Origin: an uncultured Pseudomonadota bacterium
GTDB lineage: Bacteria > Myxococcota_A > UBA796 > GCA-2862545
Length of the DNA: 64,000 nt
Direction of reading: 5' to 3'
Assembly: GCA_913061235.1 (NCBI GenBank)
Contig: CAJXTB010000001.1
Location: 372,001-436,000, forward strand
Shown here: positions 1 through 64,000 of the stretch, piece after piece
Numbering within the stretch: the stretch's first letter is position 1
Layout of the letters: every line of letters begins with the position of its first letter
The notes under the pieces: generated by a model
The model's input: only the letters and a program-made list of their open reading frames with translations
What the model was told of the DNA's origin: nothing
Database searches by the model: none
Program-made: the position numbers and the translations under genes

Positions 1-666
1 AACAATGCCCTGCGAGGTGACCGATGCAACGTTCGTCCTGGTTTGAACGTCGATATTCCGCTCGACCAAGACCGACAGCACACGTCGACGGTACCGCTTC
101 CCAACGTCTGGCAGAATGGTCTCCGCCCGCTCAACCAAGGCGACTCGACTCTTCGGAAACCGAGCTCGCAACGAAAACGCCAGCTCAATACCCGCCGGGC
201 CACTCCCAACAACCGCGATGCTCTGTGGAGACGCACTCGACAGCGCGACCATCCGGTCCAACAGGGTCGCCAGCGGTCGCGTTGAGATCGCGTTGGCTCG
301 AACACCATTCGTCTCAAGTCCCGCAACCGAACCGCCAATATCCAGGCTGCAGACGTCGTAAGCGAGCGGCTGACGCGCCTCGAGCATCACCCGCTTAGCA
401 ACCGGGTCGATGCGGGTCATTCTTGCTTCGATGACCGTAGCCCCAGCGCGACGTGCAAGCGGCCAGACATCGATCTCAAGGTCTGAAAGGGCCACCGCCC
501 CCGCGATGAATGCCGGGACCATGCCACTGTACGCACTCGTGGTCCGGTCCATCACCACCGTGACGCGGACGCCTTCGGGTCGACGCATGGCAAACGCACG
601 CAACACTTCTACGTGCGCATGTCCGCCTCCGACCAACACGAGATGACGGATTGCTTCACCTGTCAT
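1..666 (-). CDS. FAD/NAD(P)-dependent oxidoreductase of the SelD-fused type, N-terminal part (runs off the left edge)
   Basis: The first 222 codons of a gene read leftward from an ATG; the rest is outside the window. A dinucleotide-binding motif VGGGHAHVEVL lies near residues 12-22, followed by a YSGMVPAFIAG stretch near residue 50 and a second Rossmann motif, VVGSGPAGIEL, near residue 155. The GGGHAHVEVL and YSGM-P signatures are typical of the pyridine nucleotide-disulfide oxidoreductase domain often fused N-terminally to selenide water dikinase (SelD), and found alone as an NDH-2-like protein. Whether a SelD domain follows cannot be seen. The divergent DUF1499 gene starts 36 bp away. A selenoprotein near 58 kb makes a selenium role plausible, but that is inference. 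Confidence 0.85.
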   Translation of the reverse strand, partial: MTGEAIRHLVLVGGGHAHVEVLRAFAMRRPEGVRVTVVMDRTTSAYSGMVPAFIAGAVALSDLEIDVWPLARRAGATVIEARMTRIDPVAKRVMLEARQPLAYDVCSLDIGGSVAGLETNGVRANAISTRPLATLLDRMVALSSASPQSIAVVGSGPAGIELAFSLRARFPKSRVALVERAETILPDVGKRYRRRVLSVLVERNIDVQTRTNVASVTSQGIV

Positions 667-702
667 TGCACGCTCATGCGATATGCGCTGCGCGAGGTGT
701 CC

Positions 703-1140
703 ATGATTCGAATGTTCTCTTTGCCACGCATCAACGACATCAGCACCGACCTACAGGACCCTCCCGCCTTCGTTTCAGACTCCGGCAGGCCCTGTGCAGA
801 CGTATCCTATCCGTCGGCGTTCAAGGACAAGGTCGCGAAGAGCTACTCTGACCTTCAGCCAGAACCGCTCGCTATGTCCCCAGGGGATGCCTTCGCCAAG
901 GCCGTCCGCATTGCCGGAGACATGGACGGATGGGAGGTGGTTCATACAGATGCAGAGGCGCTACAGCTGGAGGCCGTCGCCACAACACCGCTGCTGCGAT
1001 TCAAAGACGACATCTGCATCCGCGTCAAGCCAGACGGTGACGGCGCTCGCGTTGACATGCGCTCGCGCTCACGCCTCGGCAAACACGACTTCGGCGCCAA
1101 TGCCGACCGAATTCGCGCCTACTTCGCACGCCTGCGCTGA
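703..1140 (+). CDS. DUF1499 family protein
   Basis: 145 residues containing the DUF1499 signature INDISTDLQDPPAF near the N-terminus and a C-terminal region ending in RLGKHDFGANADRIRAYFARL, as in that family. Function is unknown. I chose the ATG preceded by GAGG five bases upstream; an in-frame ATG at 676 has no clear ribosome site and would leave only 9 bp to the divergent oxidoreductase. No signal peptide or lipobox is seen, unlike the second DUF1499 protein at about 37 kb. The 3' end overlaps the convergent carboxypeptidase gene by 22 bp. Confidence 0.8.
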   Translation: MIRMFSLPRINDISTDLQDPPAFVSDSGRPCADVSYPSAFKDKVAKSYSDLQPEPLAMSPGDAFAKAVRIAGDMDGWEVVHTDAEALQLEAVATTPLLRFKDDICIRVKPDGDGARVDMRSRSRLGKHDFGANADRIRAYFARLR

Positions 1141-2543
1141 CAGCGGCGGCCGCAGCGCCGGTCATCACTTGGGGAATAGTCCAGAATGCGCTCCGCGATT
1201 GCGTCTTGGACCCCACGAACTTGGCTACGGGACCCCATCACGCCGTTGCTCAGCATCACGTAGACCAGAGGCCCCGCGTCGGACGGCACGAGAACGGCGA
1301 GGCTTAGCACCCCGCTCATAGAACCGGTTTTACCTTGGATTCTACCAGCGCCGCCGCTCATACGCCCACGAAGTGTGCCGGACTCGCCGGCGACCGCCAA
1401 GGTCTCGACCCAAGCCGGTCCCCATGGGCGTGTCTGTGCCCAATGCATCACGTCTGCAAGAGTAGAGGCGGACAGCTGGTCGTAGCGAGACAGACCACTT
1501 CCATCCACCAAGGTCCACTCCCGGCCAATGCCCGAACCAGACAGTGCCTCTGCCAAGGCGTTCTCCGCGACCGCCATGGTCTTTCCGGTCGGGGCGGGGT
1601 CCAGCCAGCGCACGACAGACTCGGCCACCAGGTTGTCGCTGTCCTGAAGGATGGCAGGAAGTAACTCTACGAGCGACGGCGACGTGACCGACGCGAGCTG
1701 TGTGCCTTGCCAACCTGCATCCGCGGGGAGCGTCGTCCGAGCGTCCCCTACAACCTCGACCCCCGCCTGCTGCAGTGCCGAGCGAAAGCGCGACGCGAGA
1801 CACTGCTCGGGGTCGGCAAGCGTCACCCGAAGCGTCCGTTCACTGCCCGCAGCGACCGCGCCATCCAGCACCAACACCGCACTCGACGGGCGACGGTAGG
1901 CCTGGAGGCCCCCCGCTACTTCCGGGTCGTCGACCGTCAGTCGGTTGTCGATGTCTAGACAGTCCGACCACTCACCGGAATCAACAATCACAGAACCATC
2001 CGCCATTCCAGCCACGTGAATGGCGGCACGGTTGTGGTTGATCTGCAGACCGGTGACCGGCGCCGAGTACGACCACGGTGCGTCATCCCAGGCCCAGCCA
2101 CGCCCCAGCGTGGGTCCAGCGAACACACGACCGTCGGCAATCACGTCTCCATCCACTCGCTCGATACCGGCTTCCGCCACGGTTTCCGCCCAGTCACGCA
2201 GCCACACCGTGGGGTCATCGCCTCCCAGCGTTGGGTCGCCCGCGCCGACGACAACGATGGACCCGACCAAGACACCCTCCTCAATCGACCCGTGTGCCAT
2301 CAAGGACGTCACGACAGAATGGTCCGGCCCCAACGCCTCCATGGCAGCCGCAGTGCCCATGATCTTAGCGACAGACGCCGGCACTTGGCGAGAGTCCGCA
2401 CCTCGGTCAACCCAGACACGTCGGTCCCTGTCCATCACCACAAGGCTCACAGAAGCACCATCCAGCACCTGCGCCGCCAACAAATGGTCGACGTCTGCTT
2501 CGAGTACCGTTGGCGCAGCAAGCGCCGCCGCAATCCACCACAT
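1119..2543 (-). CDS. dacB: D-alanyl-D-alanine carboxypeptidase/endopeptidase (PBP4, peptidase S13)
   Basis: 474 residues with a hydrophobic N-terminal export signal (MWWIAAALAAPTVLEA). All three penicillin-binding signatures are present: SVAK at residues 57-60 (nucleophile and lysine), SDN in QDSDNLVAES near residue 310, and KTG in GKTGSMSG near residue 405. Length and order fit the DacB/PBP4 family, which trims or cuts cross-links of periplasmic peptidoglycan. It is monocistronic, divergent from the HTH gene at 2616, and overlaps the DUF1499 gene tail to tail. All catalytic residues are kept, so it is probably active. Confidence 0.93.
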   Translation of the reverse strand: MWWIAAALAAPTVLEADVDHLLAAQVLDGASVSLVVMDRDRRVWVDRGADSRQVPASVAKIMGTAAAMEALGPDHSVVTSLMAHGSIEEGVLVGSIVVVGAGDPTLGGDDPTVWLRDWAETVAEAGIERVDGDVIADGRVFAGPTLGRGWAWDDAPWSYSAPVTGLQINHNRAAIHVAGMADGSVIVDSGEWSDCLDIDNRLTVDDPEVAGGLQAYRRPSSAVLVLDGAVAAGSERTLRVTLADPEQCLASRFRSALQQAGVEVVGDARTTLPADAGWQGTQLASVTSPSLVELLPAILQDSDNLVAESVVRWLDPAPTGKTMAVAENALAEALSGSGIGREWTLVDGSGLSRYDQLSASTLADVMHWAQTRPWGPAWVETLAVAGESGTLRGRMSGGAGRIQGKTGSMSGVLSLAVLVPSDAGPLVYVMLSNGVMGSRSQVRGVQDAIAERILDYSPSDDRRCGRRCQRRRAK

Positions 2544-2615
2544 GTTTCACTCCAAGCCTGACACCGAATCGGCTACAGCGTTGCTCCCTCTTACAGACCC
2601 GAGACGAACAGCGCC

Positions 2616-3503
2616 ATGGCGCGCAGCACCCCCTCGCCAAACTGGAACAAGGAGTTCCGAGCCCTGCGGTCCGCCGGCGACCTCGTCGCGCTGGTTGGAG
2701 GCCTGGTGGTTCGCAACAACATGAACGACTACCCCATCGTGGTGGCGACGCATGCTGTGGGTCCGCCGCGCTTGGTCAAACACCTGCGTCAGATCGACGG
2801 AACGAACCTTCGGGACTTAGGCCTTGGCAAGGGTGGGTGGAGGCTGAATGCAGGAGTGGATGTCACGGATACCCACCACCCATTGACCGCTGCAGCACAT
2901 CTGCTGCAGTCCAGTCGCGTACGGTCCGTGCACGTCCTGACAACGGCATTCCAGGGGCTCTTCACCGGCTGGTTCGGCGCTCTCTACAAGCGACGAGCCC
3001 ACGCCGACCCCATCAATCAGACCTCACCAAGCCTACAGTTGTTGGCCAAGAACGGCCACCGGCAGCCCGCACACATAGACCCAGCAGTGCTGCTCATCGC
3101 TGGGCAAGACGTGCGAACCACCTGTGACAGCGGCAAGACTTGGTTAGCCGCCTCCGGTTTCGGCAGTGCGCTGCAAAAGGCCTCCAGAACGCCCAATCGG
3201 CCGGCCTGGATTTGCGGCGCACGCGTGACGTTTACGGGAGTAGAACAGCAGCTAGTGGCGTCGGTTGTTCCATGTCGGCGGGCTGATGTCTTGGCCGTCG
3301 CCCGTCTGACCCGCCGCGAGCGCACCCTGGTACAGATGGTTGCTACCGGTGCGTCCCATGCAGTCATTGCCGCCAAGTTGAACTGCTCAACCTCGGACGT
3401 TCGCGATGAGCTGGAACGCCTGGAACACAATCGTGTACCGGGAGGCATACCCGGCCTGCTGCGGCTGGTTGAGGAAGGCTGGTACAGCGCCAGCAGTCTG
3501 TAG
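2616..3503 (+). CDS. Putative transcriptional regulator with C-terminal LuxR-type HTH
   Basis: 295 residues. The C-terminal part reads LTRRERTLVQMVATGASHAV, then an IAAKLNCS-type recognition helix and VRDELERLE, which resembles a GerE/LuxR DNA-binding domain. The first 220 residues match no sensor family I recognise; they carry a WICGARVTF stretch and a few cysteines but no receiver motif or membrane segment. It is divergent from dacB (72 bp between starts) and convergent with icmF. No strong ribosome site precedes the ATG. The HTH assignment is fairly safe; target and signal are unknown. Confidence 0.65.
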   Translation: MARSTPSPNWNKEFRALRSAGDLVALVGGLVVRNNMNDYPIVVATHAVGPPRLVKHLRQIDGTNLRDLGLGKGGWRLNAGVDVTDTHHPLTAAAHLLQSSRVRSVHVLTTAFQGLFTGWFGALYKRRAHADPINQTSPSLQLLAKNGHRQPAHIDPAVLLIAGQDVRTTCDSGKTWLAASGFGSALQKASRTPNRPAWICGARVTFTGVEQQLVASVVPCRRADVLAVARLTRRERTLVQMVATGASHAVIAAKLNCSTSDVRDELERLEHNRVPGGIPGLLRLVEEGWYSASSL

Positions 3504-3524
3504 CGGGCCCCAGGAGGAGCCCGC
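3503..3524. terminator. Weak hairpin between convergent gene ends
   Basis: GCGGGC pairs with GCCCGC across a 10-nt loop in the 30-bp gap between the HTH gene and icmF. There is no T-run, so this is only a possible bidirectional terminator. Confidence 0.35.
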
Positions 3525-3533
3525 GATTACGTC

Positions 3534-6500
3534 CTACAGGTTGCGACGGTAGGCCCCGCCAACCTCGTACAAGGCGTGCGTAATCTGTCCCAAGCTCGCA
3601 ACGCGAACGGTCGACATCAGCTCACCGAACACATTTCCGCCCGATATTGCGACCCGCTTCAACCGAACCAGCGCCTCAGCGCTCTCATCGGCGTGTGCCG
3701 CATGGAACCGCTCTACGCTGTCGATCTGGGCTTGCTTCTCTTGCGTATCCGCGCGGCGTAGCTCGACATCTGGCGGCGTCCAATCGTCCCCCTCGTTCGG
3801 ATCGAGGAACGTGTTGATACCAACAATAGGCAGCGAGCCGTCGTGCTTCTTGTGCTCGTAGTACATCGACTCTTCTTGAATCTGCATGCGCTGGTACTGA
3901 AGCTCCATGGCTCCAAGAACACCACCGCGTGAGTCGATACGGTCGAACTCTTCGAGGACTGCAGCTTCCACGTGGTCGGTCAGCCACTCCACAAAGTGGC
4001 TGCCTTGGAACGGGTTCTCGTTCATGGCCAGACCAAACTCGCGGTTTACAATCATCTGAATGGCCATGGCGCGACGGACCGACTCTTCGGTCGGCGTTGT
4101 GATGGCTTCGTCGTAGGCGTTGGTGTGCAAGCTGTTGCAGTTGTCCGCAATCGCGAGCAACGCCTGAAGCGTGGTTCGGATATCGTTGAACTGAATCTCG
4201 CGGGCATGAAGCGAACGGCCAGACGTCTGAATGTGGTACTTCAACTTCTGGCTTCGCGTACTCGCTCCGTAGCGTTCACGCATGGCAACCGCCCAAATCC
4301 GCCGAGCCACTCGCCCGATGACGGTGTACTCAGGGTCCAGACCATTGCTGAAGAAGAACGACAGGTTTGGCGCGAAGTCATCAATGGCCATGCCACGCGA
4401 CAGGTAGTTCTCAACAATCGTGAAACCGTTGGACAACGTGAAGGCCAACTGGGAGATGGGGTTCGCTCCCGCCTCCGCAATATGGTAGCCGCTGATACTC
4501 ACTGAATAGAAGTTTCTAACCGTATTTTCTACGAACCACGACTGGATGTCTCCCATCATTCGGAGGGCAAACGGCGTGGAGAAGATGCAGGTGTTCTGTG
4601 CCTGGTCTTCCTTAAGGATGTCCGCCTGAACCGTACCGCGGACGACCGAAATCGCGTTCTGACGAACATCAGCGCGCTCCGTCTCGGTCAAAGCACGGCC
4701 ATGGGCGGCCTCTGCCTTCTCAAGCTCCCGGTCAATGGCGGTGTTGAAGAACATGGCCAAAAGGATGGGAGCCGGACCGTTGATGGTCATGGAGACCGAC
4801 GTCGTTGGCGCACACAGGTCGAAGTCCTTGTACAGAATCTTCATGTCGTCTAGGTGTGGGACGCTGACGCCCGACTCGCCAATTTTGCCGAAGATGTCGG
4901 GTCGGTGGGCCGGGTCTTCGCCGTATAGGGTGACGGAGTCGAAGGCTGTCGACAACCGATGCACGGACTCACCGCGACACAGGTAGTGGAAGCGTGCGTT
5001 GGTCTTTGCAGGTCCTCCCTCGCCGGCAAACATACGCTTGGGCTCTTCATCCAAGCGCTTGAGGGGAAACACGCCCGCGGTGTACGGGAAGCGTCCGGGT
5101 GTGTTTTCCAACAGTGAGTACTGGAGAATCGCGCCCGGCTCGGTGGTTCGCGGAAGAGCGATTCGAGGGATGAGCGTCTTCGACAAGCTCTCGCGAACCG
5201 CAGGCTGACGGATGTCTCGCCCGCGAACCTGGTAGACAAACTCTTCCTGTTGGTGCTCAACGACCCGACTAGGCCACTCGTTGAGAATCTGCGCGCTCTG
5301 TGGGTCAAGCTCACGAGCAACAACGTCCGCCCGCTCTTGGATGAGGGTGCCCGACTCGCCCTCGAACTCCGCGGCGGCAATCTGCAGCGAATGACTACGT
5401 CGTGCCAGGTCAACCTGCTTGGCCACAAAGGCATGGTATCCACGTACAGCCAAGGAGATATCGGCCAAATAACGCTCACGACCCGGTGCAATCGTGGCCT
5501 GTTTCGGGAGCGAGTGCATACCCGTGGAGCGCTCTAGAGTGCGGGTGGTGGTCTCACCAGACAGCCCATCCAGCTTGTCCATCAGAGCATGGTAGAGGGC
5601 TGTGACGCCAACATCTGCAAAGCGAGAGGCGACGGTCCCATACACGGGCAACGCTGTGTCGTCGTCCGTCCACCGCAGTGAGTTCCGACGCACTTGCTTC
5701 CGGACATCTCGGAGCGCATCCAGCGCACCGCGCTTCTCAAACTTGTTGATGGCAATCAGGTCCGCATAGTCGAGCATGTCAATCTTCTCGAGCTGCGATG
5801 GAGCGCCATACTCGGGAGTCATCACGTACAGGGAGAGCGAGGCCAGGTCGGCAATATCGGCATCTCCTTGTCCGATTCCACTGGTCTCAACGACAACCAA
5901 CTCCACGCCACTCAGTCGACACGCTGCAATGGCGTCAGCAAGTGCGGCCGACAGCTCTCCCTTCTGACCGCGCGTAGCCAGCGAGCGCATAAACACCTGG
6001 TTCGGGTCCAGGGCATTCATACGAATACGGTCGCCCAGCAGCGCCCCCCCAGAGCGGCGACGGGTGGGGTCGACGGACAGCACGGCAACACGCGTTGTCG
6101 GATGGTCCATCAACCAGCGACGCAGCAGCTCATCGGTCAACGACGACTTTCCAGCCCCACCGGTACCCGTGATGCCCACTACGGGGATGGCTGTCGGCGC
6201 AGCTTCTAGCTTTGCTCGCCATCCACTTGGCATCTCTGTCTGGCCGTCAGCGACCGATTCCAGCACTGTGATCGCGCGTGCAAGGGCTTGACCGTCTTCT
6301 AGTGCACCCAAGTCCGGCGTTGCATCTACGAGAGGAAAGTCGCTTCTCTGTAGAAGGTCAGCAATCATGCCCTCAAGTCCAAGACGCCGGCCATCCTCTG
6401 GTGAGTAGATGCGCTCGACACCTGAGGACTCCAGTTCTTGGATTTCGTCAGCGACAATGACGCCGCCGCCACCGCCGAACACCTTGATGTGCGGCGCGCC

Positions 6501-6764
6501 CATTTCGTCCAGAAGTGACCGGAGGTACTTGAAGTACTCCATGTGCCCGCCTTGGTACGACGAGATGGCTACGGCTTGGGCATCTTCTTGCACCGCTGCC
6601 ACGGCGACATCCATGGCAGATCGGTTGTGCCCGAGGTGAATAACCTCTGCCCCACCGGCCTGAAGTAGGCGTCGCATGATGTTGATCGCTGCATCATGCC
6701 CGTCAAACAAACTAGCGGCAGTGACGATGCGAACGTGGTTGTTGAGGGGTTTAAGAGCGGCCAT
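3534..6764 (-). CDS. icmF: Fused isobutyryl-CoA mutase (B12-dependent acyl-CoA mutase with G-protein chaperone)
   Basis: 1076 residues in the IcmF order. A B12-binding domain occupies about residues 10-140, with DGHDAA at 21-26, SSYQGG near 68 and GGGGG near 97. A MeaI-type G domain follows, with Walker A GITGTGGAGKSS at about 197-208, VVETSGIGQGDADIADL, and NKFE as the base-specificity motif. The C-terminal half is the mutase barrel (LLENTPGRFPYTAG; GEGGPAKTNARFHYL). IcmF interconverts isobutyryl- and butyryl-CoA using adenosylcobalamin, with the G domain acting in cofactor loading; relatives act on other branched acyl-CoAs, and I cannot fix the substrate from motifs alone. GGAGG lies four bases before the ATG. 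It stands alone, divergent from the beta-helix gene. Confidence 0.95.
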   Translation of the reverse strand: MAALKPLNNHVRIVTAASLFDGHDAAINIMRRLLQAGGAEVIHLGHNRSAMDVAVAAVQEDAQAVAISSYQGGHMEYFKYLRSLLDEMGAPHIKVFGGGGGVIVADEIQELESSGVERIYSPEDGRRLGLEGMIADLLQRSDFPLVDATPDLGALEDGQALARAITVLESVADGQTEMPSGWRAKLEAAPTAIPVVGITGTGGAGKSSLTDELLRRWLMDHPTTRVAVLSVDPTRRRSGGALLGDRIRMNALDPNQVFMRSLATRGQKGELSAALADAIAACRLSGVELVVVETSGIGQGDADIADLASLSLYVMTPEYGAPSQLEKIDMLDYADLIAINKFEKRGALDALRDVRKQVRRNSLRWTDDDTALPVYGTVASRFADVGVTALYHALMDKLDGLSGETTTRTLERSTGMHSLPKQATIAPGRERYLADISLAVRGYHAFVAKQVDLARRSHSLQIAAAEFEGESGTLIQERADVVARELDPQSAQILNEWPSRVVEHQQEEFVYQVRGRDIRQPAVRESLSKTLIPRIALPRTTEPGAILQYSLLENTPGRFPYTAGVFPLKRLDEEPKRMFAGEGGPAKTNARFHYLCRGESVHRLSTAFDSVTLYGEDPAHRPDIFGKIGESGVSVPHLDDMKILYKDFDLCAPTTSVSMTINGPAPILLAMFFNTAIDRELEKAEAAHGRALTETERADVRQNAISVVRGTVQADILKEDQAQNTCIFSTPFALRMMGDIQSWFVENTVRNFYSVSISGYHIAEAGANPISQLAFTLSNGFTIVENYLSRGMAIDDFAPNLSFFFSNGLDPEYTVIGRVARRIWAVAMRERYGASTRSQKLKYHIQTSGRSLHAREIQFNDIRTTLQALLAIADNCNSLHTNAYDEAITTPTEESVRRAMAIQMIVNREFGLAMNENPFQGSHFVEWLTDHVEAAVLEEFDRIDSRGGVLGAMELQYQRMQIQEESMYYEHKKHDGSLPIVGINTFLDPNEGDDWTPPDVELRRADTQEKQAQIDSVERFHAAHADESAEALVRLKRVAISGGNVFGELMSTVRVASLGQITHALYEVGGAYRRNL

Positions 6765-6822
6765 GGAACCTCCGCGCGCTGCCTATCCCACCAACGTCAT
6801 GATGTTTCCCACCGCTTTGGTG

Positions 6823-6850
6823 TTGTGCTTCGCAAACCCATTGGTATACT
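6823..6850 (+). promoter_or_regulatory. Candidate sigma70-type promoter for the secreted beta-helix gene
   Basis: TTGTGC and TATACT are separated by 16 bp. The -10 box matches TATAAT at five of six positions. It lies about 75 bp before the start codon in the 160-bp divergent region shared with icmF. Confidence 0.45.
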
Positions 6851-6924
6851 CCCCTCCAATCGGCGGTCTGTCTTGGTGGCGCCCGTCACTGTTTGCAGAG
6901 CGCTGCTTCCAGGGGAGTTCGAAC

Positions 6925-8319
6925 ATGAGTCTACATCACTACGCAAGCGTGGGATTTGCCGTGCTTTTGATGGCATCACAGGCATCCGCAGCCACATGCT
7001 CGGGCGACCCTGACAACGACTGTGACGGCGACGGCATCTCAAACGCCACTGACATGTGCCCGTCCACGAACAGTACCAACAACGCCCAGACGACCGTCAC
7101 CTACGCTGACGACGCTGGTACCGCGCTCCCAACCGGCGCGGCATGCACGCACTCCAGCGCAGAGGTCTACTCCACTGCCACCCTCGGAACCGGTGTTGCG
7201 CTCCTTGAAGGCGCTCGCGTTCTCAGCGGCTCCTACGTCGGAGACTTCGCAACCGTCGGCGGCACCACAGGAGAGTCCGCCACGGTAGGTGTTCGCGCTC
7301 ACCTGACTGACGCCCCCAACCCGTTGCTCGGCACCGTCTTCCCTTCCGGCGTCATCGGCCGCAACGCAGTCGCAGGTGATGACCCCTCCAGCGTCCCACA
7401 GGCCGCCCGCGAAGGTGACGTCACCACAGGCAACCTCCTTACCCTCGGTCGCAGCGCTACCGTCGGCTTCGGCGCCCGTCTTGGAGACGGCGTCCAACTC
7501 GGCTACGCATCCGTCATCGGACCGCAGGCTGTCATCGGCAACAACGTCATCGTTGGAAACCTCGCAGAAATCGGCTGGGGCGCCACGGTCGGAGACAACT
7601 TCGTGTTGGCTCGTAGTGCCAGCATCGGCAACTTCGCAGTCATCGGCGACAACGTCGTCATCGGCCCTGAAGTTTCCGTCGGCACCTACGCGAACATCGG
7701 CACCGCTGGCGGCGGCCCAGTCCGCATCCGCAAGGGTGTGGCGATTGGCAAGTGGACCGTCATCGAAGGCAACACACGCATCGGCCGTAACAGCGTCATT
7801 GGCGACTACAGCGATGTGCTGGAAGGTGTCAGCCTCCGCTCAGACGTCACAGTCCTTCCTGGCGGCGTTGCTTGCGAAGGCACTCCGCCGGACCCGAGCA
7901 TCGAATGTGCAGACAGCGGCTACTACGCCCGCGGCAGCATCGTTGACGGCATTGCCGACAACGTTCCCGCCGAGCCGAGCGGTACCTTCTTCTCCGCTGC
8001 TGGCGGCATCGTCTGTGCCAACCCAGGCAGCAATGGTTGTGGCCGCATTGAGACTGTCGTCGACGGAATCACTCGCTACTGCCTCGACCGTGACGGCAAC
8101 AGCCAATGCGACGCAGGCGATGCTGGCGTTCCGGCACAGGCCATCGTCATCACCGCTCCGGACACTATCGGAGTGAGCCCCTACTGCTACAACGACGGTG
8201 GCTCCACTGTCTGTGAGGTCCTCGAATCTCCCGCAGGTAGCTGTGGCGGAACCGGTCAGCCTCCTTGCTACCAGCTGCAAGCCGGCCCCATCTACGTGCT
8301 CTCCCCGCCTGACAACTAG
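6925..8319 (+). CDS. Secreted hexapeptide-repeat (left-handed beta-helix) protein with TSP3-like calcium motif
   Basis: 464 residues starting with a clear signal peptide (MSLHHYASVGFAVLLMASQASA). A thrombospondin-type-3 motif, DPDNDCDGDGISN, follows directly. Residues about 70-310 are hexapeptide repeats of the [LIV]-G-x-x-[AV]-x type, for example VIGPQAVIGNNVIVGN and IGRNSVIGDYSDVLEG, predicting a left-handed parallel beta-helix as in gamma-carbonic anhydrases and acyltransferases. The last 150 residues are cysteine-rich (CANPGSNGCGRIE, CLDRDGNSQC). Such helices are usually cytoplasmic enzymes, so an exported one with a TSP3 head is unusual. I see no catalytic histidine pattern that would identify an enzyme; a structural surface role is possible. 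GGGGAG lies upstream of the ATG. A strong terminator follows. Confidence 0.75.
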   Translation: MSLHHYASVGFAVLLMASQASAATCSGDPDNDCDGDGISNATDMCPSTNSTNNAQTTVTYADDAGTALPTGAACTHSSAEVYSTATLGTGVALLEGARVLSGSYVGDFATVGGTTGESATVGVRAHLTDAPNPLLGTVFPSGVIGRNAVAGDDPSSVPQAAREGDVTTGNLLTLGRSATVGFGARLGDGVQLGYASVIGPQAVIGNNVIVGNLAEIGWGATVGDNFVLARSASIGNFAVIGDNVVIGPEVSVGTYANIGTAGGGPVRIRKGVAIGKWTVIEGNTRIGRNSVIGDYSDVLEGVSLRSDVTVLPGGVACEGTPPDPSIECADSGYYARGSIVDGIADNVPAEPSGTFFSAAGGIVCANPGSNGCGRIETVVDGITRYCLDRDGNSQCDAGDAGVPAQAIVITAPDTIGVSPYCYNDGGSTVCEVLESPAGSCGGTGQPPCYQLQAGPIYVLSPPDN

Positions 8320-8334
8320 GCCTACAGACACAAC

Positions 8335-8370
8335 AAAAAGGCCCCGCAGAGCAATCTGCGGGGCCTTTTT
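8335..8370. terminator. Rho-independent terminator (bidirectional)
   Basis: A perfect 16-bp stem, closed by a GCAA tetraloop, is flanked by A5 and T5, so it can end both the beta-helix gene and the convergent hydrolase gene. Confidence 0.92.
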
Positions 8371-8390
8371 ACGTTTGGGCAAGTAAGCCG

Positions 8391-9188
8391 TCAGACGCCG
8401 AGGAAAGCAGCCACCGCCTCATTGACAAGTAGGGGCAGCTCAATGTGGACCGAGTGCCCTCCCCCATCAATGATGCACAGCTCGGCCATGGGTAGGCGCT
8501 CTGCAAGCCGTTCAGCATTCCCTGGGTGGCACAGTGCATCTTCAGCCCCTGCCAAGCAGAGCACCGAGTGGCGCAGCTGTGGCAAGCGTTCCCAGGAGTC
8601 AAAGCGCTCGTAGGCATTCCACTGAATGTCAACAGCAGCCGGATTCGGCGGACGACGCTCGCGGCTTCGTGCAAATGCGCGCATGGCCTTCGCATTCGCC
8701 TCGCGGTAGGCCTTGCCAAACAACAGGGGTACAATCTGGGCAAGCCACGTCTCCGAGTCGGCTCCCTGCATGGCTCGTAGCGGAGACGGTTGGCGCCCTT
8801 CGACGCGGTGCGCTTCTCCAGCACTCGTGTTCTCCAACACGACATGGTCCACGCGCTCCGGCCAACCCAGCGCGAGTTCCTGCGCGATTTTTCCGCCCAT
8901 CGACACGCCCCACACATGGGCCGCATCAATGTTCAGGTGGTCCATCAGCAGCACGGCGTCTTCTGCAAAGTCAGCCAACGTGGCTTCGCTCTCCACCAGT
9001 GAGCTGCCGCCCAAGCCACGGTTGTCGAAGGTCAAGATACGGCATCGCTTCTGAAAGTACGCAACCTGGTGAAACCACCCTTCTTTCAGTCCCGCCAGAC
9101 CCGTAATAAGCAACAACACGGGTGCGTCTTCAGGGCCCGACAGATGGTAGGCGATAGTTTGGTTTCCGCGAATCGTGGCTTCAGCCAT
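8391..9188 (-). CDS. Alpha/beta-hydrolase
   Basis: 265 residues of a single alpha/beta-hydrolase domain. LLITGLAGLKEGW forms the oxyanion region, FDNRGLGGSS follows, GVSMGGKIAQEL carries the nucleophile serine (GxSxG), LCLAGAEDALCHP carries the acid and IDGGGHSVHIE the catalytic histidine. These are features of the carboxylesterase and 3-oxoadipate enol-lactonase-like group; the substrate is unknown. I use the second ATG (MAEATIRGN) because GGAGAG sits five bases before it; an upstream in-frame ATG at 9206 has no such site. The gene converges on the beta-helix gene across the terminator. Confidence 0.85.
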   Translation of the reverse strand: MAEATIRGNQTIAYHLSGPEDAPVLLLITGLAGLKEGWFHQVAYFQKRCRILTFDNRGLGGSSLVESEATLADFAEDAVLLMDHLNIDAAHVWGVSMGGKIAQELALGWPERVDHVVLENTSAGEAHRVEGRQPSPLRAMQGADSETWLAQIVPLLFGKAYREANAKAMRAFARSRERRPPNPAAVDIQWNAYERFDSWERLPQLRHSVLCLAGAEDALCHPGNAERLAERLPMAELCIIDGGGHSVHIELPLLVNEAVAAFLGV

Positions 9189-9232
9189 GTGCTCTCCATG
9201 CCTCAACAGGGGAAGCGAGCTATCCCGGTGCG

Positions 9233-9358
9233 GTGTGGATTCGACGCGTCATTACTGTTCTGGTCATCGCTGGAGTGACAGCAACCGGCATTGTCTGGTG
9301 GTTGTCGGAGACTCCACGCGCAGCATCTACCGTCTTGGTCCCAATGGATGAGGAATGA
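9233..9358 (+). CDS. Small single-pass membrane protein (41 residues)
   Basis: A GTG-initiated frame encodes two arginines, then a 20-residue hydrophobic segment (VITVLVIAGVTATGIVWWL) and an acidic tail ending VPMDEE. Its TGA stop overlaps the ATG of the DUF547 gene as ATGA, the usual sign of translational coupling. AGGGGA lies about 19 bases before the GTG, farther than usual, so the start is uncertain. Function is unknown; it may partner the DUF547 lipoprotein. Confidence 0.5.
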   Translation: MWIRRVITVLVIAGVTATGIVWWLSETPRAASTVLVPMDEE

Positions 9359-10140
9359 CTAGCGCACGCATCGCGCTGCTCCTCGTGTTCGCTGCGGCAT
9401 GCCGCGAGACAGTGCGCATCGACCGGGAAATTCCAGAGAGTGACCCAACATTTCGCTGGTCCTTCGTCCTAGAGCGCGTAGTCACAGAAGACGGGTATGT
9501 GGACTACGATCGGCTCTGGCATCATCGGGATGACCTGGACGAGTACTTGGTCTGGCTTGCCCATGCTCCGACCGGCGGACCGGATGACACCCGCACAAGT
9601 CAGTGGATCAATGCCCACAACGCGTTCGTCCTACACAGTGTGCTGTACACCACGAACGCACCTCCCGAGTGGCCAGCTTCACCACCGAGCAACACGCGAT
9701 TCCAGTACGACCTCGACAAAGACTGGGTCACAGCGAGCCAGATTCGCCACGCCTACCTGCGAGGCTACGCACAAGACCCACGAATCGCCGGAGCCCTCAT
9801 CGATGGCACGCGGTCCGGCCCACCGCTTCGCCCATTCACCTACACAGACTTTGACCTCGATGATGAGCTGGATGCCCAGATGCGGCGCTGGGTGAACGAT
9901 GCAGATCGCGGCGTAGTCGTCGTCAACGGCCAGGTGCAAGTGCCGCAAGAACTTGCAGATACGCGAAACGACATCTACCGCTGGACCCCAAACGAATCGG
10001 TCTGTCAGTTCGTTGCCCGCTACGCTGACGCAGAACTTTCGGCGTCCCTTAATGAAGTGAAGTGTACCTTAGTTCCACGTGAACGGGACGCGTCTTTGCA
10101 CCACAAGACCCGCCCTGACCGGGTGCAGCACCCTCGCTAG
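9355..10140 (+). CDS. DUF547 family lipoprotein
   Basis: 261 residues with a lipoprotein signal (ARIALLLVFAAAC, Cys16 as the acylated residue). The DUF547 core follows: YVDYDRLWHHRDDLDEYLVW, then SQWINAHNAFVLHSVLY (canonical WINAYNA), and later RSGPPLRPFTY. DUF547 proteins are widespread and often secreted or membrane-attached, but their function is unknown. It is translationally coupled to the small membrane protein before it; lipA starts 50 bp downstream. Confidence 0.85.
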   Translation: MTSARIALLLVFAAACRETVRIDREIPESDPTFRWSFVLERVVTEDGYVDYDRLWHHRDDLDEYLVWLAHAPTGGPDDTRTSQWINAHNAFVLHSVLYTTNAPPEWPASPPSNTRFQYDLDKDWVTASQIRHAYLRGYAQDPRIAGALIDGTRSGPPLRPFTYTDFDLDDELDAQMRRWVNDADRGVVVVNGQVQVPQELADTRNDIYRWTPNESVCQFVARYADAELSASLNEVKCTLVPRERDASLHHKTRPDRVQHPR

Positions 10141-10153
10141 GTCGCTGGTGCTG
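10126..10153. other. Hairpin at the 3' end of the DUF547 gene
   Basis: CAGCACC pairs with GGTGCTG over a 14-nt loop spanning the stop codon, 38 bp before lipA. There is no T-run. It could be a weak terminator, an mRNA-stability element or chance. Confidence 0.3.
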
Positions 10154-10190
10154 AATCAGTGTTACTGGGCCCGACTACAGGGAGCGACTG

Positions 10191-11087
10191 ATGGCCGTAC
10201 GAACGCCGAAGCCACCTTGGTTGAAGGTCCGCATGCCGGGCTCACCTCGGTACCATGAGCTCAAGTCGCGCGCGCGCGACCTACGTCTTGCGACTGTGTG
10301 CGAAGAAGCTCGTTGCCCGAATATCGGTGAATGTTGGGGCGGAGGGACCGCTACCTTCATGGTGATGGGCGATACCTGCACCCGTGGCTGTCGTTTCTGC
10401 TCGGTGAAGACTGCGAAGAACCCGGAAGCCTTGGATCCTTGGGAACCCACGAACTTGGCCATCGCTATCGCCGAGATGGGCCTGGACTATGTGGTGGTCA
10501 CAAGCGTGGACCGCGACGACGTGGAAGACGGCGGTGCCGCTCACTTCGCCAAGTGCATCACCGAGACCCGCGACAAAGCCCCCAAGACGTTGGTTGAGGT
10601 CTTGATTCCAGACTTCCGCGGCAATGTTGACCATCTGCGCAAGGTGGTAGACGCAAAGCCAGAGGTCATCGCCCACAACATCGAGACCGTGCGTCGCCTC
10701 ACCCATCCCGTTCGGGACAAGAAGGCAACCTACGACCAGTCCCTTAAGGTTCTGGCCGATATCAAGGTCATGGACCCGAGCCGCTACACAAAGTCGTCCA
10801 TCATGGTGGGACTGGGTGAGACACCCGAAGAGGTCAGTGAGTGCATGCGTGACCTGCGTGCTGTTGACTGCGACTTCCTCACCATTGGCCAGTACCTACA
10901 GCCAACCATGAAGCACCTCAAAGTCGACGGATTCGTCCACCCGGACATCTTCGAAGCATGGCGTAAAGAAGGACTGGCGATGGGCTTTAAGTATGTAGCG
11001 AGCGGTCCCCTCGTGCGGTCGTCGTACAAGGCAGGCGAGTTCTTCCTTACCGAGTTCATTCAGAAACAACGGGAACAACAGGCATGA
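10191..11087 (+). CDS. lipA: Lipoyl synthase (radical SAM)
   Basis: 298 residues with both iron-sulfur motifs: the auxiliary-cluster cysteines CEEARCPNIGEC (Cys37, 42, 48) and the radical-SAM CxxxCxxC in CTRGCRFC (Cys63, 67, 70). LipA inserts two sulfurs into protein-bound octanoyl groups to form lipoyl. Its stop overlaps the start of the E1-beta-like gene as ATGA, so lipoate synthesis is coupled here to a lipoate-using complex. The octanoyl transferase lipB is 18 kb away. All conserved cysteines are present. Confidence 0.96.
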   Translation: MAVRTPKPPWLKVRMPGSPRYHELKSRARDLRLATVCEEARCPNIGECWGGGTATFMVMGDTCTRGCRFCSVKTAKNPEALDPWEPTNLAIAIAEMGLDYVVVTSVDRDDVEDGGAAHFAKCITETRDKAPKTLVEVLIPDFRGNVDHLRKVVDAKPEVIAHNIETVRRLTHPVRDKKATYDQSLKVLADIKVMDPSRYTKSSIMVGLGETPEEVSECMRDLRAVDCDFLTIGQYLQPTMKHLKVDGFVHPDIFEAWRKEGLAMGFKYVASGPLVRSSYKAGEFFLTEFIQKQREQQA

Positions 11088-11959
11088 GCGCCTCGCCCTT
11101 AGCCAATGCTGTACGAGGCGCGCTCAGCGACGCCATGGCCAACAACTCGAGCATCGTCGTGCTTGGCGAAACAGCCGGTCGCGGCGGCGGTTTGTGGGGC
11201 GGAACAGCAGGCCTGATGAGTACCTTCGGTCCCGACCGGGTTCGAGACCTTCCAGTGTCCGACCGAGCAATGGTTGGCTTGGCCGTTGGACTGGCACTCG
11301 CGGGGCAAGTCCCCGTGGTGGAGCTGAGCTCCACCCACCGCCTCGTTGCCGTGGCGGAGGCTCTACTCCACATCGCCAGCATCGCAGCAGATACCGCATT
11401 TTCACCGACCCTCGTTGTTCGCGTACCTTACGGTCAGCATGCAGGTCCAACCGTCGACCTCCCCATCGGGAGCATTGCCCTGCCAGGTGTACGCGTGGTC
11501 TGCGCACGGTCGCCCGAATCCGCGACACAACTATTGGCAGACGCCCTCAAGACGCCTGGCGCAACCGTTTTGTTGGAGCCAAGGGCAGGACTCAGCGCGC
11601 CGCCAACCAGCAACGCACCCGGCTGTGACGTCGTTCGAACTGGGTCCCATATGACCATCGTCGCATGGGGGGCTGATGTCAGCCTCGCCATTGAGGCGGC
11701 AGACCAGCTCGCGGCAGACGGCCTAGACGCCGAAGTCATCGACGCTGTGACCATCGCTCCATTGGACGTCACGGGCCTGTGCGCCTCGGTCCGAAAGACA
11801 GGCCGTCTCATCGTCCTGCACCCCAACGATTCCCAGCTCTCCAACAACGTCGTACAAGCCGTTGTCGAGGGCGCATTTTTATACCTGGAAGCGCCACCTG
11901 CGCGCGCCACCACCCTCCATCAGGTCGTCGCCGCAGCCCGCGAATCTGCCACCTGGTGA
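11084..11959 (+). CDS. 2-oxoacid dehydrogenase E1 beta-like subunit (atypical)
   Basis: 291 residues, shorter than the usual 320-340. The fold is recognisable: GETAGRGGGLWGGTAGL, DRVRDLPVSDRAMVGLAVG, PVVELSS, VVRVPYG and a C-terminal transketolase domain (AEVIDAVTIAPLD). Two things are odd. The family sequence P-I-S-E, whose glutamate contacts the thiamine aminopyrimidine ring, is PVSD here (Asp60). The histidine-rich HHSQS segment after RTPYGG is replaced by GQHAGPTVDLP. The gene lies between lipA and the E2 gene with tight spacing. Membership of the E1-beta family is clear; catalytic competence is doubtful. Confidence 0.8.
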   Translation: MSASPLANAVRGALSDAMANNSSIVVLGETAGRGGGLWGGTAGLMSTFGPDRVRDLPVSDRAMVGLAVGLALAGQVPVVELSSTHRLVAVAEALLHIASIAADTAFSPTLVVRVPYGQHAGPTVDLPIGSIALPGVRVVCARSPESATQLLADALKTPGATVLLEPRAGLSAPPTSNAPGCDVVRTGSHMTIVAWGADVSLAIEAADQLAADGLDAEVIDAVTIAPLDVTGLCASVRKTGRLIVLHPNDSQLSNNVVQAVVEGAFLYLEAPPARATTLHQVVAAARESATW

Positions 11960-11974
11960 GTTGGAGAATTCTTC

Positions 11975-13240
11975 ATGGCCTTTGTGTTTGAGCTTCCCGA
12001 GATTGGGGAAGGTGTTGTTGAAGGTGAGATTGTTGCTTGGCTTGTCGGCGAAGGCGACACCATTCAGCGGGATGCACCCCTATGCGAGATAATGACGGAC
12101 AAGGCGACCGTTGAGATCAGCTCCCCAACCAGCGGTACAGTGTCCAAGCTCCACGGTGAGCCCGGCGACATTGTCCAAGTTCATTCACCCCTCGCCGAAA
12201 TCGACGAGTCTGGAGCACCCGCCGCTGCCCCCGCACCAAAGGCTGCCGCCCCTGCCAAGCCAGCACCGAAGCCCGCACCGGCTCCGGCTCCACGCCCAGT
12301 CGCCGCTGCCCCCGCACCAAAGGCCGCTCCACGAAGCGCCACGCTAGCTGACGGTCCTCCCAAGGCAACTCCCGCCGTTCGGCGCCGGGCACATGAAGAG
12401 GGCGTAAACCTGCATGCCGTCACTGGCACCGGTCCATCCGGTCGCATCACCCATGCAGACGTAGACGGCGCGAACAGCCCGAACGCTGGCGTCCTGCCGA
12501 CCTCCGCCGTCGCCATGCCACAGGTGCACCCGTCGGGAACCGAAGAGCGCGTCAAGATTATTGGCCTGCGTCGCAAGATTGCCGAGGCCATGGTCAAGAG
12601 CAAGCGGACCGCACCGCACTTCACCTACGTGGAAGAAGTCGACGGGACCGAGCTTGTGGCGTTGCGCAAGCGTCTCAAGGAACGTGCCGCAAAGCATGGT
12701 GTCAAGCTTAGCTACCTGCCATTCCTGATGAAGGCCGCCAGCGTGGCCTTCCGCGAGTTCCCAAATGTGAACGCCGTCATGGATGAAGACAAGTTCGAGC
12801 TTGTCGTCAAGGGCGACCACAACATCGGCGTGTCCATCGAGACACCGAATGGTCTGTTTGTTGGCGTGGTTCGCAACATTGAGCAGAAGTCCATTCTACG
12901 CATTGCAGCCGACCTGCAAGCGGTCGTCGAGCGCGTTCGCAACGGTACGGCAAGCCGTGAAGACCTCACCGGAGGCACGTTCACCCTCACGAGCACCGGC
13001 AACGTGGGCGGTGTCTTGGCGACCCCCATCCTCAACCATCCCGAAGTCGCGATTCTTGGCTTCAACGCCATTCGCGAGCGGCCAATGGTGGTTGACGGAA
13101 ACATCGTCGCACGGCACATGTTCTACCTGTCACCATCCTTCGACCACCGAGTCATTGATGGTGCGGTCGCCGCACGCTTTACCGACGCCATGAAGTCCAT
13201 CCTAGAACACCCAGAGAACCTTCTGTTGGAGCTGGTGTGA
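11975..13240 (+). CDS. Dihydrolipoamide acyltransferase (E2) of a 2-oxoacid dehydrogenase complex
   Basis: 421 residues. An N-terminal lipoyl domain has the modified lysine at Lys43 in MTDKATVEIS. A long Ala/Pro linker follows, then a peripheral-subunit-binding domain (TPAVRRRAHEEGVNLHAVTG) and the catalytic domain ending in the active-site motif SFDHRVIDGAVAARF. E2 forms the core that carries acyl groups from E1 to CoA; the exact substrate (pyruvate or branched-chain 2-oxoacid) cannot be fixed. The E1-alpha-like gene starts inside its last codon (4-bp overlap). GGAG precedes the ATG. All expected catalytic residues are present. Confidence 0.93.
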   Translation: MAFVFELPEIGEGVVEGEIVAWLVGEGDTIQRDAPLCEIMTDKATVEISSPTSGTVSKLHGEPGDIVQVHSPLAEIDESGAPAAAPAPKAAAPAKPAPKPAPAPAPRPVAAAPAPKAAPRSATLADGPPKATPAVRRRAHEEGVNLHAVTGTGPSGRITHADVDGANSPNAGVLPTSAVAMPQVHPSGTEERVKIIGLRRKIAEAMVKSKRTAPHFTYVEEVDGTELVALRKRLKERAAKHGVKLSYLPFLMKAASVAFREFPNVNAVMDEDKFELVVKGDHNIGVSIETPNGLFVGVVRNIEQKSILRIAADLQAVVERVRNGTASREDLTGGTFTLTSTGNVGGVLATPILNHPEVAILGFNAIRERPMVVDGNIVARHMFYLSPSFDHRVIDGAVAARFTDAMKSILEHPENLLLELV

Positions 13241-13839
13241 GCATCGACTTTTCCCAAGCTGTCGAACAGGTGCGGAGCGCGAGCGACGCCCTGGATTCGA
13301 CGGGAACCCCCTTCCCTGTCCCCGTAGGCAACTTGGCGCCATTGGTCGCCGGGACCGTGACGGCGTTGTCGCGTCGGGACTGGTGGGTACCTGGACTGCG
13401 CGAGCGCTGCGGAGCAGTTCTTCGTGATGTGCGCATCGAGCGCCTCGAAGAAGGCTTTCAGGGTGCTAAGCCCTACCGCGTCGCTCCGCCCTCTGCGTCT
13501 CCCGCGCTGCGCGCCCTCGTTGCCACAGGCTTGGCCCTTGGCAGTGAAGACGGCGTTGCGGTGGTTCACTTGGGCATCGGAAGTGTCTCGGACGGTGCCT
13601 TTCACGAAGCGCTCAACCTCGCCGCCCTCACCGGCTCCAAGGTAGTGTTCGTCATCGCCTGCCAGTCGCTCGACGACGGTGCACCCGTAGGTCCACAGAC
13701 CGCTGCATCCCCTGCTGACCTGGCCAAAGCGTACGGAATCCACGTTACTTCGGTCGATGGCAACGATGCCTCTGCCGTTCACGCCGCAGTTTCCGCGGCA
13801 CGAGATCTTGCACCACACGTTGTGTGTGCAGACCTATAG
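13237..13839 (+). CDS. Truncated E1 alpha-like subunit lacking the thiamine-diphosphate motif
   Basis: 200 residues against the usual 320-400 for E1 alpha. The core aligns well: VVHLGIGSVSDGAFHEALNL matches the family FFGDGAxxEGxFHEALN, and PADLAKAYGIHVTSVDGND matches the segment after the cofactor site. The Mg-thiamine-diphosphate motif GDG...NN is missing: GDG is GIG (113-115) and the NN pair is CQ. The protein stops at APHVVCADL, where the family continues for 100 or more residues. There is no frameshift, and spacing to E2 is tight (4-bp overlap), so this looks like a maintained, reduced subunit rather than a decaying pseudogene. Its role may be structural; that is inference. Confidence 0.75.
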   Translation: MSIDFSQAVEQVRSASDALDSTGTPFPVPVGNLAPLVAGTVTALSRRDWWVPGLRERCGAVLRDVRIERLEEGFQGAKPYRVAPPSASPALRALVATGLALGSEDGVAVVHLGIGSVSDGAFHEALNLAALTGSKVVFVIACQSLDDGAPVGPQTAASPADLAKAYGIHVTSVDGNDASAVHAAVSAARDLAPHVVCADL

Positions 13840-13852
13840 TTTCCCCACGAAT

Positions 13853-13873
13853 GCGCCCCCAATGAGCGGGCGC
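13853..13873 (+). promoter_or_regulatory. Hairpin upstream of the E3 ribosome-binding site
   Basis: GCGCCC pairs with GGGCGC over a 9-nt loop, ending four bases before the GGAG that serves the E3 ATG. It could modulate translation or stabilise the downstream mRNA. Confidence 0.3.
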
Positions 13874-13887
13874 CTCGGAGAGTTTCC

Positions 13888-15282
13888 ATGAGCAATACGG
13901 ACTACGGCGCCATCGTTATTGGTGCAGGCCCCGGCGGCTACCCCTGTGCCATTCGCTTGGGCCAGCTCGGCGTCAAGACACTCATCGTTGAGAAGGAATA
14001 CTGGGGCGGCGTCTGCTTGAACGTTGGCTGCATTCCATCGAAGGCCATGATCACAGCTGCCAAGCACTTCGAAGAGATGCAGCATGCTGCCGACTTCGGC
14101 ATTGAAGTGTCGGGCGACATCACCATGAATGCCACTGCCCTTCAGGCCTTCAAGAACAAGGTTGTGACGCGTCTGACCGGAGGCGTCTCCACACTGCTCA
14201 AGGGCAACAAGGTCGAACAAGCCATGGGCACGGCCACCATCACCGGCCCGAACACTGTCGAAATCGATGGCCCGGACGGTAAGAAGACTGTCACCGCCGA
14301 GCACATTGTGATTGCGACCGGCAGCTCGCCCATCCAGATTCCTGGCTTCGAGTTCGCGGACGAGCGCATCCTCGACAGCACCGGCGCCTTGGAGCTCAAC
14401 GAGATTCCCAAGCGGTTGGTCGTCATTGGCGGCGGCTACATTGGCCTTGAGATGGGCGGAATGTTCAGCAAGCTTGGCACGGAAGTCACCATTGTCGAGA
14501 TGATGGACCAAATCCTGCCGGGCTTTGACCCAGACGTCACCAAGATCTTGGCCCGCAAGCTCAAGAAGCAGAAGGTCAAGACCCTACTGAAGACCAAAGC
14601 TCTCGGCTGGGAAGCGGCAGACGACGGCATCGTCGTCAACGTGGAGACCCCCAAGGGCAAAGAAAGCATTGAAGCCGACTACGTACTGGTGACCGTCGGA
14701 CGTCGTCCGAACTCACGCGGCGTAGCCGACGCTCTGAACCTTGAGATGGACGGCCCGTTCTTCAAGTCAAACGACCAGCGTCGAACCAGCGTGCCCAACG
14801 TCTTCGCGATTGGCGACGTCACGTGTCAGCCAATGCTCGCCCACAAGGCAACGCACGAGGGCGAAATCGTCGCTGAGATCATCGCCGGTCATGACGTGAA
14901 GATTGACTACAAGACTGTGCCAGCCGTGGTCTTCACCGACCCCGAAGTCGCGACCGCCGGTCTCGACGAAAAGACGGCCCGCGAGCAAGGCGAAATCCTG
15001 GTTGGCAAGGTGCCCTTCGCAGCTGTGGGTCGCGCCGTCACGGCGAACGAAACCGACGGCTTCTACAAGGTCATCATCGACAAAGAAACCAAGCTTATCC
15101 TTGGCGTCACCATCGTCGGATACCACGCTAGCGACCTCATCAGCGAGGCCGGCTTGGCCATCGAGATGAGTGCGGAAGCCCTGGACATTGGCCTGACCAT
15201 CCACCCGCACCCGACACTCGGCGAAGGCGTGATGGAAGCAGCAAAGGCAGCACTTGGCGAGGCCATCCACATCCTCAACTAG
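13888..15282 (+). CDS. lpdA: Dihydrolipoyl dehydrogenase (E3)
   Basis: 464 residues of the class I disulfide oxidoreductase fold: FAD motif VIGAGPGGYPCA near residue 10, redox disulfide GGVCLNVGCIPSK (Cys43, Cys48), NAD motif VIGGGYIGLEMG, and the C-terminal HPHPTLGE holding the catalytic His and Glu. E3 reoxidises dihydrolipoyl E2 with NAD. GGAG lies nine bases before the ATG. It is the last gene of the lipA-E1b-E2-E1a-E3 operon and appears fully functional. Confidence 0.96.
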   Translation: MSNTDYGAIVIGAGPGGYPCAIRLGQLGVKTLIVEKEYWGGVCLNVGCIPSKAMITAAKHFEEMQHAADFGIEVSGDITMNATALQAFKNKVVTRLTGGVSTLLKGNKVEQAMGTATITGPNTVEIDGPDGKKTVTAEHIVIATGSSPIQIPGFEFADERILDSTGALELNEIPKRLVVIGGGYIGLEMGGMFSKLGTEVTIVEMMDQILPGFDPDVTKILARKLKKQKVKTLLKTKALGWEAADDGIVVNVETPKGKESIEADYVLVTVGRRPNSRGVADALNLEMDGPFFKSNDQRRTSVPNVFAIGDVTCQPMLAHKATHEGEIVAEIIAGHDVKIDYKTVPAVVFTDPEVATAGLDEKTAREQGEILVGKVPFAAVGRAVTANETDGFYKVIIDKETKLILGVTIVGYHASDLISEAGLAIEMSAEALDIGLTIHPHPTLGEGVMEAAKAALGEAIHILN

Positions 15283-15298
15283 GACACGGCGCCAGCAG

Positions 15299-16231
15299 CT
15301 ATTCGAGAGCCCGCCGGACTACCGGTGGGCTTTCGTCGTTCTGCGGCAATGTGTCGCGCTCCACCTGTAGGGTGACATGGTCCACACCGTAGTCGTTCTT
15401 CAGAATGTCTGTGCCAGCCAAGCGCAGTGCGTCTAGGTCGGTACCAGGCCCCCCCACGATGTGAGCCGTGACAATGCTCGTGGACCCATCGAGCGTCCAC
15501 ACATGCAGGTCGTGAACGTTGATGATGCCTGGAAGGCTTCGTAGCGACGCAATGGCGTCCGTGGTGTTGAACCCGGGCGGCGGTAGCTGAAGGAGGACCC
15601 GAGCAGACTCGGTGAGCAGTCCCCACCCCGCCCAGACGACCAATGCCGCGATGAGTACGCTGATCAGCGGGTCTGCGAGGTGAAAGCCCGCCAGCATGAA
15701 GCCCGCCGCAATGATAGCGCCAACGCTTCCAGCCGCATCCGCGAGCATGTGCCACAGCGCGCCCTTGGCGTTCATGTCATCGCTACCCGCCCGCCACAGG
15801 TACCAAGCGCTGCCCAGATTCACCGCCAAGCCAAGGGTAGCCACCACGAGCACGGGTAAGCCCGCAATCGGCGGGGGTCCTGCAAGCATCCGCTGGCCAG
15901 CCTCCCACACAATCCACGCACTGGCCGCCCACAGAAGCAAGCCGTTGAGGAAGGCGCCAAGCACCTCGGCGCGGCGCAGTCCAAAGGTCTGGTTGGGATC
16001 GGGTGGCCGCAGTGCAAGCCGTGCAGCACCGAGTGCTACCGCAATCGACAAGACGTCGCTCACCATGTGAGCAGCATCACCGAGCAACGCCAGACTGCCT
16101 GAGTACCAACCAACACCGGCTTCTACGAAGAGAAAGCCGCCGTTCAGTATCAGAGCCACCCAGAGTGCACGACGAGTCGCATCACCGACCGTGGAGCCGT
16201 GGTGGTGTGGATGTGCATCAAAGTCGTCCAT
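15299..16231 (-). CDS. Cation diffusion facilitator metal exporter (CzcD/ZitB type)
   Basis: 310 residues. A short cytoplasmic His-rich head (MDDFDAHPHHHG) precedes six membrane segments. The zinc-site HxxxD pairs are visible in GDAAHMVSD (second helix) and HMLADAAGS (fifth helix). A C-terminal cytoplasmic domain (INVHDLHVWTLDGS) follows. The family exchanges protons for Zn, Cd or Co, exporting the metal. A much longer upstream frame exists but would begin inside the divergent lipoprotein gene; I start at the ATG just before the His-rich head. It converges on lpdA with a 16-bp gap. Confidence 0.9.
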   Translation of the reverse strand: MDDFDAHPHHHGSTVGDATRRALWVALILNGGFLFVEAGVGWYSGSLALLGDAAHMVSDVLSIAVALGAARLALRPPDPNQTFGLRRAEVLGAFLNGLLLWAASAWIVWEAGQRMLAGPPPIAGLPVLVVATLGLAVNLGSAWYLWRAGSDDMNAKGALWHMLADAAGSVGAIIAAGFMLAGFHLADPLISVLIAALVVWAGWGLLTESARVLLQLPPPGFNTTDAIASLRSLPGIINVHDLHVWTLDGSTSIVTAHIVGGPGTDLDALRLAGTDILKNDYGVDHVTLQVERDTLPQNDESPPVVRRALE

Positions 16232-16294
16232 GCGACGACGTAGCCGTCGCGAGTGGTCACGACCACGGCCAAGTGGTCGCAACGTAGCTAACGG

Positions 16295-17179
16295 ATGCGA
16301 ATGAAGATGCTCATCGTTGCTCCCCTCCTGCTCGCCGCCTGTACCGCCACAACCGAAGCCCCCGCGCCGAGCGTTGCCGCACCAGCCCCTACTCACGTCA
16401 CAGCACCCACGGAGTCTGACCGCGAAGCACGCGTACAAGCTGCTCACGAGCACCTAGAAGCGTCCGACGGTGGCAAGGCCCTGCGCGCTGTCATCGACGC
16501 CCACGGCGGTCTACAGACGTGGTTTGAGTCTGGAGCGCTGGCCTTCGACTTCAACTACTTGCCCGAAGGCGCTCCCGAACGTCGCATGTACACCCGGTCT
16601 GAGGTCGACACCTGGTCTGTGCGGGCCCGACAGACCGAGCTTGGCGACAACGCCGATGCCGCACTCGGCTGGGACGGTCAATCAGCCTGGGTCACCCCGC
16701 AAGCCAGTGCCTTCCCTGCGCCCGCAGCGTTCTGGGCAACGACCCCCTACTACTTTGTGGGTGTCCCCTGGGTGCTCTCGGACCCGGGCACCACACACAC
16801 GTTGGAAACAGCTGTCGACCTTCCGCTGCTGGACGGTTCCACGCGCAGCGTCAACACCATCCGCGTGACCTACGACCCGGGAACCGGCCAAGCACCCGAC
16901 GACTACTACGTGGTTCACAGCGACGTCGATACCGGCGAGATGGTGGCACTGCGCTACATCGTCACAGATCCAGTCGTGCGCGGTGCCGACTCTCCGCCCC
17001 CTCGTGAGACCATTCTGTTCTTCAGTCAGCGTCAGACAATTGTCGGACTCGTATTCTCCGGCCATTACGACGGATTCTATTGGGCGGACGGTGAACGTGG
17101 CGACCGAAAGAGCACGGTAGATGTCACGAACATCGACGTCACACCCGCCATCTTGCTGGAAGCTTTCGCGAGCCAGTGA
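16295..17179 (+). CDS. Lipoprotein, DUF6503-like
   Basis: 294 residues with a lipoprotein signal (MLIVAPLLLAAC) and a Pro/Ala/Thr-rich linker. The mature domain has LRAVIDAHGGLQTWF, then DAALGWDGQSAWV and TPYYFVGVPWVLSDPG, resembling DUF6503 and related LolA-like outer-membrane-facing beta proteins. Function is unknown. It is divergent from the metal exporter (63 bp between starts) and ends before a hairpin terminator. Confidence 0.65.
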   Translation: MRMKMLIVAPLLLAACTATTEAPAPSVAAPAPTHVTAPTESDREARVQAAHEHLEASDGGKALRAVIDAHGGLQTWFESGALAFDFNYLPEGAPERRMYTRSEVDTWSVRARQTELGDNADAALGWDGQSAWVTPQASAFPAPAAFWATTPYYFVGVPWVLSDPGTTHTLETAVDLPLLDGSTRSVNTIRVTYDPGTGQAPDDYYVVHSDVDTGEMVALRYIVTDPVVRGADSPPPRETILFFSQRQTIVGLVFSGHYDGFYWADGERGDRKSTVDVTNIDVTPAILLEAFASQ

Positions 17180-17208
17180 TGATTGGGAAAGACTAGCGGC
17201 CACGCAAA

Positions 17209-17250
17209 AACGCCGTGTCAGGGTCCCTAAGAGACTCTGCACGGCGTCTT
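17209..17250. terminator. Hairpin terminator between convergent genes
   Basis: ACGCCGTG pairs with CACGGCGT over a 22-nt loop that itself holds the short palindrome AGGGTCCCT. A5 on one side and CTT on the other make it a plausible two-way terminator. Confidence 0.6.
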
Positions 17251-17285
17251 GAGTGAGTGCGCAAGAACTGCGCACACAGCGGGTT

Positions 17286-18143
17286 CTACCGGGGAGTGAC
17301 CCGACGGAGCTTCATCTGAACGTCACCCGACCAGTGCTTGGCGAAGCCAGTCACGCAGGTACGCAAGTAGCGGTCGTAGTCGTCGAACAGCTCGTCGCCC
17401 CAGGTCTTGCGAATGTAGACCTCATGGGAGCGCATACGACGAAGCCACTCGGCAACCGTCTTGCCGTAGTGAGTGCGCAGCATGCTCAGCTCTTCGATTT
17501 CCCAGTACGGGTTCACAGCCTGGACGAGCTCTTCAATCCGTGGGTTCAACCCACCTGGGAAGATAACGTCAGCGGTGAAGGCCAAGTCTTTCAGATCCTG
17601 GCGCTTGCGTGGAACGCGGTTGCGCAGGATGGCTTGGAAGCCGAATGCAGCTCCCGGCTCAACCCATTCGGCCAGCTTGTTGAAGTACTCGCGGTAGATG
17701 GCGACAGCCTTGCCTTCGCGGGCCTGTGCCGGCGAGCAGAGGTGGTCAATCATCTCAATGCTGATCAAGCCGTCGTACTTCTCCTTCGGTTCGTACAAGG
17801 CGTAGTCGCACAGAATGAAGTCCGACTTGGGGAGATTGCGTTCCTTGCACCAAGCGAGTTGCTCGGTGGACAATGTGATGCCGTCTGCGCGCTTAATGCC
17901 GCGACGAACAACACAGTCAATGGCCGAACCCCAACCACAACCGATGTCGAGAACGGTCTTGGTGTCGTCTAGCTCTGCGAAGTTGTAGAGACGCTCAAGC
18001 TTCTCTTCCTGCGCTTCTTCCAACGTCATGTCGGGGCGCGAGTAGTACGCACTGGTGTAGTGCATGTTCTCATCCAACCAGAGCTTAAAGAACTCGTTGG
18101 AGACGCTGTAGCTCACGTCGATCTCTTGCTGCGTGGACGTCAT
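17286..18143 (-). CDS. Cyclopropane-fatty-acid-synthase-like SAM methyltransferase
   Basis: 285 residues. N-terminal VSYSVSNEFFKLWLDENMHY matches the CFA-synthase motif YDxxNxFFxLxLDxxMxY; VLDIGCGWGSA binds SAM; LISIEMIDHL holds the family's active-site Glu region. Length matches mycolic-acid cyclopropane synthases and related C-methyltransferases rather than the longer E. coli Cfa. It probably methylates an unsaturated lipid acyl chain, though isoprenoid or polyketide targets occur in relatives. GGGAG lies five bases before the ATG. A leader of nearly 300 bp lies upstream with no gene. Confidence 0.8.
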   Translation of the reverse strand: MTSTQQEIDVSYSVSNEFFKLWLDENMHYTSAYYSRPDMTLEEAQEEKLERLYNFAELDDTKTVLDIGCGWGSAIDCVVRRGIKRADGITLSTEQLAWCKERNLPKSDFILCDYALYEPKEKYDGLISIEMIDHLCSPAQAREGKAVAIYREYFNKLAEWVEPGAAFGFQAILRNRVPRKRQDLKDLAFTADVIFPGGLNPRIEELVQAVNPYWEIEELSMLRTHYGKTVAEWLRRMRSHEVYIRKTWGDELFDDYDRYLRTCVTGFAKHWSGDVQMKLRRVTPR

Positions 18144-18439
18144 ATTTACTCCCTAGCGGACGCCTCAAATACCGGGTTGAGCACCACACGTCCAGAACAG
18201 AGAAGCCCGAACGACAGAATCGCCGTCCGGGCACAGGTTCTTGGGACACAGGGCGCCCCAAGATGTTGGGTCTGACGAGTCTCCATAAACATCCGCCGAG
18301 ACCATCTCGACGGCGTGTGCTTCATGTTTTGCGTACGGCGAGGCCCATCGGCAAGGGCGCGCAGAGAGATTTGCGCGTGAAGTCGCGGCGCCGAGGCAGA
18401 CAGACAGAGCGATTCTCTAGGAGCTGGCCCCTACCGCGC
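18144..18439. other. Non-coding gap between two minus-strand genes
   Basis: 296 bp between the CFA-like gene start and the end of the HAD phosphatase gene. I find no convincing coding frame; a plus-strand frame here is Arg-rich and continues antisense to the phosphatase. Two inverted repeats are visible: CGCGCA/TGCGCG at 18358-18377, a possible terminator of the kinase operon without a T-run, and GCCCG...CGGGC at 18205-18232, within the presumed leader of the CFA-like gene. I recognise no riboswitch. Confidence 0.5.
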
Positions 18440-19153
18440 TCAGTCGACTCCATCTGTCACAATGAGGCCCGGACGCGTCACGCCATGTTCCCACTTTCCG
18501 TAGGCAGGGTTGGGCAACACGAACGTTCGAACACCGAGTTGCTCCCAGCGTCCACCGTCTTCATCCGCCTCAGGCAGGTCCGCCATGGTGTCGCCAGCGT
18601 AGGCAAACACACTGACCGGCTCGCCCCACCCACAAGTCCCATCCCCATCGCGCAGCTGACGACGACGTTCGCGCTTTGTGTAGCTGTCGTCATCCGTGAG
18701 CAAACACATACGGTCTTCTGCCGTCCACATGCCCGCAGCCATCAAGTTTTCGACGGTGACGTCTCGGGTGCGTTCGTGGCGATTGCTGACGAACGCGACG
18801 CGCCCTCCTGCATCCCGGACCGCGCTGACAAACGCTTGAGCTCCAGGCACAGGTTCAGCGGTCCCTCGCGCACACCATGCATCCCACGAAGGCCAGTCAA
18901 AAGGCCGATCATAGGCCGCCATTTCCAAGAAATACGGGGTGTTGTCGAGGAGGGTCTCGTCGATATCCACCACAACGGTCCATGGCTGGCGTTGACGGCC
19001 CCTCGCTTGGGTGCGCACGCTCTGCTCAGCCTGAAGGAACACCTGGGTGGTCAACGCCGAGAACTCTTCGCTGTCGCGCATCCACTTGAGTTCTAGGTGA
19101 TCATTCGCAGCAGTCTCAAAGCCTGAAGCCAAGCCCAATAGCAGCACAATCAT
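18440..19153 (-). CDS. HAD-family acid phosphatase, class B / lipoprotein e(P4)-like
   Basis: 237 residues with a short hydrophobic N-terminus suggesting export. The HAD motif I is VVVDIDETLLDN (DxDxT nucleophile and acid/base), followed by the class-specific cap WPSWDAWCARG, motif II AFVSNRHE and a late TDDD motif III. Family members are periplasmic or outer-membrane 5'-nucleotidases and acid phosphatases. No lipobox cysteine is evident. Its ATG overlaps the stop of the OmpA gene upstream (4 bp), and GAGGAG precedes it, so it is the last gene of the kinase/OmpA operon. Confidence 0.85.
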   Translation of the reverse strand: MIVLLLGLASGFETAANDHLELKWMRDSEEFSALTTQVFLQAEQSVRTQARGRQRQPWTVVVDIDETLLDNTPYFLEMAAYDRPFDWPSWDAWCARGTAEPVPGAQAFVSAVRDAGGRVAFVSNRHERTRDVTVENLMAAGMWTAEDRMCLLTDDDSYTKRERRRQLRDGDGTCGWGEPVSVFAYAGDTMADLPEADEDGGRWEQLGVRTFVLPNPAYGKWEHGVTRPGLIVTDGVD

Positions 19154-21297
19154 GGGGTCTCCTCGTCCGGTGCGACTTCTTCGCCGCCCGCATTCATGGC
19201 CTCTAGCCGCACCTTTTCACGCTCTGCATCCACATCGATAGGCTCGCCCTCCCACTGGAGGATGTAGAAGTCGACTCGCCGGTTCTTGTCCCACGCTTCT
19301 GGGACTTCCCGAGGGTCAATCGGAAGTTCTTCGCCGAATCCTACGCTCACCAACCGCTCTGGGTCGAGCCCCGAGTCCACTAGGTACTGCCGAACGCTAG
19401 CCGCACGGCGTTCAGAGAGCCCCTTGTTGTACGAGGCCGAACCACGACTATCTGTGTGTCCTTCGACCTGAACTCTCTCGGCACGCGGATTGTCCAAAAT
19501 GATGAGCGAGACATCGTCCAAGAGCGGGTAGCTAACTTCGAGAATGGTCGCGGAGGCTGTCGCAAAGAAGACGCTGTCGCGAATCTCAATACGGCCACCA
19601 ATCAGCACCGCCTTCGCCGGCTGAAGCTGAATCTCCACGGCCTCGGTACGCCGGTAGACCACGGTCACCGGAACGCTCGCAACGCCGTAACCAGAGGCGC
19701 GCACTTCCACGATAGCGTCACCCTCGGGAACGTCGGTCAGTCGTGCGTCTCCACCATCAGACTCCACCGAGATACCGGTGTCGACCACGCTCACGGTCGC
19801 CCCGTCTACAGGCACTCCCTCCGGCGTGACAACGCGCACCTGAACACGACCAGTACGGTCGATGGGCTCAAGCGTCAGGGTCACGAATCGACGCGCCTGG
19901 TCTTCGACATCAATTTCAACGGTTGTCTGCGCCGGACGCCACTCATCTTCGGATGCCCGGATGGTGTACGACGCATCGTGAAGCTCGAACAGGTCGCCCG
20001 AGCGGCCGTCAAAGGCCAGACCGTTGCCGCGAATACTGACCTGGGCATCCGAGCGGTAGTTGCCGCGAGCGTCCACGACCTCCACCACAACACGGGCCGA
20101 GCGGTCCGGACATCCGTCGTCATCGAGGAAGTTGTCGAAGTCCTCAGGCTCAAGCGGACACTCGTCGACTTCATCGAGCAGACCATCCCGGTCGTTGTCG
20201 GGATCTGGGCAGCCGTCTTCGTCTCTGAAGGTGTCGATGTCTTCTGCCCGTAGCGGACACTCGTCGTCGACGTCCAACACGCCATCTAGGTCATTGTCGG
20301 GTTCCGGGCAGCCATCTGCATCTTCGTACTCGTCGAAGTCTTCCGCGTTGAGCGGGCAACCATCCACCAAGTCCACATAGCCGTCGCCATCTCTGTCCTT
20401 GGCGCCGGGCCGCTCGGGATGGGCAGCAATTCCAACGTAGGCACGAATGGCAGGTGCCGCGAGAGCATTGGTCGGAGAGGCTCCCAAGAAGGTCTCGACG
20501 AACACCGGTCCAGCAATGCGCTGCCAGCCACCAACCACCAGCTCCGCCCACACCCGGTCGCCACGCACGCCGCCAGGGGTCACCTGTGGGTTGCGGAACA
20601 ACACGCCGGTACCGAGCTCCGCGGACACGTGACTGTCGTAGTCGTTCATGTCGATGCCCACCGCAAATCGAGCCGTAGCGTTGTCTCCCCACACCACGCC
20701 GGGTGTCGCTTCCTTGGACAGCCACCGATAGCCGACATCGACCACCGTCGTGATGCCTCCAAATCGCTTCTCGAAGACAATGTCCGGGTGCAAGAAGCGT
20801 CGACGAGCGGCCCCAGGCAATGTGCGGTCATTCATCACGGTAGGGATTCCCGTTCTCAGACCAACCCCCAGACCGAAAGACTTCTCATCGGGGTCGACAA
20901 TCGTCACCCGTCCGTCCAACCCAATCTCGGACAAAACCGGGTTCATCGCCTGTCCGTCGGCCCACCCTTCAATCCAGAGCGGGATGTCCACCCCAACGCG
21001 AAACCGGTTGATGTGAATGACCTGATTGACCTCGAACTGCATGATAGAATCGAGCAGTTGCAGAGATTCAAAGCCAATATTTGGGTCGTAGACCCCCAGC
21101 CGGGGGTTCTCGGCGTAGTGAACGCCGACCCGCCCACGGACGAGAGGCCGGTCCAATACCGTGCCCGCATCATTCGTAAAGAAGGCAGCATCACTGTCAA
21201 TAGACAGCTGGAAGGTATGGGCATCCGCCTCTGGCGCGACCGCCATGTCGGGGCCGGTCTGCGCGTAGGCCATCGCGATGAGCATCCACGCGGTCAC
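19150..21297 (-). CDS. Outer-membrane OmpA-family protein with TSP3 calcium repeats
   Basis: 715 residues. A signal peptide (TAWMLIAMAYAQT) precedes a beta-barrel-like region of about 280 residues, then at least four TSP3 units (DRDGDGYVDLVDGCP; DNDLDGVLDVDDECP; DNDRDGLLDEVDECP), two Ig/PEGA-like beta domains, and a C-terminal OmpA domain (VEGHTDSRGSASYNKGLSER; DKNRRVDF). The layout suggests a surface protein clamped to peptidoglycan. I choose a GTG start because AGGGGG lies just before it; an in-frame codon 39 bases earlier would run into the preceding gene. It sits between a zincin-like gene and the HAD gene in the kinase operon. Confidence 0.88.
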   Translation of the reverse strand: MTAWMLIAMAYAQTGPDMAVAPEADAHTFQLSIDSDAAFFTNDAGTVLDRPLVRGRVGVHYAENPRLGVYDPNIGFESLQLLDSIMQFEVNQVIHINRFRVGVDIPLWIEGWADGQAMNPVLSEIGLDGRVTIVDPDEKSFGLGVGLRTGIPTVMNDRTLPGAARRRFLHPDIVFEKRFGGITTVVDVGYRWLSKEATPGVVWGDNATARFAVGIDMNDYDSHVSAELGTGVLFRNPQVTPGGVRGDRVWAELVVGGWQRIAGPVFVETFLGASPTNALAAPAIRAYVGIAAHPERPGAKDRDGDGYVDLVDGCPLNAEDFDEYEDADGCPEPDNDLDGVLDVDDECPLRAEDIDTFRDEDGCPDPDNDRDGLLDEVDECPLEPEDFDNFLDDDGCPDRSARVVVEVVDARGNYRSDAQVSIRGNGLAFDGRSGDLFELHDASYTIRASEDEWRPAQTTVEIDVEDQARRFVTLTLEPIDRTGRVQVRVVTPEGVPVDGATVSVVDTGISVESDGGDARLTDVPEGDAIVEVRASGYGVASVPVTVVYRRTEAVEIQLQPAKAVLIGGRIEIRDSVFFATASATILEVSYPLLDDVSLIILDNPRAERVQVEGHTDSRGSASYNKGLSERRAASVRQYLVDSGLDPERLVSVGFGEELPIDPREVPEAWDKNRRVDFYILQWEGEPIDVDAEREKVRLEAMNAGGEEVAPDEETP

Positions 21298-21307
21298 TGC
21301 ATTCCCC

Positions 21308-21850
21308 CTAGACCACAATACCGTCCCAGCGCCCAACCCACCGAGTGGGGGAGAACGCGGGGATAGGCTTGGGAGAGATCAGTGGCTGATTCGGAACATA
21401 GAACGACGTGAACGGGCGCTTTTCTCCGGTGTCATAGTAGTGCATCAGATAGCGGAAATCGCAGGCTGCGTAGTCGCTCACCCACTGGTCTAAGTCGCGG
21501 ATGCCCGCCTCATGCAACAGCTGCAGACTGTACTCACAGGCCTCAAGCTCGAAGCGCTCCAGCTCCGAACGTAAGTCCGGGCTCAGCGGTCCAGAATGCG
21601 TCTCCTGAAGGATAGACAGCTCGCGTGCGCGGTCCGACAGATTCCACTGGACCGTGTGTCCAAACAGGTGGATGAGGATGAACAGTGCCGTCTCAGCGTC
21701 GACATCGTAGTCCACCACAATCTCATCGCCCGTCAGGTCCCCGGTAAACGGGTGGGCCACGTCAGATACGCGAACCGGTATTTGGTACCGGTCCTCAATG
21801 TGTCGTTCGAGCGCGTTGAAGGCAGCTAAATAAGGCATTTTCATAGTCAT
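21308..21850 (-). CDS. Uncharacterised zincin-like protein with an altered HExxH motif
   Basis: 180 residues, no signal peptide. ALFILIHLFGHTVQWN looks like the metal-binding helix of IrrE/ImmA-like zincins (HExxH), but the catalytic Glu is Leu (HLFGH). A downstream ERFELEACEYSLQLL helix could supply a further ligand, as ExxA-type helices do in that family. The start overlaps the kinase stop (ATGA) and the stop is ten bases before the OmpA start, so all are cotranscribed. It may be an inactive protease-like regulator; this is a guess from one motif. Confidence 0.55.
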   Translation of the reverse strand: MTMKMPYLAAFNALERHIEDRYQIPVRVSDVAHPFTGDLTGDEIVVDYDVDAETALFILIHLFGHTVQWNLSDRARELSILQETHSGPLSPDLRSELERFELEACEYSLQLLHEAGIRDLDQWVSDYAACDFRYLMHYYDTGEKRPFTSFYVPNQPLISPKPIPAFSPTRWVGRWDGIVV

Positions 21851-23661
21851 TCTGAAGCGAGCACCGCAAGGCCAAAGGTCGCAGCAAGGCGTCCCGAGAG
21901 TGCTTGGGAGGCGTCTGTCCAGTCGTCAGCGGCCAGGTCAACTGCGCGACGTTGTTGTTGGATGGAGCGAATCCGAACGCCCAGGTCATCCCGTTGTTCC
22001 ATGGTCAGCTTGTCCTGAATTTCCAGGACCGCATACTCGGCGCTCATCAATGCTGCGAGCGACTCTGCCGCCTCTCGCTTGTCGTCGATGGAATCCGCGC
22101 GTCTGTACGCCAGCATGGCGTCGCGCAGAGCTTGCGCGTCCCCCCCCGCTTCGGAGAGGTCCTGCGGCAGCATCGCATCCCGGTCAACGTCAGCTCGGAA
22201 GGCTTGAGACTCGGCCCAAAACAGCTGACGGTGCGTCTCGACCTCGGCTGACCCGGTATTCGCAAGGTACGCCACTCCAACAACGGACAAGCCCCCCACA
22301 ACAATGATGATGGGGATGAGAGCCATGATTCCGCCACCCTGAAGCATGCGCGACAGTGCGCCTGTCAGACCCGACAGACGCTCGCCAATGCTCGGCGATG
22401 ATGGACGTGCACTCTCGGCAGCATGAGCTTCTTCCAGCTCGCGTCGCTTCGCGTTCAGCTTCCAGTTCCCGACGGTCTCCATGAGAGGGGCGCTTCGGGT
22501 ATCCGCCGTTTTCGGCTCATCGGACAGGTACAAGTCGTCGAATCGACTACGCGGAGCGGTTTGCCCAGACGTGTCAGACCGTTTCGCCGGACCGGTAGAC
22601 GGGTTTGGACGTTCGGACCGTTCGACCATGGCAGGTGTCATGGTCAACCACGGGTCAGGAGCGTCGTCTGGGAGTTCAAACCTAACGAACCCACTCTGCT
22701 CGGGTTGCGCCGACGCCTCGGGAAGCTCGGGAATCGTGTCTGCAAGCGTCTGCCGGGCAGAGACTGCCTCGTCCTCGGGCGATGGCTGCAGGGTAAGCGG
22801 CTCAGGAGGTGCTTCAAGCCGATCAGGGGCGCGCCACAACAAGCCTGGGCCCCCAACCGTCTGTTCTGGAAAACTATCGAGGACATCAGCCAGAGCATCA
22901 CGCAGAGCCGGCATGGAAGGATATCGGTCAGCCGCGGCATACGACACCGCACGACGAATGATGGGCCGCATGCGTTCAGGAACGTCTTTCAGCCTCCCCG
23001 GTTCACGGTCAACAGTGAACAGGTTGGGCTCGTTATTGCCCGTGGCGAGCGTGTACAGGGTGGCTCCGAGCGCGTAGACATCCGTCCGCTGGTCCACCCC
23101 TTTGGCGCTCTCGTTTTGCTCAGGCGCCATGTAGCCAGCAGTGCCCATCGCCAGCCCCGTTCGGGTGACGTTCAATGCCTCTGTCCGAGCAATGCCAAAA
23201 TCCGTAATCTTGACGGTGCCTCGCCTATCGATAAGCAGGTTACCAGGCTTCAGATCGCGATGCACAATCCCAGCAAGATGTGCGGCATGCATTCCTTCAC
23301 ACGTAGCCATGCCGACTTGAACCGCCATGCGTGGCGGCATGGCCCCATGCTCGATCAGCCAATCGCCAATCGAGCCGCCTTCGCAGATTTCCATCACAAT
23401 GTACGACTGCTCTGCCTCACCGCGGACGTCGTAGATGCGCACCACATTGGGGTGCTCCAGTAGTGCTAGAGCCTGCGCTTCCGCCTCAAAGCGCTGGCGA
23501 ACCTGACTCTTTCGAGCGAACTCTGGAAGGAGTAGCTTGATCGCTCGCCACTGCCGAAGCCGGTGATCATACGCGCGATACACCCGTGCCATCCCGCCTT
23601 CTCCCAAGAGGGAGTGCAGGGTAAATCGGCCATTGCCCAAGGTTGCGTGTGCGTCGCTCAC
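21847..23661 (-). CDS. Membrane Ser/Thr protein kinase (PknB type)
   Basis: 604 residues. The kinase domain (about 10-270) has GEGGMARVYRAYD, the ATP lysine in RAIKLLLP, HRDLKPGN, DFGIARTE and MAPEQ, all canonical Hanks-type motifs. An acidic/Pro linker follows. One membrane helix near residues 450-475 (ALIPIIIVVGGLSVVGVAYLA) leaves a periplasmic tail of about 130 residues with no recognised PASTA or other domain. It starts with GTG, with 145 bp to the divergent ABC cassette. It leads the operon with the zincin-like, OmpA and HAD genes, suggesting envelope signalling. Confidence 0.93.
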   Translation of the reverse strand: MSDAHATLGNGRFTLHSLLGEGGMARVYRAYDHRLRQWRAIKLLLPEFARKSQVRQRFEAEAQALALLEHPNVVRIYDVRGEAEQSYIVMEICEGGSIGDWLIEHGAMPPRMAVQVGMATCEGMHAAHLAGIVHRDLKPGNLLIDRRGTVKITDFGIARTEALNVTRTGLAMGTAGYMAPEQNESAKGVDQRTDVYALGATLYTLATGNNEPNLFTVDREPGRLKDVPERMRPIIRRAVSYAAADRYPSMPALRDALADVLDSFPEQTVGGPGLLWRAPDRLEAPPEPLTLQPSPEDEAVSARQTLADTIPELPEASAQPEQSGFVRFELPDDAPDPWLTMTPAMVERSERPNPSTGPAKRSDTSGQTAPRSRFDDLYLSDEPKTADTRSAPLMETVGNWKLNAKRRELEEAHAAESARPSSPSIGERLSGLTGALSRMLQGGGIMALIPIIIVVGGLSVVGVAYLANTGSAEVETHRQLFWAESQAFRADVDRDAMLPQDLSEAGGDAQALRDAMLAYRRADSIDDKREAAESLAALMSAEYAVLEIQDKLTMEQRDDLGVRIRSIQQQRRAVDLAADDWTDASQALSGRLAATFGLAVLASE

Positions 23662-23730
23662 AGTCCGTGCACGGTACCACGGGCTGACACTGTGTCGGCA
23701 CCTCTGCGGCCTGGAACAGGAGTGGAAATT

Positions 23731-23754
23731 CAGATCGACTAGTGATGCGATCTG
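23731..23754. promoter_or_regulatory. Inverted repeat in the kinase / ABC-cassette divergent region
   Basis: CAGATCG and CGATCTG form a perfect 7-bp dyad with a 10-bp spacer containing ACTAGT. It lies between divergent start codons, in a suitable position for an operator serving either operon. Confidence 0.4.
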
Positions 23755-23806
23755 GTTGAAACCAACCGTCTAGCGTGCGAGTCTCCGCCCTCTCTTGGAG
23801 GATTGA

Positions 23807-25540
23807 ATGTCAGACGGTCAAAGCGGCGGGCTCACAACCATGGGCAAAGCCTTTGTTGCCCTGTTTGCGGTAGGGCTCCTTGGCGCCGGATTGTTTCTAG
23901 CGCGCGACATCTTGTTGCCGAGCGGCTCCTCGGATGACGCAACGGTAGACCTCGATGCGGCACGCATTGCACTCGGTCAGACCCCAGAGGCTCCCGACCT
24001 CACCGGCATCACAACGGTGCAAGAGTACACCTTCGTTCCACAGGACCGTCTGCCCCCCGTTCAGGGTGTCTCCGGCTACGAGTGGGACGAAAACGACCCG
24101 ATTGTGAAGTTCCCCATCAACATGTGGATTGGTTGGCTTCCAATCGTTGCCGCAAACGGCGGCTTCGCCCCTAACGAAGACTCCATCTTCTACAAAGAGT
24201 ACGGATTCAAGGTCGACCTGACCCTGATCGACGACCCAGTCATTGCCCGCGACACCTACGCTGCCGGTCGCAGCCACGCGCTGTGGGGAACCATGGACAT
24301 GATGGTGTTGTTCGCGCCGGAGCTCATGCGTGACAGCCGCACCGCCCCCCGCATTGTTCAGCAGATCGATTGGTCCGCGGGCGGTGACGGCATCGTGGCG
24401 CGTGAAGGCATCAACAGCATTACAGATCTGCGCGGAAAGACGGTTGTCTACGCGCAGAACAGCCCCTCTCAGTACTACATCAATGCGCTGCTGATCAACG
24501 CTGGCATCCAGCCAGGCGAGGTCACCCACCGCTTCACATCAAGCGCCTTCGAGGCCTCTGCCGCGTTCGTCTCCGACCCGAGCATTGATGCGTGTGTCAG
24601 CTGGGCACCGGACATTTACAACATCCCCGACAACGTTCCGGGAACCAAGCTGTTGAGCACAACTGCAGACGCCAACAAGCTCATCGCGGATGTTTGGGCC
24701 ATTCGCGCAGACTTCGCGAACGACCACCCGGAGATCGTCACGGGCTTGGTCTCCGGCATCTTTAAGGGCATGGACCTCGTCAACGAAAACCCCGGCCAAG
24801 CAGCCGTGTGGATGAGCGAGGGCTTTGGACTTCCCGTAGACGAAATCAACGGCATGATGGCAGATGCCCACCTGACGAACTTCGGCGAAAACGAGGCCTT
24901 CTTCCTCAACGCCAACAACCCGACCAACTTCGAGCACACCTGGGAAGCCATCACGTTCGTCTATCGGGAGCTGGGCCTCATCAACAGTCCCGTCCGTTGG
25001 GACCAAGTCGTCGACTTCTCGACCGTACAGAGCTTGGCCGCAGCAGGAACATTCGACGCCCAGGTGGACACCAGCGCCACCACCTTCATCCCACAAACCT
25101 ACACCCGCGTGACGGCTGAGGCCCCGCTACTGACGCAAGAGTTGCGCATCAACTTCTTCCCCAACAGCAACGACCTGCACGAACTGGGCCGCGACGAGTT
25201 CGGCAACGTTCGCGAGGGCACTCTGTACGACCCGCTAGTCGACACCACTGTTGAACGCGCCGCACGCTTGGCTGGTCAGTTCGACCGCGCGGTCATCGCC
25301 ATTACCGGGCACACAGACAACTCGATGCAGGGCAAGGTCCCCTTCCAGGCCGTGCAAGAGCTGTCTGAGCTACGCGCCGGTGCTGTCCGTGACGAGCTCG
25401 TCGAGCGATACGACTTCCCGGCTGACAAATTTGTGGTTGAAGGCGTGGGCTGGAACGACCCCGTCAACCCCAATGACCCTGACAATCACTTCGCCAACCG
25501 TCGCGTCGAAGTCGCAGTCTACCCGCCAGAAGGCGAGTAG
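23807..25540 (+). CDS. ABC-importer binding protein fused to a C-terminal OmpA domain
   Basis: 577 residues. One N-terminal membrane helix (AFVALFAVGLLGAGLFLA) has no lipobox. Residues about 70-430 form a type-2 periplasmic binding protein of the nitrate/sulfonate/taurine (NMT1/SsuA) group, with MWIGWLPIVAANGG, GGDGIVAREGINSITDLRGK and VSWAPDIYNI. The last 130 residues are an OmpA peptidoglycan-binding domain (AITGHTDNS; FANRRVEVAVYP). The receptor therefore seems anchored in the inner membrane and tied to the cell wall. Permease and ATPase genes follow. Ligand unknown; family members bind small anions or sulfonates. GGAGG precedes the ATG. Confidence 0.9.
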   Translation: MSDGQSGGLTTMGKAFVALFAVGLLGAGLFLARDILLPSGSSDDATVDLDAARIALGQTPEAPDLTGITTVQEYTFVPQDRLPPVQGVSGYEWDENDPIVKFPINMWIGWLPIVAANGGFAPNEDSIFYKEYGFKVDLTLIDDPVIARDTYAAGRSHALWGTMDMMVLFAPELMRDSRTAPRIVQQIDWSAGGDGIVAREGINSITDLRGKTVVYAQNSPSQYYINALLINAGIQPGEVTHRFTSSAFEASAAFVSDPSIDACVSWAPDIYNIPDNVPGTKLLSTTADANKLIADVWAIRADFANDHPEIVTGLVSGIFKGMDLVNENPGQAAVWMSEGFGLPVDEINGMMADAHLTNFGENEAFFLNANNPTNFEHTWEAITFVYRELGLINSPVRWDQVVDFSTVQSLAAAGTFDAQVDTSATTFIPQTYTRVTAEAPLLTQELRINFFPNSNDLHELGRDEFGNVREGTLYDPLVDTTVERAARLAGQFDRAVIAITGHTDNSMQGKVPFQAVQELSELRAGAVRDELVERYDFPADKFVVEGVGWNDPVNPNDPDNHFANRRVEVAVYPPEGE

Positions 25541-25545
25541 TTCGC

Positions 25546-26349
25546 ATGAGTGACTTGTTCCGCATTCGAGCCCGACTCTCTACACCCCTGACCATCGCTC
25601 TTGGCGTTGTACCAGTGGTCTTGCTCGTTGGGCTGTGGTTCTTGGTCACCGCAGGCGCCACCGTCGAGTCACGCATCATATCGCCGGTGATTCTGCCGAG
25701 TCCGCTCGAAATCGTCGGCCAGATCAGCTCGTTGTGGTTCGAGCGAGAGCTCTCCCGAAGCGCGATTCAGAGTATCATTCGTGTCGCAGGCGGCTTCAGC
25801 CTCGCCATGGTCATTGCAGTTCCACTCGGCATTGCCATGGCAGCCTTCAGCCCCATCCGAGCGCTGTTCAATCCCGTCGCTGCCGTCGGCGGCTACCTAC
25901 CCATCTCCGCCCTCGTCCCACTGACCCTGTCGTGGTTCGGAATCGGTGAGCTGCAGAAGGTTGTCTTCCTGGCATTGGCGGGCTTCGTCGTCCTACTCCC
26001 CCTGGTCATTCAGGCCGTAGATGATGTCGACGATGTCTACCTAAAGACGGCGTACACACTGGGAGCCAGCCGCACACAAGCCGTGATGCGTGTGCTCATT
26101 CCTGTGTCGCTCGCTGGCATCTTTGATGCGCTTCGCCTCGTAGTTGGCGTTGGCTGGACCTACATCTTGCTCGCCGAGATGGTGAGCGCCGAGCGTGGAC
26201 TTGGAAACCTGATCATTGTGGCGCAGCGACGGGGTCCACGAGAGCACATTTACTTGGTGCTGATCGTCATCATCGTCATTGCCTTTGTGACTGACCGAAC
26301 GCTGGCCACCATCGGAAAAGCCCTCTTTCCATACCGTGAGGCACGATGA
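25546..26349 (+). CDS. ABC-importer permease (SsuC/TauC-like)
   Basis: 267 residues and about six membrane segments. The cytoplasmic coupling motif reads AYTLGASRTQAVMRVLIPVSLAGIF, close to the EAA motif of binding-protein-dependent permeases in the nitrate/sulfonate/taurine group; ISPVILPSPLEIVGQ is typical of the N-terminus. It starts five bases after the binding-protein gene and overlaps the ATPase gene by four. It forms the membrane channel for the OmpA-tethered receptor. Confidence 0.92.
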   Translation: MSDLFRIRARLSTPLTIALGVVPVVLLVGLWFLVTAGATVESRIISPVILPSPLEIVGQISSLWFERELSRSAIQSIIRVAGGFSLAMVIAVPLGIAMAAFSPIRALFNPVAAVGGYLPISALVPLTLSWFGIGELQKVVFLALAGFVVLLPLVIQAVDDVDDVYLKTAYTLGASRTQAVMRVLIPVSLAGIFDALRLVVGVGWTYILLAEMVSAERGLGNLIIVAQRRGPREHIYLVLIVIIVIAFVTDRTLATIGKALFPYREAR

Positions 26350-27167
26350 GCGTACCTGTCGTCCAATTCAAGAACGTCAGCAAGATCTTCGACGCTGGCA
26401 CACCCAAAGCGTTCACCGCCCTCAAGGACGTGTCTTTCACGGTGAATGACAAGCCAGACCATGGCGAGATGATTGCCATCCTTGGGCCGTCCGGCTGTGG
26501 CAAGAGCACACTGCTCAATCTGATTGCTGGTTTCGCATCTCACCTACCCGTAACGGAAGGCGAGGTTCTGGTTCGTGGGAACCTGGTGACCGGTCCAGGC
26601 TGGGACCGAGGTATGATCTTCCAGAAGTACAGCTCCTTCCCTCACCTGACCGTACTGAAGAACGTGGCATTCGGATTGGACATGAACCGTGAACGGCTCG
26701 GCCTGTCTCGCGCAGATGTCACCACGCTTGCGCATGATTGGATCAAGCGAGTTGGCCTTGCGGGCCATGAGCACAAGTACCCAAAACAGCTCTCCGGCGG
26801 ACAACAGCAGCGCGTTGCGATTGCTCGGACCCTTGCTGTGCGCCCCTCCATCCTGTTGATGGATGAGCCGTTCAGTGCCCTAGACGAACCCACACGTATC
26901 GACATGCAGCGGCTACTCGTCGAGCTGTGGCAGGACGTCGAAGCGACCGTCTTTATTGTCACCCACTCCATTCAAGAAGCGGTCTTTCTTGGCGACCGCA
27001 TCTGGATCATGGGGACCAATCCGGGCCATCTGGCGGTGGAGATCAACGACATCTTGCCACCGAGTAATGGTGTGGACCCGGCAGTAGCCATGACCGACCC
27101 CGCATACCTTCAAGCCATCAAGATCGTGGGTGAGGAGTTTGAGCGAGCAGCGATGGGAACGTCGTGA
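26346..27167 (+). CDS. ABC-importer ATPase (SsuB/TauB-like)
   Basis: 273 residues with Walker A GPSGCGKST, a Q-loop (MIFQKYSSFPHLTVLKN), signature LSGGQQQRVAIART, Walker B ILLMDEPFSALDE and the H-loop IVTHS. All catalytic motifs are intact. It overlaps the permease before it and the helical-protein gene after it by four bases each, so the cassette is one transcript. It couples ATP hydrolysis to import of the unknown ligand. Confidence 0.95.
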   Translation: MSVPVVQFKNVSKIFDAGTPKAFTALKDVSFTVNDKPDHGEMIAILGPSGCGKSTLLNLIAGFASHLPVTEGEVLVRGNLVTGPGWDRGMIFQKYSSFPHLTVLKNVAFGLDMNRERLGLSRADVTTLAHDWIKRVGLAGHEHKYPKQLSGGQQQRVAIARTLAVRPSILLMDEPFSALDEPTRIDMQRLLVELWQDVEATVFIVTHSIQEAVFLGDRIWIMGTNPGHLAVEINDILPPSNGVDPAVAMTDPAYLQAIKIVGEEFERAAMGTS

Positions 27168-28021
27168 ACAACCCGCCGAGCTACTTCGACTACGTTCGCG
27201 AGGCGTTCAATGCCAGCCCACGCATTCCCGGCCTCGGCAACCTTCCGCTCAACTGGATGGGCCTCGCCGGTGTCGCGACGCTCGGCCTCATCAATCCGGG
27301 ATTCTTGCTCATTGGCGCTGCCGTAGAGGTCGCCTTTCTCGCGAGTCTCTCTAACAACAAGCGCTTCCAAAACTATGTCCGTGGCAAGGCCATTGCGGCC
27401 GATACAAGCCAACGCCAAACGGTGGAAGAAGACGCAGTGGCAGCACGTCTGTCACAGCTCGATGACGACGACCAACTCCGCTACGACAGCCTTATTCAGC
27501 GCATCAACGCTGTTCCTCGTGCCGGTGAAGGTGCTGACGGGCTCGTGGCACAGGTCGCTCACGAAGGTCTTGAGACACTTCGCAGAACCTATCTAGACGT
27601 TCTGTTGGCCTCGGCTCGTCTCGGCCCGGCAGCGGACTCGGAGCGTCGCCGCAACCTACAGAGCGAGCTGGACGCAGAGGTACGCGCACTCGAAGCTCTC
27701 GGCACGGCAGGCGACCCTCGCATCCGCCGCTCTCGCGAGGGAACACTCGAAATCCTACGCAAGCGCCTGGACCATGTAGACGAGGCCATGCGAGATCGGG
27801 CCTATCTGAACAGCGAACTGCGACGTATCGAACAGCAAGTCGGGCTTGTCATCGACGAAGCCTCTCTCGCAGACGACCCCGAAGCACTCACCCGTCGCAT
27901 CGATCAGGTCACAGCGACCTTCGGTGAAACCCGAGAGTGGATGCAGCTACACAAGGAACTGCTCGCCGACATTGATCCATCGCGGGTCCCAGGACCGGGC
28001 CTCGTACCCGAATCGCGATAG
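27164..28021 (+). CDS. Uncharacterised membrane/coiled-coil protein in the ABC cassette
   Basis: 285 residues. A hydrophobic stretch near residues 30-62 (WMGLAGVATLGLINPGFLLI and beyond) predicts one or two membrane segments, followed by about 200 residues of charged helix (RRNLQSELDAEVRALEAL; RIEQQVGLVIDEASLADD) likely to form a cytoplasmic coiled coil. I recognise no family. Its start overlaps the ATPase stop (ATGA), so it is an integral cassette member. It could be a scaffold or regulator of the importer. Confidence 0.7.
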   Translation: MNNPPSYFDYVREAFNASPRIPGLGNLPLNWMGLAGVATLGLINPGFLLIGAAVEVAFLASLSNNKRFQNYVRGKAIAADTSQRQTVEEDAVAARLSQLDDDDQLRYDSLIQRINAVPRAGEGADGLVAQVAHEGLETLRRTYLDVLLASARLGPAADSERRRNLQSELDAEVRALEALGTAGDPRIRRSREGTLEILRKRLDHVDEAMRDRAYLNSELRRIEQQVGLVIDEASLADDPEALTRRIDQVTATFGETREWMQLHKELLADIDPSRVPGPGLVPESR

Positions 28022-28045
28022 AGACACCGCTTCCCCGGGGAAAGC

Positions 28046-28897
28046 ATGTCGTTTGTCAGCCAACTACTAGAGCGCCTAGGTGTTCTGAAGTCCGACGCCA
28101 CGGTGGAAGACGACGACGACCTGCCGACCGAGCCCCCAACATCGGCTCCGTTCATAGACTCATCAATGCATGATTCAGCCCCCACTCTTCCCCCAGGAGA
28201 GTGGAACGAAGCGGCGTTCGATCCCGAGAAGACCATCTCATCGCTGGACAAGGTGGTGCTGCTCGACCCCGAGCCCTTTGATGGCGAGCAAACCCAGGTG
28301 GGTAGCGCTCCCGAGATCACCGTCGTTGGCGCAGTCGCCGCCCAGACGGGCATTCCGCAGGCACGAAACGTCACCCTCGCCAGCCTGCTGGCCGAGCGAG
28401 GAATCACGATTCACCCAGACGTCGACAGCCTCGGCCTAGACGTCGACATTGCCCTAGACGAGCCCTTCTCCACTGCGTTTGTTCAAGCCGGACTCGAGGA
28501 CGCCAAACACGGATGGACCATCGAACGGGTGGTTAAAGCCGTCGCACGCCGCCGTTCCGAGGGGCTAACCCCGGTTCAAGTACGCTTCCAAGTCGAAGCC
28601 TCGGTGGTCAATGACGGGGGCAGCTTGCTGGATGTTGCTGGAGATGCCGCTGCCAAAGACGAAGTGTTGGACGCGCTCGAAACTTCGCTGGCAGCCCGAG
28701 TCGAACAACGCGATGACCGGCTGGCCGAGCGCGCGGAGAATCTCCGCCGCCAGATTCTCGCACTGCAAGCCGAGCGTGAGGACTTGTTGAATCGCGCCGT
28801 GACTGAGCGCAATCGATTCGCCGCTTGGACAGACATGAAAGAACGCACCGAGAAGAGCTGGGCAGACGCCCTCGATGTGCTCGCACCGTTCATTTGA
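28046..28897 (+). CDS. Uncharacterised acidic protein with C-terminal coiled coil, ABC-cassette partner
   Basis: 283 residues, no signal or membrane segment. The first 80 residues are acidic and Pro-rich (ATVEDDDDLPTEPPTSAP). A middle region holds TLASLLAERGITIHPDVDSL, and the C-terminus is a charged helix (LAERAENLRRQILALQAERE) ideal for a coiled coil. No known family. It follows the preceding helical protein by 24 bp with GGGGAA before the ATG, and tmk follows by 22 bp. The two helical proteins may bind each other. Confidence 0.65.
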   Translation: MSFVSQLLERLGVLKSDATVEDDDDLPTEPPTSAPFIDSSMHDSAPTLPPGEWNEAAFDPEKTISSLDKVVLLDPEPFDGEQTQVGSAPEITVVGAVAAQTGIPQARNVTLASLLAERGITIHPDVDSLGLDVDIALDEPFSTAFVQAGLEDAKHGWTIERVVKAVARRRSEGLTPVQVRFQVEASVVNDGGSLLDVAGDAAAKDEVLDALETSLAARVEQRDDRLAERAENLRRQILALQAEREDLLNRAVTERNRFAAWTDMKERTEKSWADALDVLAPFI

Positions 28898-28919
28898 ACG
28901 GCACCCCGGGAGCTACGCC

Positions 28920-29537
28920 ATGAGCGCTTTCATCGTCATTGAGGGACTGGACGGAGCGGGGACCACCACCCAGCTGACGCGTCTACAAGATGCCCTCCAA
29001 CAAGCCGGGGCGACCACAATGGCGACCCGCGAACCCACGGCCGGCCCCATTGGTCGCATCATCCGCCAGACCCTCGGCGGAGAAGACAGCGCACCGTCGG
29101 TCAACTCGCTTCCGTGGATGTTCGCGGCAGACCGCTCGGACCACTTGGAGCGCACGGTAGAGCCCGCCTTGGCGCGCGGAGAGTACGTGGTCAGCGACCG
29201 CTATGTTCCATCATCGCTTGCCTATCAGTCCCTCACCTTGCCCCTCGAAGACGTCTTCGCTCTCAACGCGCGTTTTCGTGTCCCGGACCTACTGATATTT
29301 GTCCGAGTCCCTGTAGACGTCTGCATGGAGCGCATTGGCGGACGGGACCAAAAGCGTGAAATCTACGAGCAAACAGACGCCCTCACCGCCGTATCCAACG
29401 CCTATGACGCCGTGCTTCATCGGCTCGGTAGGCGCGGTGACCCGATTGTAGAAGTTGACGGTACGCAGTCCATGGATGCCGTTCAACAGGCAATCCTAGC
29501 GCAGGTTCAGGAGGCAGGTCTATGGCCGTCCTCCTAG
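28920..29537 (+). CDS. tmk: Thymidylate kinase (dTMP kinase) with a Thr in the P-loop Lys position
   Basis: 205 residues. IVIEGLDGAGTTTQ is the P-loop, DRYVPSSLAYQS carries the DR(Y/H) motif and RIGGRDQKREIYEQ the LID. It phosphorylates dTMP to dTDP for DNA synthesis. The Walker A lysine (GKT) is Thr15 here. I have the impression that GAGT-type loops occur in some other bacterial Tmk proteins, so activity is not ruled out. I start at the ATG of MSAFIVIEG, preceded by GGGAG; an ATG 45 bases earlier overlaps the previous gene. lipB starts inside its end (16-bp overlap). Confidence 0.92.
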   Translation: MSAFIVIEGLDGAGTTTQLTRLQDALQQAGATTMATREPTAGPIGRIIRQTLGGEDSAPSVNSLPWMFAADRSDHLERTVEPALARGEYVVSDRYVPSSLAYQSLTLPLEDVFALNARFRVPDLLIFVRVPVDVCMERIGGRDQKREIYEQTDALTAVSNAYDAVLHRLGRRGDPIVEVDGTQSMDAVQQAILAQVQEAGLWPSS

Positions 29538-30247
29538 GCCTTGACGGTCTGTCCGACTACCAAGCTGTGCATGACCTACAGGAGGCCCTGGTTGAGGCCG
29601 TCGGTGAGCAAACACTGCCGAACGTGATTGTCCTGCTGGAACACCAGGCCACCATCACCGTAGGACGCGCTCAACACGCCGTCGCCAATGTCATCGACCG
29701 CGGGGACATTCCTGTCATTGCCATCAAGCGGGGCGGCGACGTCACCTTGCACGCACCCGGTCAGCTCGTCGCCTACCCCATCGTGGCACTTCCAGAGGGC
29801 AAGCGGGACTTGCTCGCCCACATGAAGGCCCTCGAAGAGGCGTGTATTACGGTGTGTGCAAGTCTAGGCCTGACCGCCATCCGCGATGAGCGCAACACCG
29901 GCGCCTGGCTCGCCATGCCGAATGGGCGCAACCACAAGGTCGGCAGTATCGGAATCGCCTGCCGCAGATGGGTCACTTGGCATGGCCTGGCGCTAAACAT
30001 CGACATCGATCTCGCGCTGTTCGACCGAATCCATCCCTGTGGGTTCCAGACCAATGTCATGACGCGCCTATCGGACCACCTCGATGAGACACCTTCGTTG
30101 AGCGCTCTCACACCGGTCCTCGGCGCCCACGTACTAGACGCCTTAGGCCTAAAGAGATCGCTGGCTTCGGACTGCGAGCGAGTTCTCGAGTGGGTCAGTT
30201 CACGAGCCCCCACGCTGTCCCCCCGCCTCATCGGAGAACCCTCATGA
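29522..30247 (+). CDS. lipB: Octanoyl-ACP:protein N-octanoyltransferase
   Basis: 241 residues of the LipB/LPL fold: LLEHQATITVGRAQH, RGGDVTLHAPGQLVAYPI (family RGGDVTYHGPGQLVGYP), catalytic Lys139 in HKVGSIGI and catalytic Cys173 in IHPCGF. It transfers octanoyl to lipoyl domains such as that of the E2 at 12 kb, and LipA then adds sulfur. It overlaps tmk at its start, and its stop overlaps the next start (ATGA). Two usually conserved residues in the HGPG loop differ (His-Ala), but the catalytic pair is intact. Confidence 0.93.
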   Translation: MAVLLGLDGLSDYQAVHDLQEALVEAVGEQTLPNVIVLLEHQATITVGRAQHAVANVIDRGDIPVIAIKRGGDVTLHAPGQLVAYPIVALPEGKRDLLAHMKALEEACITVCASLGLTAIRDERNTGAWLAMPNGRNHKVGSIGIACRRWVTWHGLALNIDIDLALFDRIHPCGFQTNVMTRLSDHLDETPSLSALTPVLGAHVLDALGLKRSLASDCERVLEWVSSRAPTLSPRLIGEPS

Positions 30248-30810
30248 GCTACTTCAAGCGATTTCGCGCGCTGCCGCTCATCTTCGGAGGCACCATCACT
30301 GCCGTACTGGCGCTGCTGTTGCTACCCAAGCCATCCACTGCTCCTGACCCTGGTTCCGTGGATGCCGGTCCGACCGCCGTCGCACCCGAGCCAGTACCGC
30401 AGATCCACACAGCGCCAAGCCCCACAGCCGTGCCCGACGCAGCACCGACCCCAGAGGTGCCGGTGGCTCCTGCGCCCCCGGCTAGGCCCACACGAGACTC
30501 CGTCCTTCCGGTCTCCTCACGCGGCTTCCGTGACGCAATGGAGCTCCGCTACGAAGAAATGGTCGCCTGCTACGATTCCTGGGCGGGGACCCAAGAAGGT
30601 ATTGAGGGAGAACAGGTCGTTCGTTTCTACATTGAGCCCGGTGAAGTGCAGAGCGTTCTCGACCGCGTTGAAGTGATGGACTCGTCGTTCGACAACGGCC
30701 CCATGGAGGAGTGCGTACACGGCGTGCTCTCTGACACGGTATTCGCACCAAGCGACACCTTGACCATCTACACCTTCCCCTTCGCCTTCGAGGGTACGGT
30801 CGACAAGTAG
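30244..30810 (+). CDS. AgmX/PglI-type C-terminal domain protein
   Basis: 188 residues: an N-terminal membrane anchor (ALPLIFGGTITAVLALLLLP), an Ala/Pro linker, and a C-terminal domain with ELRYEEMVACYDSW, EGEQVVRFYIEPGEVQSV, a second conserved Cys in MEECVHGVL and a final YTFPFAFEG. This matches the AgmX/PglI C-terminal domain named from myxobacterial gliding proteins and common in secreted deltaproteobacterial proteins; its molecular role is not established. The paired cysteines may form a disulfide. Coupled to lipB by ATGA. Confidence 0.75.
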   Translation: MSYFKRFRALPLIFGGTITAVLALLLLPKPSTAPDPGSVDAGPTAVAPEPVPQIHTAPSPTAVPDAAPTPEVPVAPAPPARPTRDSVLPVSSRGFRDAMELRYEEMVACYDSWAGTQEGIEGEQVVRFYIEPGEVQSVLDRVEVMDSSFDNGPMEECVHGVLSDTVFAPSDTLTIYTFPFAFEGTVDK

Positions 30811-30856
30811 CGCGCCAGCGGTGCCAGCATTACGTCGCCGCCCCTTGGAGATGACG

Positions 30857-32173
30857 ATGCTGGACGCGCGCACGATCACAGACAATCCGGACAACATCAA
30901 GGCGCACCTGACCAAGCGCAACATGGGGCCAGACGTACTCGCTTCGGTGGATACGCTGGTCGCACTGGCCGAACGCCGCACAGAGCTGGTCACCGAGCGG
31001 GACAACCTTCGCGCACGTCGCAATGCACTGTCGAAAGACATTGGCGCGATGTACAAGAGCGGACGCGCTGACGAAGCCGCTGCCGCCAAGGCCGAGGTGA
31101 GCGCCGGCACTGAGAAGACCAAGTTGCTCGAAGACGAGCTCAATGACTTGGAAACCGAGCAGCGCACACTGCTTCTCCACATTCCGAACACGCTGCACGA
31201 ATCGGTTCCAGAGGGTCGAAACGAAGCTGACAACGAAGAAATTCGCAGCTGGGGAACGCCTCGGACGTTCGACTTCGAGCCGCTGCCACACGTGGAAGTC
31301 GGTGAAAACCTCGGCATCTTGGACTTCGAGAGAGCCGCAAAGCTCTGTGGAGCCCGGTTCGCCGTTCTTAAGGGCATGGGAGCACGCTTAGAGCGAGCCC
31401 TCATCAACTTCTTCTTAGACCTTCATACGAGCGAGCACGGCTACACCGAAGTCATGACGCCGTACATGGTGCATCCACACATTGCCGAAGGCACCGGTCA
31501 ACTACCCAAGTTTGCCGGCGATATGTTCAAGCTTGCTGACCAGCTGAACGGCGCCGATGCCTACCTCATCCCGACAGCAGAGGTCACCGTGACCAACCTG
31601 CACCGGGAAGAAATCCTAGAAGAGACCGAACTGCCGCTGAAGTACGCGTGCTTCACACCGTGCTTCCGCTCGGAAGCTGGAGCCCACGGGCGCGATGTCC
31701 GCGGCCTGATTCGTACGCACCAGTTCCACAAGGTGGAGCTTGTACAGATCGTTGCCGACCACGCCTCGGAAGCCGCTCACCACGAGCTGCTGGGCCACGC
31801 TGAAGAGTGCCTCAAGCGCTTGGAGCTTCCCTACCGAGTCGAGCGTCTGTGCGCGGGTGACATCTCGTTCAACGCCCACCACTGCTACGACCTTGAAGTG
31901 TGGGTTCCATCGCTCAACAAGTACAACGAGATTTCTTCTGTCTCCGCCTTCGGCGACTACCAGGCCCGTCGCATGCAGACTCGTTTCCGTCCGCAGTCGA
32001 CAGACGGAAAGAAAACAAAACTTCGTTACGCCCATACCGTCAACGGCAGCGGACTGGCCATCGGCCGAACCGTCGTTGCTATCTTGGAAAACTTCCAACA
32101 AGCCGACGGGTCCGTCGTAATTCCTGACGTACTGCGTCCGTACATGGGCGGAGTTTCCATACTAAAGGCTTGA
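30857..32173 (+). CDS. serS: Seryl-tRNA synthetase
   Basis: 438 residues. An N-terminal tRNA-binding coiled coil (TELVTERDNLRARRNALSKD) leads to the class II core: motif 2 is CFTPCFRSEAGAHGRDVRGL, with IPTAEVTVTNLHR as the TxE serine site, and motif 3 is NGSGLAIGRTVVAILENFQ. I start at the ATG six bases after GGAG; an in-frame ATG lies two codons upstream and another 36 bases upstream. It charges tRNA-Ser, and in selenium users also tRNA-Sec. Two tRNA-Ser genes follow directly. Confidence 0.97.
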   Translation: MLDARTITDNPDNIKAHLTKRNMGPDVLASVDTLVALAERRTELVTERDNLRARRNALSKDIGAMYKSGRADEAAAAKAEVSAGTEKTKLLEDELNDLETEQRTLLLHIPNTLHESVPEGRNEADNEEIRSWGTPRTFDFEPLPHVEVGENLGILDFERAAKLCGARFAVLKGMGARLERALINFFLDLHTSEHGYTEVMTPYMVHPHIAEGTGQLPKFAGDMFKLADQLNGADAYLIPTAEVTVTNLHREEILEETELPLKYACFTPCFRSEAGAHGRDVRGLIRTHQFHKVELVQIVADHASEAAHHELLGHAEECLKRLELPYRVERLCAGDISFNAHHCYDLEVWVPSLNKYNEISSVSAFGDYQARRMQTRFRPQSTDGKKTKLRYAHTVNGSGLAIGRTVVAILENFQQADGSVVIPDVLRPYMGGVSILKA

Positions 32174-32197
32174 CGCTTAGCTCATGCAAGTTAAACA
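32170..32197 (+). promoter_or_regulatory. Candidate promoter of the tRNA cluster
   Basis: TTGACG overlaps the serS stop and is followed 16 bp later by TAAACA, then a GC-rich stretch (GGCCCCGCCG) of the kind seen at stable-RNA promoters. The first tRNA begins about 24 bp downstream. Confidence 0.45.
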
Positions 32198-32220
32198 GGC
32201 CCCGCCGAATCGGTGACGCT

Positions 32221-32303
32221 GGAAGCGTGGCCGAGTGGTTGAAGGCACCGGTCTTGAAAACCGGCGACCGAAAGGTTCGTGGGTTCGAATCCCACCGCTT
32301 CCG
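32221..32303 (+). tRNA. tRNA-Ser (anticodon TGA)
   Basis: Acceptor GGAAGCG pairs with CGCTTCC; the anticodon stem CCGGT/ACCGG encloses CTTGAAA; there is a long variable arm typical of tRNA-Ser, and a T arm with GTTCGAATC. The CCA end is not encoded. Confidence 0.96.
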
Positions 32304-32315
32304 TTCTTTAATTTT

Positions 32316-32405
32316 GGAGTCGTGACCGAGTGGCCGAAGGTGTCAGATTGCTAATCTGATGTGGGGGTAACTCCACCGAGGGTTCGAATCCCTCCGACTC
32401 CGCCA
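32316..32405 (+). tRNA. tRNA-Ser (anticodon GCT)
   Basis: Acceptor GGAGTCG pairs with CGACTCC; anticodon stem TCAGA/TCTGA encloses TTGCTAA; the variable arm is long (class II). The CCA is encoded. Confidence 0.96.
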
Positions 32406-32426
32406 CTAGTGATTGATTCGCTGAAA

Positions 32427-32503
32427 GCACCCATAGCTCAATTGGATAGAGCGTCGGACTACGGATCCGAAGGTTAGGGGTTCGACTCCTCTTGGGTGCG
32501 CCA
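32427..32503 (+). tRNA. tRNA-Arg (anticodon ACG)
   Basis: Acceptor GCACCCA pairs with TGGGTGC; anticodon stem TCGGA/TCCGA encloses CTACGGA, giving ACG; T arm GGTTCGACTCC; CCA is encoded. Cloverleaf intact. Confidence 0.96.
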
Positions 32504-32506
32504 TTC

Positions 32507-32548
32507 AAAACCCCGTCAAGACATTGTCTTGACGGGGTTTTTGGTTTT
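32507..32548 (+). terminator. Rho-independent terminator of the tRNA cluster
   Basis: AAAACCCCGTCAAGAC pairs perfectly with GTCTTGACGGGGTTTT around an ATT loop, followed by a T-rich tract. Confidence 0.93.
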
Positions 32549-32638
32549 TGAGAACAAAACAAGCACGTCAAAGCGATTCATGTAGCCCCTCCCCTCCCGC
32601 CGGCAGCGGATAGACCGGCGGACACAACGGAGGCAGCG

Positions 32639-33796
32639 GTGGCGGCCAAAATGAATGCTCTGGTGTACGACCGCAACGACCTGCCCTGGGAGTCCTCTAC
32701 GGGACTGCTCAAGCGACAGGTCGCTCTGCCCGAACTCGACCCCACATCATCCGACGTGTTGGTCCGTGTGACCTACGCAGGCTTCTGCGGCAGCGACCGA
32801 GGCATCTGGTACCGAAAAGCCTTCGGTGACCTCATTCACTCATCCCTGGACGCCGAAGGCAGCGACGTTCGTGTTGTGGGTCATGAGTTCATTGGCGAGA
32901 TCATTGAGGTGGGCGCACGCGCCGCCGAAAAGTACGGCTACACCGTAGGCCAGACCGTCAGCACCGAGTCGCACATCGTCTGCGGCACATGCTGGCAATG
33001 CCGGCACCGCCAGAGCCATGTCTGCGTTCGTGAGAAAATCATCGGTATCAGCCAAGACGGCTGTTTCGCTGACGTCATCCGATTGCCCGCCCATGCGCTG
33101 TGGCCCACAGATCTCACACGCATCCGCCCAGAAGTCGCCGCTGTGCAAGAGCCCTTCGGAAACGCCGTACATGCCTGCCAGGCCGCCGACCTTCGCGGCA
33201 AGCGTGTCGCTGTCTTTGGCACAGGTACGATTGGCCTATTCGCCGTCCTCATCGCTCGGGGCATGGGAGCCACGCACGTCATTGGCGTCGAGCCAAACCA
33301 CCACCAACAGAGCCTTGCCATGAAGCTAGGCTGCGACGAGGTCCTACACCCGGGCCCCGGCGACCCCGACAAGCCCTGGGCGGCAAACCAAGAGCTTGTA
33401 GCCAAGCTGCGCTCCCTCACTCGGGGCAACGGCATTGACGTCACCATGGAGATGTCCGGCGTACCCAGCTCGCTGAACGCTGCCATCCAGAGCACGCGAC
33501 GCGGTGGCGATGTCGTCTTGTTCGGAGTTCGCAATGCAGACGTGGTCATCCAAGACGCACACCGCATTGTCATGAACGGATTGACCCTTCACGGTGTCGT
33601 TGGCCGGCGCATCTTCGATACCTGGGACATCACCCGGGGACTGCTTGAAGCGACCGACAACGGCATTCAACAAGCCGTCTACGAGACCATCCTCAACAGC
33701 GGAGATGGCCCCGTGATGGGGATTGATGAGTGGACGCCCGAGGGCTTTGAATCCGTCATCAGCAAGTGGCCGAAGCCACTCATTCGCTTTTCATAG
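32639..33796 (+). CDS. Zinc-dependent medium-chain dehydrogenase, probably threonine 3-dehydrogenase-like
   Basis: 385 residues of the MDR family. Catalytic zinc ligands appear in AGFCGSD and VGHEFIGEIIEVG; structural-zinc cysteines in CGTCWQCRHRQSHVC; NAD motif VFGTGTIGLFAVL. The late segment RIFDTWDITRGLLEA resembles that of Tdh (MFETW). Tdh oxidises L-threonine to 2-amino-3-oxobutyrate, which Kbl cleaves, and kbl lies 1.8 kb downstream, supporting this role; other sugar or polyol dehydrogenases remain possible. I accept the GTG start because GGAGG lies five bases before it; an ATG four codons on is the alternative. Confidence 0.85.
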   Translation: MAAKMNALVYDRNDLPWESSTGLLKRQVALPELDPTSSDVLVRVTYAGFCGSDRGIWYRKAFGDLIHSSLDAEGSDVRVVGHEFIGEIIEVGARAAEKYGYTVGQTVSTESHIVCGTCWQCRHRQSHVCVREKIIGISQDGCFADVIRLPAHALWPTDLTRIRPEVAAVQEPFGNAVHACQAADLRGKRVAVFGTGTIGLFAVLIARGMGATHVIGVEPNHHQQSLAMKLGCDEVLHPGPGDPDKPWAANQELVAKLRSLTRGNGIDVTMEMSGVPSSLNAAIQSTRRGGDVVLFGVRNADVVIQDAHRIVMNGLTLHGVVGRRIFDTWDITRGLLEATDNGIQQAVYETILNSGDGPVMGIDEWTPEGFESVISKWPKPLIRFS

Positions 33797-33799
33797 ACA

Positions 33800-35515
33800 C
33801 TACTCAGAGAACAGCTGAATTCCCAGGCTGAACTGCCCTTCTGGCTGCTCGCCGTTCTCGTCCAGCATGGGTGTGCTGCTGATGAGGGCGGGCTCAAGTG
33901 CCACATTCTCAAGACCGGGAATGCCGATACCTCCGAGAAGGCCGCCGCCCAAAATGTCTGCGATGTCGAACTGGAGGTTGCCAGCAAGCAGGCTGGTGCT
34001 GCTGACAATGAACGTACCGAGGCCTTCGACCACAGCGGCTTCTTCCCACTCGTCTTCGTCAGCTCCGTAGAACAGCACGGCGCCCTCTGGAACATCGAAA
34101 CCAATGCCAATCGCCGTGCCATTGGACACGTTGATGTTGACGTTCATGGCCAAGGATGCGACGAGCCACGACTCACAGTCGTCACCATCTTTGATACCCA
34201 CATCCACCATGACGTCTGGCATGTACAGCGTAGCGAGTGGCGCGATGGTGGCCTGGGCACGGACAACATGAGCGGTGCCTGGGTTGATGGCCATGCACCA
34301 GCCGTCTTCGGAGTCGGGTGCGTCATCTCCACCGGGTAGTGCCAGGATGCCGACACCAATGATGTTGCCGAGGAATCCGCCGAGGTCCAAGTCCTGGGTC
34401 ACAAGTCCAATGACCTGCTCGGAGAGTGCCTGGTCGAGCAAGGCTTCGTGAACACCAAGTGCCAGGTGAACGCTGGGATCGGATTCCTGAGGTGACAGAA
34501 TCTCGACAGGACCCAACGCTGCGGGAGCGTCAATTCCCATGCCCAGACCAATGTCGAGGCCGTTGGGTGAGGTGCTCAGTTCCGACAGCTTCACCGACAA
34601 AGCGGTACCGAACAGGTCCTGCTCAAAGTCGATGGGTCCGCCGAGCGACACGCCGTCAATGAACCCAAACACACCGCTCAGCACCTGGTCGGCAAGCGGC
34701 TCGATGGCCTGCTCAATGCCGTCCAACAAGAAGTCGAGTGGAAGTGGGCCGAGTCCGGTGATTTCGACGGTCGCGTTGCCGAAGCTCAGGTCTCCCTCGC
34801 CCATCGACAAGATGATCTCGCCGTCTGCGCTAATCTCGGGGACCGCGACGCCGCCAATGAGAATCTCGTCGTACGTGAAGGTCGCTGGCACGGTGAGCGG
34901 AGTTCCAGCGATGTCGATGGTGGTCTCGGCAACCAGTGCGATGTCCACAAACGTGAGGAACACGCCAATGCCGTCATCTGTGGGGATGAGGCGAATCTCG
35001 GTGGGCTCGTGGGTGATCTCGTTGGCCGTGATGGAGAAGCCGCCGAGGTCGATCGGAGGAACGATGCCGAGCAGCTGTTCTTCCCAACCCAGGTCATCAA
35101 TCGGTGCTCCCAGCGCGCGCCCGATGACGTCAAGCCCTGCCGGCGTCAACTGAAGCACGGCGCTGCCGGGCCACGTGTCGATAGGCTTTTGACCGCGGAA
35201 CACTGGAACCCGCTGGCGGTCGGTAATGTCGCGGAAGGACACGTCAGCATCGATGATCCGGTAGGCATCTTCAAAATCGACTTCGGTCTCGAAGTTTCCG
35301 TCTGAGTCTGCTTGTACAAGCTCCCCTTCGATCATCAGTGTGGCTGATGGTGGCGAGACCGTCCCGCGGACCGAAATCGGACCATCACCGAGGAATTCCC
35401 CATACGATGGGCTGGTGATCTCCAACGATACATCCGGCATACTGTTGACCAGAGTGCCTTCGTTCTTACAGCCGATCAGAGCAAGACCAGTCAGTGTGAT
35501 CAGAGGTAGTCGCAT
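33800..35515 (-). CDS. Large lipoprotein, possibly a lipid-binding (TULIP-like) tubular fold
   Basis: 571 residues with a lipobox in [12 protein letters not shown]. An Ig-like beta region (about 30-110) is followed by a long alternating hydrophobic/Gly segment, for example [40 protein letters not shown] and [20 protein letters not shown]. The pattern of extended amphipathic strands flanking long helices recalls BPI-like TULIP lipid-binding proteins, but there is no diagnostic motif, so that is a weak inference. I take the ATG directly before the signal peptide; a longer frame upstream would run into the divergent kbl gene. It ends three bases from the dehydrogenase gene. Confidence 0.65.
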
Positions 35516-35612
35516 TACATTCACCAAGTTGGGCAGACCGCTACCATGCAACGCAGGCCGCCCATCGTCCAGTGAAGAGTTTGCGAGATACAGCCCGACA
35601 TCTGGAGGACAC

Positions 35613-36812
35613 ATGTTCGACGCTGTGAACAAGGGAATGACCGACGAGCTACAGGCCATCCGCAATGCGGGAACTTACAAGGAAGAACGTATCCTTACGA
35701 GTCCCCAACGCGCGCAAATTGCGGTGGCAGGTGGCGCAGAGGTCCTAAACTTCTGTGCCAACAACTACCTGGGTCTGGCCAACAATCCCGCGCTGATTGC
35801 CGCTGCCAAGACCGCCTTAGACACCTACGGATTCGGGCTCGCGTCGGTTCGTTTCATCTGCGGCACCCAGGATGCCCACAAGGCACTCGAAGCAGACATC
35901 TCTCGGTTCCACGGCACTGACGACACCATCCTGTACTCGTCCTGCTTCGACGCCAATGCAGGCTTGTTTGAGACGCTGCTAGGCAAAGAAGACGCCCTAC
36001 TGTCAGACGCGCTGAACCACGCCTCCATCATTGACGGTGTGCGCCTGTGCAAGGCGAAGCGCTTCCGCGTGGCACACATGGACATGGACGACCTCCGCAC
36101 GAAGCTCCAAGAAGCGAAAGACGGCGGTGCACGCCGCATCCTCTTCGCTACGGACGGCGTGTTCTCAATGGACGGCGACATTGCCCCACTCGACCAGATC
36201 TGTGACATCTGCGACGAATTCGGCGCGATGGTAATGGTCGATGAGTCGCATGCGACGGGCTTTACGGGTCCGACAGGCCGCGGAAGCATTGAACACTGCG
36301 GCGTGATGGGCCGCGTTGACCTCATCACAAGCACCTTGGGCAAAGCACTCGGCGGCGGCTCGGGTGGCTTCACCACGGGTCGCCAAGCGGCCATCGACCT
36401 TCTGCGCCAGCGCTCGCGCCCCTACTTGTTCAGCAACACTGTGGCCCCAGCGATTGTTGGTGCCGCGCGAGAAGCGTTCAAGATGCTCTCTTCATCGACC
36501 GAGCTGCGCGACCGGCTGCAAGACAACGCCGACTACTTCCGCGAACAGATGACCGCCGCCGGATTCGACATCCGTCCCGGCAACCACCCCATTGTTCCCA
36601 TCATGCTCGGAGACGCCGCCTTGGCTACAACCATGGCCGATGCCATGCTTGAACGCGGTATCTACGTCATTGGCTTCAGCTACCCTGTGGTTCCACAGGG
36701 CCAAGCACGCATTCGTGTTCAGCTCTCCGCAGCACACAGCAGAGAGCACATCGACAGCGCGATTGCCGCATTCACCGAAGTGGGACGAGAACTCGGCGTG
36801 CTGCCCGCGTAG
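35613..36812 (+). CDS. kbl: Glycine C-acetyltransferase (2-amino-3-ketobutyrate CoA ligase)
   Basis: 399 residues of the alpha-oxoamine synthase family, PLP-dependent: [14 protein letters not shown], the substrate loop [25 protein letters not shown] (Asp contacts PLP) and [16 protein letters not shown] with the Schiff-base lysine. Kbl is the usual partner of threonine dehydrogenase, splitting 2-amino-3-oxobutyrate to glycine and acetyl-CoA. GGAGG lies four bases before the ATG; a longer frame upstream lacks a ribosome site. The divergent lipoprotein gene separates it from the dehydrogenase. Confidence 0.95.
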
Positions 36813-36818
36813 CGCCTT

Positions 36819-37256
36819 TCAGAGGCCGGCGTCCCATTCGGAGCGCATGGCCTCGACCCGCTTGCGATTGGCGCCCAAGTCGGACCGTCCAATGCGTGAG
36901 GCGGACCGCACATGGACCACACCCGCGTCGGCGTCGACAAGTAGGGCAACGTCGTCCGTCCACTTGAAGAGGGCCGTCGAGCACGTCGCATGCACCCAGC
37001 CATCGGCTTGGTCTAGGACCTCGCAGCGCTCGCGGCCGGCCATCCACGTGGCCATCGCAGCCACGTCTGGACTGTTCTCATCCAGCGTAAATGGCGCGAT
37101 GTAGTGCTGGTCGTCGCTTGCATCTGCCAGCGAGCTCACACAGTTCGGCGAGTCTGGGCAAGCGGCGAGCGTGGTGCCGCCCTCGACGACCGTAGGCACG
37201 GTCTTGCCACCGCAAGCAGTAAGGAGCAGAACAACGAGTGAAGCACGTGACGACAT
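36819..37256 (-). CDS. DUF1499 lipoprotein
   Basis: 145 residues with lipobox SLVVLLLTAC. The mature part starts with the DUF1499 hallmark ACPDSPNCVSSLAD and ends SRIGRSDLGANRKRVEAMRSEW, matching the C-terminal pattern of the cytoplasmic-type DUF1499 protein at 0.7 kb. Function is unknown. I start at the ATG before the signal peptide rather than the earlier in-frame start. It is convergent with kbl (6-bp gap). Confidence 0.85.
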   Translation of the reverse strand: MSSRASLVVLLLTACGGKTVPTVVEGGTTLAACPDSPNCVSSLADASDDQHYIAPFTLDENSPDVAAMATWMAGRERCEVLDQADGWVHATCSTALFKWTDDVALLVDADAGVVHVRSASRIGRSDLGANRKRVEAMRSEWDAGL

Positions 37257-37334
37257 GAAGTCTCCCAGATGCCGCGCACGTAGCGCGCAGGGCAGCTGTG
37301 TTGGAGCGACCCGCACACCTGATGACATCACAGG

Positions 37335-37706
37335 CTAGCCTTCACAGGCCCAGCGCGCTTCGTCACACCGGCGGTCGCAGGCGTACTCGGCGTCAGTACA
37401 GGCTGTGTGGCAGGCTCCCGACACACCATCGGTGCACGGAGCAATGCAGTCCGCCCAAGGCTCGTCACAAGCCGCCTTACAGGACACGTCTTCACCATAG
37501 CAATCGCGGCCCGATGGCGCGGGTGCCGCAGCTGGAGCGGGTGCTGTTGAGCCCCCACCGCTCGCTTGGATTGTGGTTGCACCTGCCGAGCCACCGGCAG
37601 GAATCTCAACGCCGTCCGGCCCCATCGCTCCCGAACCACCGCCACCACACGCAAGAGCCACCGCCAGAAACGCACCGCCACAGACACCCGTGAAGAATCG
37701 CACCAT
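37335..37706 (-). CDS. Small cysteine-rich lipoprotein
   Basis: 123 residues. Signal peptide with lipobox (FLAVALAC), Gly/Ala/Pro-rich linker, then a tail with ten cysteines in a regular pattern (CYGEDVSCKAACDEPWADC; CTDAEYACDRRCDEARWAC), which implies a disulfide-stabilised domain. I recognise no family. It lies 108 bp after the FolB operon on the same strand. Confidence 0.7.
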   Translation of the reverse strand: MVRFFTGVCGGAFLAVALACGGGGSGAMGPDGVEIPAGGSAGATTIQASGGGSTAPAPAAAPAPSGRDCYGEDVSCKAACDEPWADCIAPCTDGVSGACHTACTDAEYACDRRCDEARWACEG

Positions 37707-37813
37707 CAAACACTCCAAGTTGATGATGGCAAACTACGCTTCGCGCCAGAGCGCGTCTACCGAAAAGCGCGACTACGCCGGCCAGACTTCCGCTGCCCCA
37801 AGCATCAACGCTT

Positions 37814-38500
37814 CTACCAGCGTGCCACGTCATTGTGAGGCGGCCCAATGGGCAGCTCTGGAACCCGCACAACCAAGAGCGTACACACGCTATCCGTACG
37901 GTTGCGCAGTCGTGTCCACTGTCCGGCAGCAGCAGAGGTTCCGGCGCCAACCGTCACGCCGTCCCCCGCCTCGGCCTCTCCTGAGATCACGAAGACCGCG
38001 TGGTCGGGCAGTACCGGCCAGTCCATCTGCGGGTCCACATGAATGCGCCAAGCCGCGGAACGACCGGTATCTACCAGCACTTCCACGTCAATACCGGTGA
38101 CAGGACTCAACGCATCCACCGGCGCCCAGTCTCGGTCACGCTCAAAGCGAGTGCCCGGGGTGGCCAGCTCGCCAAGAATCGTTGGCTTTCGAAGACCAAT
38201 ACACGCCCGTTCTACCTGAGCGCGCTGTTCCAACGGTGCAGGCGGCAAGAGAATCAACCGTAGAACAGCCACCGAGATGGACTCGAGCAACCGAAACCGC
38301 CCGTGCTGAGTGATGAACGAGGCCCACGCCGCAACGTCTGCGTAGTTCACCGTCTCATACAGGTGTCCAGTATGGCCAGACCGGTCGAGGTCGAGCCACA
38401 TGGAGATTTCGCCCTGCAGCGGCTGCTCGGTGCGCTGTTCTCGGTCCAGTACGCCGAGTACACAGTCGAGCTTCAGGTCAAACAAATCAATGCGGTCCAT
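37814..38500 (-). CDS. folB: Dihydroneopterin aldolase (FolB) fused to a cupin-like domain
   Basis: 228 residues. The first 120 are FolB: MDRIDLFDLKLDCVLGVLDR, with the family's key residues kept at Glu21, Tyr53 (VNYADV), Glu73 (LLES) and Lys105 (LRKPT). FolB cleaves dihydroneopterin in folate synthesis. The last 100 residues (AWRIHVDPQMDWPVLPDHAV; FVISGEAEAGDGVTVGAGTS) look like a small beta-barrel of the cupin type, an extra domain not normal for FolB (about 120 residues). It follows the pteridine-reductase-like gene by 3 bp at the end of a five-gene operon. Confidence 0.8.
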   Translation of the reverse strand: MDRIDLFDLKLDCVLGVLDREQRTEQPLQGEISMWLDLDRSGHTGHLYETVNYADVAAWASFITQHGRFRLLESISVAVLRLILLPPAPLEQRAQVERACIGLRKPTILGELATPGTRFERDRDWAPVDALSPVTGIDVEVLVDTGRSAAWRIHVDPQMDWPVLPDHAVFVISGEAEAGDGVTVGAGTSAAAGQWTRLRNRTDSVCTLLVVRVPELPIGPPHNDVARW

Positions 38501-38503
38501 GTG

Positions 38504-39229
38504 TCATCCGTAGCGAAGCGACAAGCCACCATCCATTGGGATGACGGCGCCGTTGATGTAAGTGCCTTCGACCGCCAAGAAGCGGACCAAGGTAGCAATC
38601 TCTTGCGGTGTTCCCGCACGTTCCATCGGAATGCGACGCTTCAGATGCGCGCGCTTCTCCGCTGAGTAGTCCTCGGGCCAGCACACCTGACCTGGGCTCA
38701 CACCAACCGTGCGAATCGTGGGGGCGAGCTCAATCGCCATGGACTTTACCAGCATAGCCAGCGCCGCCTTGGACGTGCTGTACGCCGCGTGATGGTTCAC
38801 CGGCTGGTCAGCACCAATGTCGACCATGTGAACGATGACCCCGCCGCTGCCTGCGCGCAGGGCGTCCAACAAGCCCTGGGACACACGCATGGGCGCGCGA
38901 AGATTGATGTCGTGCTGCCGCTCCCATTCGGTGTCGTCTACATCTTCAAACCGACAGGGGTTGAAGATGGAGGCGTTGTTGACCAACACATCAACGTCGT
39001 CCCAAATCTCAAGGACACCGTCGACAAGCTGTTGACACCCCTCTTTGGTCGACAGATCTGAGGCGATGAGATGAACACTCACCCCATGGGCACGACACCG
39101 CTCTGCGGTTCGCTCGGCGTCTTCGTCACTGCTTCGGTAGTGCAGCACTACGTCGAAGCCGCAGCGCGCGAACTCCTCAATGATTCCGGCGCCTACACGC
39201 TTTGCAGCACCCGTCACAACCACTCTCAT
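38504..39229 (-). CDS. Short-chain dehydrogenase, pteridine-reductase/FolM-like
   Basis: 241 residues of classical SDR: GAAKRVGAGI cofactor motif, an Arg in HYRSS that favours NADPH, LVNNAS, and catalytic AYSTSKAAL (Tyr-x-x-x-Lys). The usual SDR serine region reads VHMVDIGADQPVNHHAAYS, with Asp in the place where pteridine reductases (PTR1, FolM) have it. With folB adjacent, reduction of dihydropterin or dihydrofolate is likely. Overlaps the transporter gene before it by four bases. Confidence 0.82.
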   Translation of the reverse strand: MRVVVTGAAKRVGAGIIEEFARCGFDVVLHYRSSDEDAERTAERCRAHGVSVHLIASDLSTKEGCQQLVDGVLEIWDDVDVLVNNASIFNPCRFEDVDDTEWERQHDINLRAPMRVSQGLLDALRAGSGGVIVHMVDIGADQPVNHHAAYSTSKAALAMLVKSMAIELAPTIRTVGVSPGQVCWPEDYSAEKRAHLKRRIPMERAGTPQEIATLVRFLAVEGTYINGAVIPMDGGLSLRYG

Positions 39230-39960
39230 GCGCGGACCTCCTCATCAAATCGGGCGCCCAGCAGGCGCTTCACAATGTACACACCGAGGTAGACCAGAGG
39301 CGTGTCTGCAGCGGCAATGACCAGCTTGTAGACGTAGATAGTCGCCATAATGCTGACACCGGTCGCAAAGTCCATTCCGAAGCCGATGAAGAACAAGATG
39401 CTGTTCACAATGGCCGTGTCGACCAGCTGTGAAATCCAAGTAGACCCGTTGTTACGGAGCCACAGGTGCTTGCCTTTCGTCAGTCGCTTGAAGAAGTGGA
39501 ACAGCCAGTTGTCGCACAGCTGAGCGGCCCCGTACGCCAGCATGGACCCCAACAACAGTACGCCGTTGAGCGCAAAGACCGACTCAAAAGCGCTCTGGTA
39601 GCCGCCCTCCGTTGGGTACGCCGGATCCACGCCGGACACCCAGAAGGGATGCGGCGGAACAGCAACGGCTAGCTGAACAATGAGCAGCATCAACACGCTC
39701 ATCATGAACCCGAGCAGAATCATGAAGTCTGCGCGACGCTTCCCCCACACCTCAGAGACGATGTCGGTCACCAAGAAGGTCAGCGGATAGGTCAAGATAC
39801 CGGTTGTAAGTGCGAATCCTGGATTCAAAGGCGCCTGGAACAGCTTGATTCCGACGATATTCGTCAGCACCAGCAACACCACAAACGACGCCGCAAACAC
39901 CAGATACAGCCGCTCATACATGGGATATGGGGCAGTATCGACGGACGCGTCGACGGACAT
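39226..39960 (-). CDS. yhhQ: Queuosine-precursor transporter (YhhQ, DUF165 family)
   Basis: 244 residues, about six membrane helices. Family signatures TIYVYKLVIAAADTPLVYLG near the C-terminus and LTFLVTDIVSEVWGKRRA near residue 65 are clear. YhhQ imports preQ0/preQ1 for queuosine tRNA modification. The ATG chosen has GGAGG four bases before it; an upstream TTG in the same frame is less likely. It precedes folM- and folB-like genes, a pterin/deazapurine grouping that makes sense because both pathways use GTP-derived pteridine chemistry. Confidence 0.9.
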   Translation of the reverse strand: MSVDASVDTAPYPMYERLYLVFAASFVVLLVLTNIVGIKLFQAPLNPGFALTTGILTYPLTFLVTDIVSEVWGKRRADFMILLGFMMSVLMLLIVQLAVAVPPHPFWVSGVDPAYPTEGGYQSAFESVFALNGVLLLGSMLAYGAAQLCDNWLFHFFKRLTKGKHLWLRNNGSTWISQLVDTAIVNSILFFIGFGMDFATGVSIMATIYVYKLVIAAADTPLVYLGVYIVKRLLGARFDEEVRA

Positions 39961-39980
39961 ACAACCTCCGGTCAACGGAC

Positions 39981-41219
39981 CTAACGTTCCCCTGTTGCCT
40001 GGCTTCTTCCCAGAGCAATGGCACCGAAGAACAGGACAAGGAGTGACGCCGGCTTGGACTCACGCAGCACCCAATGAATGACCCCAGGCGTGTGTCGTGC
40101 AATCTCATGCAGGGTGCCAAGCTCCACACAGAGGAACACGCACGCCACCACGCTCACTGCAATCGCCCAGCGCGGCAACCGCCCCATCAGCGCCCCACCC
40201 ACCACAGCAACCATCCCTGGAATCGCGTACACGAGGTGATGCTCGTAGGTGTAGACGGGAACGAGCAGTATGGCGATACTCACGGCTCCCACCTGTCCTG
40301 CGCGAGCCACCGCATCCGCCTGACGCTTGTAGAAGGCAACGCCCATAGTGCCCAAGACACTGACCATAAACAGGGTTGAGGCGTAGCGAGCCGTTGAGCT
40401 CAGCTGTTCCCCCCCACTCGGCCAAAGTGAGTGGAACCACTGCGGAACCGAGTGGTTTCCCCACATGCCAATCGGCACCCGAAGTCCGTTGTAGTCGCCG
40501 GTGCCAAAGCCAGGAAGGACCTCGGTATAGAACCGCCACTGCACGTCTACAGGCACAATCCACAGTGAGAGTACGGACAACACAATGGCCGTCAAACAGG
40601 ACACTGCCACCGACGTCCAACGCCCGCGCAAGAGCCACCACGCCACAAAAAATGCGGGACTCATCTTGGCCATACATGCCAGTCCCATCAGGATTCCCGC
40701 GGCGACGGGTGCATCCTCGTCATCCGTCCACAGGGCCATGAGGACCACTGCCAGAACCGGCAAATTGACCTGACCCATGGCGTGATTGTTGGCGACGGCT
40801 CCCATGCACAAGAAGCCAAAGACCACAAGCCACGCCCAAACCGGACGAATGTGACGCCACCACAACGCAAGAATGCCCGCGCCCAACACTGCCGCGGCAA
40901 CGTCGACCCAGAACCAGATTCGATACGCCTGGCCAACGGTTCGCTCTCCAACCCAAGACATGGCCAGCAAGAACGGTGGCGGGTAGAAAAACGGGTGAAC
41001 TCCGGCGCGTGAACCGGACTGGCGAATCGTCTCAGTCAGCGCTTCGCTGCTGTACGGGTCAAGTCCGTTAAACGCCGCCTGATACGCCCAATAGTACGAC
41101 GCAAAGTCGGCACCATACGTGCGCGACTGGGCAAGCCCCCACGCTTGTGCATTCTGTAGCAACGCCCACACAACGGCGAGACAAAGTGCGGCGACCACGC
41201 CCCATTTGCGGCGGTTCAT
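39981..41219 (-). CDS. GT87/DUF2029 family membrane glycosyltransferase
   Basis: 412 residues, around ten membrane helices. The N-terminal loop carries YGADFASYYWAYQAAFNGLDPYS, a typical acidic lumen/periplasm-facing motif of GT87 polyprenyl-sugar-dependent transferases, and AVANNHAMGQVNLPVLAVVL follows the family pattern GQxN. Such enzymes add mannose or other sugars to envelope glycans. Overlaps the UshA-like gene before it by four bases; YhhQ starts 20 bp after it. Acceptor unknown. Confidence 0.82.
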   Translation of the reverse strand: MNRRKWGVVAALCLAVVWALLQNAQAWGLAQSRTYGADFASYYWAYQAAFNGLDPYSSEALTETIRQSGSRAGVHPFFYPPPFLLAMSWVGERTVGQAYRIWFWVDVAAAVLGAGILALWWRHIRPVWAWLVVFGFLCMGAVANNHAMGQVNLPVLAVVLMALWTDDEDAPVAAGILMGLACMAKMSPAFFVAWWLLRGRWTSVAVSCLTAIVLSVLSLWIVPVDVQWRFYTEVLPGFGTGDYNGLRVPIGMWGNHSVPQWFHSLWPSGGEQLSSTARYASTLFMVSVLGTMGVAFYKRQADAVARAGQVGAVSIAILLVPVYTYEHHLVYAIPGMVAVVGGALMGRLPRWAIAVSVVACVFLCVELGTLHEIARHTPGVIHWVLRESKPASLLVLFFGAIALGRSQATGER

Positions 41220-42151
41220 GGCAAACCACGCGCTCGAATCTCAGCCTCGCGGTCCGCCAGCCGTCGCGTCTCACGCACTTCCGGCAACCGACTGTCTAGG
41301 TCGATGCTACGCACCACGACGGAGGCAAGACCGCCATCCAACGTCAATCGAATGTCGGTGAGCACCTGTCCATCGTCAATCGAGCGAACCCAGACGGCTG
41401 TACCAAGCCTCTCGGGAGCCCAACGCTCTTGCACTCGTCCAGCAGTGACCAGCAAGTCGACCCGCGGGTGTGCTGCCACCTGCAGCAGCGCGTCTCCAAG
41501 GTCAATTCCCACCACGACAACGGTCTGTGCATCCGTCTGCGCAAGAGCCGCGTGCAGGCCGTCCATCACTCTGACTTCCTGGTGATGTTTGGGGGGTAGG
41601 AACGCAAGACCCGGGCCCGACAACCCAATCAGAGCGACCGTCTCACCGTCGACTTCAATAGTTTGAACGGTGTGAACCGGACGGCCATCGGTGGGAATCT
41701 GGGTTGCTGAGACCGAGCTGGACAGCGGGTGTTGGTCGAGCCACGGAATGTCCGTCACTCCAAAATTGACCATTTCCCAGGACCCTAGGGCCTCAGCCAT
41801 CAGCGCGTTGGTCGCAACAACGTCGTCCCGGAGGGTGCCAGAGATTCCGATCGTGTCGTCAAATGCATGTCCAGCATTAATCCTCAACACGGGTGCATCC
41901 GTCTTTCGCTGGACCGCCTGTGCATAGCCGTCCACCCGCGCAATCCCGCCGAGCGGGCGACTGGGACAACCACAATCCCCCAACTGTCCATGTTGTTCGC
42001 CAGACACCAGCAACACAATCTCGGCGGCCGACACATCACCAATTCGGTCGCGCACGGTTCCGCCGACCGCTCCGTCCCACTGCACATCGGGTGTTTGCGC
42101 AGAAGAAAACGAAGCGACAGTTGCCAAAAGCCAGACGAGGTTAGGGGTCAC
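41216..42151 (-). CDS. Secreted UshA/SoxB-like protein with CGC motif
   Basis: 311 residues with a signal peptide (NLVWLLATVASFSSA). VSGEQHGQLGDCGCPSRPLG matches the HGxLxxCGCxxxPLGG motif seen in a bacterial branch of the 5'-nucleotidase-like metallophosphoesterase superfamily; later NFGVTDI and ALIGLSGPG fit the same fold. The first metal-binding Asp of the classical DxH motif is not present, so phosphatase activity is doubtful. The GTG start has GGAG eight bases upstream. It leads the operon containing the GT87, yhhQ and folate-type genes, divergent from def. Confidence 0.6.
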   Translation of the reverse strand: MTPNLVWLLATVASFSSAQTPDVQWDGAVGGTVRDRIGDVSAAEIVLLVSGEQHGQLGDCGCPSRPLGGIARVDGYAQAVQRKTDAPVLRINAGHAFDDTIGISGTLRDDVVATNALMAEALGSWEMVNFGVTDIPWLDQHPLSSSVSATQIPTDGRPVHTVQTIEVDGETVALIGLSGPGLAFLPPKHHQEVRVMDGLHAALAQTDAQTVVVVGIDLGDALLQVAAHPRVDLLVTAGRVQERWAPERLGTAVWVRSIDDGQVLTDIRLTLDGGLASVVVRSIDLDSRLPEVRETRRLADREAEIRARGLP

Positions 42152-42190
42152 ACTTAAGTCTCCACACCAAAGGGACTAACGGGAGGACAC

Positions 42191-42787
42191 ATGGCCATCC
42201 TCAAGGTGGCGCAGATGGGACACCCCGTCTTGCGACGAGTCGCTGACCCCATCGACCCAGACATCATCAACACCCCTGGCTTTCAGCAGTTCTGTGATGA
42301 CCTGCTGGAGACCATGGATGACTATGACGGCGCCGGATTGGCAGCCCCCCAAGTGCATCACTCCATTCGCGTGGCGGTGTTGACCCTGGAAGATGACCGG
42401 GGCCCCGAGTTCTTTGTCAATCCAGTGGTGACCCCGCTGACAGACGAGACCGAGCGCTACTACGAGGGCTGTCTGTCCGTCGAGGGACTGCGCGCAGCCG
42501 TGGACCGCCCGTGCAGAGTTCGTCTCGAAGCGCTGGACCGGTTCGGTGTTCCGAAGGGCTACGAGCTCGAAGGCTTCCCCGCGATTGTGGTGCAACATGA
42601 GATGGACCACTTGGACGGCATCCTCTTCGTAGACCGGTGTGACACAAGCACCCTCGCCTTCCTACCCGAGTACAAGCGGTATGGACCATTGGATGAGCTG
42701 GGAGACGAGCCCAGTCTCGACCTGTCGGACCTCGAAGACGAAGACCTTGAGACCGAATTTGTTCCCCTTCCCCAGGATGTCGACTGA
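42191..42787 (+). CDS. def: Peptide deformylase
   Basis: 198 residues. The three family motifs are intact: GAGLAAPQ (47-54), EGCLSV (metal Cys94) and QHEMDHLDG (metal histidines 136 and 140 with the catalytic Glu). It removes formyl groups from new proteins. GGGAGG lies before the ATG. The C-terminal 45 residues are acidic and longer than in E. coli Def. The next gene starts at its stop (ATG overlapping TGA). Confidence 0.95.
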   Translation: MAILKVAQMGHPVLRRVADPIDPDIINTPGFQQFCDDLLETMDDYDGAGLAAPQVHHSIRVAVLTLEDDRGPEFFVNPVVTPLTDETERYYEGCLSVEGLRAAVDRPCRVRLEALDRFGVPKGYELEGFPAIVVQHEMDHLDGILFVDRCDTSTLAFLPEYKRYGPLDELGDEPSLDLSDLEDEDLETEFVPLPQDVD

Positions 42788-44100
42788 TGGGTTTCTTTTC
42801 GTGGCTGTTTCCATCCGAGTCTGACCGTGTTGCCAAGGGGCAAGCCCTCATGGCACGGGGTGCCTGGGCAGACGCGCGCCTAGAAGTGCTCGACATCGCA
42901 TCCGGTGAGGCCCGAGCGATTGTGGAAGCCGCTGAAGAGAAGCTCGCACTGCAGAACCTTGAGGCGGCAATCTCATGGGCCACCGCAGGCGATGACGAAC
43001 GCATCCAGGTTCACCTCGACCTGGCAAAACAGTTCAAGAAGCCAGGAATGGATGACGCGTTCCGAGACAACCTCAAGCAGATCCGCGACATCCGCGCGGG
43101 TCAGAGCGCTGAGGATGCCGTACGCAAGCAGGAGAAGGCGGAGCGCATGAACACCGTCGACCCCTTCGGCCTGTCCGGGTCAACCGCCCTGCTCACTCCG
43201 CCGCCAGGCATGGACATGACCGAAGAAGAACATGTCGTGCTCGAAGCGCGTGTTGGCTTGCTCATTGAGAACTACCCGGACGCCCTGCGCGACAGCGTGG
43301 GAGAGCTAGATGCTGACTTCGCCCAAGCCGTGTTGGCTCTCGAAGACGGCAATGCCGCAGACGCACTTCAAGGACTGCTGGCCCAACCCGACAACCACGC
43401 ACTGGTCTGCTGGGAACGGGCGCGCGCAGCCCAAGCTCTAGGCGACCCTCTCGCTGCCGCACGCAGCTTGCGCCGCTTCGCTGACCTCGCAGGTGGCCAT
43501 CACACGATTGGCCGTGCTCATACCGGTGTTCTCCTCGCACAGCTGACCGCAGAGAGCGGTGACGTACCCGAGGCCCTGCGCATCTTGCGGGACGTTCGCT
43601 CCAAAGACGCAAACTTGGGAACGGGCTTGTTTGCAGCCCTGCTCGAAGCCACAGACGAGCTCGAAGACGCCGAGACGGTGCTGCTTGCAGCCCTCAAGAT
43701 TCACCCGAAGGCCCTTCCCTTCTACAGCCTGCTCGCACGCGTCCGCCTCAAAGGTGGGCACCGAGTGGCAGCAATGACCGCGCTTGAGCGGGCCATGGAC
43801 CAATGTGCCTGCGGTACCGGGAAATGCGGTAGTGTCCCTATGGATGCCGGCATTGTCCGCACTCTCGCTACGCTGTACTTCGAAGATGGCATGGAGCCCG
43901 AGCGCGCCCACGAGCTCGCCGGCCAGGCCGCTGGCCTCGTTCAGAAGCCCGGTTTTGAAGACGCCTACCTGTCGGCCCTCGCCGGACGTGCCCGTCAAGA
44001 CCCTGGCGTCGAGCCGCTAGTACAGCAACTCCACACCGCAGTTGTCGGCGACGACCCCAGGCGTTCCTTGCTAGACCGCCATCTTCCACTCGCGAGTTGA
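42787..44100 (+). CDS. TPR-like repeat protein of unknown function
   Basis: 437 residues, no signal peptide, largely helical with tetratricopeptide-like units (LEAAISWATAGDDERIQVHL; ALRILRDVRSKDANLGTGLF; TVLLAALKIHPKALPFYSLL). A short cysteine cluster, CACGTGKCG, sits near residue 340 and could bind a metal. It is coupled to def and its end overlaps the convergent ferritin-like gene by 30 bp. TPR proteins usually mediate protein interactions; the partner is unknown. Confidence 0.7.
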   Translation: MGFFSWLFPSESDRVAKGQALMARGAWADARLEVLDIASGEARAIVEAAEEKLALQNLEAAISWATAGDDERIQVHLDLAKQFKKPGMDDAFRDNLKQIRDIRAGQSAEDAVRKQEKAERMNTVDPFGLSGSTALLTPPPGMDMTEEEHVVLEARVGLLIENYPDALRDSVGELDADFAQAVLALEDGNAADALQGLLAQPDNHALVCWERARAAQALGDPLAAARSLRRFADLAGGHHTIGRAHTGVLLAQLTAESGDVPEALRILRDVRSKDANLGTGLFAALLEATDELEDAETVLLAALKIHPKALPFYSLLARVRLKGGHRVAAMTALERAMDQCACGTGKCGSVPMDAGIVRTLATLYFEDGMEPERAHELAGQAAGLVQKPGFEDAYLSALAGRARQDPGVEPLVQQLHTAVVGDDPRRSLLDRHLPLAS

Positions 44101-44826
44101 GACCGCGTCGTCCTGCGTAGCAGCGGACAGGACGTCGCCCTCTACCTTGCGAATCAGTGCGACCAAGCGGCGGGCCGTAGCACGTCGTGAACGTCCGAAT
44201 ACGGTCAGTGTCTTTCGGTGGTCCCACAACACCACAGTGCAGGCGCTGGTAGCGACGGTCCACCATGCAGCGCGAAACGCGAGTCGGGCGGCTGGTGAGC
44301 GAAGCTGGCTCGAGAAGAAGTCGTTGTGAAAGGCCATGTGCGCGTCTTCATCGTTCACAATCTGCTCGAGAGCATCGCGCAGTGAGCCTTCCGGCAGCGC
44401 ATCCACAATGTCGCCGTAGAAGCCAACCGCGATCACTTCCGCCGACAGCAGCACGATGAGCTTTAGGCGCACGCCGGCCAGTCCGCGACCGTGACGGAAC
44501 AGATCTTCTGTCCATGTACCGGACAGCCGAGGCCCTCCGAGCGAACGCACGCAGCGTCCTAGAATGCGGGCATGTCGGCCTTCTTCACGCACGAACATGC
44601 CCAGAGCTTCACAATAGTCGTCATCAATGGCCGGGTCGTCGAACTTGCGGATCTCATGGGCAATGCGCCCTTCGCCCGTCTCGCCAAGCTGAAACCGAGC
44701 CAACGTCAGCGCTAGCTCACGAACCTGGTCCGCCGTCAGCCCTCGGGTAGCGTCCACCACCAAGGGTACCGGCCGAGTTGCGTTGCGCTCAAAATGCTGC
44801 CGCCAAGACGTCCATGCCATGCTCAA
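44071..44826 (-). CDS. Ferritin-like diiron protein with C-terminal membrane segment
   Basis: 251 residues. Metal-ligand pattern of a ferritin-like four-helix bundle: Glu in FQLGETGEGRIAHE, ExxH in REEGRHARIL, Glu in LLSAEVIAVGF and ExxH in NDEDAHMAFH. A hydrophobic stretch (FRAAWWTVATSACTVVLW) near residue 200 may anchor it to the membrane. Such proteins oxidise or desaturate substrates, or detoxify peroxide; the substrate here is unknown. Overlaps the TPR gene tail to tail. Confidence 0.7.
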   Translation of the reverse strand: MSMAWTSWRQHFERNATRPVPLVVDATRGLTADQVRELALTLARFQLGETGEGRIAHEIRKFDDPAIDDDYCEALGMFVREEGRHARILGRCVRSLGGPRLSGTWTEDLFRHGRGLAGVRLKLIVLLSAEVIAVGFYGDIVDALPEGSLRDALEQIVNDEDAHMAFHNDFFSSQLRSPAARLAFRAAWWTVATSACTVVLWDHRKTLTVFGRSRRATARRLVALIRKVEGDVLSAATQDDAVSTREWKMAV

Positions 44827-44915
44827 GTCCTCCAGACACCCACCATGTAGGCGGGCATTCGGCGGACGGAGAGGCTGGGCTAGGTCAGCGGTCGCAACAG
44901 GTTGCTGAGCCGTCG

Positions 44916-45218
44916 CTAGCCTGCCTTGGGCAGCCGAATCTCAGGCTTTTCTTTGCGACGCCGGTACAGCACCACGGTCCGACCAATGGTCTGAGCGAGT
45001 CCGGATTTGCTCGCTGCCGCCAACGCAACAGCCGTCTCCTTGACGGATTCTGGAGCGTTCTGAGTCACCTTGACCTTGAGCAGCTCGCGCAGCTCTAGCT
45101 CATAATTTAGCTTATCAACTACCGAATCGGTGACACCCTCTTTGCCGACGGTAACAACCGGGTCCAAGTGGTGTGCCAGTCCGCGTAGGTGACGTCGCTG
45201 CTTGCCTGTGAGGTCCAT
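44916..45218 (-). CDS. yhbY: YhbY-family RNA-binding protein (CRM domain)
   Basis: 100 residues, a single CRM domain: LTGKQRRHLRGLAHHLDPVV, then VGKEGVTDSVVDKLNYELEL and the late GRTVVLYRRR. YhbY associates with the large ribosomal subunit precursor. I start at the ATG of MDLTGKQRR; a longer frame upstream would overlap the divergent SpoU gene. Length matches the family (about 97). Confidence 0.92.
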   Translation of the reverse strand: MDLTGKQRRHLRGLAHHLDPVVTVGKEGVTDSVVDKLNYELELRELLKVKVTQNAPESVKETAVALAAASKSGLAQTIGRTVVLYRRRKEKPEIRLPKAG

Positions 45219-45242
45219 GTCGTTCCCGGTTACGCCGCGTCC

Positions 45243-45842
45243 ATGAGAGACGTCCGACGAAATAAGCTGAAAGAGGCTCTTGACCAGCGGCTCGGCTACG
45301 TGCACTGCGCGGTCGAGGCCGTGTACCACCGCCACAATGTAAGCGCCATTTTGCGGACATGTGATGCCCTTGGCATTCACCATGTTCACCTCATCGCTGG
45401 CGGCGAGACACCGGCTCTCGCACCCGCTCGCGGGGCAGAGCGCTGGCTGGATATCCGTCACTATGACGGCCCAGAGCAGGCCATGAATGCGCTACATGCA
45501 GACGGCATTCGTGTGTATGTAGCAGACCTCGATGATGCCGGCGTGCCACCCGAGCACGTGCCACTGACCACACCCGTGTGCCTGTGGTTTGGTGCCGAGA
45601 TGGTCGGTCCATCCCCCATCGCCCACTCCCTCGCGGACGGCGTGATGACGCTACCCATGCGCGGACTGGCCCAATCGCTCAACGTCAGCGTAGCCGCAGC
45701 CTTGTCACTAAGACCGGTGGCCGAGGCAGCGCGAACGCTTCATGGAGCGGCTGCCCTACTGCCCGCTGAGCAACACGCGGCCATCTGGCAGGACTGGCGG
45801 AACCGGGCTGGCCGGAACCGCAGAGACATCACTGGGGAATGA
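45243..45842 (+). CDS. SpoU/TrmH-family RNA 2'-O-methyltransferase
   Basis: 199 residues of a SPOUT knot enzyme. Motif 1 is YHRHNVSAILRTCDALGI, motif 2 LWFGAEMVGPSP, motif 3 LPMRGLAQSLNVSVAAAL. Closest in form to TrmH (tRNA Gm18), though motif 2 is usually FGxExxGLS and reads GPS here. The first ATG is 24 bp from the divergent yhbY start. Likely target tRNA or rRNA; not resolved. Confidence 0.88.
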   Translation: MRDVRRNKLKEALDQRLGYVHCAVEAVYHRHNVSAILRTCDALGIHHVHLIAGGETPALAPARGAERWLDIRHYDGPEQAMNALHADGIRVYVADLDDAGVPPEHVPLTTPVCLWFGAEMVGPSPIAHSLADGVMTLPMRGLAQSLNVSVAAALSLRPVAEAARTLHGAAALLPAEQHAAIWQDWRNRAGRNRRDITGE

Positions 45843-47592
45843 CGGGTAGGCCGAGCGGCTTGTCCATGACCTCATCATCGACGCTCTCGCCAACCCCTAG
45901 ATCGTCCAGGTCCTTGTCGGAAGCCGGAGAGTTGTTCTCAAGAACCTCTCCATCGCCGTAGCCCTCGCCAATGTCCATCGACACGAGCTCCTTGTCGAAC
46001 TCAAGGTCGTTGACCCAGTAGCCTTCGACCCACGAGACACCGTCGAACCAGCCGGGAACCCAGGTAAAGCCGTCGTCTGCTGCCAAGGGTAGCCAGAAGC
46101 CTGCGTTGAACACGCCGTCTTCGTCGTAAAAGGCACTCTGCCAGGTGAAGCTCTGTCGGTAGGTAGGCCGCCAGAAGCCGTCCACATAGGCATCTCCCTT
46201 CCAGAAACCTGGCTCCCATGCGTAGCCCTCGGGGCCGTCGGCTGTCGGACGCCAGTGACCAGGAACGTACGAGCCATCTTCTAGGTAGAAGCCTTCAACC
46301 CACTGCCAGTCGCCGTCGGTCCGCTCCTCAGCGCGCCAGTAGCCGTCCACGTAGACATGGTTGCGTTGCCAGAACCCGTTGGTCCACACGTAGCCCTGAC
46401 GCGGGGCGATGTGGTGTGCAGGCACCCAGTAGCCAGGCTGCCAGAACCCATACTGAAAGGAGCCAGGAACCCATGCCCAGCCAAGCCGCTCGTTCGGGTA
46501 CCACTGGCGACCCCACGGATCGCCCATGGAGTTGTCGTACCAGACCGCAGAGGTGTTGTGCTGATTACGGTAGTACGGATGAACGTACCATCCGGAGTAC
46601 CAAGGGTCGTAGTAGTGGTGCGCAGACGGGTCGCGTGGTGCTGCAGGGTCCGGCTGAACGGTACCCGCACTCTCACGGTCCGCCACAACATCCACAACGT
46701 CCGGGGCGTCTACAGGGGTGTCTCGGTTGCTCGGAATGCTGATGTCACGGAAGCCCGATGGGGACCGGATTCCCGTGACCTGGCCACCGAGTGTTGGTGC
46801 CCCCACCTCGGACGGCGCCAGCTGAATCGGCTGGGTGTTGTAGCGGCTGTCCGGGTTGCGAATCGCCGCGGCGCTCAGCTCATTCGATTGCACAGGTGCC
46901 CGGCGGTACACGGGTGCTGTTTTAGACGGCAACGATGTAGGCGCACTGCGGAGTACGGGCTGACCGGTGCGTATGTCTCGCTGTTCAATGATGACGGGCG
47001 ACACGCTCGAGGGCGCGGGTGCCAGCGTAGGCATGGGCGTGACAGGATTTGTAGCCCGGCGAATCGGATCCGAGTTCCCTTGAATCGGGGCCCGCCGGAC
47101 TGGAGGCGGTGCAACTGGGCGCGTCTGTGTTGGTGATGGGCTTACAGGACGCGGCGGCAGCGGCGCGCGCTGAATCGGCGGTGACGGTGGCGGAGTGTTC
47201 ACCGGTGGACGCTGGCGCTCGATGGGCGGCGGTGACGGTGGACGCTGGCGCTCGATGGGCGGCGGTGACGGTGGCGTTGTCGGACGGCGCCGAATCGGAG
47301 CGGGAGACGAAGGCCGAGGAGTGGGCGCGGGAGCGGACGTTGGACGCGGTCGAGGAGCGGGAGCCGTAGGACGCGGGGTCGGTGCCGGACGCACCGGCCG
47401 AGTCGGACGAGGGGTTGGTGCGGGGGATGCTGGACGCGTTGGACGACGAATCGGACGAGGGGTGGGACGCGGCGGTGGGGAGTCCGGCTCATCGGCTGTT
47501 GAGGGGCCTCCGCGCGACATCGGACCGTCCGCCCGTGCGGAGGTGGCGAAACAGAGCGCGACCAACACAAGACCTAGTCTGAAATTCCGCAC
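45829..47592 (-). CDS. Secreted proline-rich protein with WXXGXW repeats
   Basis: 587 residues. Signal peptide (NFRLGLVLVALCFATSARA), then about 250 residues of extreme Pro/Arg low complexity with a perfect 11-residue tandem unit (PPSPPPIERQR), then eight or so copies of a W-[VK]-x-G-[FY]-W type unit (WAWVPGSFQYGFWQPGYW; WVEGYW; WEPGFWKGDAYVDGFW) and an acidic tail. The repeats match the WXXGXW (BcpO-related) domain, thought to be an envelope/surface beta repeat of unknown function. I choose GTG with GGAGG five bases upstream; an ATG five codons earlier is possible. The end overlaps the SpoU gene. Confidence 0.75.
   Translation of the reverse strand: MRNFRLGLVLVALCFATSARADGPMSRGGPSTADEPDSPPPRPTPRPIRRPTRPASPAPTPRPTRPVRPAPTPRPTAPAPRPRPTSAPAPTPRPSSPAPIRRRPTTPPSPPPIERQRPPSPPPIERQRPPVNTPPPSPPIQRAPLPPRPVSPSPTQTRPVAPPPVRRAPIQGNSDPIRRATNPVTPMPTLAPAPSSVSPVIIEQRDIRTGQPVLRSAPTSLPSKTAPVYRRAPVQSNELSAAAIRNPDSRYNTQPIQLAPSEVGAPTLGGQVTGIRSPSGFRDISIPSNRDTPVDAPDVVDVVADRESAGTVQPDPAAPRDPSAHHYYDPWYSGWYVHPYYRNQHNTSAVWYDNSMGDPWGRQWYPNERLGWAWVPGSFQYGFWQPGYWVPAHHIAPRQGYVWTNGFWQRNHVYVDGYWRAEERTDGDWQWVEGFYLEDGSYVPGHWRPTADGPEGYAWEPGFWKGDAYVDGFWRPTYRQSFTWQSAFYDEDGVFNAGFWLPLAADDGFTWVPGWFDGVSWVEGYWVNDLEFDKELVSMDIGEGYGDGEVLENNSPASDKDLDDLGVGESVDDEVMDKPLGLPVIPQ
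47207..47272. repeat. Exact tandem repeat of a 33-bp unit (2 copies)
   Basis: Two identical 33-bp copies in frame within the proline-rich part of the WXXGXW gene, encoding the 11-residue unit twice. Partial further copies flank them. Confidence 0.9.
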
Positions 47593-47647
47593 ACATTCCT
47601 CCAACATGGGCGCCTCTGACGGCCCAGTGTCCGAGTTATTCAACGGC

Positions 47648-48301
47648 ATGCGAAATTTGATCCCACCTGCCGTGTTGTCGCTCGTTGCCCTGATCGGGGG
47701 CTGCACCCCAGGATCTGTGGACTGGGCGACAGGTAGCGATAGCCTGCGAACAGCGTTGTTCCAGACCAGCGATACCAACGTCGGTACCACGCGAATCCTG
47801 CTCTCCACCGGACAGTTCGGCTGCGACTTTCCCGAAGCAGAGGATCCAAATGACCTTATCGACGCCCAGCTCGCCATTGTTGTGGGCGCCTGTCGCGAAG
47901 ACGCCAGACACCTAGCCATCACCACATTCCATGACCCCGAAATGAGCCGTGAAGGCCGGTACATCGGCCAAGACGACGCTGCAGTCAGCGACCTCGCTCC
48001 AGAGAATCCGCGAATTGCGCGCGTTGACTACGTGGGTATTGAAGAATCGGTGCTGACCACCTCAGACCTTCCCCAGTTCAATGATGCCTTGGGTGGAACC
48101 TACCGACCGACCGACATTACCCAAGCCTTTGGCGTTGGCGTTGGCGGTCGCGTACAGATTCGAGAATCGGAAGCGGAGCTGTCCGGGTCGTTCGACTTTC
48201 CGAGCCTGCATGTGTCCGGCCGATTCCGTGCCGTGGAGTGCCCTGCTGGAAGTCCCCTGTTCAACTTGGCCTTCACCAGCCCGACCGCGTCGTGTCCATA
48301 G
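47648..48301 (+). CDS. Lipoprotein of unknown function
   Basis: 217 residues with lipobox SLVALIGGC and a mature beta-rich domain (AQLAIVVGACREDARHLA; VGVGGRVQIRESEAELSGSF) containing three further cysteines. No family recognised. The start is the ATG at MRNLIPP; a much longer upstream frame is antisense to the proline-rich repeats and not credible. The ABC ATPase begins inside its last codons (10-bp overlap), suggesting a functional link with that transporter. Confidence 0.7.
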   Translation: MRNLIPPAVLSLVALIGGCTPGSVDWATGSDSLRTALFQTSDTNVGTTRILLSTGQFGCDFPEAEDPNDLIDAQLAIVVGACREDARHLAITTFHDPEMSREGRYIGQDDAAVSDLAPENPRIARVDYVGIEESVLTTSDLPQFNDALGGTYRPTDITQAFGVGVGGRVQIRESEAELSGSFDFPSLHVSGRFRAVECPAGSPLFNLAFTSPTASCP

Positions 48302-48879
48302 AACCGCTCGCACCCGCCACCCTCACTGACGTCACCGTCCACACCGAGCACAGCACCCTCGGCCCGTGGACACTGACGGTGAATGCTGGCGAATGTGTGG
48401 CTCTTACCGGTGACAATGGCGCAGGTAAGAGCAGCCTCGTTCGCGTCCTATGTGGTCTGATTCCGGCGTCGTCTGGGGCCGTGCAGCGTCACGGCTCACG
48501 CAGCCTGGCACCCGAACCGTTTCATCCCCCCACCGGACTGCGCACACACACGTTCTTCGAACATGTCTGCCGCAGCCTTGGCACCACGCATCCAACCGCC
48601 ATTGCCACACTCTGTGGTCCAGACGTGATGCAGAATCGGCTCGACCACCTGTCGCGCGGTCAACTCAAGCGAGTGGTTGTGGCGCAAGCCTTCATTGGCG
48701 AGCCGACGTTGCTTGTGTTGGACGAACCCCTTGAAGGCCTAGACCGTTCGGGAATTGCTGCGGTGACAGCACTGGTTCACCAGCATGTGGAGGCCGGCGG
48801 TGCAGCGCTCATCGCCACACACCGGCCCGAGTCCTGGGAACACCCGCACACCCGAACCTTCTCGGTCGGTGCCTCGTGA
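48292..48879 (+). CDS. ABC transporter ATPase, CcmA-like
   Basis: 195 residues. Walker A GDNGAGKSSL, signature LSRGQLKRVV (like CcmA LSxGQ), Walker B LLVLDEPLEGLD and H-loop ATHRP. Small single-domain ATPase of the ABC-2/heme-exporter type. I use a GTG that overlaps the lipoprotein stop. It pairs with the membrane protein next to it, whose GTG overlaps its own stop (GTGA). Substrate unknown. Confidence 0.88.
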   Translation: MSIEPLAPATLTDVTVHTEHSTLGPWTLTVNAGECVALTGDNGAGKSSLVRVLCGLIPASSGAVQRHGSRSLAPEPFHPPTGLRTHTFFEHVCRSLGTTHPTAIATLCGPDVMQNRLDHLSRGQLKRVVVAQAFIGEPTLLVLDEPLEGLDRSGIAAVTALVHQHVEAGGAALIATHRPESWEHPHTRTFSVGAS

Positions 48880-49637
48880 ATCTCACACCCACCGTGAAGG
48901 CGGCCGTTTCCCACGCAACCCGACTTCGCATCCCACATCTCATGGTCGCCTGGGCCGTGCTTGCGTTCGCAGCAACACCACTCGCTCGGCACGCAACCCT
49001 AGGGGCGCCAGCACGTGGAGGGGCGGATTGGGTCTTGGCCTCCGGTTGGTTGGCGACCAGCGCCGCAGCCCTGGTCTTGGGCATCCTTGTTGCCCAGACA
49101 ACCAGCGTGGATGACCTACTCGTGGCCCGAGGTCATGCGGCTCGCCGGTGTCTTGCCGCCCGCTGGGTGGGTGCCGCGATTGGGGCTGTTCTGGCTGCCA
49201 TTCTTGCAGGGTCTACCTATGTGGTTTCAGCACTCGCTTGGTCGCTGCCACTGTCGCCCACCATCCTGCAGTGGACCGGCCTGCTCGTGTTGGAGTCGCT
49301 GGTCATCGCATCTGCCGGTTGTCTGCTCGGCCGGCTAGCGCGCAGCTCTGTCGCGATTGCCGCGGGCGCCGTGCTGTTCGTCGTTGGGCATCTCGCTGAC
49401 GAGACTGCTGCCCTCGCTCGCGCAGGAGACACTGCTATTCCGTGGTTGTTCGTCGTCTTACCAGACCTCGACCGCTTCAATGCACACGCTGCTGTACTGA
49501 CGAGCTCGCCCCTGCAAACGTCAACCCTGGTCACAGCTGTACTGCTCGCGGTGTGCTGGACCACAGCGTTGGTCGGCAGCGCGCTATGGGTGACCGAAGA
49601 CACGAACAGCCGCTCCACCCAGGAACCTCGTTCATGA
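48876..49637 (+). CDS. ABC transporter membrane subunit
   Basis: 253 residues with about six membrane helices (LMVAWAVLAFAATPLA; SAAALVLGILVAQTTS; AGAVLFVVGHLAD). No strong family motif, but size, topology and coupling to the ATPase fit an ABC-2-type permease. Its stop overlaps the pilD start (ATGA). Confidence 0.75.
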   Translation: MNLTPTVKAAVSHATRLRIPHLMVAWAVLAFAATPLARHATLGAPARGGADWVLASGWLATSAAALVLGILVAQTTSVDDLLVARGHAARRCLAARWVGAAIGAVLAAILAGSTYVVSALAWSLPLSPTILQWTGLLVLESLVIASAGCLLGRLARSSVAIAAGAVLFVVGHLADETAALARAGDTAIPWLFVVLPDLDRFNAHAAVLTSSPLQTSTLVTAVLLAVCWTTALVGSALWVTEDTNSRSTQEPRS

Positions 49638-50479
49638 TTGCGTTGTACTGGTTGTGGATGGGATTCGCGCTGTGCACGGGCTTAATCCTCGGCAGCTTCT
49701 CCAACGTGGCCATCGGTCGGTGGGCCGTCGACAAGAGCGTCGTCGCCCCACGCAGCCACTGCCCGTACTGCGGCACCACACTTGGACCTTCGGAGCTTGT
49801 TCCCGTCCTGTCATGGCTGTGGTTGCGCGGGAAATGTGGAACGTGCAGCAGCCCAATCGCACCGACCTACCCTCTCATTGAGCTACTCGGTGGCTTGCTT
49901 GGCCTGCTGGTCTACCGTCGCGTCATCCCCAACGCAGCGTCTGTCGACGCGGCCCACCTGACTGCGTGGGCCGTGCTGACCGTTTTCGTGATTCTACTAG
50001 TAATCGCCGCCTATGTAGACCTGCGACACTGGATTATTCCCGACCAAACCTCCGTCTACGCCATTCCCTTCGCCGTGCTCTCCGTCGTGGTCCTTCAATT
50101 CATGGACTACGACGGCTGGATGGCCATCACGTGGCAGACCTCGGTTATTGGCGCACTCGTCGGAGCCGGAGCACTCGCCGCCGTGTCTATGGTGACGCGC
50201 TTCATCTACGGCTACCAAGCGCTGGGTTGGGGCGACGTGAAGCTCATGGGCTTCATTGGGGCGATGGTGGGTCCCCTTCCCGTCATCTTCGTCGTCTTCT
50301 TGGTCGGCTCGATCATCGGCTCTGTCGTGGGCCTGGCGTACCTCCTAGTCCGACGCCGCAACGGAATGTTACCTTTCGGGCCGTCTTTGGTGCTCGCCGC
50401 GATACTGTACGTCTTGTACGGCGACGTGCTCACGCGAGTCCTCGTGCCGGGTGTAGGGCTGGCACTTGGATGGACATAA
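49634..50479 (+). CDS. pilD: Type IV prepilin peptidase
   Basis: 281 residues. N-terminal zinc ribbon with two CxxC pairs (CPYCGTTL, CGTCSSPI) and eight or so membrane helices. The two catalytic aspartates are in YVDLRHWIIPD and GWGDVKLMG (GxGD). PilD cleaves and N-methylates prepilins for type IV pili or type II secretion. It is embedded in an ABC-transporter operon, and the next gene is a methyltransferase that overlaps its stop by one base (TAATG). Confidence 0.95.
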   Translation: MIALYWLWMGFALCTGLILGSFSNVAIGRWAVDKSVVAPRSHCPYCGTTLGPSELVPVLSWLWLRGKCGTCSSPIAPTYPLIELLGGLLGLLVYRRVIPNAASVDAAHLTAWAVLTVFVILLVIAAYVDLRHWIIPDQTSVYAIPFAVLSVVVLQFMDYDGWMAITWQTSVIGALVGAGALAAVSMVTRFIYGYQALGWGDVKLMGFIGAMVGPLPVIFVVFLVGSIIGSVVGLAYLLVRRRNGMLPFGPSLVLAAILYVLYGDVLTRVLVPGVGLALGWT

Positions 50480-51126
50480 TGCCGGATGGCTACGAGACCG
50501 TTGTTGAGGCGGTCGAAGTCGCTGGACGCACGTGGATGATGGAACGCCTGAAGGACCGGTCGCAGTTCCACGACCCTGACGGAGTTGCCGCCGCCATGGG
50601 CGTTCACGAGAACGTGTGGCCTATCTTCGGCCTCCTGTGGCCTGCAGCCCCCATGCTCGTTGAGGCGCTTGACCACTTCGACCTAAAAGACGCATCGGTC
50701 CTAGAGCTTGGCTGCGGACTGGCACTGGTCTCTTTGGCCCTACACGCCCGCGGCATCCGTGTGGTGGCGAGCGACATCCACCCGCTGGCCGAAGACTTCC
50801 TGGCCCGCAACAGCGAGCGAAACGGCTTGAGTCCTGTGCCGTTCATGCGCATTGATTGGACCCAACACTACCCGGACCTCGCCAAGTTCGACGTCCTCAT
50901 TGCCAGTGACGTACTGTACGAAGATGGCATGGCCCCCGACATCGTTGCCTTCATCAACCAACATTGCGCCAATGGAATTCGGGTATTCGTCACCGACCCC
51001 GGCCGCTCTGGAAGGCGCAACCGCTTCACCCGCATGATGCTTGAAGCCGGGTTCACGGTTGACGAATGGCAAGACGAGGCAAACACCAAGGGCCGCATCA
51101 TGACCTACACGCGCGGCTTGTCGTAG
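50479..51126 (+). CDS. SAM-dependent methyltransferase (Methyltransf_16/NNT1-like)
   Basis: 215 residues. The SAM site is VLELGCGLALVSLALHARG, with ASDIHPLAEDFLARNSERNG and ASDVLYEDG, typical of lysine- or nicotinamide-type small methyltransferases of the Methyltransf_16 group. N-terminal ENVWPIFGLLWPAAPMLVE fits the usual WPA motif. Substrate unknown, probably a protein. Start codon overlaps pilD. Confidence 0.82.
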   Translation: MPDGYETVVEAVEVAGRTWMMERLKDRSQFHDPDGVAAAMGVHENVWPIFGLLWPAAPMLVEALDHFDLKDASVLELGCGLALVSLALHARGIRVVASDIHPLAEDFLARNSERNGLSPVPFMRIDWTQHYPDLAKFDVLIASDVLYEDGMAPDIVAFINQHCANGIRVFVTDPGRSGRRNRFTRMMLEAGFTVDEWQDEANTKGRIMTYTRGLS

Positions 51127-51145
51127 GTCGCGATACAGTCGCACC

Positions 51146-52429
51146 ATGCGCACATTCCCCTTCTTGCTCGCCCTCGTACTCACAGCATGCCCCGACGGTT
51201 CTATCGACGATTCCGACGACGGAACCGAGGGTGCCACCGGTGACACCGACACTAGCGATGTGGACACAGACACGAGTGACCCCGATTCGGACACAAGTGA
51301 CGACGACACGGACACCAGCGACGTCGATACGGACACCAACAACGGTCTGCCAACCGCACTGGACCTCGAGCAGGTTGGCAGTGGGTTCACCTCACCAGTC
51401 GTCATCTCCACCCGACCCGGCGATGACCGTCTGTGGATTGTGGAGCAGAACGGTCGTATTCGTCCCATCGAAGCGGACGGTACTCCCGGTGACGCACTGA
51501 TTGACCTACGCGGCACGGTCTCAACTGGCAGCGAACAAGGGCTGCTCGGTCTCGCTTTTCCAGCAGACCATGAGACCTCAGGTCTGTTCTACATCCACTA
51601 CACGCGACGCAACGGCGACTCCGTTCTCGCACGCTACGGAGTCGACGACGCAAGCCCAGACACGGTGGACGGTGAGCTGACGGAAGTGCTGTGGACCGTG
51701 GACCAGCCCTACTCCAATCACAACGCTGGCCACCTAGCGTTCGGTCCGGACGGCTACCTGTACGTGGGCTACGGCGATGGAGGCTCTGGCGGCGACCCCG
51801 AGAACCGAGCCCAAAACGACAGCACTGTCCTAGGCAAGATGCTGCGAATCGATGTCTCCGGTCCCACCGGGTACGCCGCCCCGGCCGACAACCCGTTCAT
51901 CAACGACGCCGATGTCCCCGATGACATCTGGTCTTTGGGGTTAAGAAACCCTTGGAAGTATACGTTTGACTTGGCGAACGACGACCTGTACATCGCAGAC
52001 GTCGGCCAAAATGCGTGGGAAGAAATCAGCGTTCAGCCTAGCGGAAGTACCGGCGGAGACAACTACGGCTGGAAGGTGACGGAAGGCAATCACTGCTACC
52101 AGAGCAACAACTGCGACATGAGTGGCTTCGTCCCAGCCATCCACGAGTACGACCACGGAAGCGGCTGCTCCATCACGGGTGGCTACGTGTACCGAGGCAC
52201 CGACATTGAGGGATTGGACGGCCACTATTTCTACAGTGACTACTGCCAAAGCCAGGTGCGTAGCTTCCGAAAGGTGGGTGACGGTACCGTCGAGCACACC
52301 AACTGGACCGCTACAATGAACGGGGCCCCAAACCTCCAAAATGTCTCGACCTTCGGCCAAGATGAAGACGGCGAACTGTACGTCGCAAGCCACGGAAACG
52401 GCCGCATCTACAAGATTGTCCTTCCCTAA
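51146..52429 (+). CDS. PQQ-dependent sugar/sorbosone dehydrogenase-like lipoprotein
   Basis: 427 residues. Lipobox LALVLTAC, then a striking Asp/Thr/Ser linker (DTDTSDVDTDTSDPDSDTSD) of about 50 residues. The beta-propeller has HNAGHLAFGPDGYLYVGYGD, GLRNPWKYTFD, LYIADVGQNAWEE and NYGWKVTEG, the hallmarks of the soluble glucose/sorbosone dehydrogenase (GSDH) family; a conserved His for PQQ fits the HNAGHL motif. Probably oxidises sugars or related compounds on the cell surface. Four or more cysteines may form disulfides. Confidence 0.9.
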   Translation: MRTFPFLLALVLTACPDGSIDDSDDGTEGATGDTDTSDVDTDTSDPDSDTSDDDTDTSDVDTDTNNGLPTALDLEQVGSGFTSPVVISTRPGDDRLWIVEQNGRIRPIEADGTPGDALIDLRGTVSTGSEQGLLGLAFPADHETSGLFYIHYTRRNGDSVLARYGVDDASPDTVDGELTEVLWTVDQPYSNHNAGHLAFGPDGYLYVGYGDGGSGGDPENRAQNDSTVLGKMLRIDVSGPTGYAAPADNPFINDADVPDDIWSLGLRNPWKYTFDLANDDLYIADVGQNAWEEISVQPSGSTGGDNYGWKVTEGNHCYQSNNCDMSGFVPAIHEYDHGSGCSITGGYVYRGTDIEGLDGHYFYSDYCQSQVRSFRKVGDGTVEHTNWTATMNGAPNLQNVSTFGQDEDGELYVASHGNGRIYKIVLP

Positions 52430-52575
52430 ATCAGCGCGCCAGGTGGCAGTGCCGAGGCGCCGTGATGACGAGGCTGCACGCCGGATGACAGGGCTGGGTC
52501 ATTCAAAGTGGTCAGCAATGGCGGTCTCGCGAATGCACCGGTGCCGAAACCAAGCAGCTACTCTTGGACCGGCCC

Positions 52576-53280
52576 TCAGGGCTTCTCGACGCGCCTCCAG
52601 GCACCGTCCAACAGCACCTCATGTGGGTAGTAGCTGGACTTGTAGTTGAGCTGCCGGCAATCCTCGACCCACAACCCAAGGTAGTGGTGTGTGCGGCCAG
52701 TCCGGCGGCACAGCTCGATCTCCTGCAGCACTGAGAAGGTCCCTGGCGACAAGCGCGAGATGTCTTCGCTCGGGTCAAAGTAGAAGTACACGCTGCTCGC
52801 GGCCGTCGCACCCAGATCGAGAATACCAACTCCGACCAAGCGATCTTCCAGGTAGTAGCGCATCTCAATGGTGTCAAAGCAGCTCTGCACCAGCCATGTC
52901 ATGTAGCCAATGGCGTCCATGTCTGCGTCTTCTGGGTCGTTCAGGCCACGCTGCCGTTTGTGTGCGTTGAACAGGGCCAACTTCTCATCACTGTACGACG
53001 CGTTGTCGATTTCGATGCGCAGACTGTCTGGCCATCGGTTCAGGACACGGCGCTGCGACTTGGACGGCAGGAAGTCTGCTACCGGAACACGAATCCCCTT
53101 GCACGCCGAACAGGTGGGGCACGCCGTCTGATACAGCGAATGCCCAACACGACGCTCTGCATTGGAGAAGCGTTGGTCAGTTTCATAGGGCGTCAACCGC
53201 CGAAGCTGCCGATACAACGGCATACGGGCGACCCGGCCCGACAGGTAGGGACAGCGCTGTAGTCCGTCATACACCAGCAT
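52576..53280 (-). CDS. bpt: Leucyl/arginyl-tRNA-protein transferase (Bpt/ATE family)
   Basis: 234 residues. N-terminal CPYLSGRVARMPLYRQL and the cysteine motif ACPTCSACKGIRVPV match Bpt (CPYLPGR; ACPGCSACVPVRIPV), and QLNYKSSYYPHEVLLDGAW matches its C-terminal core. It attaches Leu (Bpt) or Arg (ATE) to N-terminal Asp/Glu in the N-end rule. I start at the ATG of MLVYDGLQ; GGAGG lies 20 bases before it, and an in-frame ATG at 53367 would leave 13 bp to the divergent gene. The real start may be a nearby CTG. Divergent from the FemAB-like gene. Confidence 0.9.
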   Translation of the reverse strand: MLVYDGLQRCPYLSGRVARMPLYRQLRRLTPYETDQRFSNAERRVGHSLYQTACPTCSACKGIRVPVADFLPSKSQRRVLNRWPDSLRIEIDNASYSDEKLALFNAHKRQRGLNDPEDADMDAIGYMTWLVQSCFDTIEMRYYLEDRLVGVGILDLGATAASSVYFYFDPSEDISRLSPGTFSVLQEIELCRRTGRTHHYLGLWVEDCRQLNYKSSYYPHEVLLDGAWRRVEKP

Positions 53281-53380
53281 TTGTTCGCGCAGGGTCCGCC
53301 TCCGAAGGCAAGCAACATACCTCGACACGCAAGCACCCGTTGTGTCGACCCAGATGCGATAGCTCATCGCCGGAGGTTCC

Positions 53381-54505
53381 GTGCGCGTCGTCGTTGCCGA
53401 CAGTTTTTCCGCCGTTCCAGACTCATGGGATGCCATCGACCCGGACGGTTCACCGTTCACCGAGCTGGCGTTCCTTCAGGCTTTGGAACAGACCGAGTGC
53501 GCTGTCCCCGATACCGGCTGGACCCCGCGTCCTGTGATGGTGTTCGACGACAACGACGTGCTCGTTGCCGGGGCACCTGCCTACCTCAAGACCCACTCGA
53601 TGGGCGAGTTCGTATACGACCACTCATGGGCCAACGCCGCCGACGGCGCAGGAATCGCGTACTACCCCAAACTGATTGTTGGCAGTCCGTTCTCCCCCGT
53701 CACGGGCTCCCGTCTGCGCATTTCCAAGAACGCCCCCGCCGGAACGCATGCAGCACTGCTGCGTGGACTGCAAGAAGCCGCTCGCGGAACCAACGGCCTG
53801 CACGTGTTGTTCAACACCAAGGAAGAATCCGAGCGTCTGGCGAAGGCGGGTGGCTTTACCCGTCTGCAGTACCAATACTGGTGGCACAATGATGGCTACG
53901 CCTCGTATGACGACTTCATTGGTGCGTTTCGAGCCAAGCCGCGCAAGAAGATTCGCCACGAGCGCAAAGCCGTCCACGGCCTGCGCTTCGAGCGCGTACT
54001 ACGTCCCAGCTCCGAACAGATGGACCACCTGTTCCGCTTCTACAGCGACACGTGCAACAAGCACTACTACGGGCGCACCTACCTCAACCATGACCTGTTC
54101 GACGCGCTTCAGAGCGTGTGGGGCGACCGCATCCTTGCTGTGCTGGCGTACGACGGAGACCGCTGCATTGCGGGTGCTCTAGACGTCGTCAAAGGCGACC
54201 GTCTGTATGGACGGTACTGGGGCTGCGACGAGGAGGTCAAGTTCCTCCACTTTGAGGTCTGCTACCACCAAGGCATCGAATTCGCGATTGAGAACAAGCT
54301 GTCGATGTTCGAGCCAGGTCACGGCGGCGAGCACAAGTACAAGCGCGGCTTCACGCCGGAGATCACGTACTCCAACCACTGGCTCGCACACCCAGGCTTG
54401 CACCAAGCGCTACATCGGCACTCCAAGAAGGAGGCTGCGTGGGTGCATGAGCAGGTGGCTCAACTAAACGAGCAGTCGCCGTACCGAAAAGAAGAACTCC
54501 AGTAG
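53381..54505 (+). CDS. FemAB-like GNAT protein (DUF482)
   Basis: 374 residues. HNDGYASYDDFIGAFRAKPR, then KKIRHERKAV, and later LYGRYWGCDEEVKFLHFEVC, GIEFAIENKLSMFEPGHGGE and HKYKRGFTPEITYSNHW are the conserved segments of the DUF482/FemAB-like acyltransferase family. Some members are annotated as peptidoglycan- or peptide-aminoacyl transferases, but reactions are not well known. GTG start with GGAGG four bases upstream. Beside bpt, another aminoacyl-transfer enzyme. Confidence 0.9.
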   Translation: MRVVVADSFSAVPDSWDAIDPDGSPFTELAFLQALEQTECAVPDTGWTPRPVMVFDDNDVLVAGAPAYLKTHSMGEFVYDHSWANAADGAGIAYYPKLIVGSPFSPVTGSRLRISKNAPAGTHAALLRGLQEAARGTNGLHVLFNTKEESERLAKAGGFTRLQYQYWWHNDGYASYDDFIGAFRAKPRKKIRHERKAVHGLRFERVLRPSSEQMDHLFRFYSDTCNKHYYGRTYLNHDLFDALQSVWGDRILAVLAYDGDRCIAGALDVVKGDRLYGRYWGCDEEVKFLHFEVCYHQGIEFAIENKLSMFEPGHGGEHKYKRGFTPEITYSNHWLAHPGLHQALHRHSKKEAAWVHEQVAQLNEQSPYRKEELQ

Positions 54506-54547
54506 CGCAGACGATACGGTTCTGGCCGAATACTCGGCGGGATGGAT

Positions 54548-54725
54548 GTCAGAGGACTGATGTCAGAAGTCAGAACGACCGGCTCGCGCCGGGCGCGACA
54601 TGGGGAACGGACGTCCCTCAATCACACGCGACCACCACAGCAACCAGACACCCGAAATCCGGGCAAAGCAGAATCATCGCCGGCGTCGTAAGGCGCCTGC
54701 TCTGACCTCTGAAATCTGACCTCCC
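54548..54725. repeat. Cluster of TCAGA motifs in the gap downstream of the FemAB-like gene
   Basis: The 247-bp gap between the FemAB-like gene and the tail-tube fusion holds TCAGAGG, TCAGAAG and TCAGAAC on the plus strand near 54548-54575 and the reverse form at 54700-54720, plus small hairpins (ACCGA/TCGGT followed by TTT). I see no gene here. They could be terminators or protein sites; low confidence. Confidence 0.35.
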
Positions 54726-54752
54726 GAGCTACCGAAATCTCGGTTTGCTGAT

Positions 54753-55928
54753 CTACAGCTCGCCGGCTCGGCTGCCACCACGAGCCGATGTCCAGACTTC
54801 GGTACGACGATTCTGTGCGCGACCCGAGCTGTTCGCATTCGATGCGACAGGATGGTCGTAGCTGTAGCCAGCCGAGTGGATGGTCTTGTCCGGATGGGCG
54901 GCACGCAGACGCGAGGCGACCGCTTCTGCGCGACGTGCGGACAGGCTTCGGTTGTAGGCGTGCGAACCCTTGTTGTCGGTGTGCCCCTCGACCCACATCT
55001 CGGTGATCTCTGGGTGTTCTTCCAGGTCCGCCGACAACTTTGCAACAGCCGCTTCGCCTTCTGGCTTCATGGTGTCTTTGTCAAAGTCAAAGTAGACCGG
55101 TTCCAGCTCCAACTTGTCCGGGACGGGGTCCGGGATGGGGTCGGGCGGATCAGGGGTCTCGCCCTTGCCACCGAACATGCCGTCGTGAGCAATCTCCAGT
55201 GTCTGCACAGCGAGGTCGCTGCTACCGCCATTGAGACTCGGGCCTTCCCAACTGACTGGCCACGGACGAGCGACCTCAAAGCGACGTAGCTCCATGCCGT
55301 CATTGTCCCGCAGGATGATGGTCAGCGTGGTCTCAGTGCGTTCCTTGAACCCGTCATTGATCCAGCGGTCACGCCAGGCATGAAGCTCGTCCTTGGCGCA
55401 CTCACCGTGCTTGAGCACCAAGTTGTCCCACTTGCTGCGACCCACGCGCTTGTGGGTAGAGAAGTTCATGCCACCTTCTTCAATCTCATGGACTTCTGCA
55501 GTGCTCTTCATGCCGGAGCACTCGAGGAAGCTGCCGATCTCAACACCGTTGAGCATGACGCTGAACGAGTAGTTGCCCCACGGGTCTCGCTCGTCTTTGC
55601 CTTCTGGCGCGCCGTAGCCGGTGCCTGCGTTGTACTGACCGGTCGGCTGGTTGACGTCACGCAGCTCAAAGCGGCCTGGGTTGTAGGCTCCCGACGGCTG
55701 CGGCAGGTCACGGTTCTCAAATCCGGAGCCCGGATTGTAAGCCCCCGAAGGCTTAGACACGGAGCCTTCTTGGTACCCGCCTGGATTGTACGCACCCGAC
55801 GCAGAGCCGAGGCTTGCGCTCACCCGGACACCGGCGGCGCTGTACGAGCCCGACGCTTTCGCTACGTAGCGTGGCTGGAATGCGCCAATATTGAAGTTGA
55901 AGTTTCCAGAATTCTTCTTTTTCGGCAC
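54753..55928 (-). CDS. Contractile-tail tube (gp19-type) domain fused to an OmpA domain
   Basis: 391 residues with the chosen GTG (PKKKNSGNF), no signal peptide. Residues 24-108 hold about five units around SGAYNPG (SGSYSAAG, SGAYNPG three times, TGQYNAG) of 17-18 residues. Residues 116-251 match the T4 gp19/tail-tube family: NYSFSVMLNGVEIGSFLECS, EVHEIEEGGMNF, WDNLVLKHGE, PWPVSWEGPSLNGG, AVQTLEIAHDG. A Pro linker leads to an OmpA domain (WVEGHTDNKGSHAYNRSLSA; GRAQNRRTEVW). No sheath, baseplate, spike or AAA gene is near. A possible longer start (55970) would give a Cys-rich hydrophobic N-terminus. Confidence 0.85.
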   Translation of the reverse strand: MPKKKNSGNFNFNIGAFQPRYVAKASGSYSAAGVRVSASLGSASGAYNPGGYQEGSVSKPSGAYNPGSGFENRDLPQPSGAYNPGRFELRDVNQPTGQYNAGTGYGAPEGKDERDPWGNYSFSVMLNGVEIGSFLECSGMKSTAEVHEIEEGGMNFSTHKRVGRSKWDNLVLKHGECAKDELHAWRDRWINDGFKERTETTLTIILRDNDGMELRRFEVARPWPVSWEGPSLNGGSSDLAVQTLEIAHDGMFGGKGETPDPPDPIPDPVPDKLELEPVYFDFDKDTMKPEGEAAVAKLSADLEEHPEITEMWVEGHTDNKGSHAYNRSLSARRAEAVASRLRAAHPDKTIHSAGYSYDHPVASNANSSGRAQNRRTEVWTSARGGSRAGEL

Positions 55929-56040
55929 GGGACAACCCCACAAAACACGGCAAAACAGAGTGCAAAGCAAAAGCCAAGCGTCTACAGAGTACCACGTTCC
56001 TTGGCGACAAGCGGAGCGATTTTCCGCAGCCTGCTACAGA

Positions 56041-57897
56041 CTAGTCCATCTCAAGGATGCGGAACTCAACACGGCGGTTTCGGGCACGCCCTTCATCGGT
56101 GCTGTTGTCGGCAATAGGCACCTGTTCGCCGAAGCCACGGGACTGCAACCGTCCTTCCTCGACACCCTGCGCAATCAAGAAGGCACGCACCGCAGCAGCA
56201 CGACGGTCGGACAGATCGAGGTTCATCTCGTCTCCGCCTTGTGCATCCGTGTGCCCCTGGATTTGCACGCGACGAACCCGTTCTTCGCTCTGGAGAAGCG
56301 TAGCGATCTCTTCGAGTAGATCGAAAGATTGTCCCTGGATGACGTCGCTGCCTGTCTCAAAGTAAATCTTCTCGGTGACTGTGATGCGGTCGCCTTCAAC
56401 CACAGCACGTGGGTCGCGAAGTACCGCGTCGACCATCAGCTCTTGGTCGGATTCCAAGGTGATATTGCGACGGTAGATACCAACACCTTGAGCCTTGAGG
56501 AAGACCAGGTATCGCCCCGGTGGAAGCTCGTAGCGGTCCAGCCCCTGCGCCCCAAGGCGGCGGGTAGCATCGAGCGGAGCGCCCGGACCAATGATGGACA
56601 GTCCAACACTGTCTACAACACTGCCAGAAGCATCCTTGACGCGAATCGACACGTAGCCAGGAACCACGGCTTCCATGTCCAGCTCGATCGGGTACTCACC
56701 CGACACAACGTTCAGCGTCTCGCTGCCGTAAAAGCCAGGAATCGAGCCTTCAATTTCGTACGTTCCCGCAGCCAGTTCCAGCGGAATGGCCTCTTGCAGG
56801 GTCTCGATCTGTTGGGTCTCACCGCCGCTCGAAACACTCACGTAGACGTCCGACTCCAAGTCGCCGCTGATGGCGGCCGTAATGAGCACGCGGCCACCTG
56901 CGTCCGGGCAGCCGTCGAGGTCTTGGTAGCTATTGAACGTCTCTGGGTCGTCTGGGCACTGGTCGCGCTCGTTGACAATTCCGTCCATGTCACGGTCAGC
57001 ATAGTTGAGTTCAATCTTACCGAATCCAACGCCTGCAAAGAGACGAAACGCCGAAGCGCCAGCGCCAGCATTCACGCCCGTTCCACCGCCAGCAAGGAAG
57101 TGCAGCCCGTTCGATACGCGGTAGCGAGCCGATGCCAGAATCTCGGCTGGCGAGGTTGTGCCCTTGACGTTGGACGCAGCAAGTGACGATGAGATGCGCC
57201 CCTCAAGGGTGATGCCCAGGCCTTGGGTTGGGTGAACACCAATCGCCGCGCCAGCGATGAGCTGGTCTGCACCAATCTGGTTGTTGAGGTTCACAGATGG
57301 GTTGAACCGCGGTCCAGCAGACCCCGTCAGTGTCAGTGCTTCCAGCTCATAGGTCACCGAAACGTCGAAGCCACCCGTGATTCCACCTTGACCCAGGAAG
57401 CGCGTCTCGTCACCCGTTGGCAAGACCAAGTACGGCGCTATACCTAGGCCGAACCCGCCAGCAGCGCGTGGCTTGGTCTGCACGATGGGGCTGTAGGCGC
57501 CCAGGCGAATGTCACCGATACCGGCACCCGTCGCTTCGCCTTCGGAGGAGGCTGCCAAGTACATGGGTACTGCGATGTCTAGGCGGACCCTGTCATGGAC
57601 AGCGACACCGGCGGACAGGTTGAACGCGACCAGGCTGTCGATGATGCGCTCGACCTCCGTGGGTCGACCATCTGCGTAGCTGAGCTCGCGGACCAATGGG
57701 TCGTCAGAAAAATCGACGACACCGGTGGCCCAGAACTCGCCCTGGTGGACTGCACCGGCACGCAGAACTGTCACAGGATCGCGCACGTCACCGTCGTTCG
57801 CGGTCATAGCGAACCCGTGGGCGTCAAAGCCATCCTCTTGGGCGGCAGCAGAACTAGCAAACAACGCAGACAACGCAATGGCGGTCACAAGACGCAT
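56041..57897 (-). CDS. Outer-membrane OmpA-family protein with beta-barrel and TSP3 unit
   Basis: 618 residues. Signal peptide (MRLVTAIALSALFASSAAAQ), a barrel-like region of about 300 residues (GIGDIRLGAYSPIV; GFGLGIAPYLVLPTGDETRF) resembling transporter-type barrels, one TSP3-like unit (DRDMDGIVNERDQCPDDPET), Ig/PEGA-like domains, and an OmpA domain (IQGHTDAQGGDEMNLDLSDR; GRARNRRVEF). I start at the ATG six bases after GGGG. It ends 112 bp before the tail-tube/OmpA gene on the same strand and may be its partner. Similar architecture to the protein at 19-21 kb. Confidence 0.88.
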   Translation of the reverse strand: MRLVTAIALSALFASSAAAQEDGFDAHGFAMTANDGDVRDPVTVLRAGAVHQGEFWATGVVDFSDDPLVRELSYADGRPTEVERIIDSLVAFNLSAGVAVHDRVRLDIAVPMYLAASSEGEATGAGIGDIRLGAYSPIVQTKPRAAGGFGLGIAPYLVLPTGDETRFLGQGGITGGFDVSVTYELEALTLTGSAGPRFNPSVNLNNQIGADQLIAGAAIGVHPTQGLGITLEGRISSSLAASNVKGTTSPAEILASARYRVSNGLHFLAGGGTGVNAGAGASAFRLFAGVGFGKIELNYADRDMDGIVNERDQCPDDPETFNSYQDLDGCPDAGGRVLITAAISGDLESDVYVSVSSGGETQQIETLQEAIPLELAAGTYEIEGSIPGFYGSETLNVVSGEYPIELDMEAVVPGYVSIRVKDASGSVVDSVGLSIIGPGAPLDATRRLGAQGLDRYELPPGRYLVFLKAQGVGIYRRNITLESDQELMVDAVLRDPRAVVEGDRITVTEKIYFETGSDVIQGQSFDLLEEIATLLQSEERVRRVQIQGHTDAQGGDEMNLDLSDRRAAAVRAFLIAQGVEEGRLQSRGFGEQVPIADNSTDEGRARNRRVEFRILEMD

Positions 57898-57987
57898 CGA
57901 TTTCCCCATCTTCTCGGTCCGGTCAGGGTGTCACATGCCAGGGCTCGCCGCAATGAAGACCGTTACAGCAAAAGCCTTGGAGGTCAC

Positions 57988-58215
57988 ATGGTGTCCATCA
58001 CGTACTGCGTGGTTTGAAACTACCTCCCGCGCGCTGCCCGGGCGGCAGATGTCTTGCGGGAGGAACTGGGTCTGAACACAACACTGGTGAAGGGCCGTTC
58101 CGGCATCTTCGTGGTGAAGGTCGACGACATTGTCGTGGCCCAAAAGACCCTATTCGGCTTTCCCAGCGAACAGCAGATCCTGGAAGCGGTTCGCGCCGCA
58201 CTCCCTGAAACGTAG
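57988..58215 (+). CDS. SelW-like (Rdx) selenoprotein with in-frame TGA (Sec)
   Basis: 75 residues read through a TGA at codon 10. The start has GGAGG four bases upstream. Residues 2-12 are VSITYCVVUNY, a CxxU redox motif right after the first beta strand, as in the SelW/SelT/SelH thioredoxin-like family, followed by LPRAARAADVLREELGL and KGRSGIFVVKVDDIVVAQKT, then LFGFPSEQQILEAVRAAL; GxFxVxVDG and GFPSE-type segments are family traits. The frame continues without other stops on both sides of the TGA, and a fitting SECIS hairpin follows. Ends TAG. It would be missed by normal gene callers. Lies in the gap between two minus-strand genes. Probable thiol-redox protein. Confidence 0.85.
58015..58063 (+). 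promoter_or_regulatory. Candidate bacterial SECIS element (TGA codon plus stem-loop)
   Basis: The TGA is followed after five bases by a perfect 8-bp stem, CCTCCCGC/GCGGGAGG. Inside it CTGCC pairs with GGCAG around a CGGGC loop, about 22 bases after the TGA. Bacterial SECIS hairpins sit just after the UGA, with an apical loop about 16-37 bases away and a G among the first two loop bases; both fit. SelB would bind here. Confidence 0.75.
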
Positions 58216-58275
58216 TCTGGTGCGAGTGCTCCGCTATGAGCCGCACAGCATCGCTAGTTAGCCCCTACCCATGCC

Positions 58276-58689
58276 CTAGAGCCAGTCGGCCAAGATGGCG
58301 CGGAAGCTGTCCGTCCACGGCGCTGGGCGCCAGTTTTCGGGGTCAACACGCACCACCGTTCGGGTGCCTCTGGCGTGTACCTCATCACTGTCCATTGGCA
58401 TCAGAACGAAGCCGAAGGTGAGTGACGAGCCGCCGAGACGCTCGACCCACACGCGAACGCGAACGTCCCCCACTCCGCGGACGGGCTGTTCGTACTCCAC
58501 CGTGTTGGCCTTCACGAAATGGAAGCGGTCCGGATGCTCAACTTCCTGTAGAGACCCCAAGCCGAGCGCCTGCCAGAACGAGCCTAGGGTGCGCTCAAAA
58601 AGCAACAAATAGCGGGCATTGTGCAAGATGCGGTAGGGGTCAAGGTCGTCGAAGTACACGCCCATGACGCGTTCGTGAAAGCGTTTCAT
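58276..58689 (-). CDS. Acyl-CoA thioesterase, 4HBT/YbgC-like hot dog fold
   Basis: 137 residues. VYFDDLDPYRILHNARYLLL is the hot-dog signature (YxDxDxxxHxxxY), with Asp in the catalytic place, and EYEQPVRGVGDVRVRVWVER follows the usual strand order. Such enzymes hydrolyse acyl-CoA thioesters, often fatty or hydroxybenzoyl. GGAG precedes the ATG by five bases. Convergent with the selenoprotein gene. Confidence 0.85.
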   Translation of the reverse strand: MKRFHERVMGVYFDDLDPYRILHNARYLLLFERTLGSFWQALGLGSLQEVEHPDRFHFVKANTVEYEQPVRGVGDVRVRVWVERLGGSSLTFGFVLMPMDSDEVHARGTRTVVRVDPENWRPAPWTDSFRAILADWL

Positions 58690-58740
58690 CTCAACTCCGT
58701 TTGCCGAGGTGGCCGACGTCCACGTGGAGGTCCACGCTGT

Positions 58741-59850
58741 CTAGCGAGGTAGCTGCCGCCCATCCGTCCGGCGGGCCTCGAACTCTGCGTATTCGCCTGG
58801 AGCGATGGGGGCCTGTGTGTGCAACACGACGTTGGCCAGCCAGCCCTCAATCGCACTGCACACCAACTGGCCAGACCGGTTTGTATCGCGCGACGCCCAC
58901 AGCTCTAGAATGTAGCGCCGCCGTTCCTCAAGAGTCGTGAGTGGGCGGGTCCCGTACAGCGGTGTTCCCGTTCGCCACAGCAAGTCCAGCTCATCTGGCA
59001 GGGTGGCTGAATACCGGCGAGTCGCGGTCTCTTGTACGACGCTTCGGTAGTGCGACACGGCGATGGAGCTCGCGTCCAACGCCGCTCTCTGATGGGGCAC
59101 CCGCTTGCGCTTCGACGGAATCGTAAAGCTCAACGCGGCGAGCGAGGGTGCCTGCCATCGCTCGGGATGGTTGGGGTCAAACTCGACGAAGTTCTCGGGG
59201 CAGCGTCCGAGGTCGCGCGTTGTCTCTTCCACGAAGGTCACGTCTGCGGTCAGAGCCTGCAGCACATCACGCCCGCCCACCGACGCCACAAGCCACCGAC
59301 CGTTGGCACGCGCGTGCCCATCCAGTGGCTCCGATGCCCCCAAGATGCTGGTGTACCGACCGTGTAGGAGCGCCACCATCTGGTGTTCTTCCCACAGAAG
59401 GCGCGTATGGCTGCCGTCTTCGTACAGCTTGACCGTCAGCCAGACAGGGCCCTGTGGAACGGGCTCTGGGATCGCTCCGCGAAGCACGAGGTGGTCGCCT
59501 TCATTGGTCACGCCACAGGCGTCCGGGTTGCCGACCTGGAAGGACTCGCGGTCGGTCAGATTAGCGCCGGCGAGCTTTACGGACGGGACTGCGACCGGCT
59601 CGCGAAAGGACAACCGACCATCCTGGGTAAACACAGCCCGCCCAATCCAGCGTTGTGGAGGTGCGAACACCGTATCGGCGCCATCTCGGACGACCGTCCA
59701 GCCGAGCGGTTCAAGGGAGCGCGCAACGGCAGCCCGAGCCTCGCGCAGCGCCTCGTCACCGAACACATAGATGACGGCGTCAATATCCGTATCCGGCTCA
59801 ACGTCCGGCTCCTGACTCCACGCCAGGCCTAACCAGAGCAGCCACATCAC
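58741..59850 (-). CDS. Secreted protein of unknown function, tandem paralogue A
   Basis: 369 residues. Signal peptide MMWLLWLGLAWSQ, then VIYVFGDEALREARAAVARS, a CG...GRW beta region, and a C-terminal half with a YRSVVQETATRRYSATLPD stretch, GTPLYGTRPLTTLEERR and GQLVCSAIEGWL. The following gene encodes the same layout. No known domain recognised. Start is GTG or the ATG right after it; it abuts the stop of its paralogue. Likely the product of gene duplication. Confidence 0.7.
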   Translation of the reverse strand: MMWLLWLGLAWSQEPDVEPDTDIDAVIYVFGDEALREARAAVARSLEPLGWTVVRDGADTVFAPPQRWIGRAVFTQDGRLSFREPVAVPSVKLAGANLTDRESFQVGNPDACGVTNEGDHLVLRGAIPEPVPQGPVWLTVKLYEDGSHTRLLWEEHQMVALLHGRYTSILGASEPLDGHARANGRWLVASVGGRDVLQALTADVTFVEETTRDLGRCPENFVEFDPNHPERWQAPSLAALSFTIPSKRKRVPHQRAALDASSIAVSHYRSVVQETATRRYSATLPDELDLLWRTGTPLYGTRPLTTLEERRRYILELWASRDTNRSGQLVCSAIEGWLANVVLHTQAPIAPGEYAEFEARRTDGRQLPR

Positions 59851-61014
59851 CTACTGGGCACGCGGAAGGCGACGACCATCTGTGCGCATGGACTCGTAGT
59901 GCAGGTACTCGCTCTCTGTGATGGGGTTTTCGGAGTAAACTACGGTCTCACCAAGCCAGCCCTCAATCGACCGACACACGAGCTGGCCGGCGGTGTTCTC
60001 TGCCCGGGTGGCCCAGTGCTCTAGAATCGCCGTTCGGCGGTCGTCCACGTTGCGAATGCGACGTGTGCCATACAGCGGCTTTCCGTCGTTCCAAAGGTCA
60101 TCGAGCTGGTCGGGAAGCTGCCCAACACGCGACTGAGTTGCAATCGTCTGGACCACTTCTCGGTAGTTAGAAACCTCTTCCGAGCTGGCGTCCAACACCT
60201 GGCGAATGTGCGCATAGCGGCGTTCTCGGCTCGGTCCAAGGCCCGTAGTGACGCTAGCGACAGCCCCAACGGCCCCCTGACCATTGGGTCCGGTTGCCTG
60301 TTGGGCGAACGGGTCGTACTCGTCTTCCGAGACCGAACATGGACCGGTCGAGGTAGAGCTCCGTCGCTCAAACACCACATTCTGCATGGGTTCTCGCGCA
60401 CGTTCAATCTCACCCGACACCGTTAGGCCCATCCAGTAGTTCCCGCGCTGCCAGTCGACGTTGTCCAATGAGGAGATGACGCCAATAGGTGTCGCGAAGC
60501 GCCCTTCCGCTAACGAGATGGTCTGGGTTTCCGACCAAATCGCCAAGTCACTGTCTTGACGGGCGTAAATCGAGAAGGTCAGGTCGACAGGGCCGACGTA
60601 GTCACCGCCATCGAGCAAGTGCAGCTCATTTCGGACGATGACTTCTTTCGTCTGGTTGCCGGATCCGCAGGCATCACTCGGCAATCTGCGCGCGCCCGAA
60701 CCACCCGGTTGACCCGATGCTCCGACGTCTGCGCCACGAATCGGAATGATGGGCGTGGAGAACTCGAATCGGCCGTCTGGCAGGAAGGTGGCCTTGCCAA
60801 TCCACGCTTGCGGCGGCTTGAACACGATGGTGTCGCCGCGACGGTCCGCGGCCCATCCCAAGTCCTGGAATGATGCGGTGATCTCGGCACGAGCCTCCTC
60901 CAACTGCTCGTCACCGTAGACAATGATGACGACGTCAGCGTCATCATCCGCAGGTGGGTCCAGAGCGACGGGGGCCTCTTGGGCCAGAGCGAGAGCGAGC
61001 AGCCAAGTGAACAC
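59851..61014 (-). CDS. Secreted protein of unknown function, tandem paralogue B
   Basis: 387 residues, paralogue of the gene next to it. Signal peptide (FTWLLALALAQEA). Shared segments: VIIVYGDEQLEEARAEITAS with VIYVFGDEALREARAAVARS; PPQAWIGKATF with PPQRWIGRAVF; KPLYGTRRIRNVDDRR with TPLYGTRPLTTLEERR; GQLVCRSIEGWL with GQLVCSAIEGWL. The GTG start has GGAG eight bases before it. Function unknown; the first 30 mature residues are Asp-rich. Confidence 0.7.
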   Translation of the reverse strand: MFTWLLALALAQEAPVALDPPADDDADVVIIVYGDEQLEEARAEITASFQDLGWAADRRGDTIVFKPPQAWIGKATFLPDGRFEFSTPIIPIRGADVGASGQPGGSGARRLPSDACGSGNQTKEVIVRNELHLLDGGDYVGPVDLTFSIYARQDSDLAIWSETQTISLAEGRFATPIGVISSLDNVDWQRGNYWMGLTVSGEIERAREPMQNVVFERRSSTSTGPCSVSEDEYDPFAQQATGPNGQGAVGAVASVTTGLGPSRERRYAHIRQVLDASSEEVSNYREVVQTIATQSRVGQLPDQLDDLWNDGKPLYGTRRIRNVDDRRTAILEHWATRAENTAGQLVCRSIEGWLGETVVYSENPITESEYLHYESMRTDGRRLPRAQ

Positions 61015-61100
61015 GGGACTTTCTCCAAGGGTGCAGTTCTACCCGCCCCCACCAAGAACGCCAGCCACAAACGGTTAGTCCCTCGGCCCCGGAGACCGTC

Positions 61101-62111
61101 ATGTCCACATCCCGCGTCCAGGCGCTGCAACAAGCCCTCGATTCGCGCCTAGATTGGTTGGCCAAGGCCGACAATGCCCAAACCGATTGTGTCCGCCTGC
61201 TTCATGGCACTGTTGAGGGTGCCCCCGGCACCACCGTCGATCGGTACGGCCCCATCCTGCTCATCCAGACATGGCGTGACCCCATGGAGCCCGGTGAGAT
61301 CGACGCCATGCACGCCGTGGTGGACGCTGTGATTCCCGGACTGACTGCGGTGTGGAACAACCGACAGTCGGGTCGGCGCGGCGGAACCCCACGCGACTTC
61401 GCCCTGGACCACGACGTAGAGCTACCCGGCGGCATCGTCGGCCTTGAAGAAGGGCTGGTCTTCGACGTCAACCCACGCCACCGTGGCCGCGACCCACTGC
61501 TATTCCTTGATTTCCGGGCAGGTCGCAGACACATTCGCAATGTCAGTGCCGGAAAGTCGGTACTCAATTTGTTCGCCTACACCTGCGGAATGGGTGTGGC
61601 AGCAGCCGTCGCAGATGCCGACGAAGTCGTGAATGTAGACTTCTCCGCCTCTGCTCTAGAGGTAGGCGACCGAAACGCCGGACTGAACGGCCTGGTCATT
61701 CCAAGCATCCACGGAGATTGCTTGCCGGTCATGCGCCAGTTCGCTGGACTGCCCGTCAGTACCCGTCGTGGCCGCAAGATAAAGTACGACCGCATGGACG
61801 CTCGCCAGTGGGACATCACTGTTCTCGACCCACCGCGGTGGGCACGCTCAGCATTCGGAGCTGTTGATGTGGTTCGCGACTACCCCACCCTGTTCAAGCC
61901 CGTTGTCTTGGCAACCGCACCCGGTGGGCACATTCTGGCGACCAACAATGTGGCGTCTGTCGAATGGGAGACGTGGGTCGACATTCTCGAACGCTGCGCC
62001 AAGAAAGCAGGACGTCCGGTCGGGACCATTGAACGCATCCCAGTAGACGAAGACTTCCCAACGCCTGATGGCAAGTCCCCGCTGAAGATGGCGTGGATAT
62101 CGGTGCCTTAG
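61101..62111 (+). CDS. 23S rRNA cytosine-C5 methyltransferase-like protein (RlmI/RlmK family)
   Basis: 336 residues. The SAM domain has VLNLFAYTCGMGVAAAVADA, VVNVDFSASALEVGDRNAGL and the catalytic-side motif VLDPPRWARSAFGAVDVVRD. RlmI-type enzymes normally have an N-terminal PUA domain; here about 100 residues with RYGPILLIQTWRDPM replace it. The D-P-P and flanking residues fit m5C- or m2G-type rRNA methyltransferases; target unproven. GGAG lies before the ATG. Overlaps the next, convergent gene by four bases. Confidence 0.85.
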   Translation: MSTSRVQALQQALDSRLDWLAKADNAQTDCVRLLHGTVEGAPGTTVDRYGPILLIQTWRDPMEPGEIDAMHAVVDAVIPGLTAVWNNRQSGRRGGTPRDFALDHDVELPGGIVGLEEGLVFDVNPRHRGRDPLLFLDFRAGRRHIRNVSAGKSVLNLFAYTCGMGVAAAVADADEVVNVDFSASALEVGDRNAGLNGLVIPSIHGDCLPVMRQFAGLPVSTRRGRKIKYDRMDARQWDITVLDPPRWARSAFGAVDVVRDYPTLFKPVVLATAPGGHILATNNVASVEWETWVDILERCAKKAGRPVGTIERIPVDEDFPTPDGKSPLKMAWISVP

Positions 62112-63970
62112 CTGGTGGGCAGCGTCAGTCCGTGCTTTGCTAAGGCCGTAATGAACAACGTGTGTTGAGGCGGTTCAAGGTGGCGAAACAGCGCTCCCTT
62201 GTCGTCCAGCATTGTTCGTGGGTCTGCGCCAAGTTCAAGCAAGGTCTCGAAACAGCTAAGGTCTCGACGGTGACGCATGAGGGGGGTGTTCCGTGCGGAT
62301 CCACCTTCGCGTTGCGGACCGTTCAGATCCGCCCCCAATTCTACCGCTGTCCGGAGGGACTCGGGCGTCGTTGCAGCGTGAAGCAGGCCGAGGGGTATCG
62401 TGAACAAGCAGGCATCTACCAGCGGCCGCAGACGAGCAAGCGGGGCCGACAACGCTTCGGCTGGCAACGGGACTGGATGACTGGCCGCCCACCAACGTAC
62501 GTCGGCCAACAGCCTTTCGGCCTCGGACTGGTCTGCCTCGACGTAGCTGTCCAAGAATGCCGCGCGAGCGGCGTCGACATCGTGTGGCATGGGCTGGCGG
62601 GCAACGATGGGGCGAGGTGGGGGGCGGTTGTACATTGCCTCGTCGACCGACGTTGCATTGCACCCCAAGCGCTTCCGTCCCGGGCGCTCTCCCTCGCCCG
62701 GCATTGGAAGCTGGTCATCGTCAGCGGCAAAGTAGACACGGTTGCCGAGTAGCGTCGCCTCGGTTCCATGTTCGCTGAAGCTCGATTCAGGCCCACCACC
62801 TTGGTGGCCGCGCAGCTCACAATAGACCACTCCTCCCGCCTCTTTGTCGGTCACCCTCAGGCCATTCCATTCGATAAACTTGCGGATTTCTCGCGGGAAA
62901 CGACTCGACGCAGACAACACAGTGCCCGCCCAGTCGTCTGCCAGCGCCTTGAGAGTGGTCCGTTGTGCTTCCGTGAGCGCGGTGTTTGCAGACGGCAGAG
63001 CCACGCCAGCCAAACGGGCCGCTTCACAGGCGTCCCGGTACCGGTAAACGGTGGCCCAATGCGGATCAATGGTGATGTCCTCGGCGCCGACTCTCCTGTC
63101 ACCCATAAAGTCTAGGCGAGCGTCAATGAACCGGTCTTCATGCCATCGCACCTCGACGGAATCTCCATCGAGGGGCGGAAATAGCACGGCATATTCGGGG
63201 GGCCGAGCACGCTCGCGCACCGCTCGCTCTACGATTGGCCCGCCCCAGAGTTGACCGGGTCTCGCGTGCTTCGCCAACAGAGGTGCGACAAAGGAGTGAG
63301 CGTGCAGAGGAACGGTCGGACTGCGTTGGGCACACAACTCTTTGGCCAGCTCGTCCACCCCAACAATCAACCCTTGAAGCAATGGGTCGACCACAAGCTC
63401 CTTTCGAACCGTAGTACAAGCAGCGATGGCATTGGCAAGATGGTCATCTCGGTGGGCGTCGTGTCCGAGTTTTTCGCGAATACCCATCGTGTGTTGAACG
63501 ATGGTTGAGGCAACAAGGGCCTCATGCAGCATTGGCGCACGTCCCTGCCCCACTGCCCCTACGACTTGGTGAAGCGCCAATCCTTCAGTCCGACTTACCT
63601 TATGAGCGGTGTGACGCATGACCGCCATGGTCAGGTTCGCCAAGGCATCTACGGTACCGGGCAACACGTCGTCCCATTCGGTATCGAACGCCTGACCGTC
63701 ACAGACCAAGCGACAGTATCGAACCGAGTACCGCGCGTGAACGTAGATGGTCTGACGTAAGACCGCGGCCCACAAGCCGGGGGCTTTGGTGGAGTCCTTG
63801 AGCACGAGCGTGACCGTCTTCTCACCAGCTTCGCGCTGATTTTTGACTAACTGCGACGCCAAGCCGAGCGCAAACCCACCAACATGTTCTGCCTCACTCG
63901 ACCCGCCCCATTCGCACTCAAGGTCTCCGTCATCGGTGGCGTCAAGGGCAACAAGTGGGGATTGGCTCAC
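62108..63970 (-). CDS. Large protein with C-terminal ankyrin-like repeats
   Basis: 620 residues. The last 120 residues contain ankyrin-type units (LLHAATTPESLRTAVELGAD; TPLMRHRRDLSCFETLLELG). The first 500 are helical/mixed without recognised domains; a GHDAHRDDHLANAIAAC stretch with VGVDELAKELCAQRS resembles peptidase M48-like helices (HxxxH is present as HDAHRDDH) but is not convincing. I use the GTG seven bases after AGGAG; an ATG two codons earlier has only a 1-base gap to that site. The 24 bases to the right edge hold nothing else visible. Confidence 0.65.
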   Translation of the reverse strand: MSQSPLVALDATDDGDLECEWGGSSEAEHVGGFALGLASQLVKNQREAGEKTVTLVLKDSTKAPGLWAAVLRQTIYVHARYSVRYCRLVCDGQAFDTEWDDVLPGTVDALANLTMAVMRHTAHKVSRTEGLALHQVVGAVGQGRAPMLHEALVASTIVQHTMGIREKLGHDAHRDDHLANAIAACTTVRKELVVDPLLQGLIVGVDELAKELCAQRSPTVPLHAHSFVAPLLAKHARPGQLWGGPIVERAVRERARPPEYAVLFPPLDGDSVEVRWHEDRFIDARLDFMGDRRVGAEDITIDPHWATVYRYRDACEAARLAGVALPSANTALTEAQRTTLKALADDWAGTVLSASSRFPREIRKFIEWNGLRVTDKEAGGVVYCELRGHQGGGPESSFSEHGTEATLLGNRVYFAADDDQLPMPGEGERPGRKRLGCNATSVDEAMYNRPPPRPIVARQPMPHDVDAARAAFLDSYVEADQSEAERLLADVRWWAASHPVPLPAEALSAPLARLRPLVDACLFTIPLGLLHAATTPESLRTAVELGADLNGPQREGGSARNTPLMRHRRDLSCFETLLELGADPRTMLDDKGALFRHLEPPQHTLFITALAKHGLTLPTS

Positions 63971-64000
63971 AAGCATTCTCCTGGTATTTCTCGACGTTAG

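Follow-up and report, generated by a model that had tools for sequence, protein, structure and literature searches.

An orphan gp19–OmpA fusion protein as a candidate peptidoglycan-binding paralogue of an eCIS tube adaptor

Introduction

What could a phage-type tail-tube domain be doing in a gene that stands apart from any contractile-tail cluster and ends in a domain of the kind that binds the cell wall? This question is raised by a gene in the 64-kb stretch of DNA analysed here, referred to as the window (G000:C1:372001-436000), which comes from a 7.18-Mb genome in 72 contigs. The original prediction paired a gp19 domain with an OmpA domain in this one gene and suggested a wall-tied tube subunit that might form tubes or dock them to the envelope, or else be a cell-attached inner tube of an unlinked system. 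Here, we have followed the gene through domain and structure comparison, through a search of 379 genomes of its phylum (21 of its own family and 358 others) and through the other contractile-tail genes of its host. The results suggest that the fusion is a paralogue of the tube adaptor of an eCIS encoded elsewhere on the same contig.

Results

Domain architecture of the fusion protein

The open reading frame is uninterrupted, with zero internal stops over its 391 codons. Its features are collected in Table 1. Both predicted domains scored far above their Pfam cutoffs: Phage_T4_gp19 (PF06841) matched at profile positions 2-133 of 134 (E = 1.2e-29, 103.3 bits against a cutoff of 28.2) and OmpA (PF00691) at positions 1-98 of 98 (E = 3.9e-15, 56.4 bits against 27.2). 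TIGR02241 was also matched by the gp19 domain (80.3 bits, cutoff 62.4), so that its place in the gp19/CIS tube superfamily rests on curated cutoffs passed over the entire profile. Sequence matches in the PDB were consistent with both halves. AlphaFold2 modelled the OmpA fold with high confidence (most of that domain having a pLDDT of about 85-95). The model of the other half is gp19-like, at moderate to low confidence, and the first 118 residues are predicted to be disordered (pLDDT of the tail about 26-36).

Table 1. Positions, within the 64-kb window, of the fusion gene, its parts and the adjoining gene
Feature	Position	Strand	Remarks and basis
gp19–OmpA fusion gene	54753..55928	-	391 aa, GTG start; kept in seven further family genomes
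N-terminal repetitive tail, residues 1-112	55593..55928	-	Repeat core SGAYNPG / TGQYNAG; disorder predicted
gp19 / CIS tube-adaptor-type domain, residues 119-251	55176..55574	-	PF06841, TIGR02241, Foldseek (low-confidence model)
Pro/Asp-rich linker, residues 252-276	55101..55175	-	Sequence; Pro-rich in remaining family members too
OmpA/Pal/TagL-type domain, putatively peptidoglycan-binding, residues 279-374	54807..55094	-	PF00691, Foldseek/VIA matches, TagL-equivalent residues
C-terminal tail RGGSRAGEL	54756..54782	-	R-x-G-x-R-x-G-E-[LI] in 5/8 family members (alignment)
Outer-membrane-barrel-type protein that also contains an OmpA domain	56041..57909	-	112 bp upstream of the fusion; neighbourhood common to G019

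Within the phylum, the fusion was found in a single family and is under selection

Full-length gp19–OmpA proteins were found in eight of the 21 family genomes (G000, which is the source of the window, G002, G005, G009, G011, G014, G018 and G020), whereas the search of 358 further genomes of the phylum gave none. The pair thus occurs in seven relatives, all of the same family. Both domains passed their Pfam cutoffs in the seven members that were scanned, and the eighth, from G020, was identified by alignment. The architecture is conserved, and the gene is an orphan in all eight genomes. A single origin is allowed, though not established, by the trees (AU p = 0.40 for ten orphans and 0.27 for the eight fusions).

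That such a lone and patchily distributed gene, with no tail genes alongside, might be a functionless relic of a prophage or of a decayed eCIS is very improbable in our view. The frame is open in eight genomes, and both domains have a pN/pS below 1. The value of 0.25 for the gp19 domain (G011 against G020) reflects purifying selection, and the OmpA part is less constrained (about 0.53-0.63; 0.63 in the same comparison). Part of the neighbourhood is also common to the window and several relatives, and no phage or plasmid record spans both domains. A pseudogene, one of the outcomes that would have undone the original prediction, is rejected by the open frames and the pN/pS values.

A known phage architecture was considered and set aside. 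Cellulophaga phage phi17:2 gp171 was matched by both halves in Foldseek, but it carries OmpA alone according to Pfam. Likewise, the match to the phage family phrog_7897 covers the OmpA half only. A scan of genome contigs with the single protein, which sampled taxa outside the phylum only lightly, returned OmpA relatives and no two-domain protein, and scans of viral contigs returned one eCIS-like contig. Neither a gp19–OmpA protein nor an OmpA domain in an eCIS was found in the part of the literature covered.

The gene lies away from a complete eCIS on the same contig

As originally stated, no sheath, baseplate, spike or ATPase gene accompanies the fusion: the window holds no contractile-tail gene that we could find, and neither another gp19 gene nor a sheath gene. 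Those neighbours that were scanned are not tail genes (ATE, FemAB, GSDH, a thioesterase and the OmpA barrel). Some of them stay beside the fusion in relatives, namely FemAB and an rRNA-methyltransferase-like gene in G011, ATE and a prepilin peptidase gene in G005, and GSDH in G018. In G019, an orphan gp19 gene lies among four of the window neighbours and lacks an OmpA domain, and therefore the OmpA domain was either lost there or gained elsewhere. The window also encodes two adjacent, mutually similar, secreted-looking proteins (58741-59850 and 59851-61014, minus strand) that matched no Pfam family; the first of them has a relative close to the G019 orphan.

A complete eCIS is encoded on the same contig at C1 about 126-149 kb, some 280 kb upstream of the fusion. 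The suggestion that the fusion might belong to an unlinked system is therefore well supported: a full eCIS is present, and in the genome search the fusion had its N-terminal tail in common with the gp19 protein of that eCIS alone. The cluster comprises a Pvc16_N cap, two sheaths (593 and 395 aa), the gp19 protein (262 aa), a CIS_tube+LysM protein, a GPD/VgrG-like hub, gp25, Baseplate_J, an eCIS_core-domain protein and an AAA ATPase. The gp19 gene (C1:137301-138089) is in the CIS5 position, two genes ahead of the LysM protein. Between these two lies a gene for an Arg/Ala/Ser-rich protein of 1430 aa (L045:7972-12264), which had no match in Pfam or NCBIfam; genes of similar size occupy its place in G009 and G002.

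A matching eCIS sheath was found in six of the eight fusion-bearing genomes, the five besides G000 being at 76-79% identity; the two without it, G014 and G018, are 92% and 81% complete assemblies. Since an eCIS is present in almost every genome of the family, the phylogenetic association of the fusion with eCIS is uninformative. Many of these genomes lack the fusion, and the fusion gene is therefore dispensable.

The genome has six gp19 genes, the fusion included. One of them, a CIS1-like tube gene on contig C4 (L049:9554-10000), groups with CIS1-like proteins whose genes adjoin that of the sheath in G011, G020 and G005. In these three genomes, the CIS1-like gene forms part of the eCIS cluster; in G000, G002, G009 and G018, it is solitary. 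Tube-type genes that have parted from the cluster are thus a recurrent feature of this lineage.

Several other tail-type genes were observed. Two near-identical orphan gp19 genes of another type, each encoding 148 aa, are located on contigs C2 and C11 (L050:9615-10061 and L051:9677-10123), an orphan sheath-like gene (L048:9201-10772 on C17; 523 aa, PF04984, E = 7.4e-9) has no adjoining tail genes, and a second contractile system on C22 (L047) has a 638-aa sheath, a 210-aa gp19 protein and baseplate-type genes. In the relative G007, a 601-aa protein (L059:1127-2932) joins gp19 to a GPD baseplate hub, has a repeat tail of SGAFHVHG type and adjoins the CIS11 baseplate gene; it is a second, different gp19 fusion within the family.

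The gp19 domain appears nearest to a tube adaptor

In the tree, the gp19 domain of the fusion groups with the CIS5 proteins of the clusters, apart from CIS1. The top Foldseek matches of this half were Pvc5, the PlPVC1 baseplate chain 5A, Afp5 and a Streptomyces CIS baseplate chain (9gtp_a), the model having a pLDDT of 51 and the scores lying close together. The NCBIfam CIS5 and CIS1 scores of the fusion were also close to each other, and the CIS5 equivalog cutoff was reached neither by the fusion nor by the host's own CIS5. By position, the fusion is outside the eCIS cluster and hence outside the CIS5 slot between the sheath and CIS7/CIS8.

These comparisons speak against the idea of a cell-attached inner tube. 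The main inner tube here appears to be the product of another gene, the CIS1-like one, and the fusion's gp19 domain appears nearest to the tube adaptor of the CIS5/Cis1b type, so that a ring at the tube end is more likely than the tube itself. In the Streptomyces CIS, Cis1b is a tube initiator and, together with Cis7, joins the tube, which has sixfold symmetry, to the threefold spike (PMC12237407). If a ring of the Cis1b kind bore extra domains, it would therefore lie near the baseplate.

An N-terminal tail is shared with the eCIS CIS5 protein

The fusion is 51% identical to the gp19 protein of the host eCIS, and both carry a tail of SGAYNPG type. In the tail of the fusion, which spans ~112 residues, this core stands at residues 44, 61 and 79 and TGQYNAG at residue 96. 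When the 7.2-Mb genome was searched with the tail, the sole other match was in the gp19 protein of the eCIS cluster, at 59% identity (E = 8e-26). Over 90 codons, the two tails of G000 are 51% identical, which taken alone is weaker evidence than the corresponding pair in G009. The G009 tails differ wholly from those of G000, being built of PGRG..SNHQ repeats, yet they too are common to the fusion and to the eCIS CIS5 of that genome. Besides these two proteins, the search with the G009 tail gave a single match elsewhere, at E = 0.11.

The G009 pair also indicates how the likeness has been maintained. Over the first 75 codons, the two tails are 92% identical in protein, with differences at 41.8 of 62.3 synonymous sites and 8.2 of 162.7 nonsynonymous sites (dS about 1.7, dN 0.05). 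Recent copying of the tail between the two genes is ruled out by the near saturation of the synonymous sites. The gp19 domains of the two proteins are 56% identical, and a tree with these domains as sisters was rejected (AU p = 0.008), so that a recent copy of the whole gene was not the source of the shared tail either. Since the tail has been conserved in spite of near-saturated synonymous change, a shared binding partner is the better explanation, and the fusion and CIS5 both seem to be held to one common partner. We take the shared tail as the strongest evidence that the orphan may work with the eCIS. The tail is absent from six of the eight fusions, and in G002 the CIS5 protein is tailed and the fusion is not. 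Repetitive Gly/Arg-rich N-terminal tails, of GRGKGR..QPT type, were also seen in CIS5-like gp19 proteins across the order (L030-L044 and L078-L086; families f2, f4 and f6).

A shared tail could also serve another end. A free gp19 paralogue might bind the partner of CIS5 through the common tail and thereby limit or time eCIS assembly, acting as a regulator or decoy in which the OmpA domain localises the protein or is incidental. The orphan location and sporadic presence of the gene would agree with this, the exact sharing of the tail fits a competition for one partner, and the G019 orphan indicates that the gp19 part alone can persist. Still, we regard this role as unlikely. The OmpA residues and the architecture have been kept in eight divergent genomes, which would be needless for a simple decoy, and an OmpA domain that is not exported cannot reach the cell's own wall.

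The OmpA domain has the wall-binding residues of TagL

The C-terminal half belongs to the OmpA/Pal/MotB class by its fold as well as by its Pfam score. Structural matches in Foldseek and VIA were OprF, the complex of A. baumannii OmpA (AbOmpA) with peptide, YfiB, TagL and TssL. VIA gave Z scores of 13-14 to YfiB, TagL, Pal and AbOmpA, and for TagL (7bba) a Z of 13.8 with an rmsd of 2.5 over 109 residues. The residues lining the DAP site of TagL are Asp486, Asn494, Leu497 and Arg501, and TagL mutants at Asn494, Leu497, Ser498, Arg501 or Ala502 are impaired in binding to the wall (PMC8253398). Sequence comparison showed that the equivalent residues are all present in the window protein, as D318, N326, L329, S330, R333 and A334. 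The five positions mutated in TagL are conserved in all eight family members, as are the Asn, Leu and Arg of the DAP site. The Asp that contacts DAP (Asp318) is retained in the window protein alone, being replaced by Cys in six members and by Ser in one. Judged by these residues, the window protein is likely to bind peptidoglycan, and binding by the other seven members is uncertain.

No signal peptide or transmembrane stretch was evident when the sequence of the fusion was inspected, and the gp19 domain starts at residue 5-7 in five of the eight homologues. The lack of a signal peptide indicates that the protein would be made in the cytoplasm. Together with the early start of gp19, it implies that the protein should have access to peptidoglycan in just three settings: once the cell has lysed, at a target cell, or when the particle is stuck in the envelope. 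The description of the protein as wall-tied is thus upheld in part. Its plausibility comes from the fold of the OmpA domain and from the wall-binding residues reported for TagL; against it are the lack of an evident signal peptide and the absence of the DAP-contacting Asp from seven of eight members, and the binding is putative.

The same features bear on whether the protein belongs to the eCIS at all. It could be an envelope protein with no relation to the eCIS, in which the gp19 domain merely oligomerises an OmpA wall anchor; the OmpA fold with its wall-binding residues, the adjoining barrel–OmpA gene and the two fusion-bearing genomes without a matching eCIS sheath are all in keeping with this. 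We think there is only a slim chance that it is so, given that no signal peptide was evident by inspection, that five of eight homologues leave hardly any room ahead of gp19, and that a tail specific to the eCIS is shared in G000 and G009.

The extra domain could also be a cargo borne by the tube. The fusion would then be an eCIS analogue of the specialised (evolved) Hcp, with the OmpA domain as a payload delivered into or onto the target envelope and not as an anchor. Specialised Hcps likewise consist of a ring domain with a C-terminal extension (PMC8262886), and an unlinked, sporadic gene is what is often seen with accessory payloads. This role nevertheless appears rather improbable: OmpA domains are binding modules without known toxicity, the gp19 part is closer to the baseplate adaptor than to an expelled tube, albeit in a weak model, and the tail shared with CIS5 suggests structural docking.

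Discussion

We propose that the fusion is an unlinked CIS5/Cis1b-type paralogue that provides the eCIS with a tube-adaptor ring, accessory or alternative, and carries a peptidoglycan-binding OmpA domain, a proposal to which we give an even chance of being right. The fusion protein would be made in the cytoplasm, the site of eCIS particle assembly. The gp19 domain could then form or join a ring at one end of the inner tube, next to CIS5 or, in a subset of the particles, instead of it, and the disordered N-terminal tail may bind the same partner as the tail of CIS5. The OmpA domain would hang off the ring by the Pro-rich linker and could grip peptidoglycan once the particle meets a wall. That wall may belong to a target cell or to the lysed producer; in the latter case, the particle would be kept back, much as ghost cells keep their thylakoid-anchored CIS.

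A further step would be that this dedicated, separately encoded adaptor ring ending in OmpA ties the eCIS of the family to peptidoglycan and makes it a wall-anchored CIS. We advance this step tentatively and hold it to be rather less probable than its opposite. If it is true, the mode of attachment would be unlike that of free eCIS, of the membrane-anchored T6SS and of thylakoid-anchored CIS. Attachment to the envelope decides whether a contractile machine is a free particle or a cell-bound weapon, and a peptidoglycan-binding adaptor paralogue, kept across one family and with a tail matching that of the machine's own adaptor in two genomes, would amount to a new envelope link. The shared tail further predicts one partner protein that binds both tails. 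As eCIS parts can be scattered over the chromosome, the CIS1-like tube gene being an orphan in four of these genomes, surveys based on clusters may miss components.

Comparison with known systems shows where the fusion is familiar and where it departs. Afp5, Pvc5 (CIS5) and the Streptomyces Cis1b have the same gp19 domain (PF06841/TIGR02241) and were its best fold matches, in a weak model. In contrast to these adaptors, the fusion is encoded outside the eCIS cluster, has an OmpA domain and carries a lineage-specific repetitive tail that is common to the host's own CIS5. The T6SS offers a precedent for a contractile machine tied to the wall, its membrane complex being held there by OmpA-type domains (PMC8253398). 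TagL and TssL-long share the OmpA/Pal/MotB fold and the TagL wall-binding residues with the fusion, but they are part of the membrane complex, whereas the OmpA domain of the fusion sits on a tube-type protein with no membrane segment evident by inspection. The specialised Hcp of the T6SS similarly joins a tube-ring domain to a C-terminal extra domain (PMC8262886); the extensions of Hcp are toxins, while OmpA was the sole family that Pfam found in the C-terminal part of the fusion, with no toxin domain.

Further parallels come from CIS that assemble in the cytoplasm and have been re-engineered for association with the envelope, namely the thylakoid-anchored CIS and the CisA-dependent Streptomyces CIS (PMC8894136, PMC12237407). 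In the former, known from Anabaena, anchoring depends on extensions of the fibres and the baseplate, and the particles remain in ghost cells (PMC8894136). These systems attach through fibre or baseplate extensions or through a membrane adaptor; the fusion would instead be a peptidoglycan-binding paralogue of the tube adaptor. In the host cluster itself, the CIS7-type LysM protein (PF19266 with LysM) is likewise a tube-end protein with a module of the peptidoglycan-binding type, although it is of another tube family, has another module and lies inside the cluster, unlike the orphan fusion.

Follow-up and report, generated by a model that had tools for sequence, protein, structure and literature searches.

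The window analyzed here, a 64,000-nucleotide stretch of DNA, belongs to a Myxococcota-like genome (designated G000; 7.18 Mb in 72 contigs, 99% complete) and contains a small selW-like gene whose reading frame starts with an ATG at 57988, meets a TGA at codon 10 (58015-58017) and continues for 65 more codons up to a TAG at 58213-58215 (Table 1). With the TGA translated as selenocysteine (U), the product is MVSITYCVVUNYLPRAARAADVLREELGLNTTLVKGRSGIFVVKVDDIVVAQKTLFGFPSEQQILEAVRAALPET. The Pfam Rdx profile matches this product over residues 2-69 (E = 1.7e-11; 44.6 bits, where the cut-off is 22.6), as does TIGR02174 CXXU_selWTH, the NCBIfam model for the CXXU SelW/T/H subfamily (38.6 bits, above its cut-off of 34.2). 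Within the whole genome this locus is the only Rdx match, and it is flagged as containing one TGA. An initial annotation, made from the sequence alone, had proposed that the frame interrupted by this stop encodes a SelW/Rdx protein with a CxxU motif and a good ribosome site. Both proposals hold: the Rdx and SelW profiles match, the read-through product carries the motif C7-V8-V9-U10, and the GGAGG site lies 4 nt upstream of the ATG, with GGAG-type sites likewise found upstream of many homologues. Moreover, codon usage 3' of the TGA is coding-like.

When the same DNA is read with translation table 11, the frame falls apart into a 140-residue ORF that stops at the TGA, plus a remnant of 53 residues, which explains how annotation could miss the gene; most of the 140-residue ORF is antisense to an OmpA-family gene (56041-57909, minus strand). 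The selW-like gene stands alone: its OmpA-family and thioesterase-like neighbors are both encoded on the opposite strand, so that genomic context gives no hint of a substrate. A separate observation in this part of the window is a 405-residue protein (54753-55970, minus strand) in which an OmpA domain comes after a T4 gp19-like tail-tube domain, a combination that looks unusual.

Table 1. Coordinates of features within the window.
Feature	Position	Strand	Basis or remark
N-terminal oxidoreductase part of the SelD fusion gene	1..666	-	Open-ended ORF; identical to the first part of the 692-residue ORF in L019
Ribosome-binding site GGAGG	57979..57983	+	Sequence; 4 nt upstream of the ATG
selW-like gene	57988..58215	+	75 residues with TGA as U; Pfam Rdx and TIGR02174 matches
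Codon of Cys7 in C-x-x-U, predicted resolving Cys	58006..58008	+	Cys in all 31 homologues; TGC and TGT alternate synonymously
In-frame TGA, predicted to be read as selenocysteine (residue 10)	58015..58017	+	TGA count and alignment column in homologues
Lower stem of the predicted SECIS (58023-58030 with 58056-58063), less conserved	58023..58063	+	MFE and pairing
Apical hairpin of the predicted bacterial SECIS, CUGCC-CGGGC-GGCAG	58034..58048	+	Covariation, RNAalifold, bSECIS geometry

Conservation of the in-frame TGA was assessed using 58 genomes, namely G000 and relatives from its family and order. An Rdx gene occurs in 38 of these and, in every one of the 38, contains exactly one in-frame stop, which is always TGA. 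Among the 31 homologues that were extracted and aligned (45-64% identical to the window's copy), the TGA invariably falls within a single column, corresponding to the U of C-x-x-U. Other residues invariant in this alignment include (numbering from residue 2 of the window protein) I3, Y5, C6 and Y11, and the Tyr and Cys codons upstream of the UGA vary synonymously. Given the coding-like usage beyond the TGA, its single occurrence in each of the 38 genes and its confinement to one column, its presence is not due to chance. A scan of genome contigs with the single protein found no relative; a search with a seven-row alignment yielded 26 named loci. Named loci of the UGA form are mostly from Myxococcota or 'Deltaproteobacteria' bins, together with a few Acidobacteriota and one named isolate, Corallococcus exercitus. 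Some environmental bins titled Bifidobacterium breve or Klebsiella pneumoniae (loci L071, L073, L076 and L077) harbor SelW genes that do not differ from those found in genomes of the Myxococcota order, and hence these names look mislabelled.

Across the phylum, 185 of 377 genomes contain an Rdx gene; among the matches listed, most have one TGA, while one high-scoring group has none. The best 30 TGA-free proteins are of the C-x-x-C form and possess a distinct tail. In other words, the relatives have either Sec (TGA) or Cys at this position, as a comparison suggested by the initial annotation was meant to reveal: Cys occupies the UGA column in the C-x-x-C paralogues and also in one of two tandem copies in genome G161. 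In a maximum-likelihood tree, a single branch separates the UGA from the C-x-x-C forms (support 99/97); the finer forks, being based on few columns, are unresolved. The tandem pair itself (L127, G161:C546:11312-11757, minus strand) consists of one C-x-x-C and one C-x-x-U SelW-like protein and thus offers a natural comparison between Cys and Sec.

Immediately 3' of the UGA the mRNA is predicted to fold into a SECIS-like element, consisting of an apical hairpin, which starts 16 nt past the TGA and whose loop lies 21 nt past it, and of a lower stem. The 54 nt starting from the UGA (58015-58068) have an MFE of -26.5 kcal/mol (z = -3.48 relative to shuffles), and the 45 nt 3' of the UGA one of -22.4 kcal/mol. 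Applied unaided to 30 distinct sequences, RNAalifold returns the same five pairs and 5-nt loop. Within the alignment, 98% of apical cells are paired and three of the five pairs exhibit compensatory changes, with covariation amounting to 20 cells as compared with 5.9 in shuffles--a score that neither the 500 shuffles nor the slid controls ever attain. For the lower stem 74% of cells are paired, with compensatory changes in six of the eight pairs. The pair 58035/58047, which alternates between C-G, U-A and G-C, joins third codon positions, and therefore selection upon the protein fails to explain its covariation. The pair 58036/58046 (G-C or A-U), on the other hand, is associated with a joint change from Ala-Ala to Thr-Val and, more rarely, to Ile-Met or Ser-Leu.

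The bSECIS model specifies an apical loop of 3-9 nt located 16-37 nt after the UGA, a stem of at least 4 bp, a G within the first two loop positions and an MFE limit of -7.5 kcal/mol (PMC13188914). The hairpin agrees with this geometry, having a 5-nt loop (CGGGC) with G at loop position 2, a 5-bp stem and a spacing of 21 nt; the apical stem of the window gene has, by itself, -6.3 kcal/mol, which is weaker than the energy limit if this limit is applied to that stem alone. Because an apical hairpin of equal or greater stability accompanies 10% of the TGAs in the window, the hairpin constitutes evidence only through its covariation. No named Rfam SECIS matches within 57700-58500, even at E-values up to 10, which is unsurprising, inasmuch as bacterial SECIS elements resemble one another little (PMC13188914). 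A search for a SECIS after the UGA, proposed along with the gene, has produced a SECIS-like hairpin with compensatory changes.

The initial annotation also implied that the organism decodes selenocysteine, and the four genes by which this was to be judged--selA, selB, selC and selD--are all present in the genome. A tRNA-Sec scores 60.8 bits (the Rfam gathering threshold being 47) and is independently reported by ARAGORN as tRNA-SeC with anticodon TCA. SelA exceeds its cut-off of 267.9 with 451.9 bits; SelB, at 309 bits against a cut-off of 242, includes the SelB beta-barrel and the winged-helix domains SelB-wing_2 and wing_3. SelD scores 193-196 bits (cut-off 125) and forms the C-terminal half of a 692-residue protein, the only one in the genome that exceeds the SelD cut-off. 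The N-terminal half of this fusion is a pyridine nucleotide-disulfide oxidoreductase of the TIGR03169 Nterm_to_SelD type, and the protein lies above the cut-offs both of TIGR03169 and of TIGR00476 selD; the TIGR04369 'fusion_not_SelD' model matches it as well, with 407.7 bits, well below its cut-off of 700. Within the SelD half, a GCAAK motif (a C-A-A-K stretch) lies where the catalytic residues Cys17 and Lys20 are located in E. coli SelD. The fusion gene (G000:C1:370588-372666) runs past the start of the window and lies 57 kb from selW. Among the relatives, five have neither SelA nor an above-cut-off SelB, and four of these five likewise lack the selW-like gene (Fisher p = 0.04 for co-absence, uncorrected for relatedness); the fifth, G008 (77% complete), has the UGA gene.

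Two alternative readings of the TGA need to be weighed against its decoding as selenocysteine. Within a decaying pseudogene, or as a result of sequencing error, a Cys codon (TGC or TGT) could have turned into TGA; a single base change is enough for this, and homologues with C-x-x-C do exist. A lesion or error of this kind, however, is not expected to recur in all 38 gene-holding genomes of the order, within a protein that is conserved on both sides of the stop, alongside a covarying hairpin and in the presence of the Sec machinery; this reading is accordingly rejected on account of that recurrence and retains practically no plausibility. Alternatively, the UGA might be read as an ordinary residue, either by a near-cognate tRNA or through UGA->Trp decoding, or else the first nine codons might constitute a regulatory ORF. 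Formally, the identity of the inserted residue is not given by sequence alone. Nevertheless, within the order TGA also serves homologues of the gene as an ordinary terminal stop; tRNA-Sec, SelA, SelB and SelD are all at hand; and the UGA sits at precisely the redox position that Cys holds in the paralogues, making this second reading very improbable.

It is almost certain, as judged from these comparisons, that the selW-like gene specifies a small oxidoreductase of the Rdx/SelW family, with a thioredoxin fold, and that its tenth codon, UGA, is translated as selenocysteine. The frame, the family, the conserved C-x-x-U, the covarying hairpin and the full Sec machinery are directly apparent from the sequences. 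In the established pathway, Sec is made on tRNA-Sec by SelA and SelD and is carried by SelB, which binds the hairpin, and Sec is inserted at the UGA; C-x-x-U is the redox pair of SelW-type proteins. By analogy with this known pathway and family, from which actual Sec insertion, the catalytic roles and the partners are inferred, SelB together with Sec-tRNA(Sec) would bind the mRNA hairpin just 3' of the UGA and deliver Sec in competition with termination. Within the resulting protein, Sec10 would perform the attack and Cys7 the resolution, the two forming a reversible selenenylsulfide that may support thiol-disulfide or peroxide-linked redox chemistry.

Elsewhere in the genome are two Prx-like proteins, each with one TGA within a W-U-P-x-C motif. 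The first (L125, G000:C9:2976-3338, minus strand; AhpC-TSA), with its TGA at SAMW-U-PSC, is probably a second selenoprotein; the other (L126, G000:C7:159888-160178, minus strand), with its TGA at SVDW-U-PYC, is possibly a third. The former is the better supported based on the hairpins 3' of the TGA (z = -2.64 for L125 and -1.31 for L126). U-x-x-C forms of Prx-like thiol:disulfide oxidoreductases have already been described as a selenoprotein family (PMC13188914). The genome's best formate dehydrogenase match has no in-frame stop. Within the window, other in-frame TGAs were considered and set aside: those at 38506 (minus strand) and 11957 (plus strand) both look like two ordinary neighboring genes sharing a frame, and those at 24541, 7842, 4503 and 38663 look, by eye from their translations, like shadow frames.

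These data make it very probable that selenocysteine is decoded in this Myxococcota-like lineage and that one selenoprotein at the least, and probably three, are retained there, of a sort that standard gene-calling programs are apt to split or overlook. With its clean, conserved UGA and its covarying in-frame SECIS, the set of 31 sequences should be useful for training such programs. It also appears somewhat probable that two things are true together: that Sec has become fixed in the SelW of this Myxococcota order (38 genes without a Cys form), and that the SECIS hairpin, being located within the coding region, steers the protein sequence, with paired residues changing together.

The finding leaves the general picture of bacterial Sec use unchanged: SelW-like is listed among the high-confidence predicted families of prokaryotic selenoproteins (PMC13188914), and by 2006 such selenoproteins were already known in Desulfotalea, Geobacter and others, Deltaproteobacteria included; organisms that contain Sec have hardly any Cys homologues, or none (PMC1794560). 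The present case adds a further lineage, in which Sec is strictly conserved, and a clear covarying SECIS. A search of the accessible literature for SelW or selenoproteins in myxobacteria found nothing pertinent, which is weak evidence of absence. In Epsilonproteobacteria, SelW genes have often been wholly missed by annotation, and their SECIS has an apical hairpin of 5 or 6 bp with an invariant loop G (PMC4607533). The best NCBIfam profile by E-value (2.5e-17) is NF041051 SelTWH_Campy, but with 62.9 bits the window gene stays under the cut-off of 88 for that model and falls outside this equivalog. Among solved Rdx/SelW structures, the homologue profile matches 3dex (4.9e-15) and 2npb, selenoprotein W (0.02), a relation of sequence only. 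The C-x-x-C proteins of Myxococcota with SelT/SelW/SelH domains share the Rdx family and the redox site, with Cys in place of Sec, but they form a separate branch, have a longer tail ending in RDR...LGHSD and lack the UGA. The closest parallel is with the bacterial SelW-like (PF10262) selenoproteins: the window gene belongs to the same family and has the same C-x-x-U with one Sec, but comes from another lineage, a Myxococcota order whose genomes are mostly uncultured.
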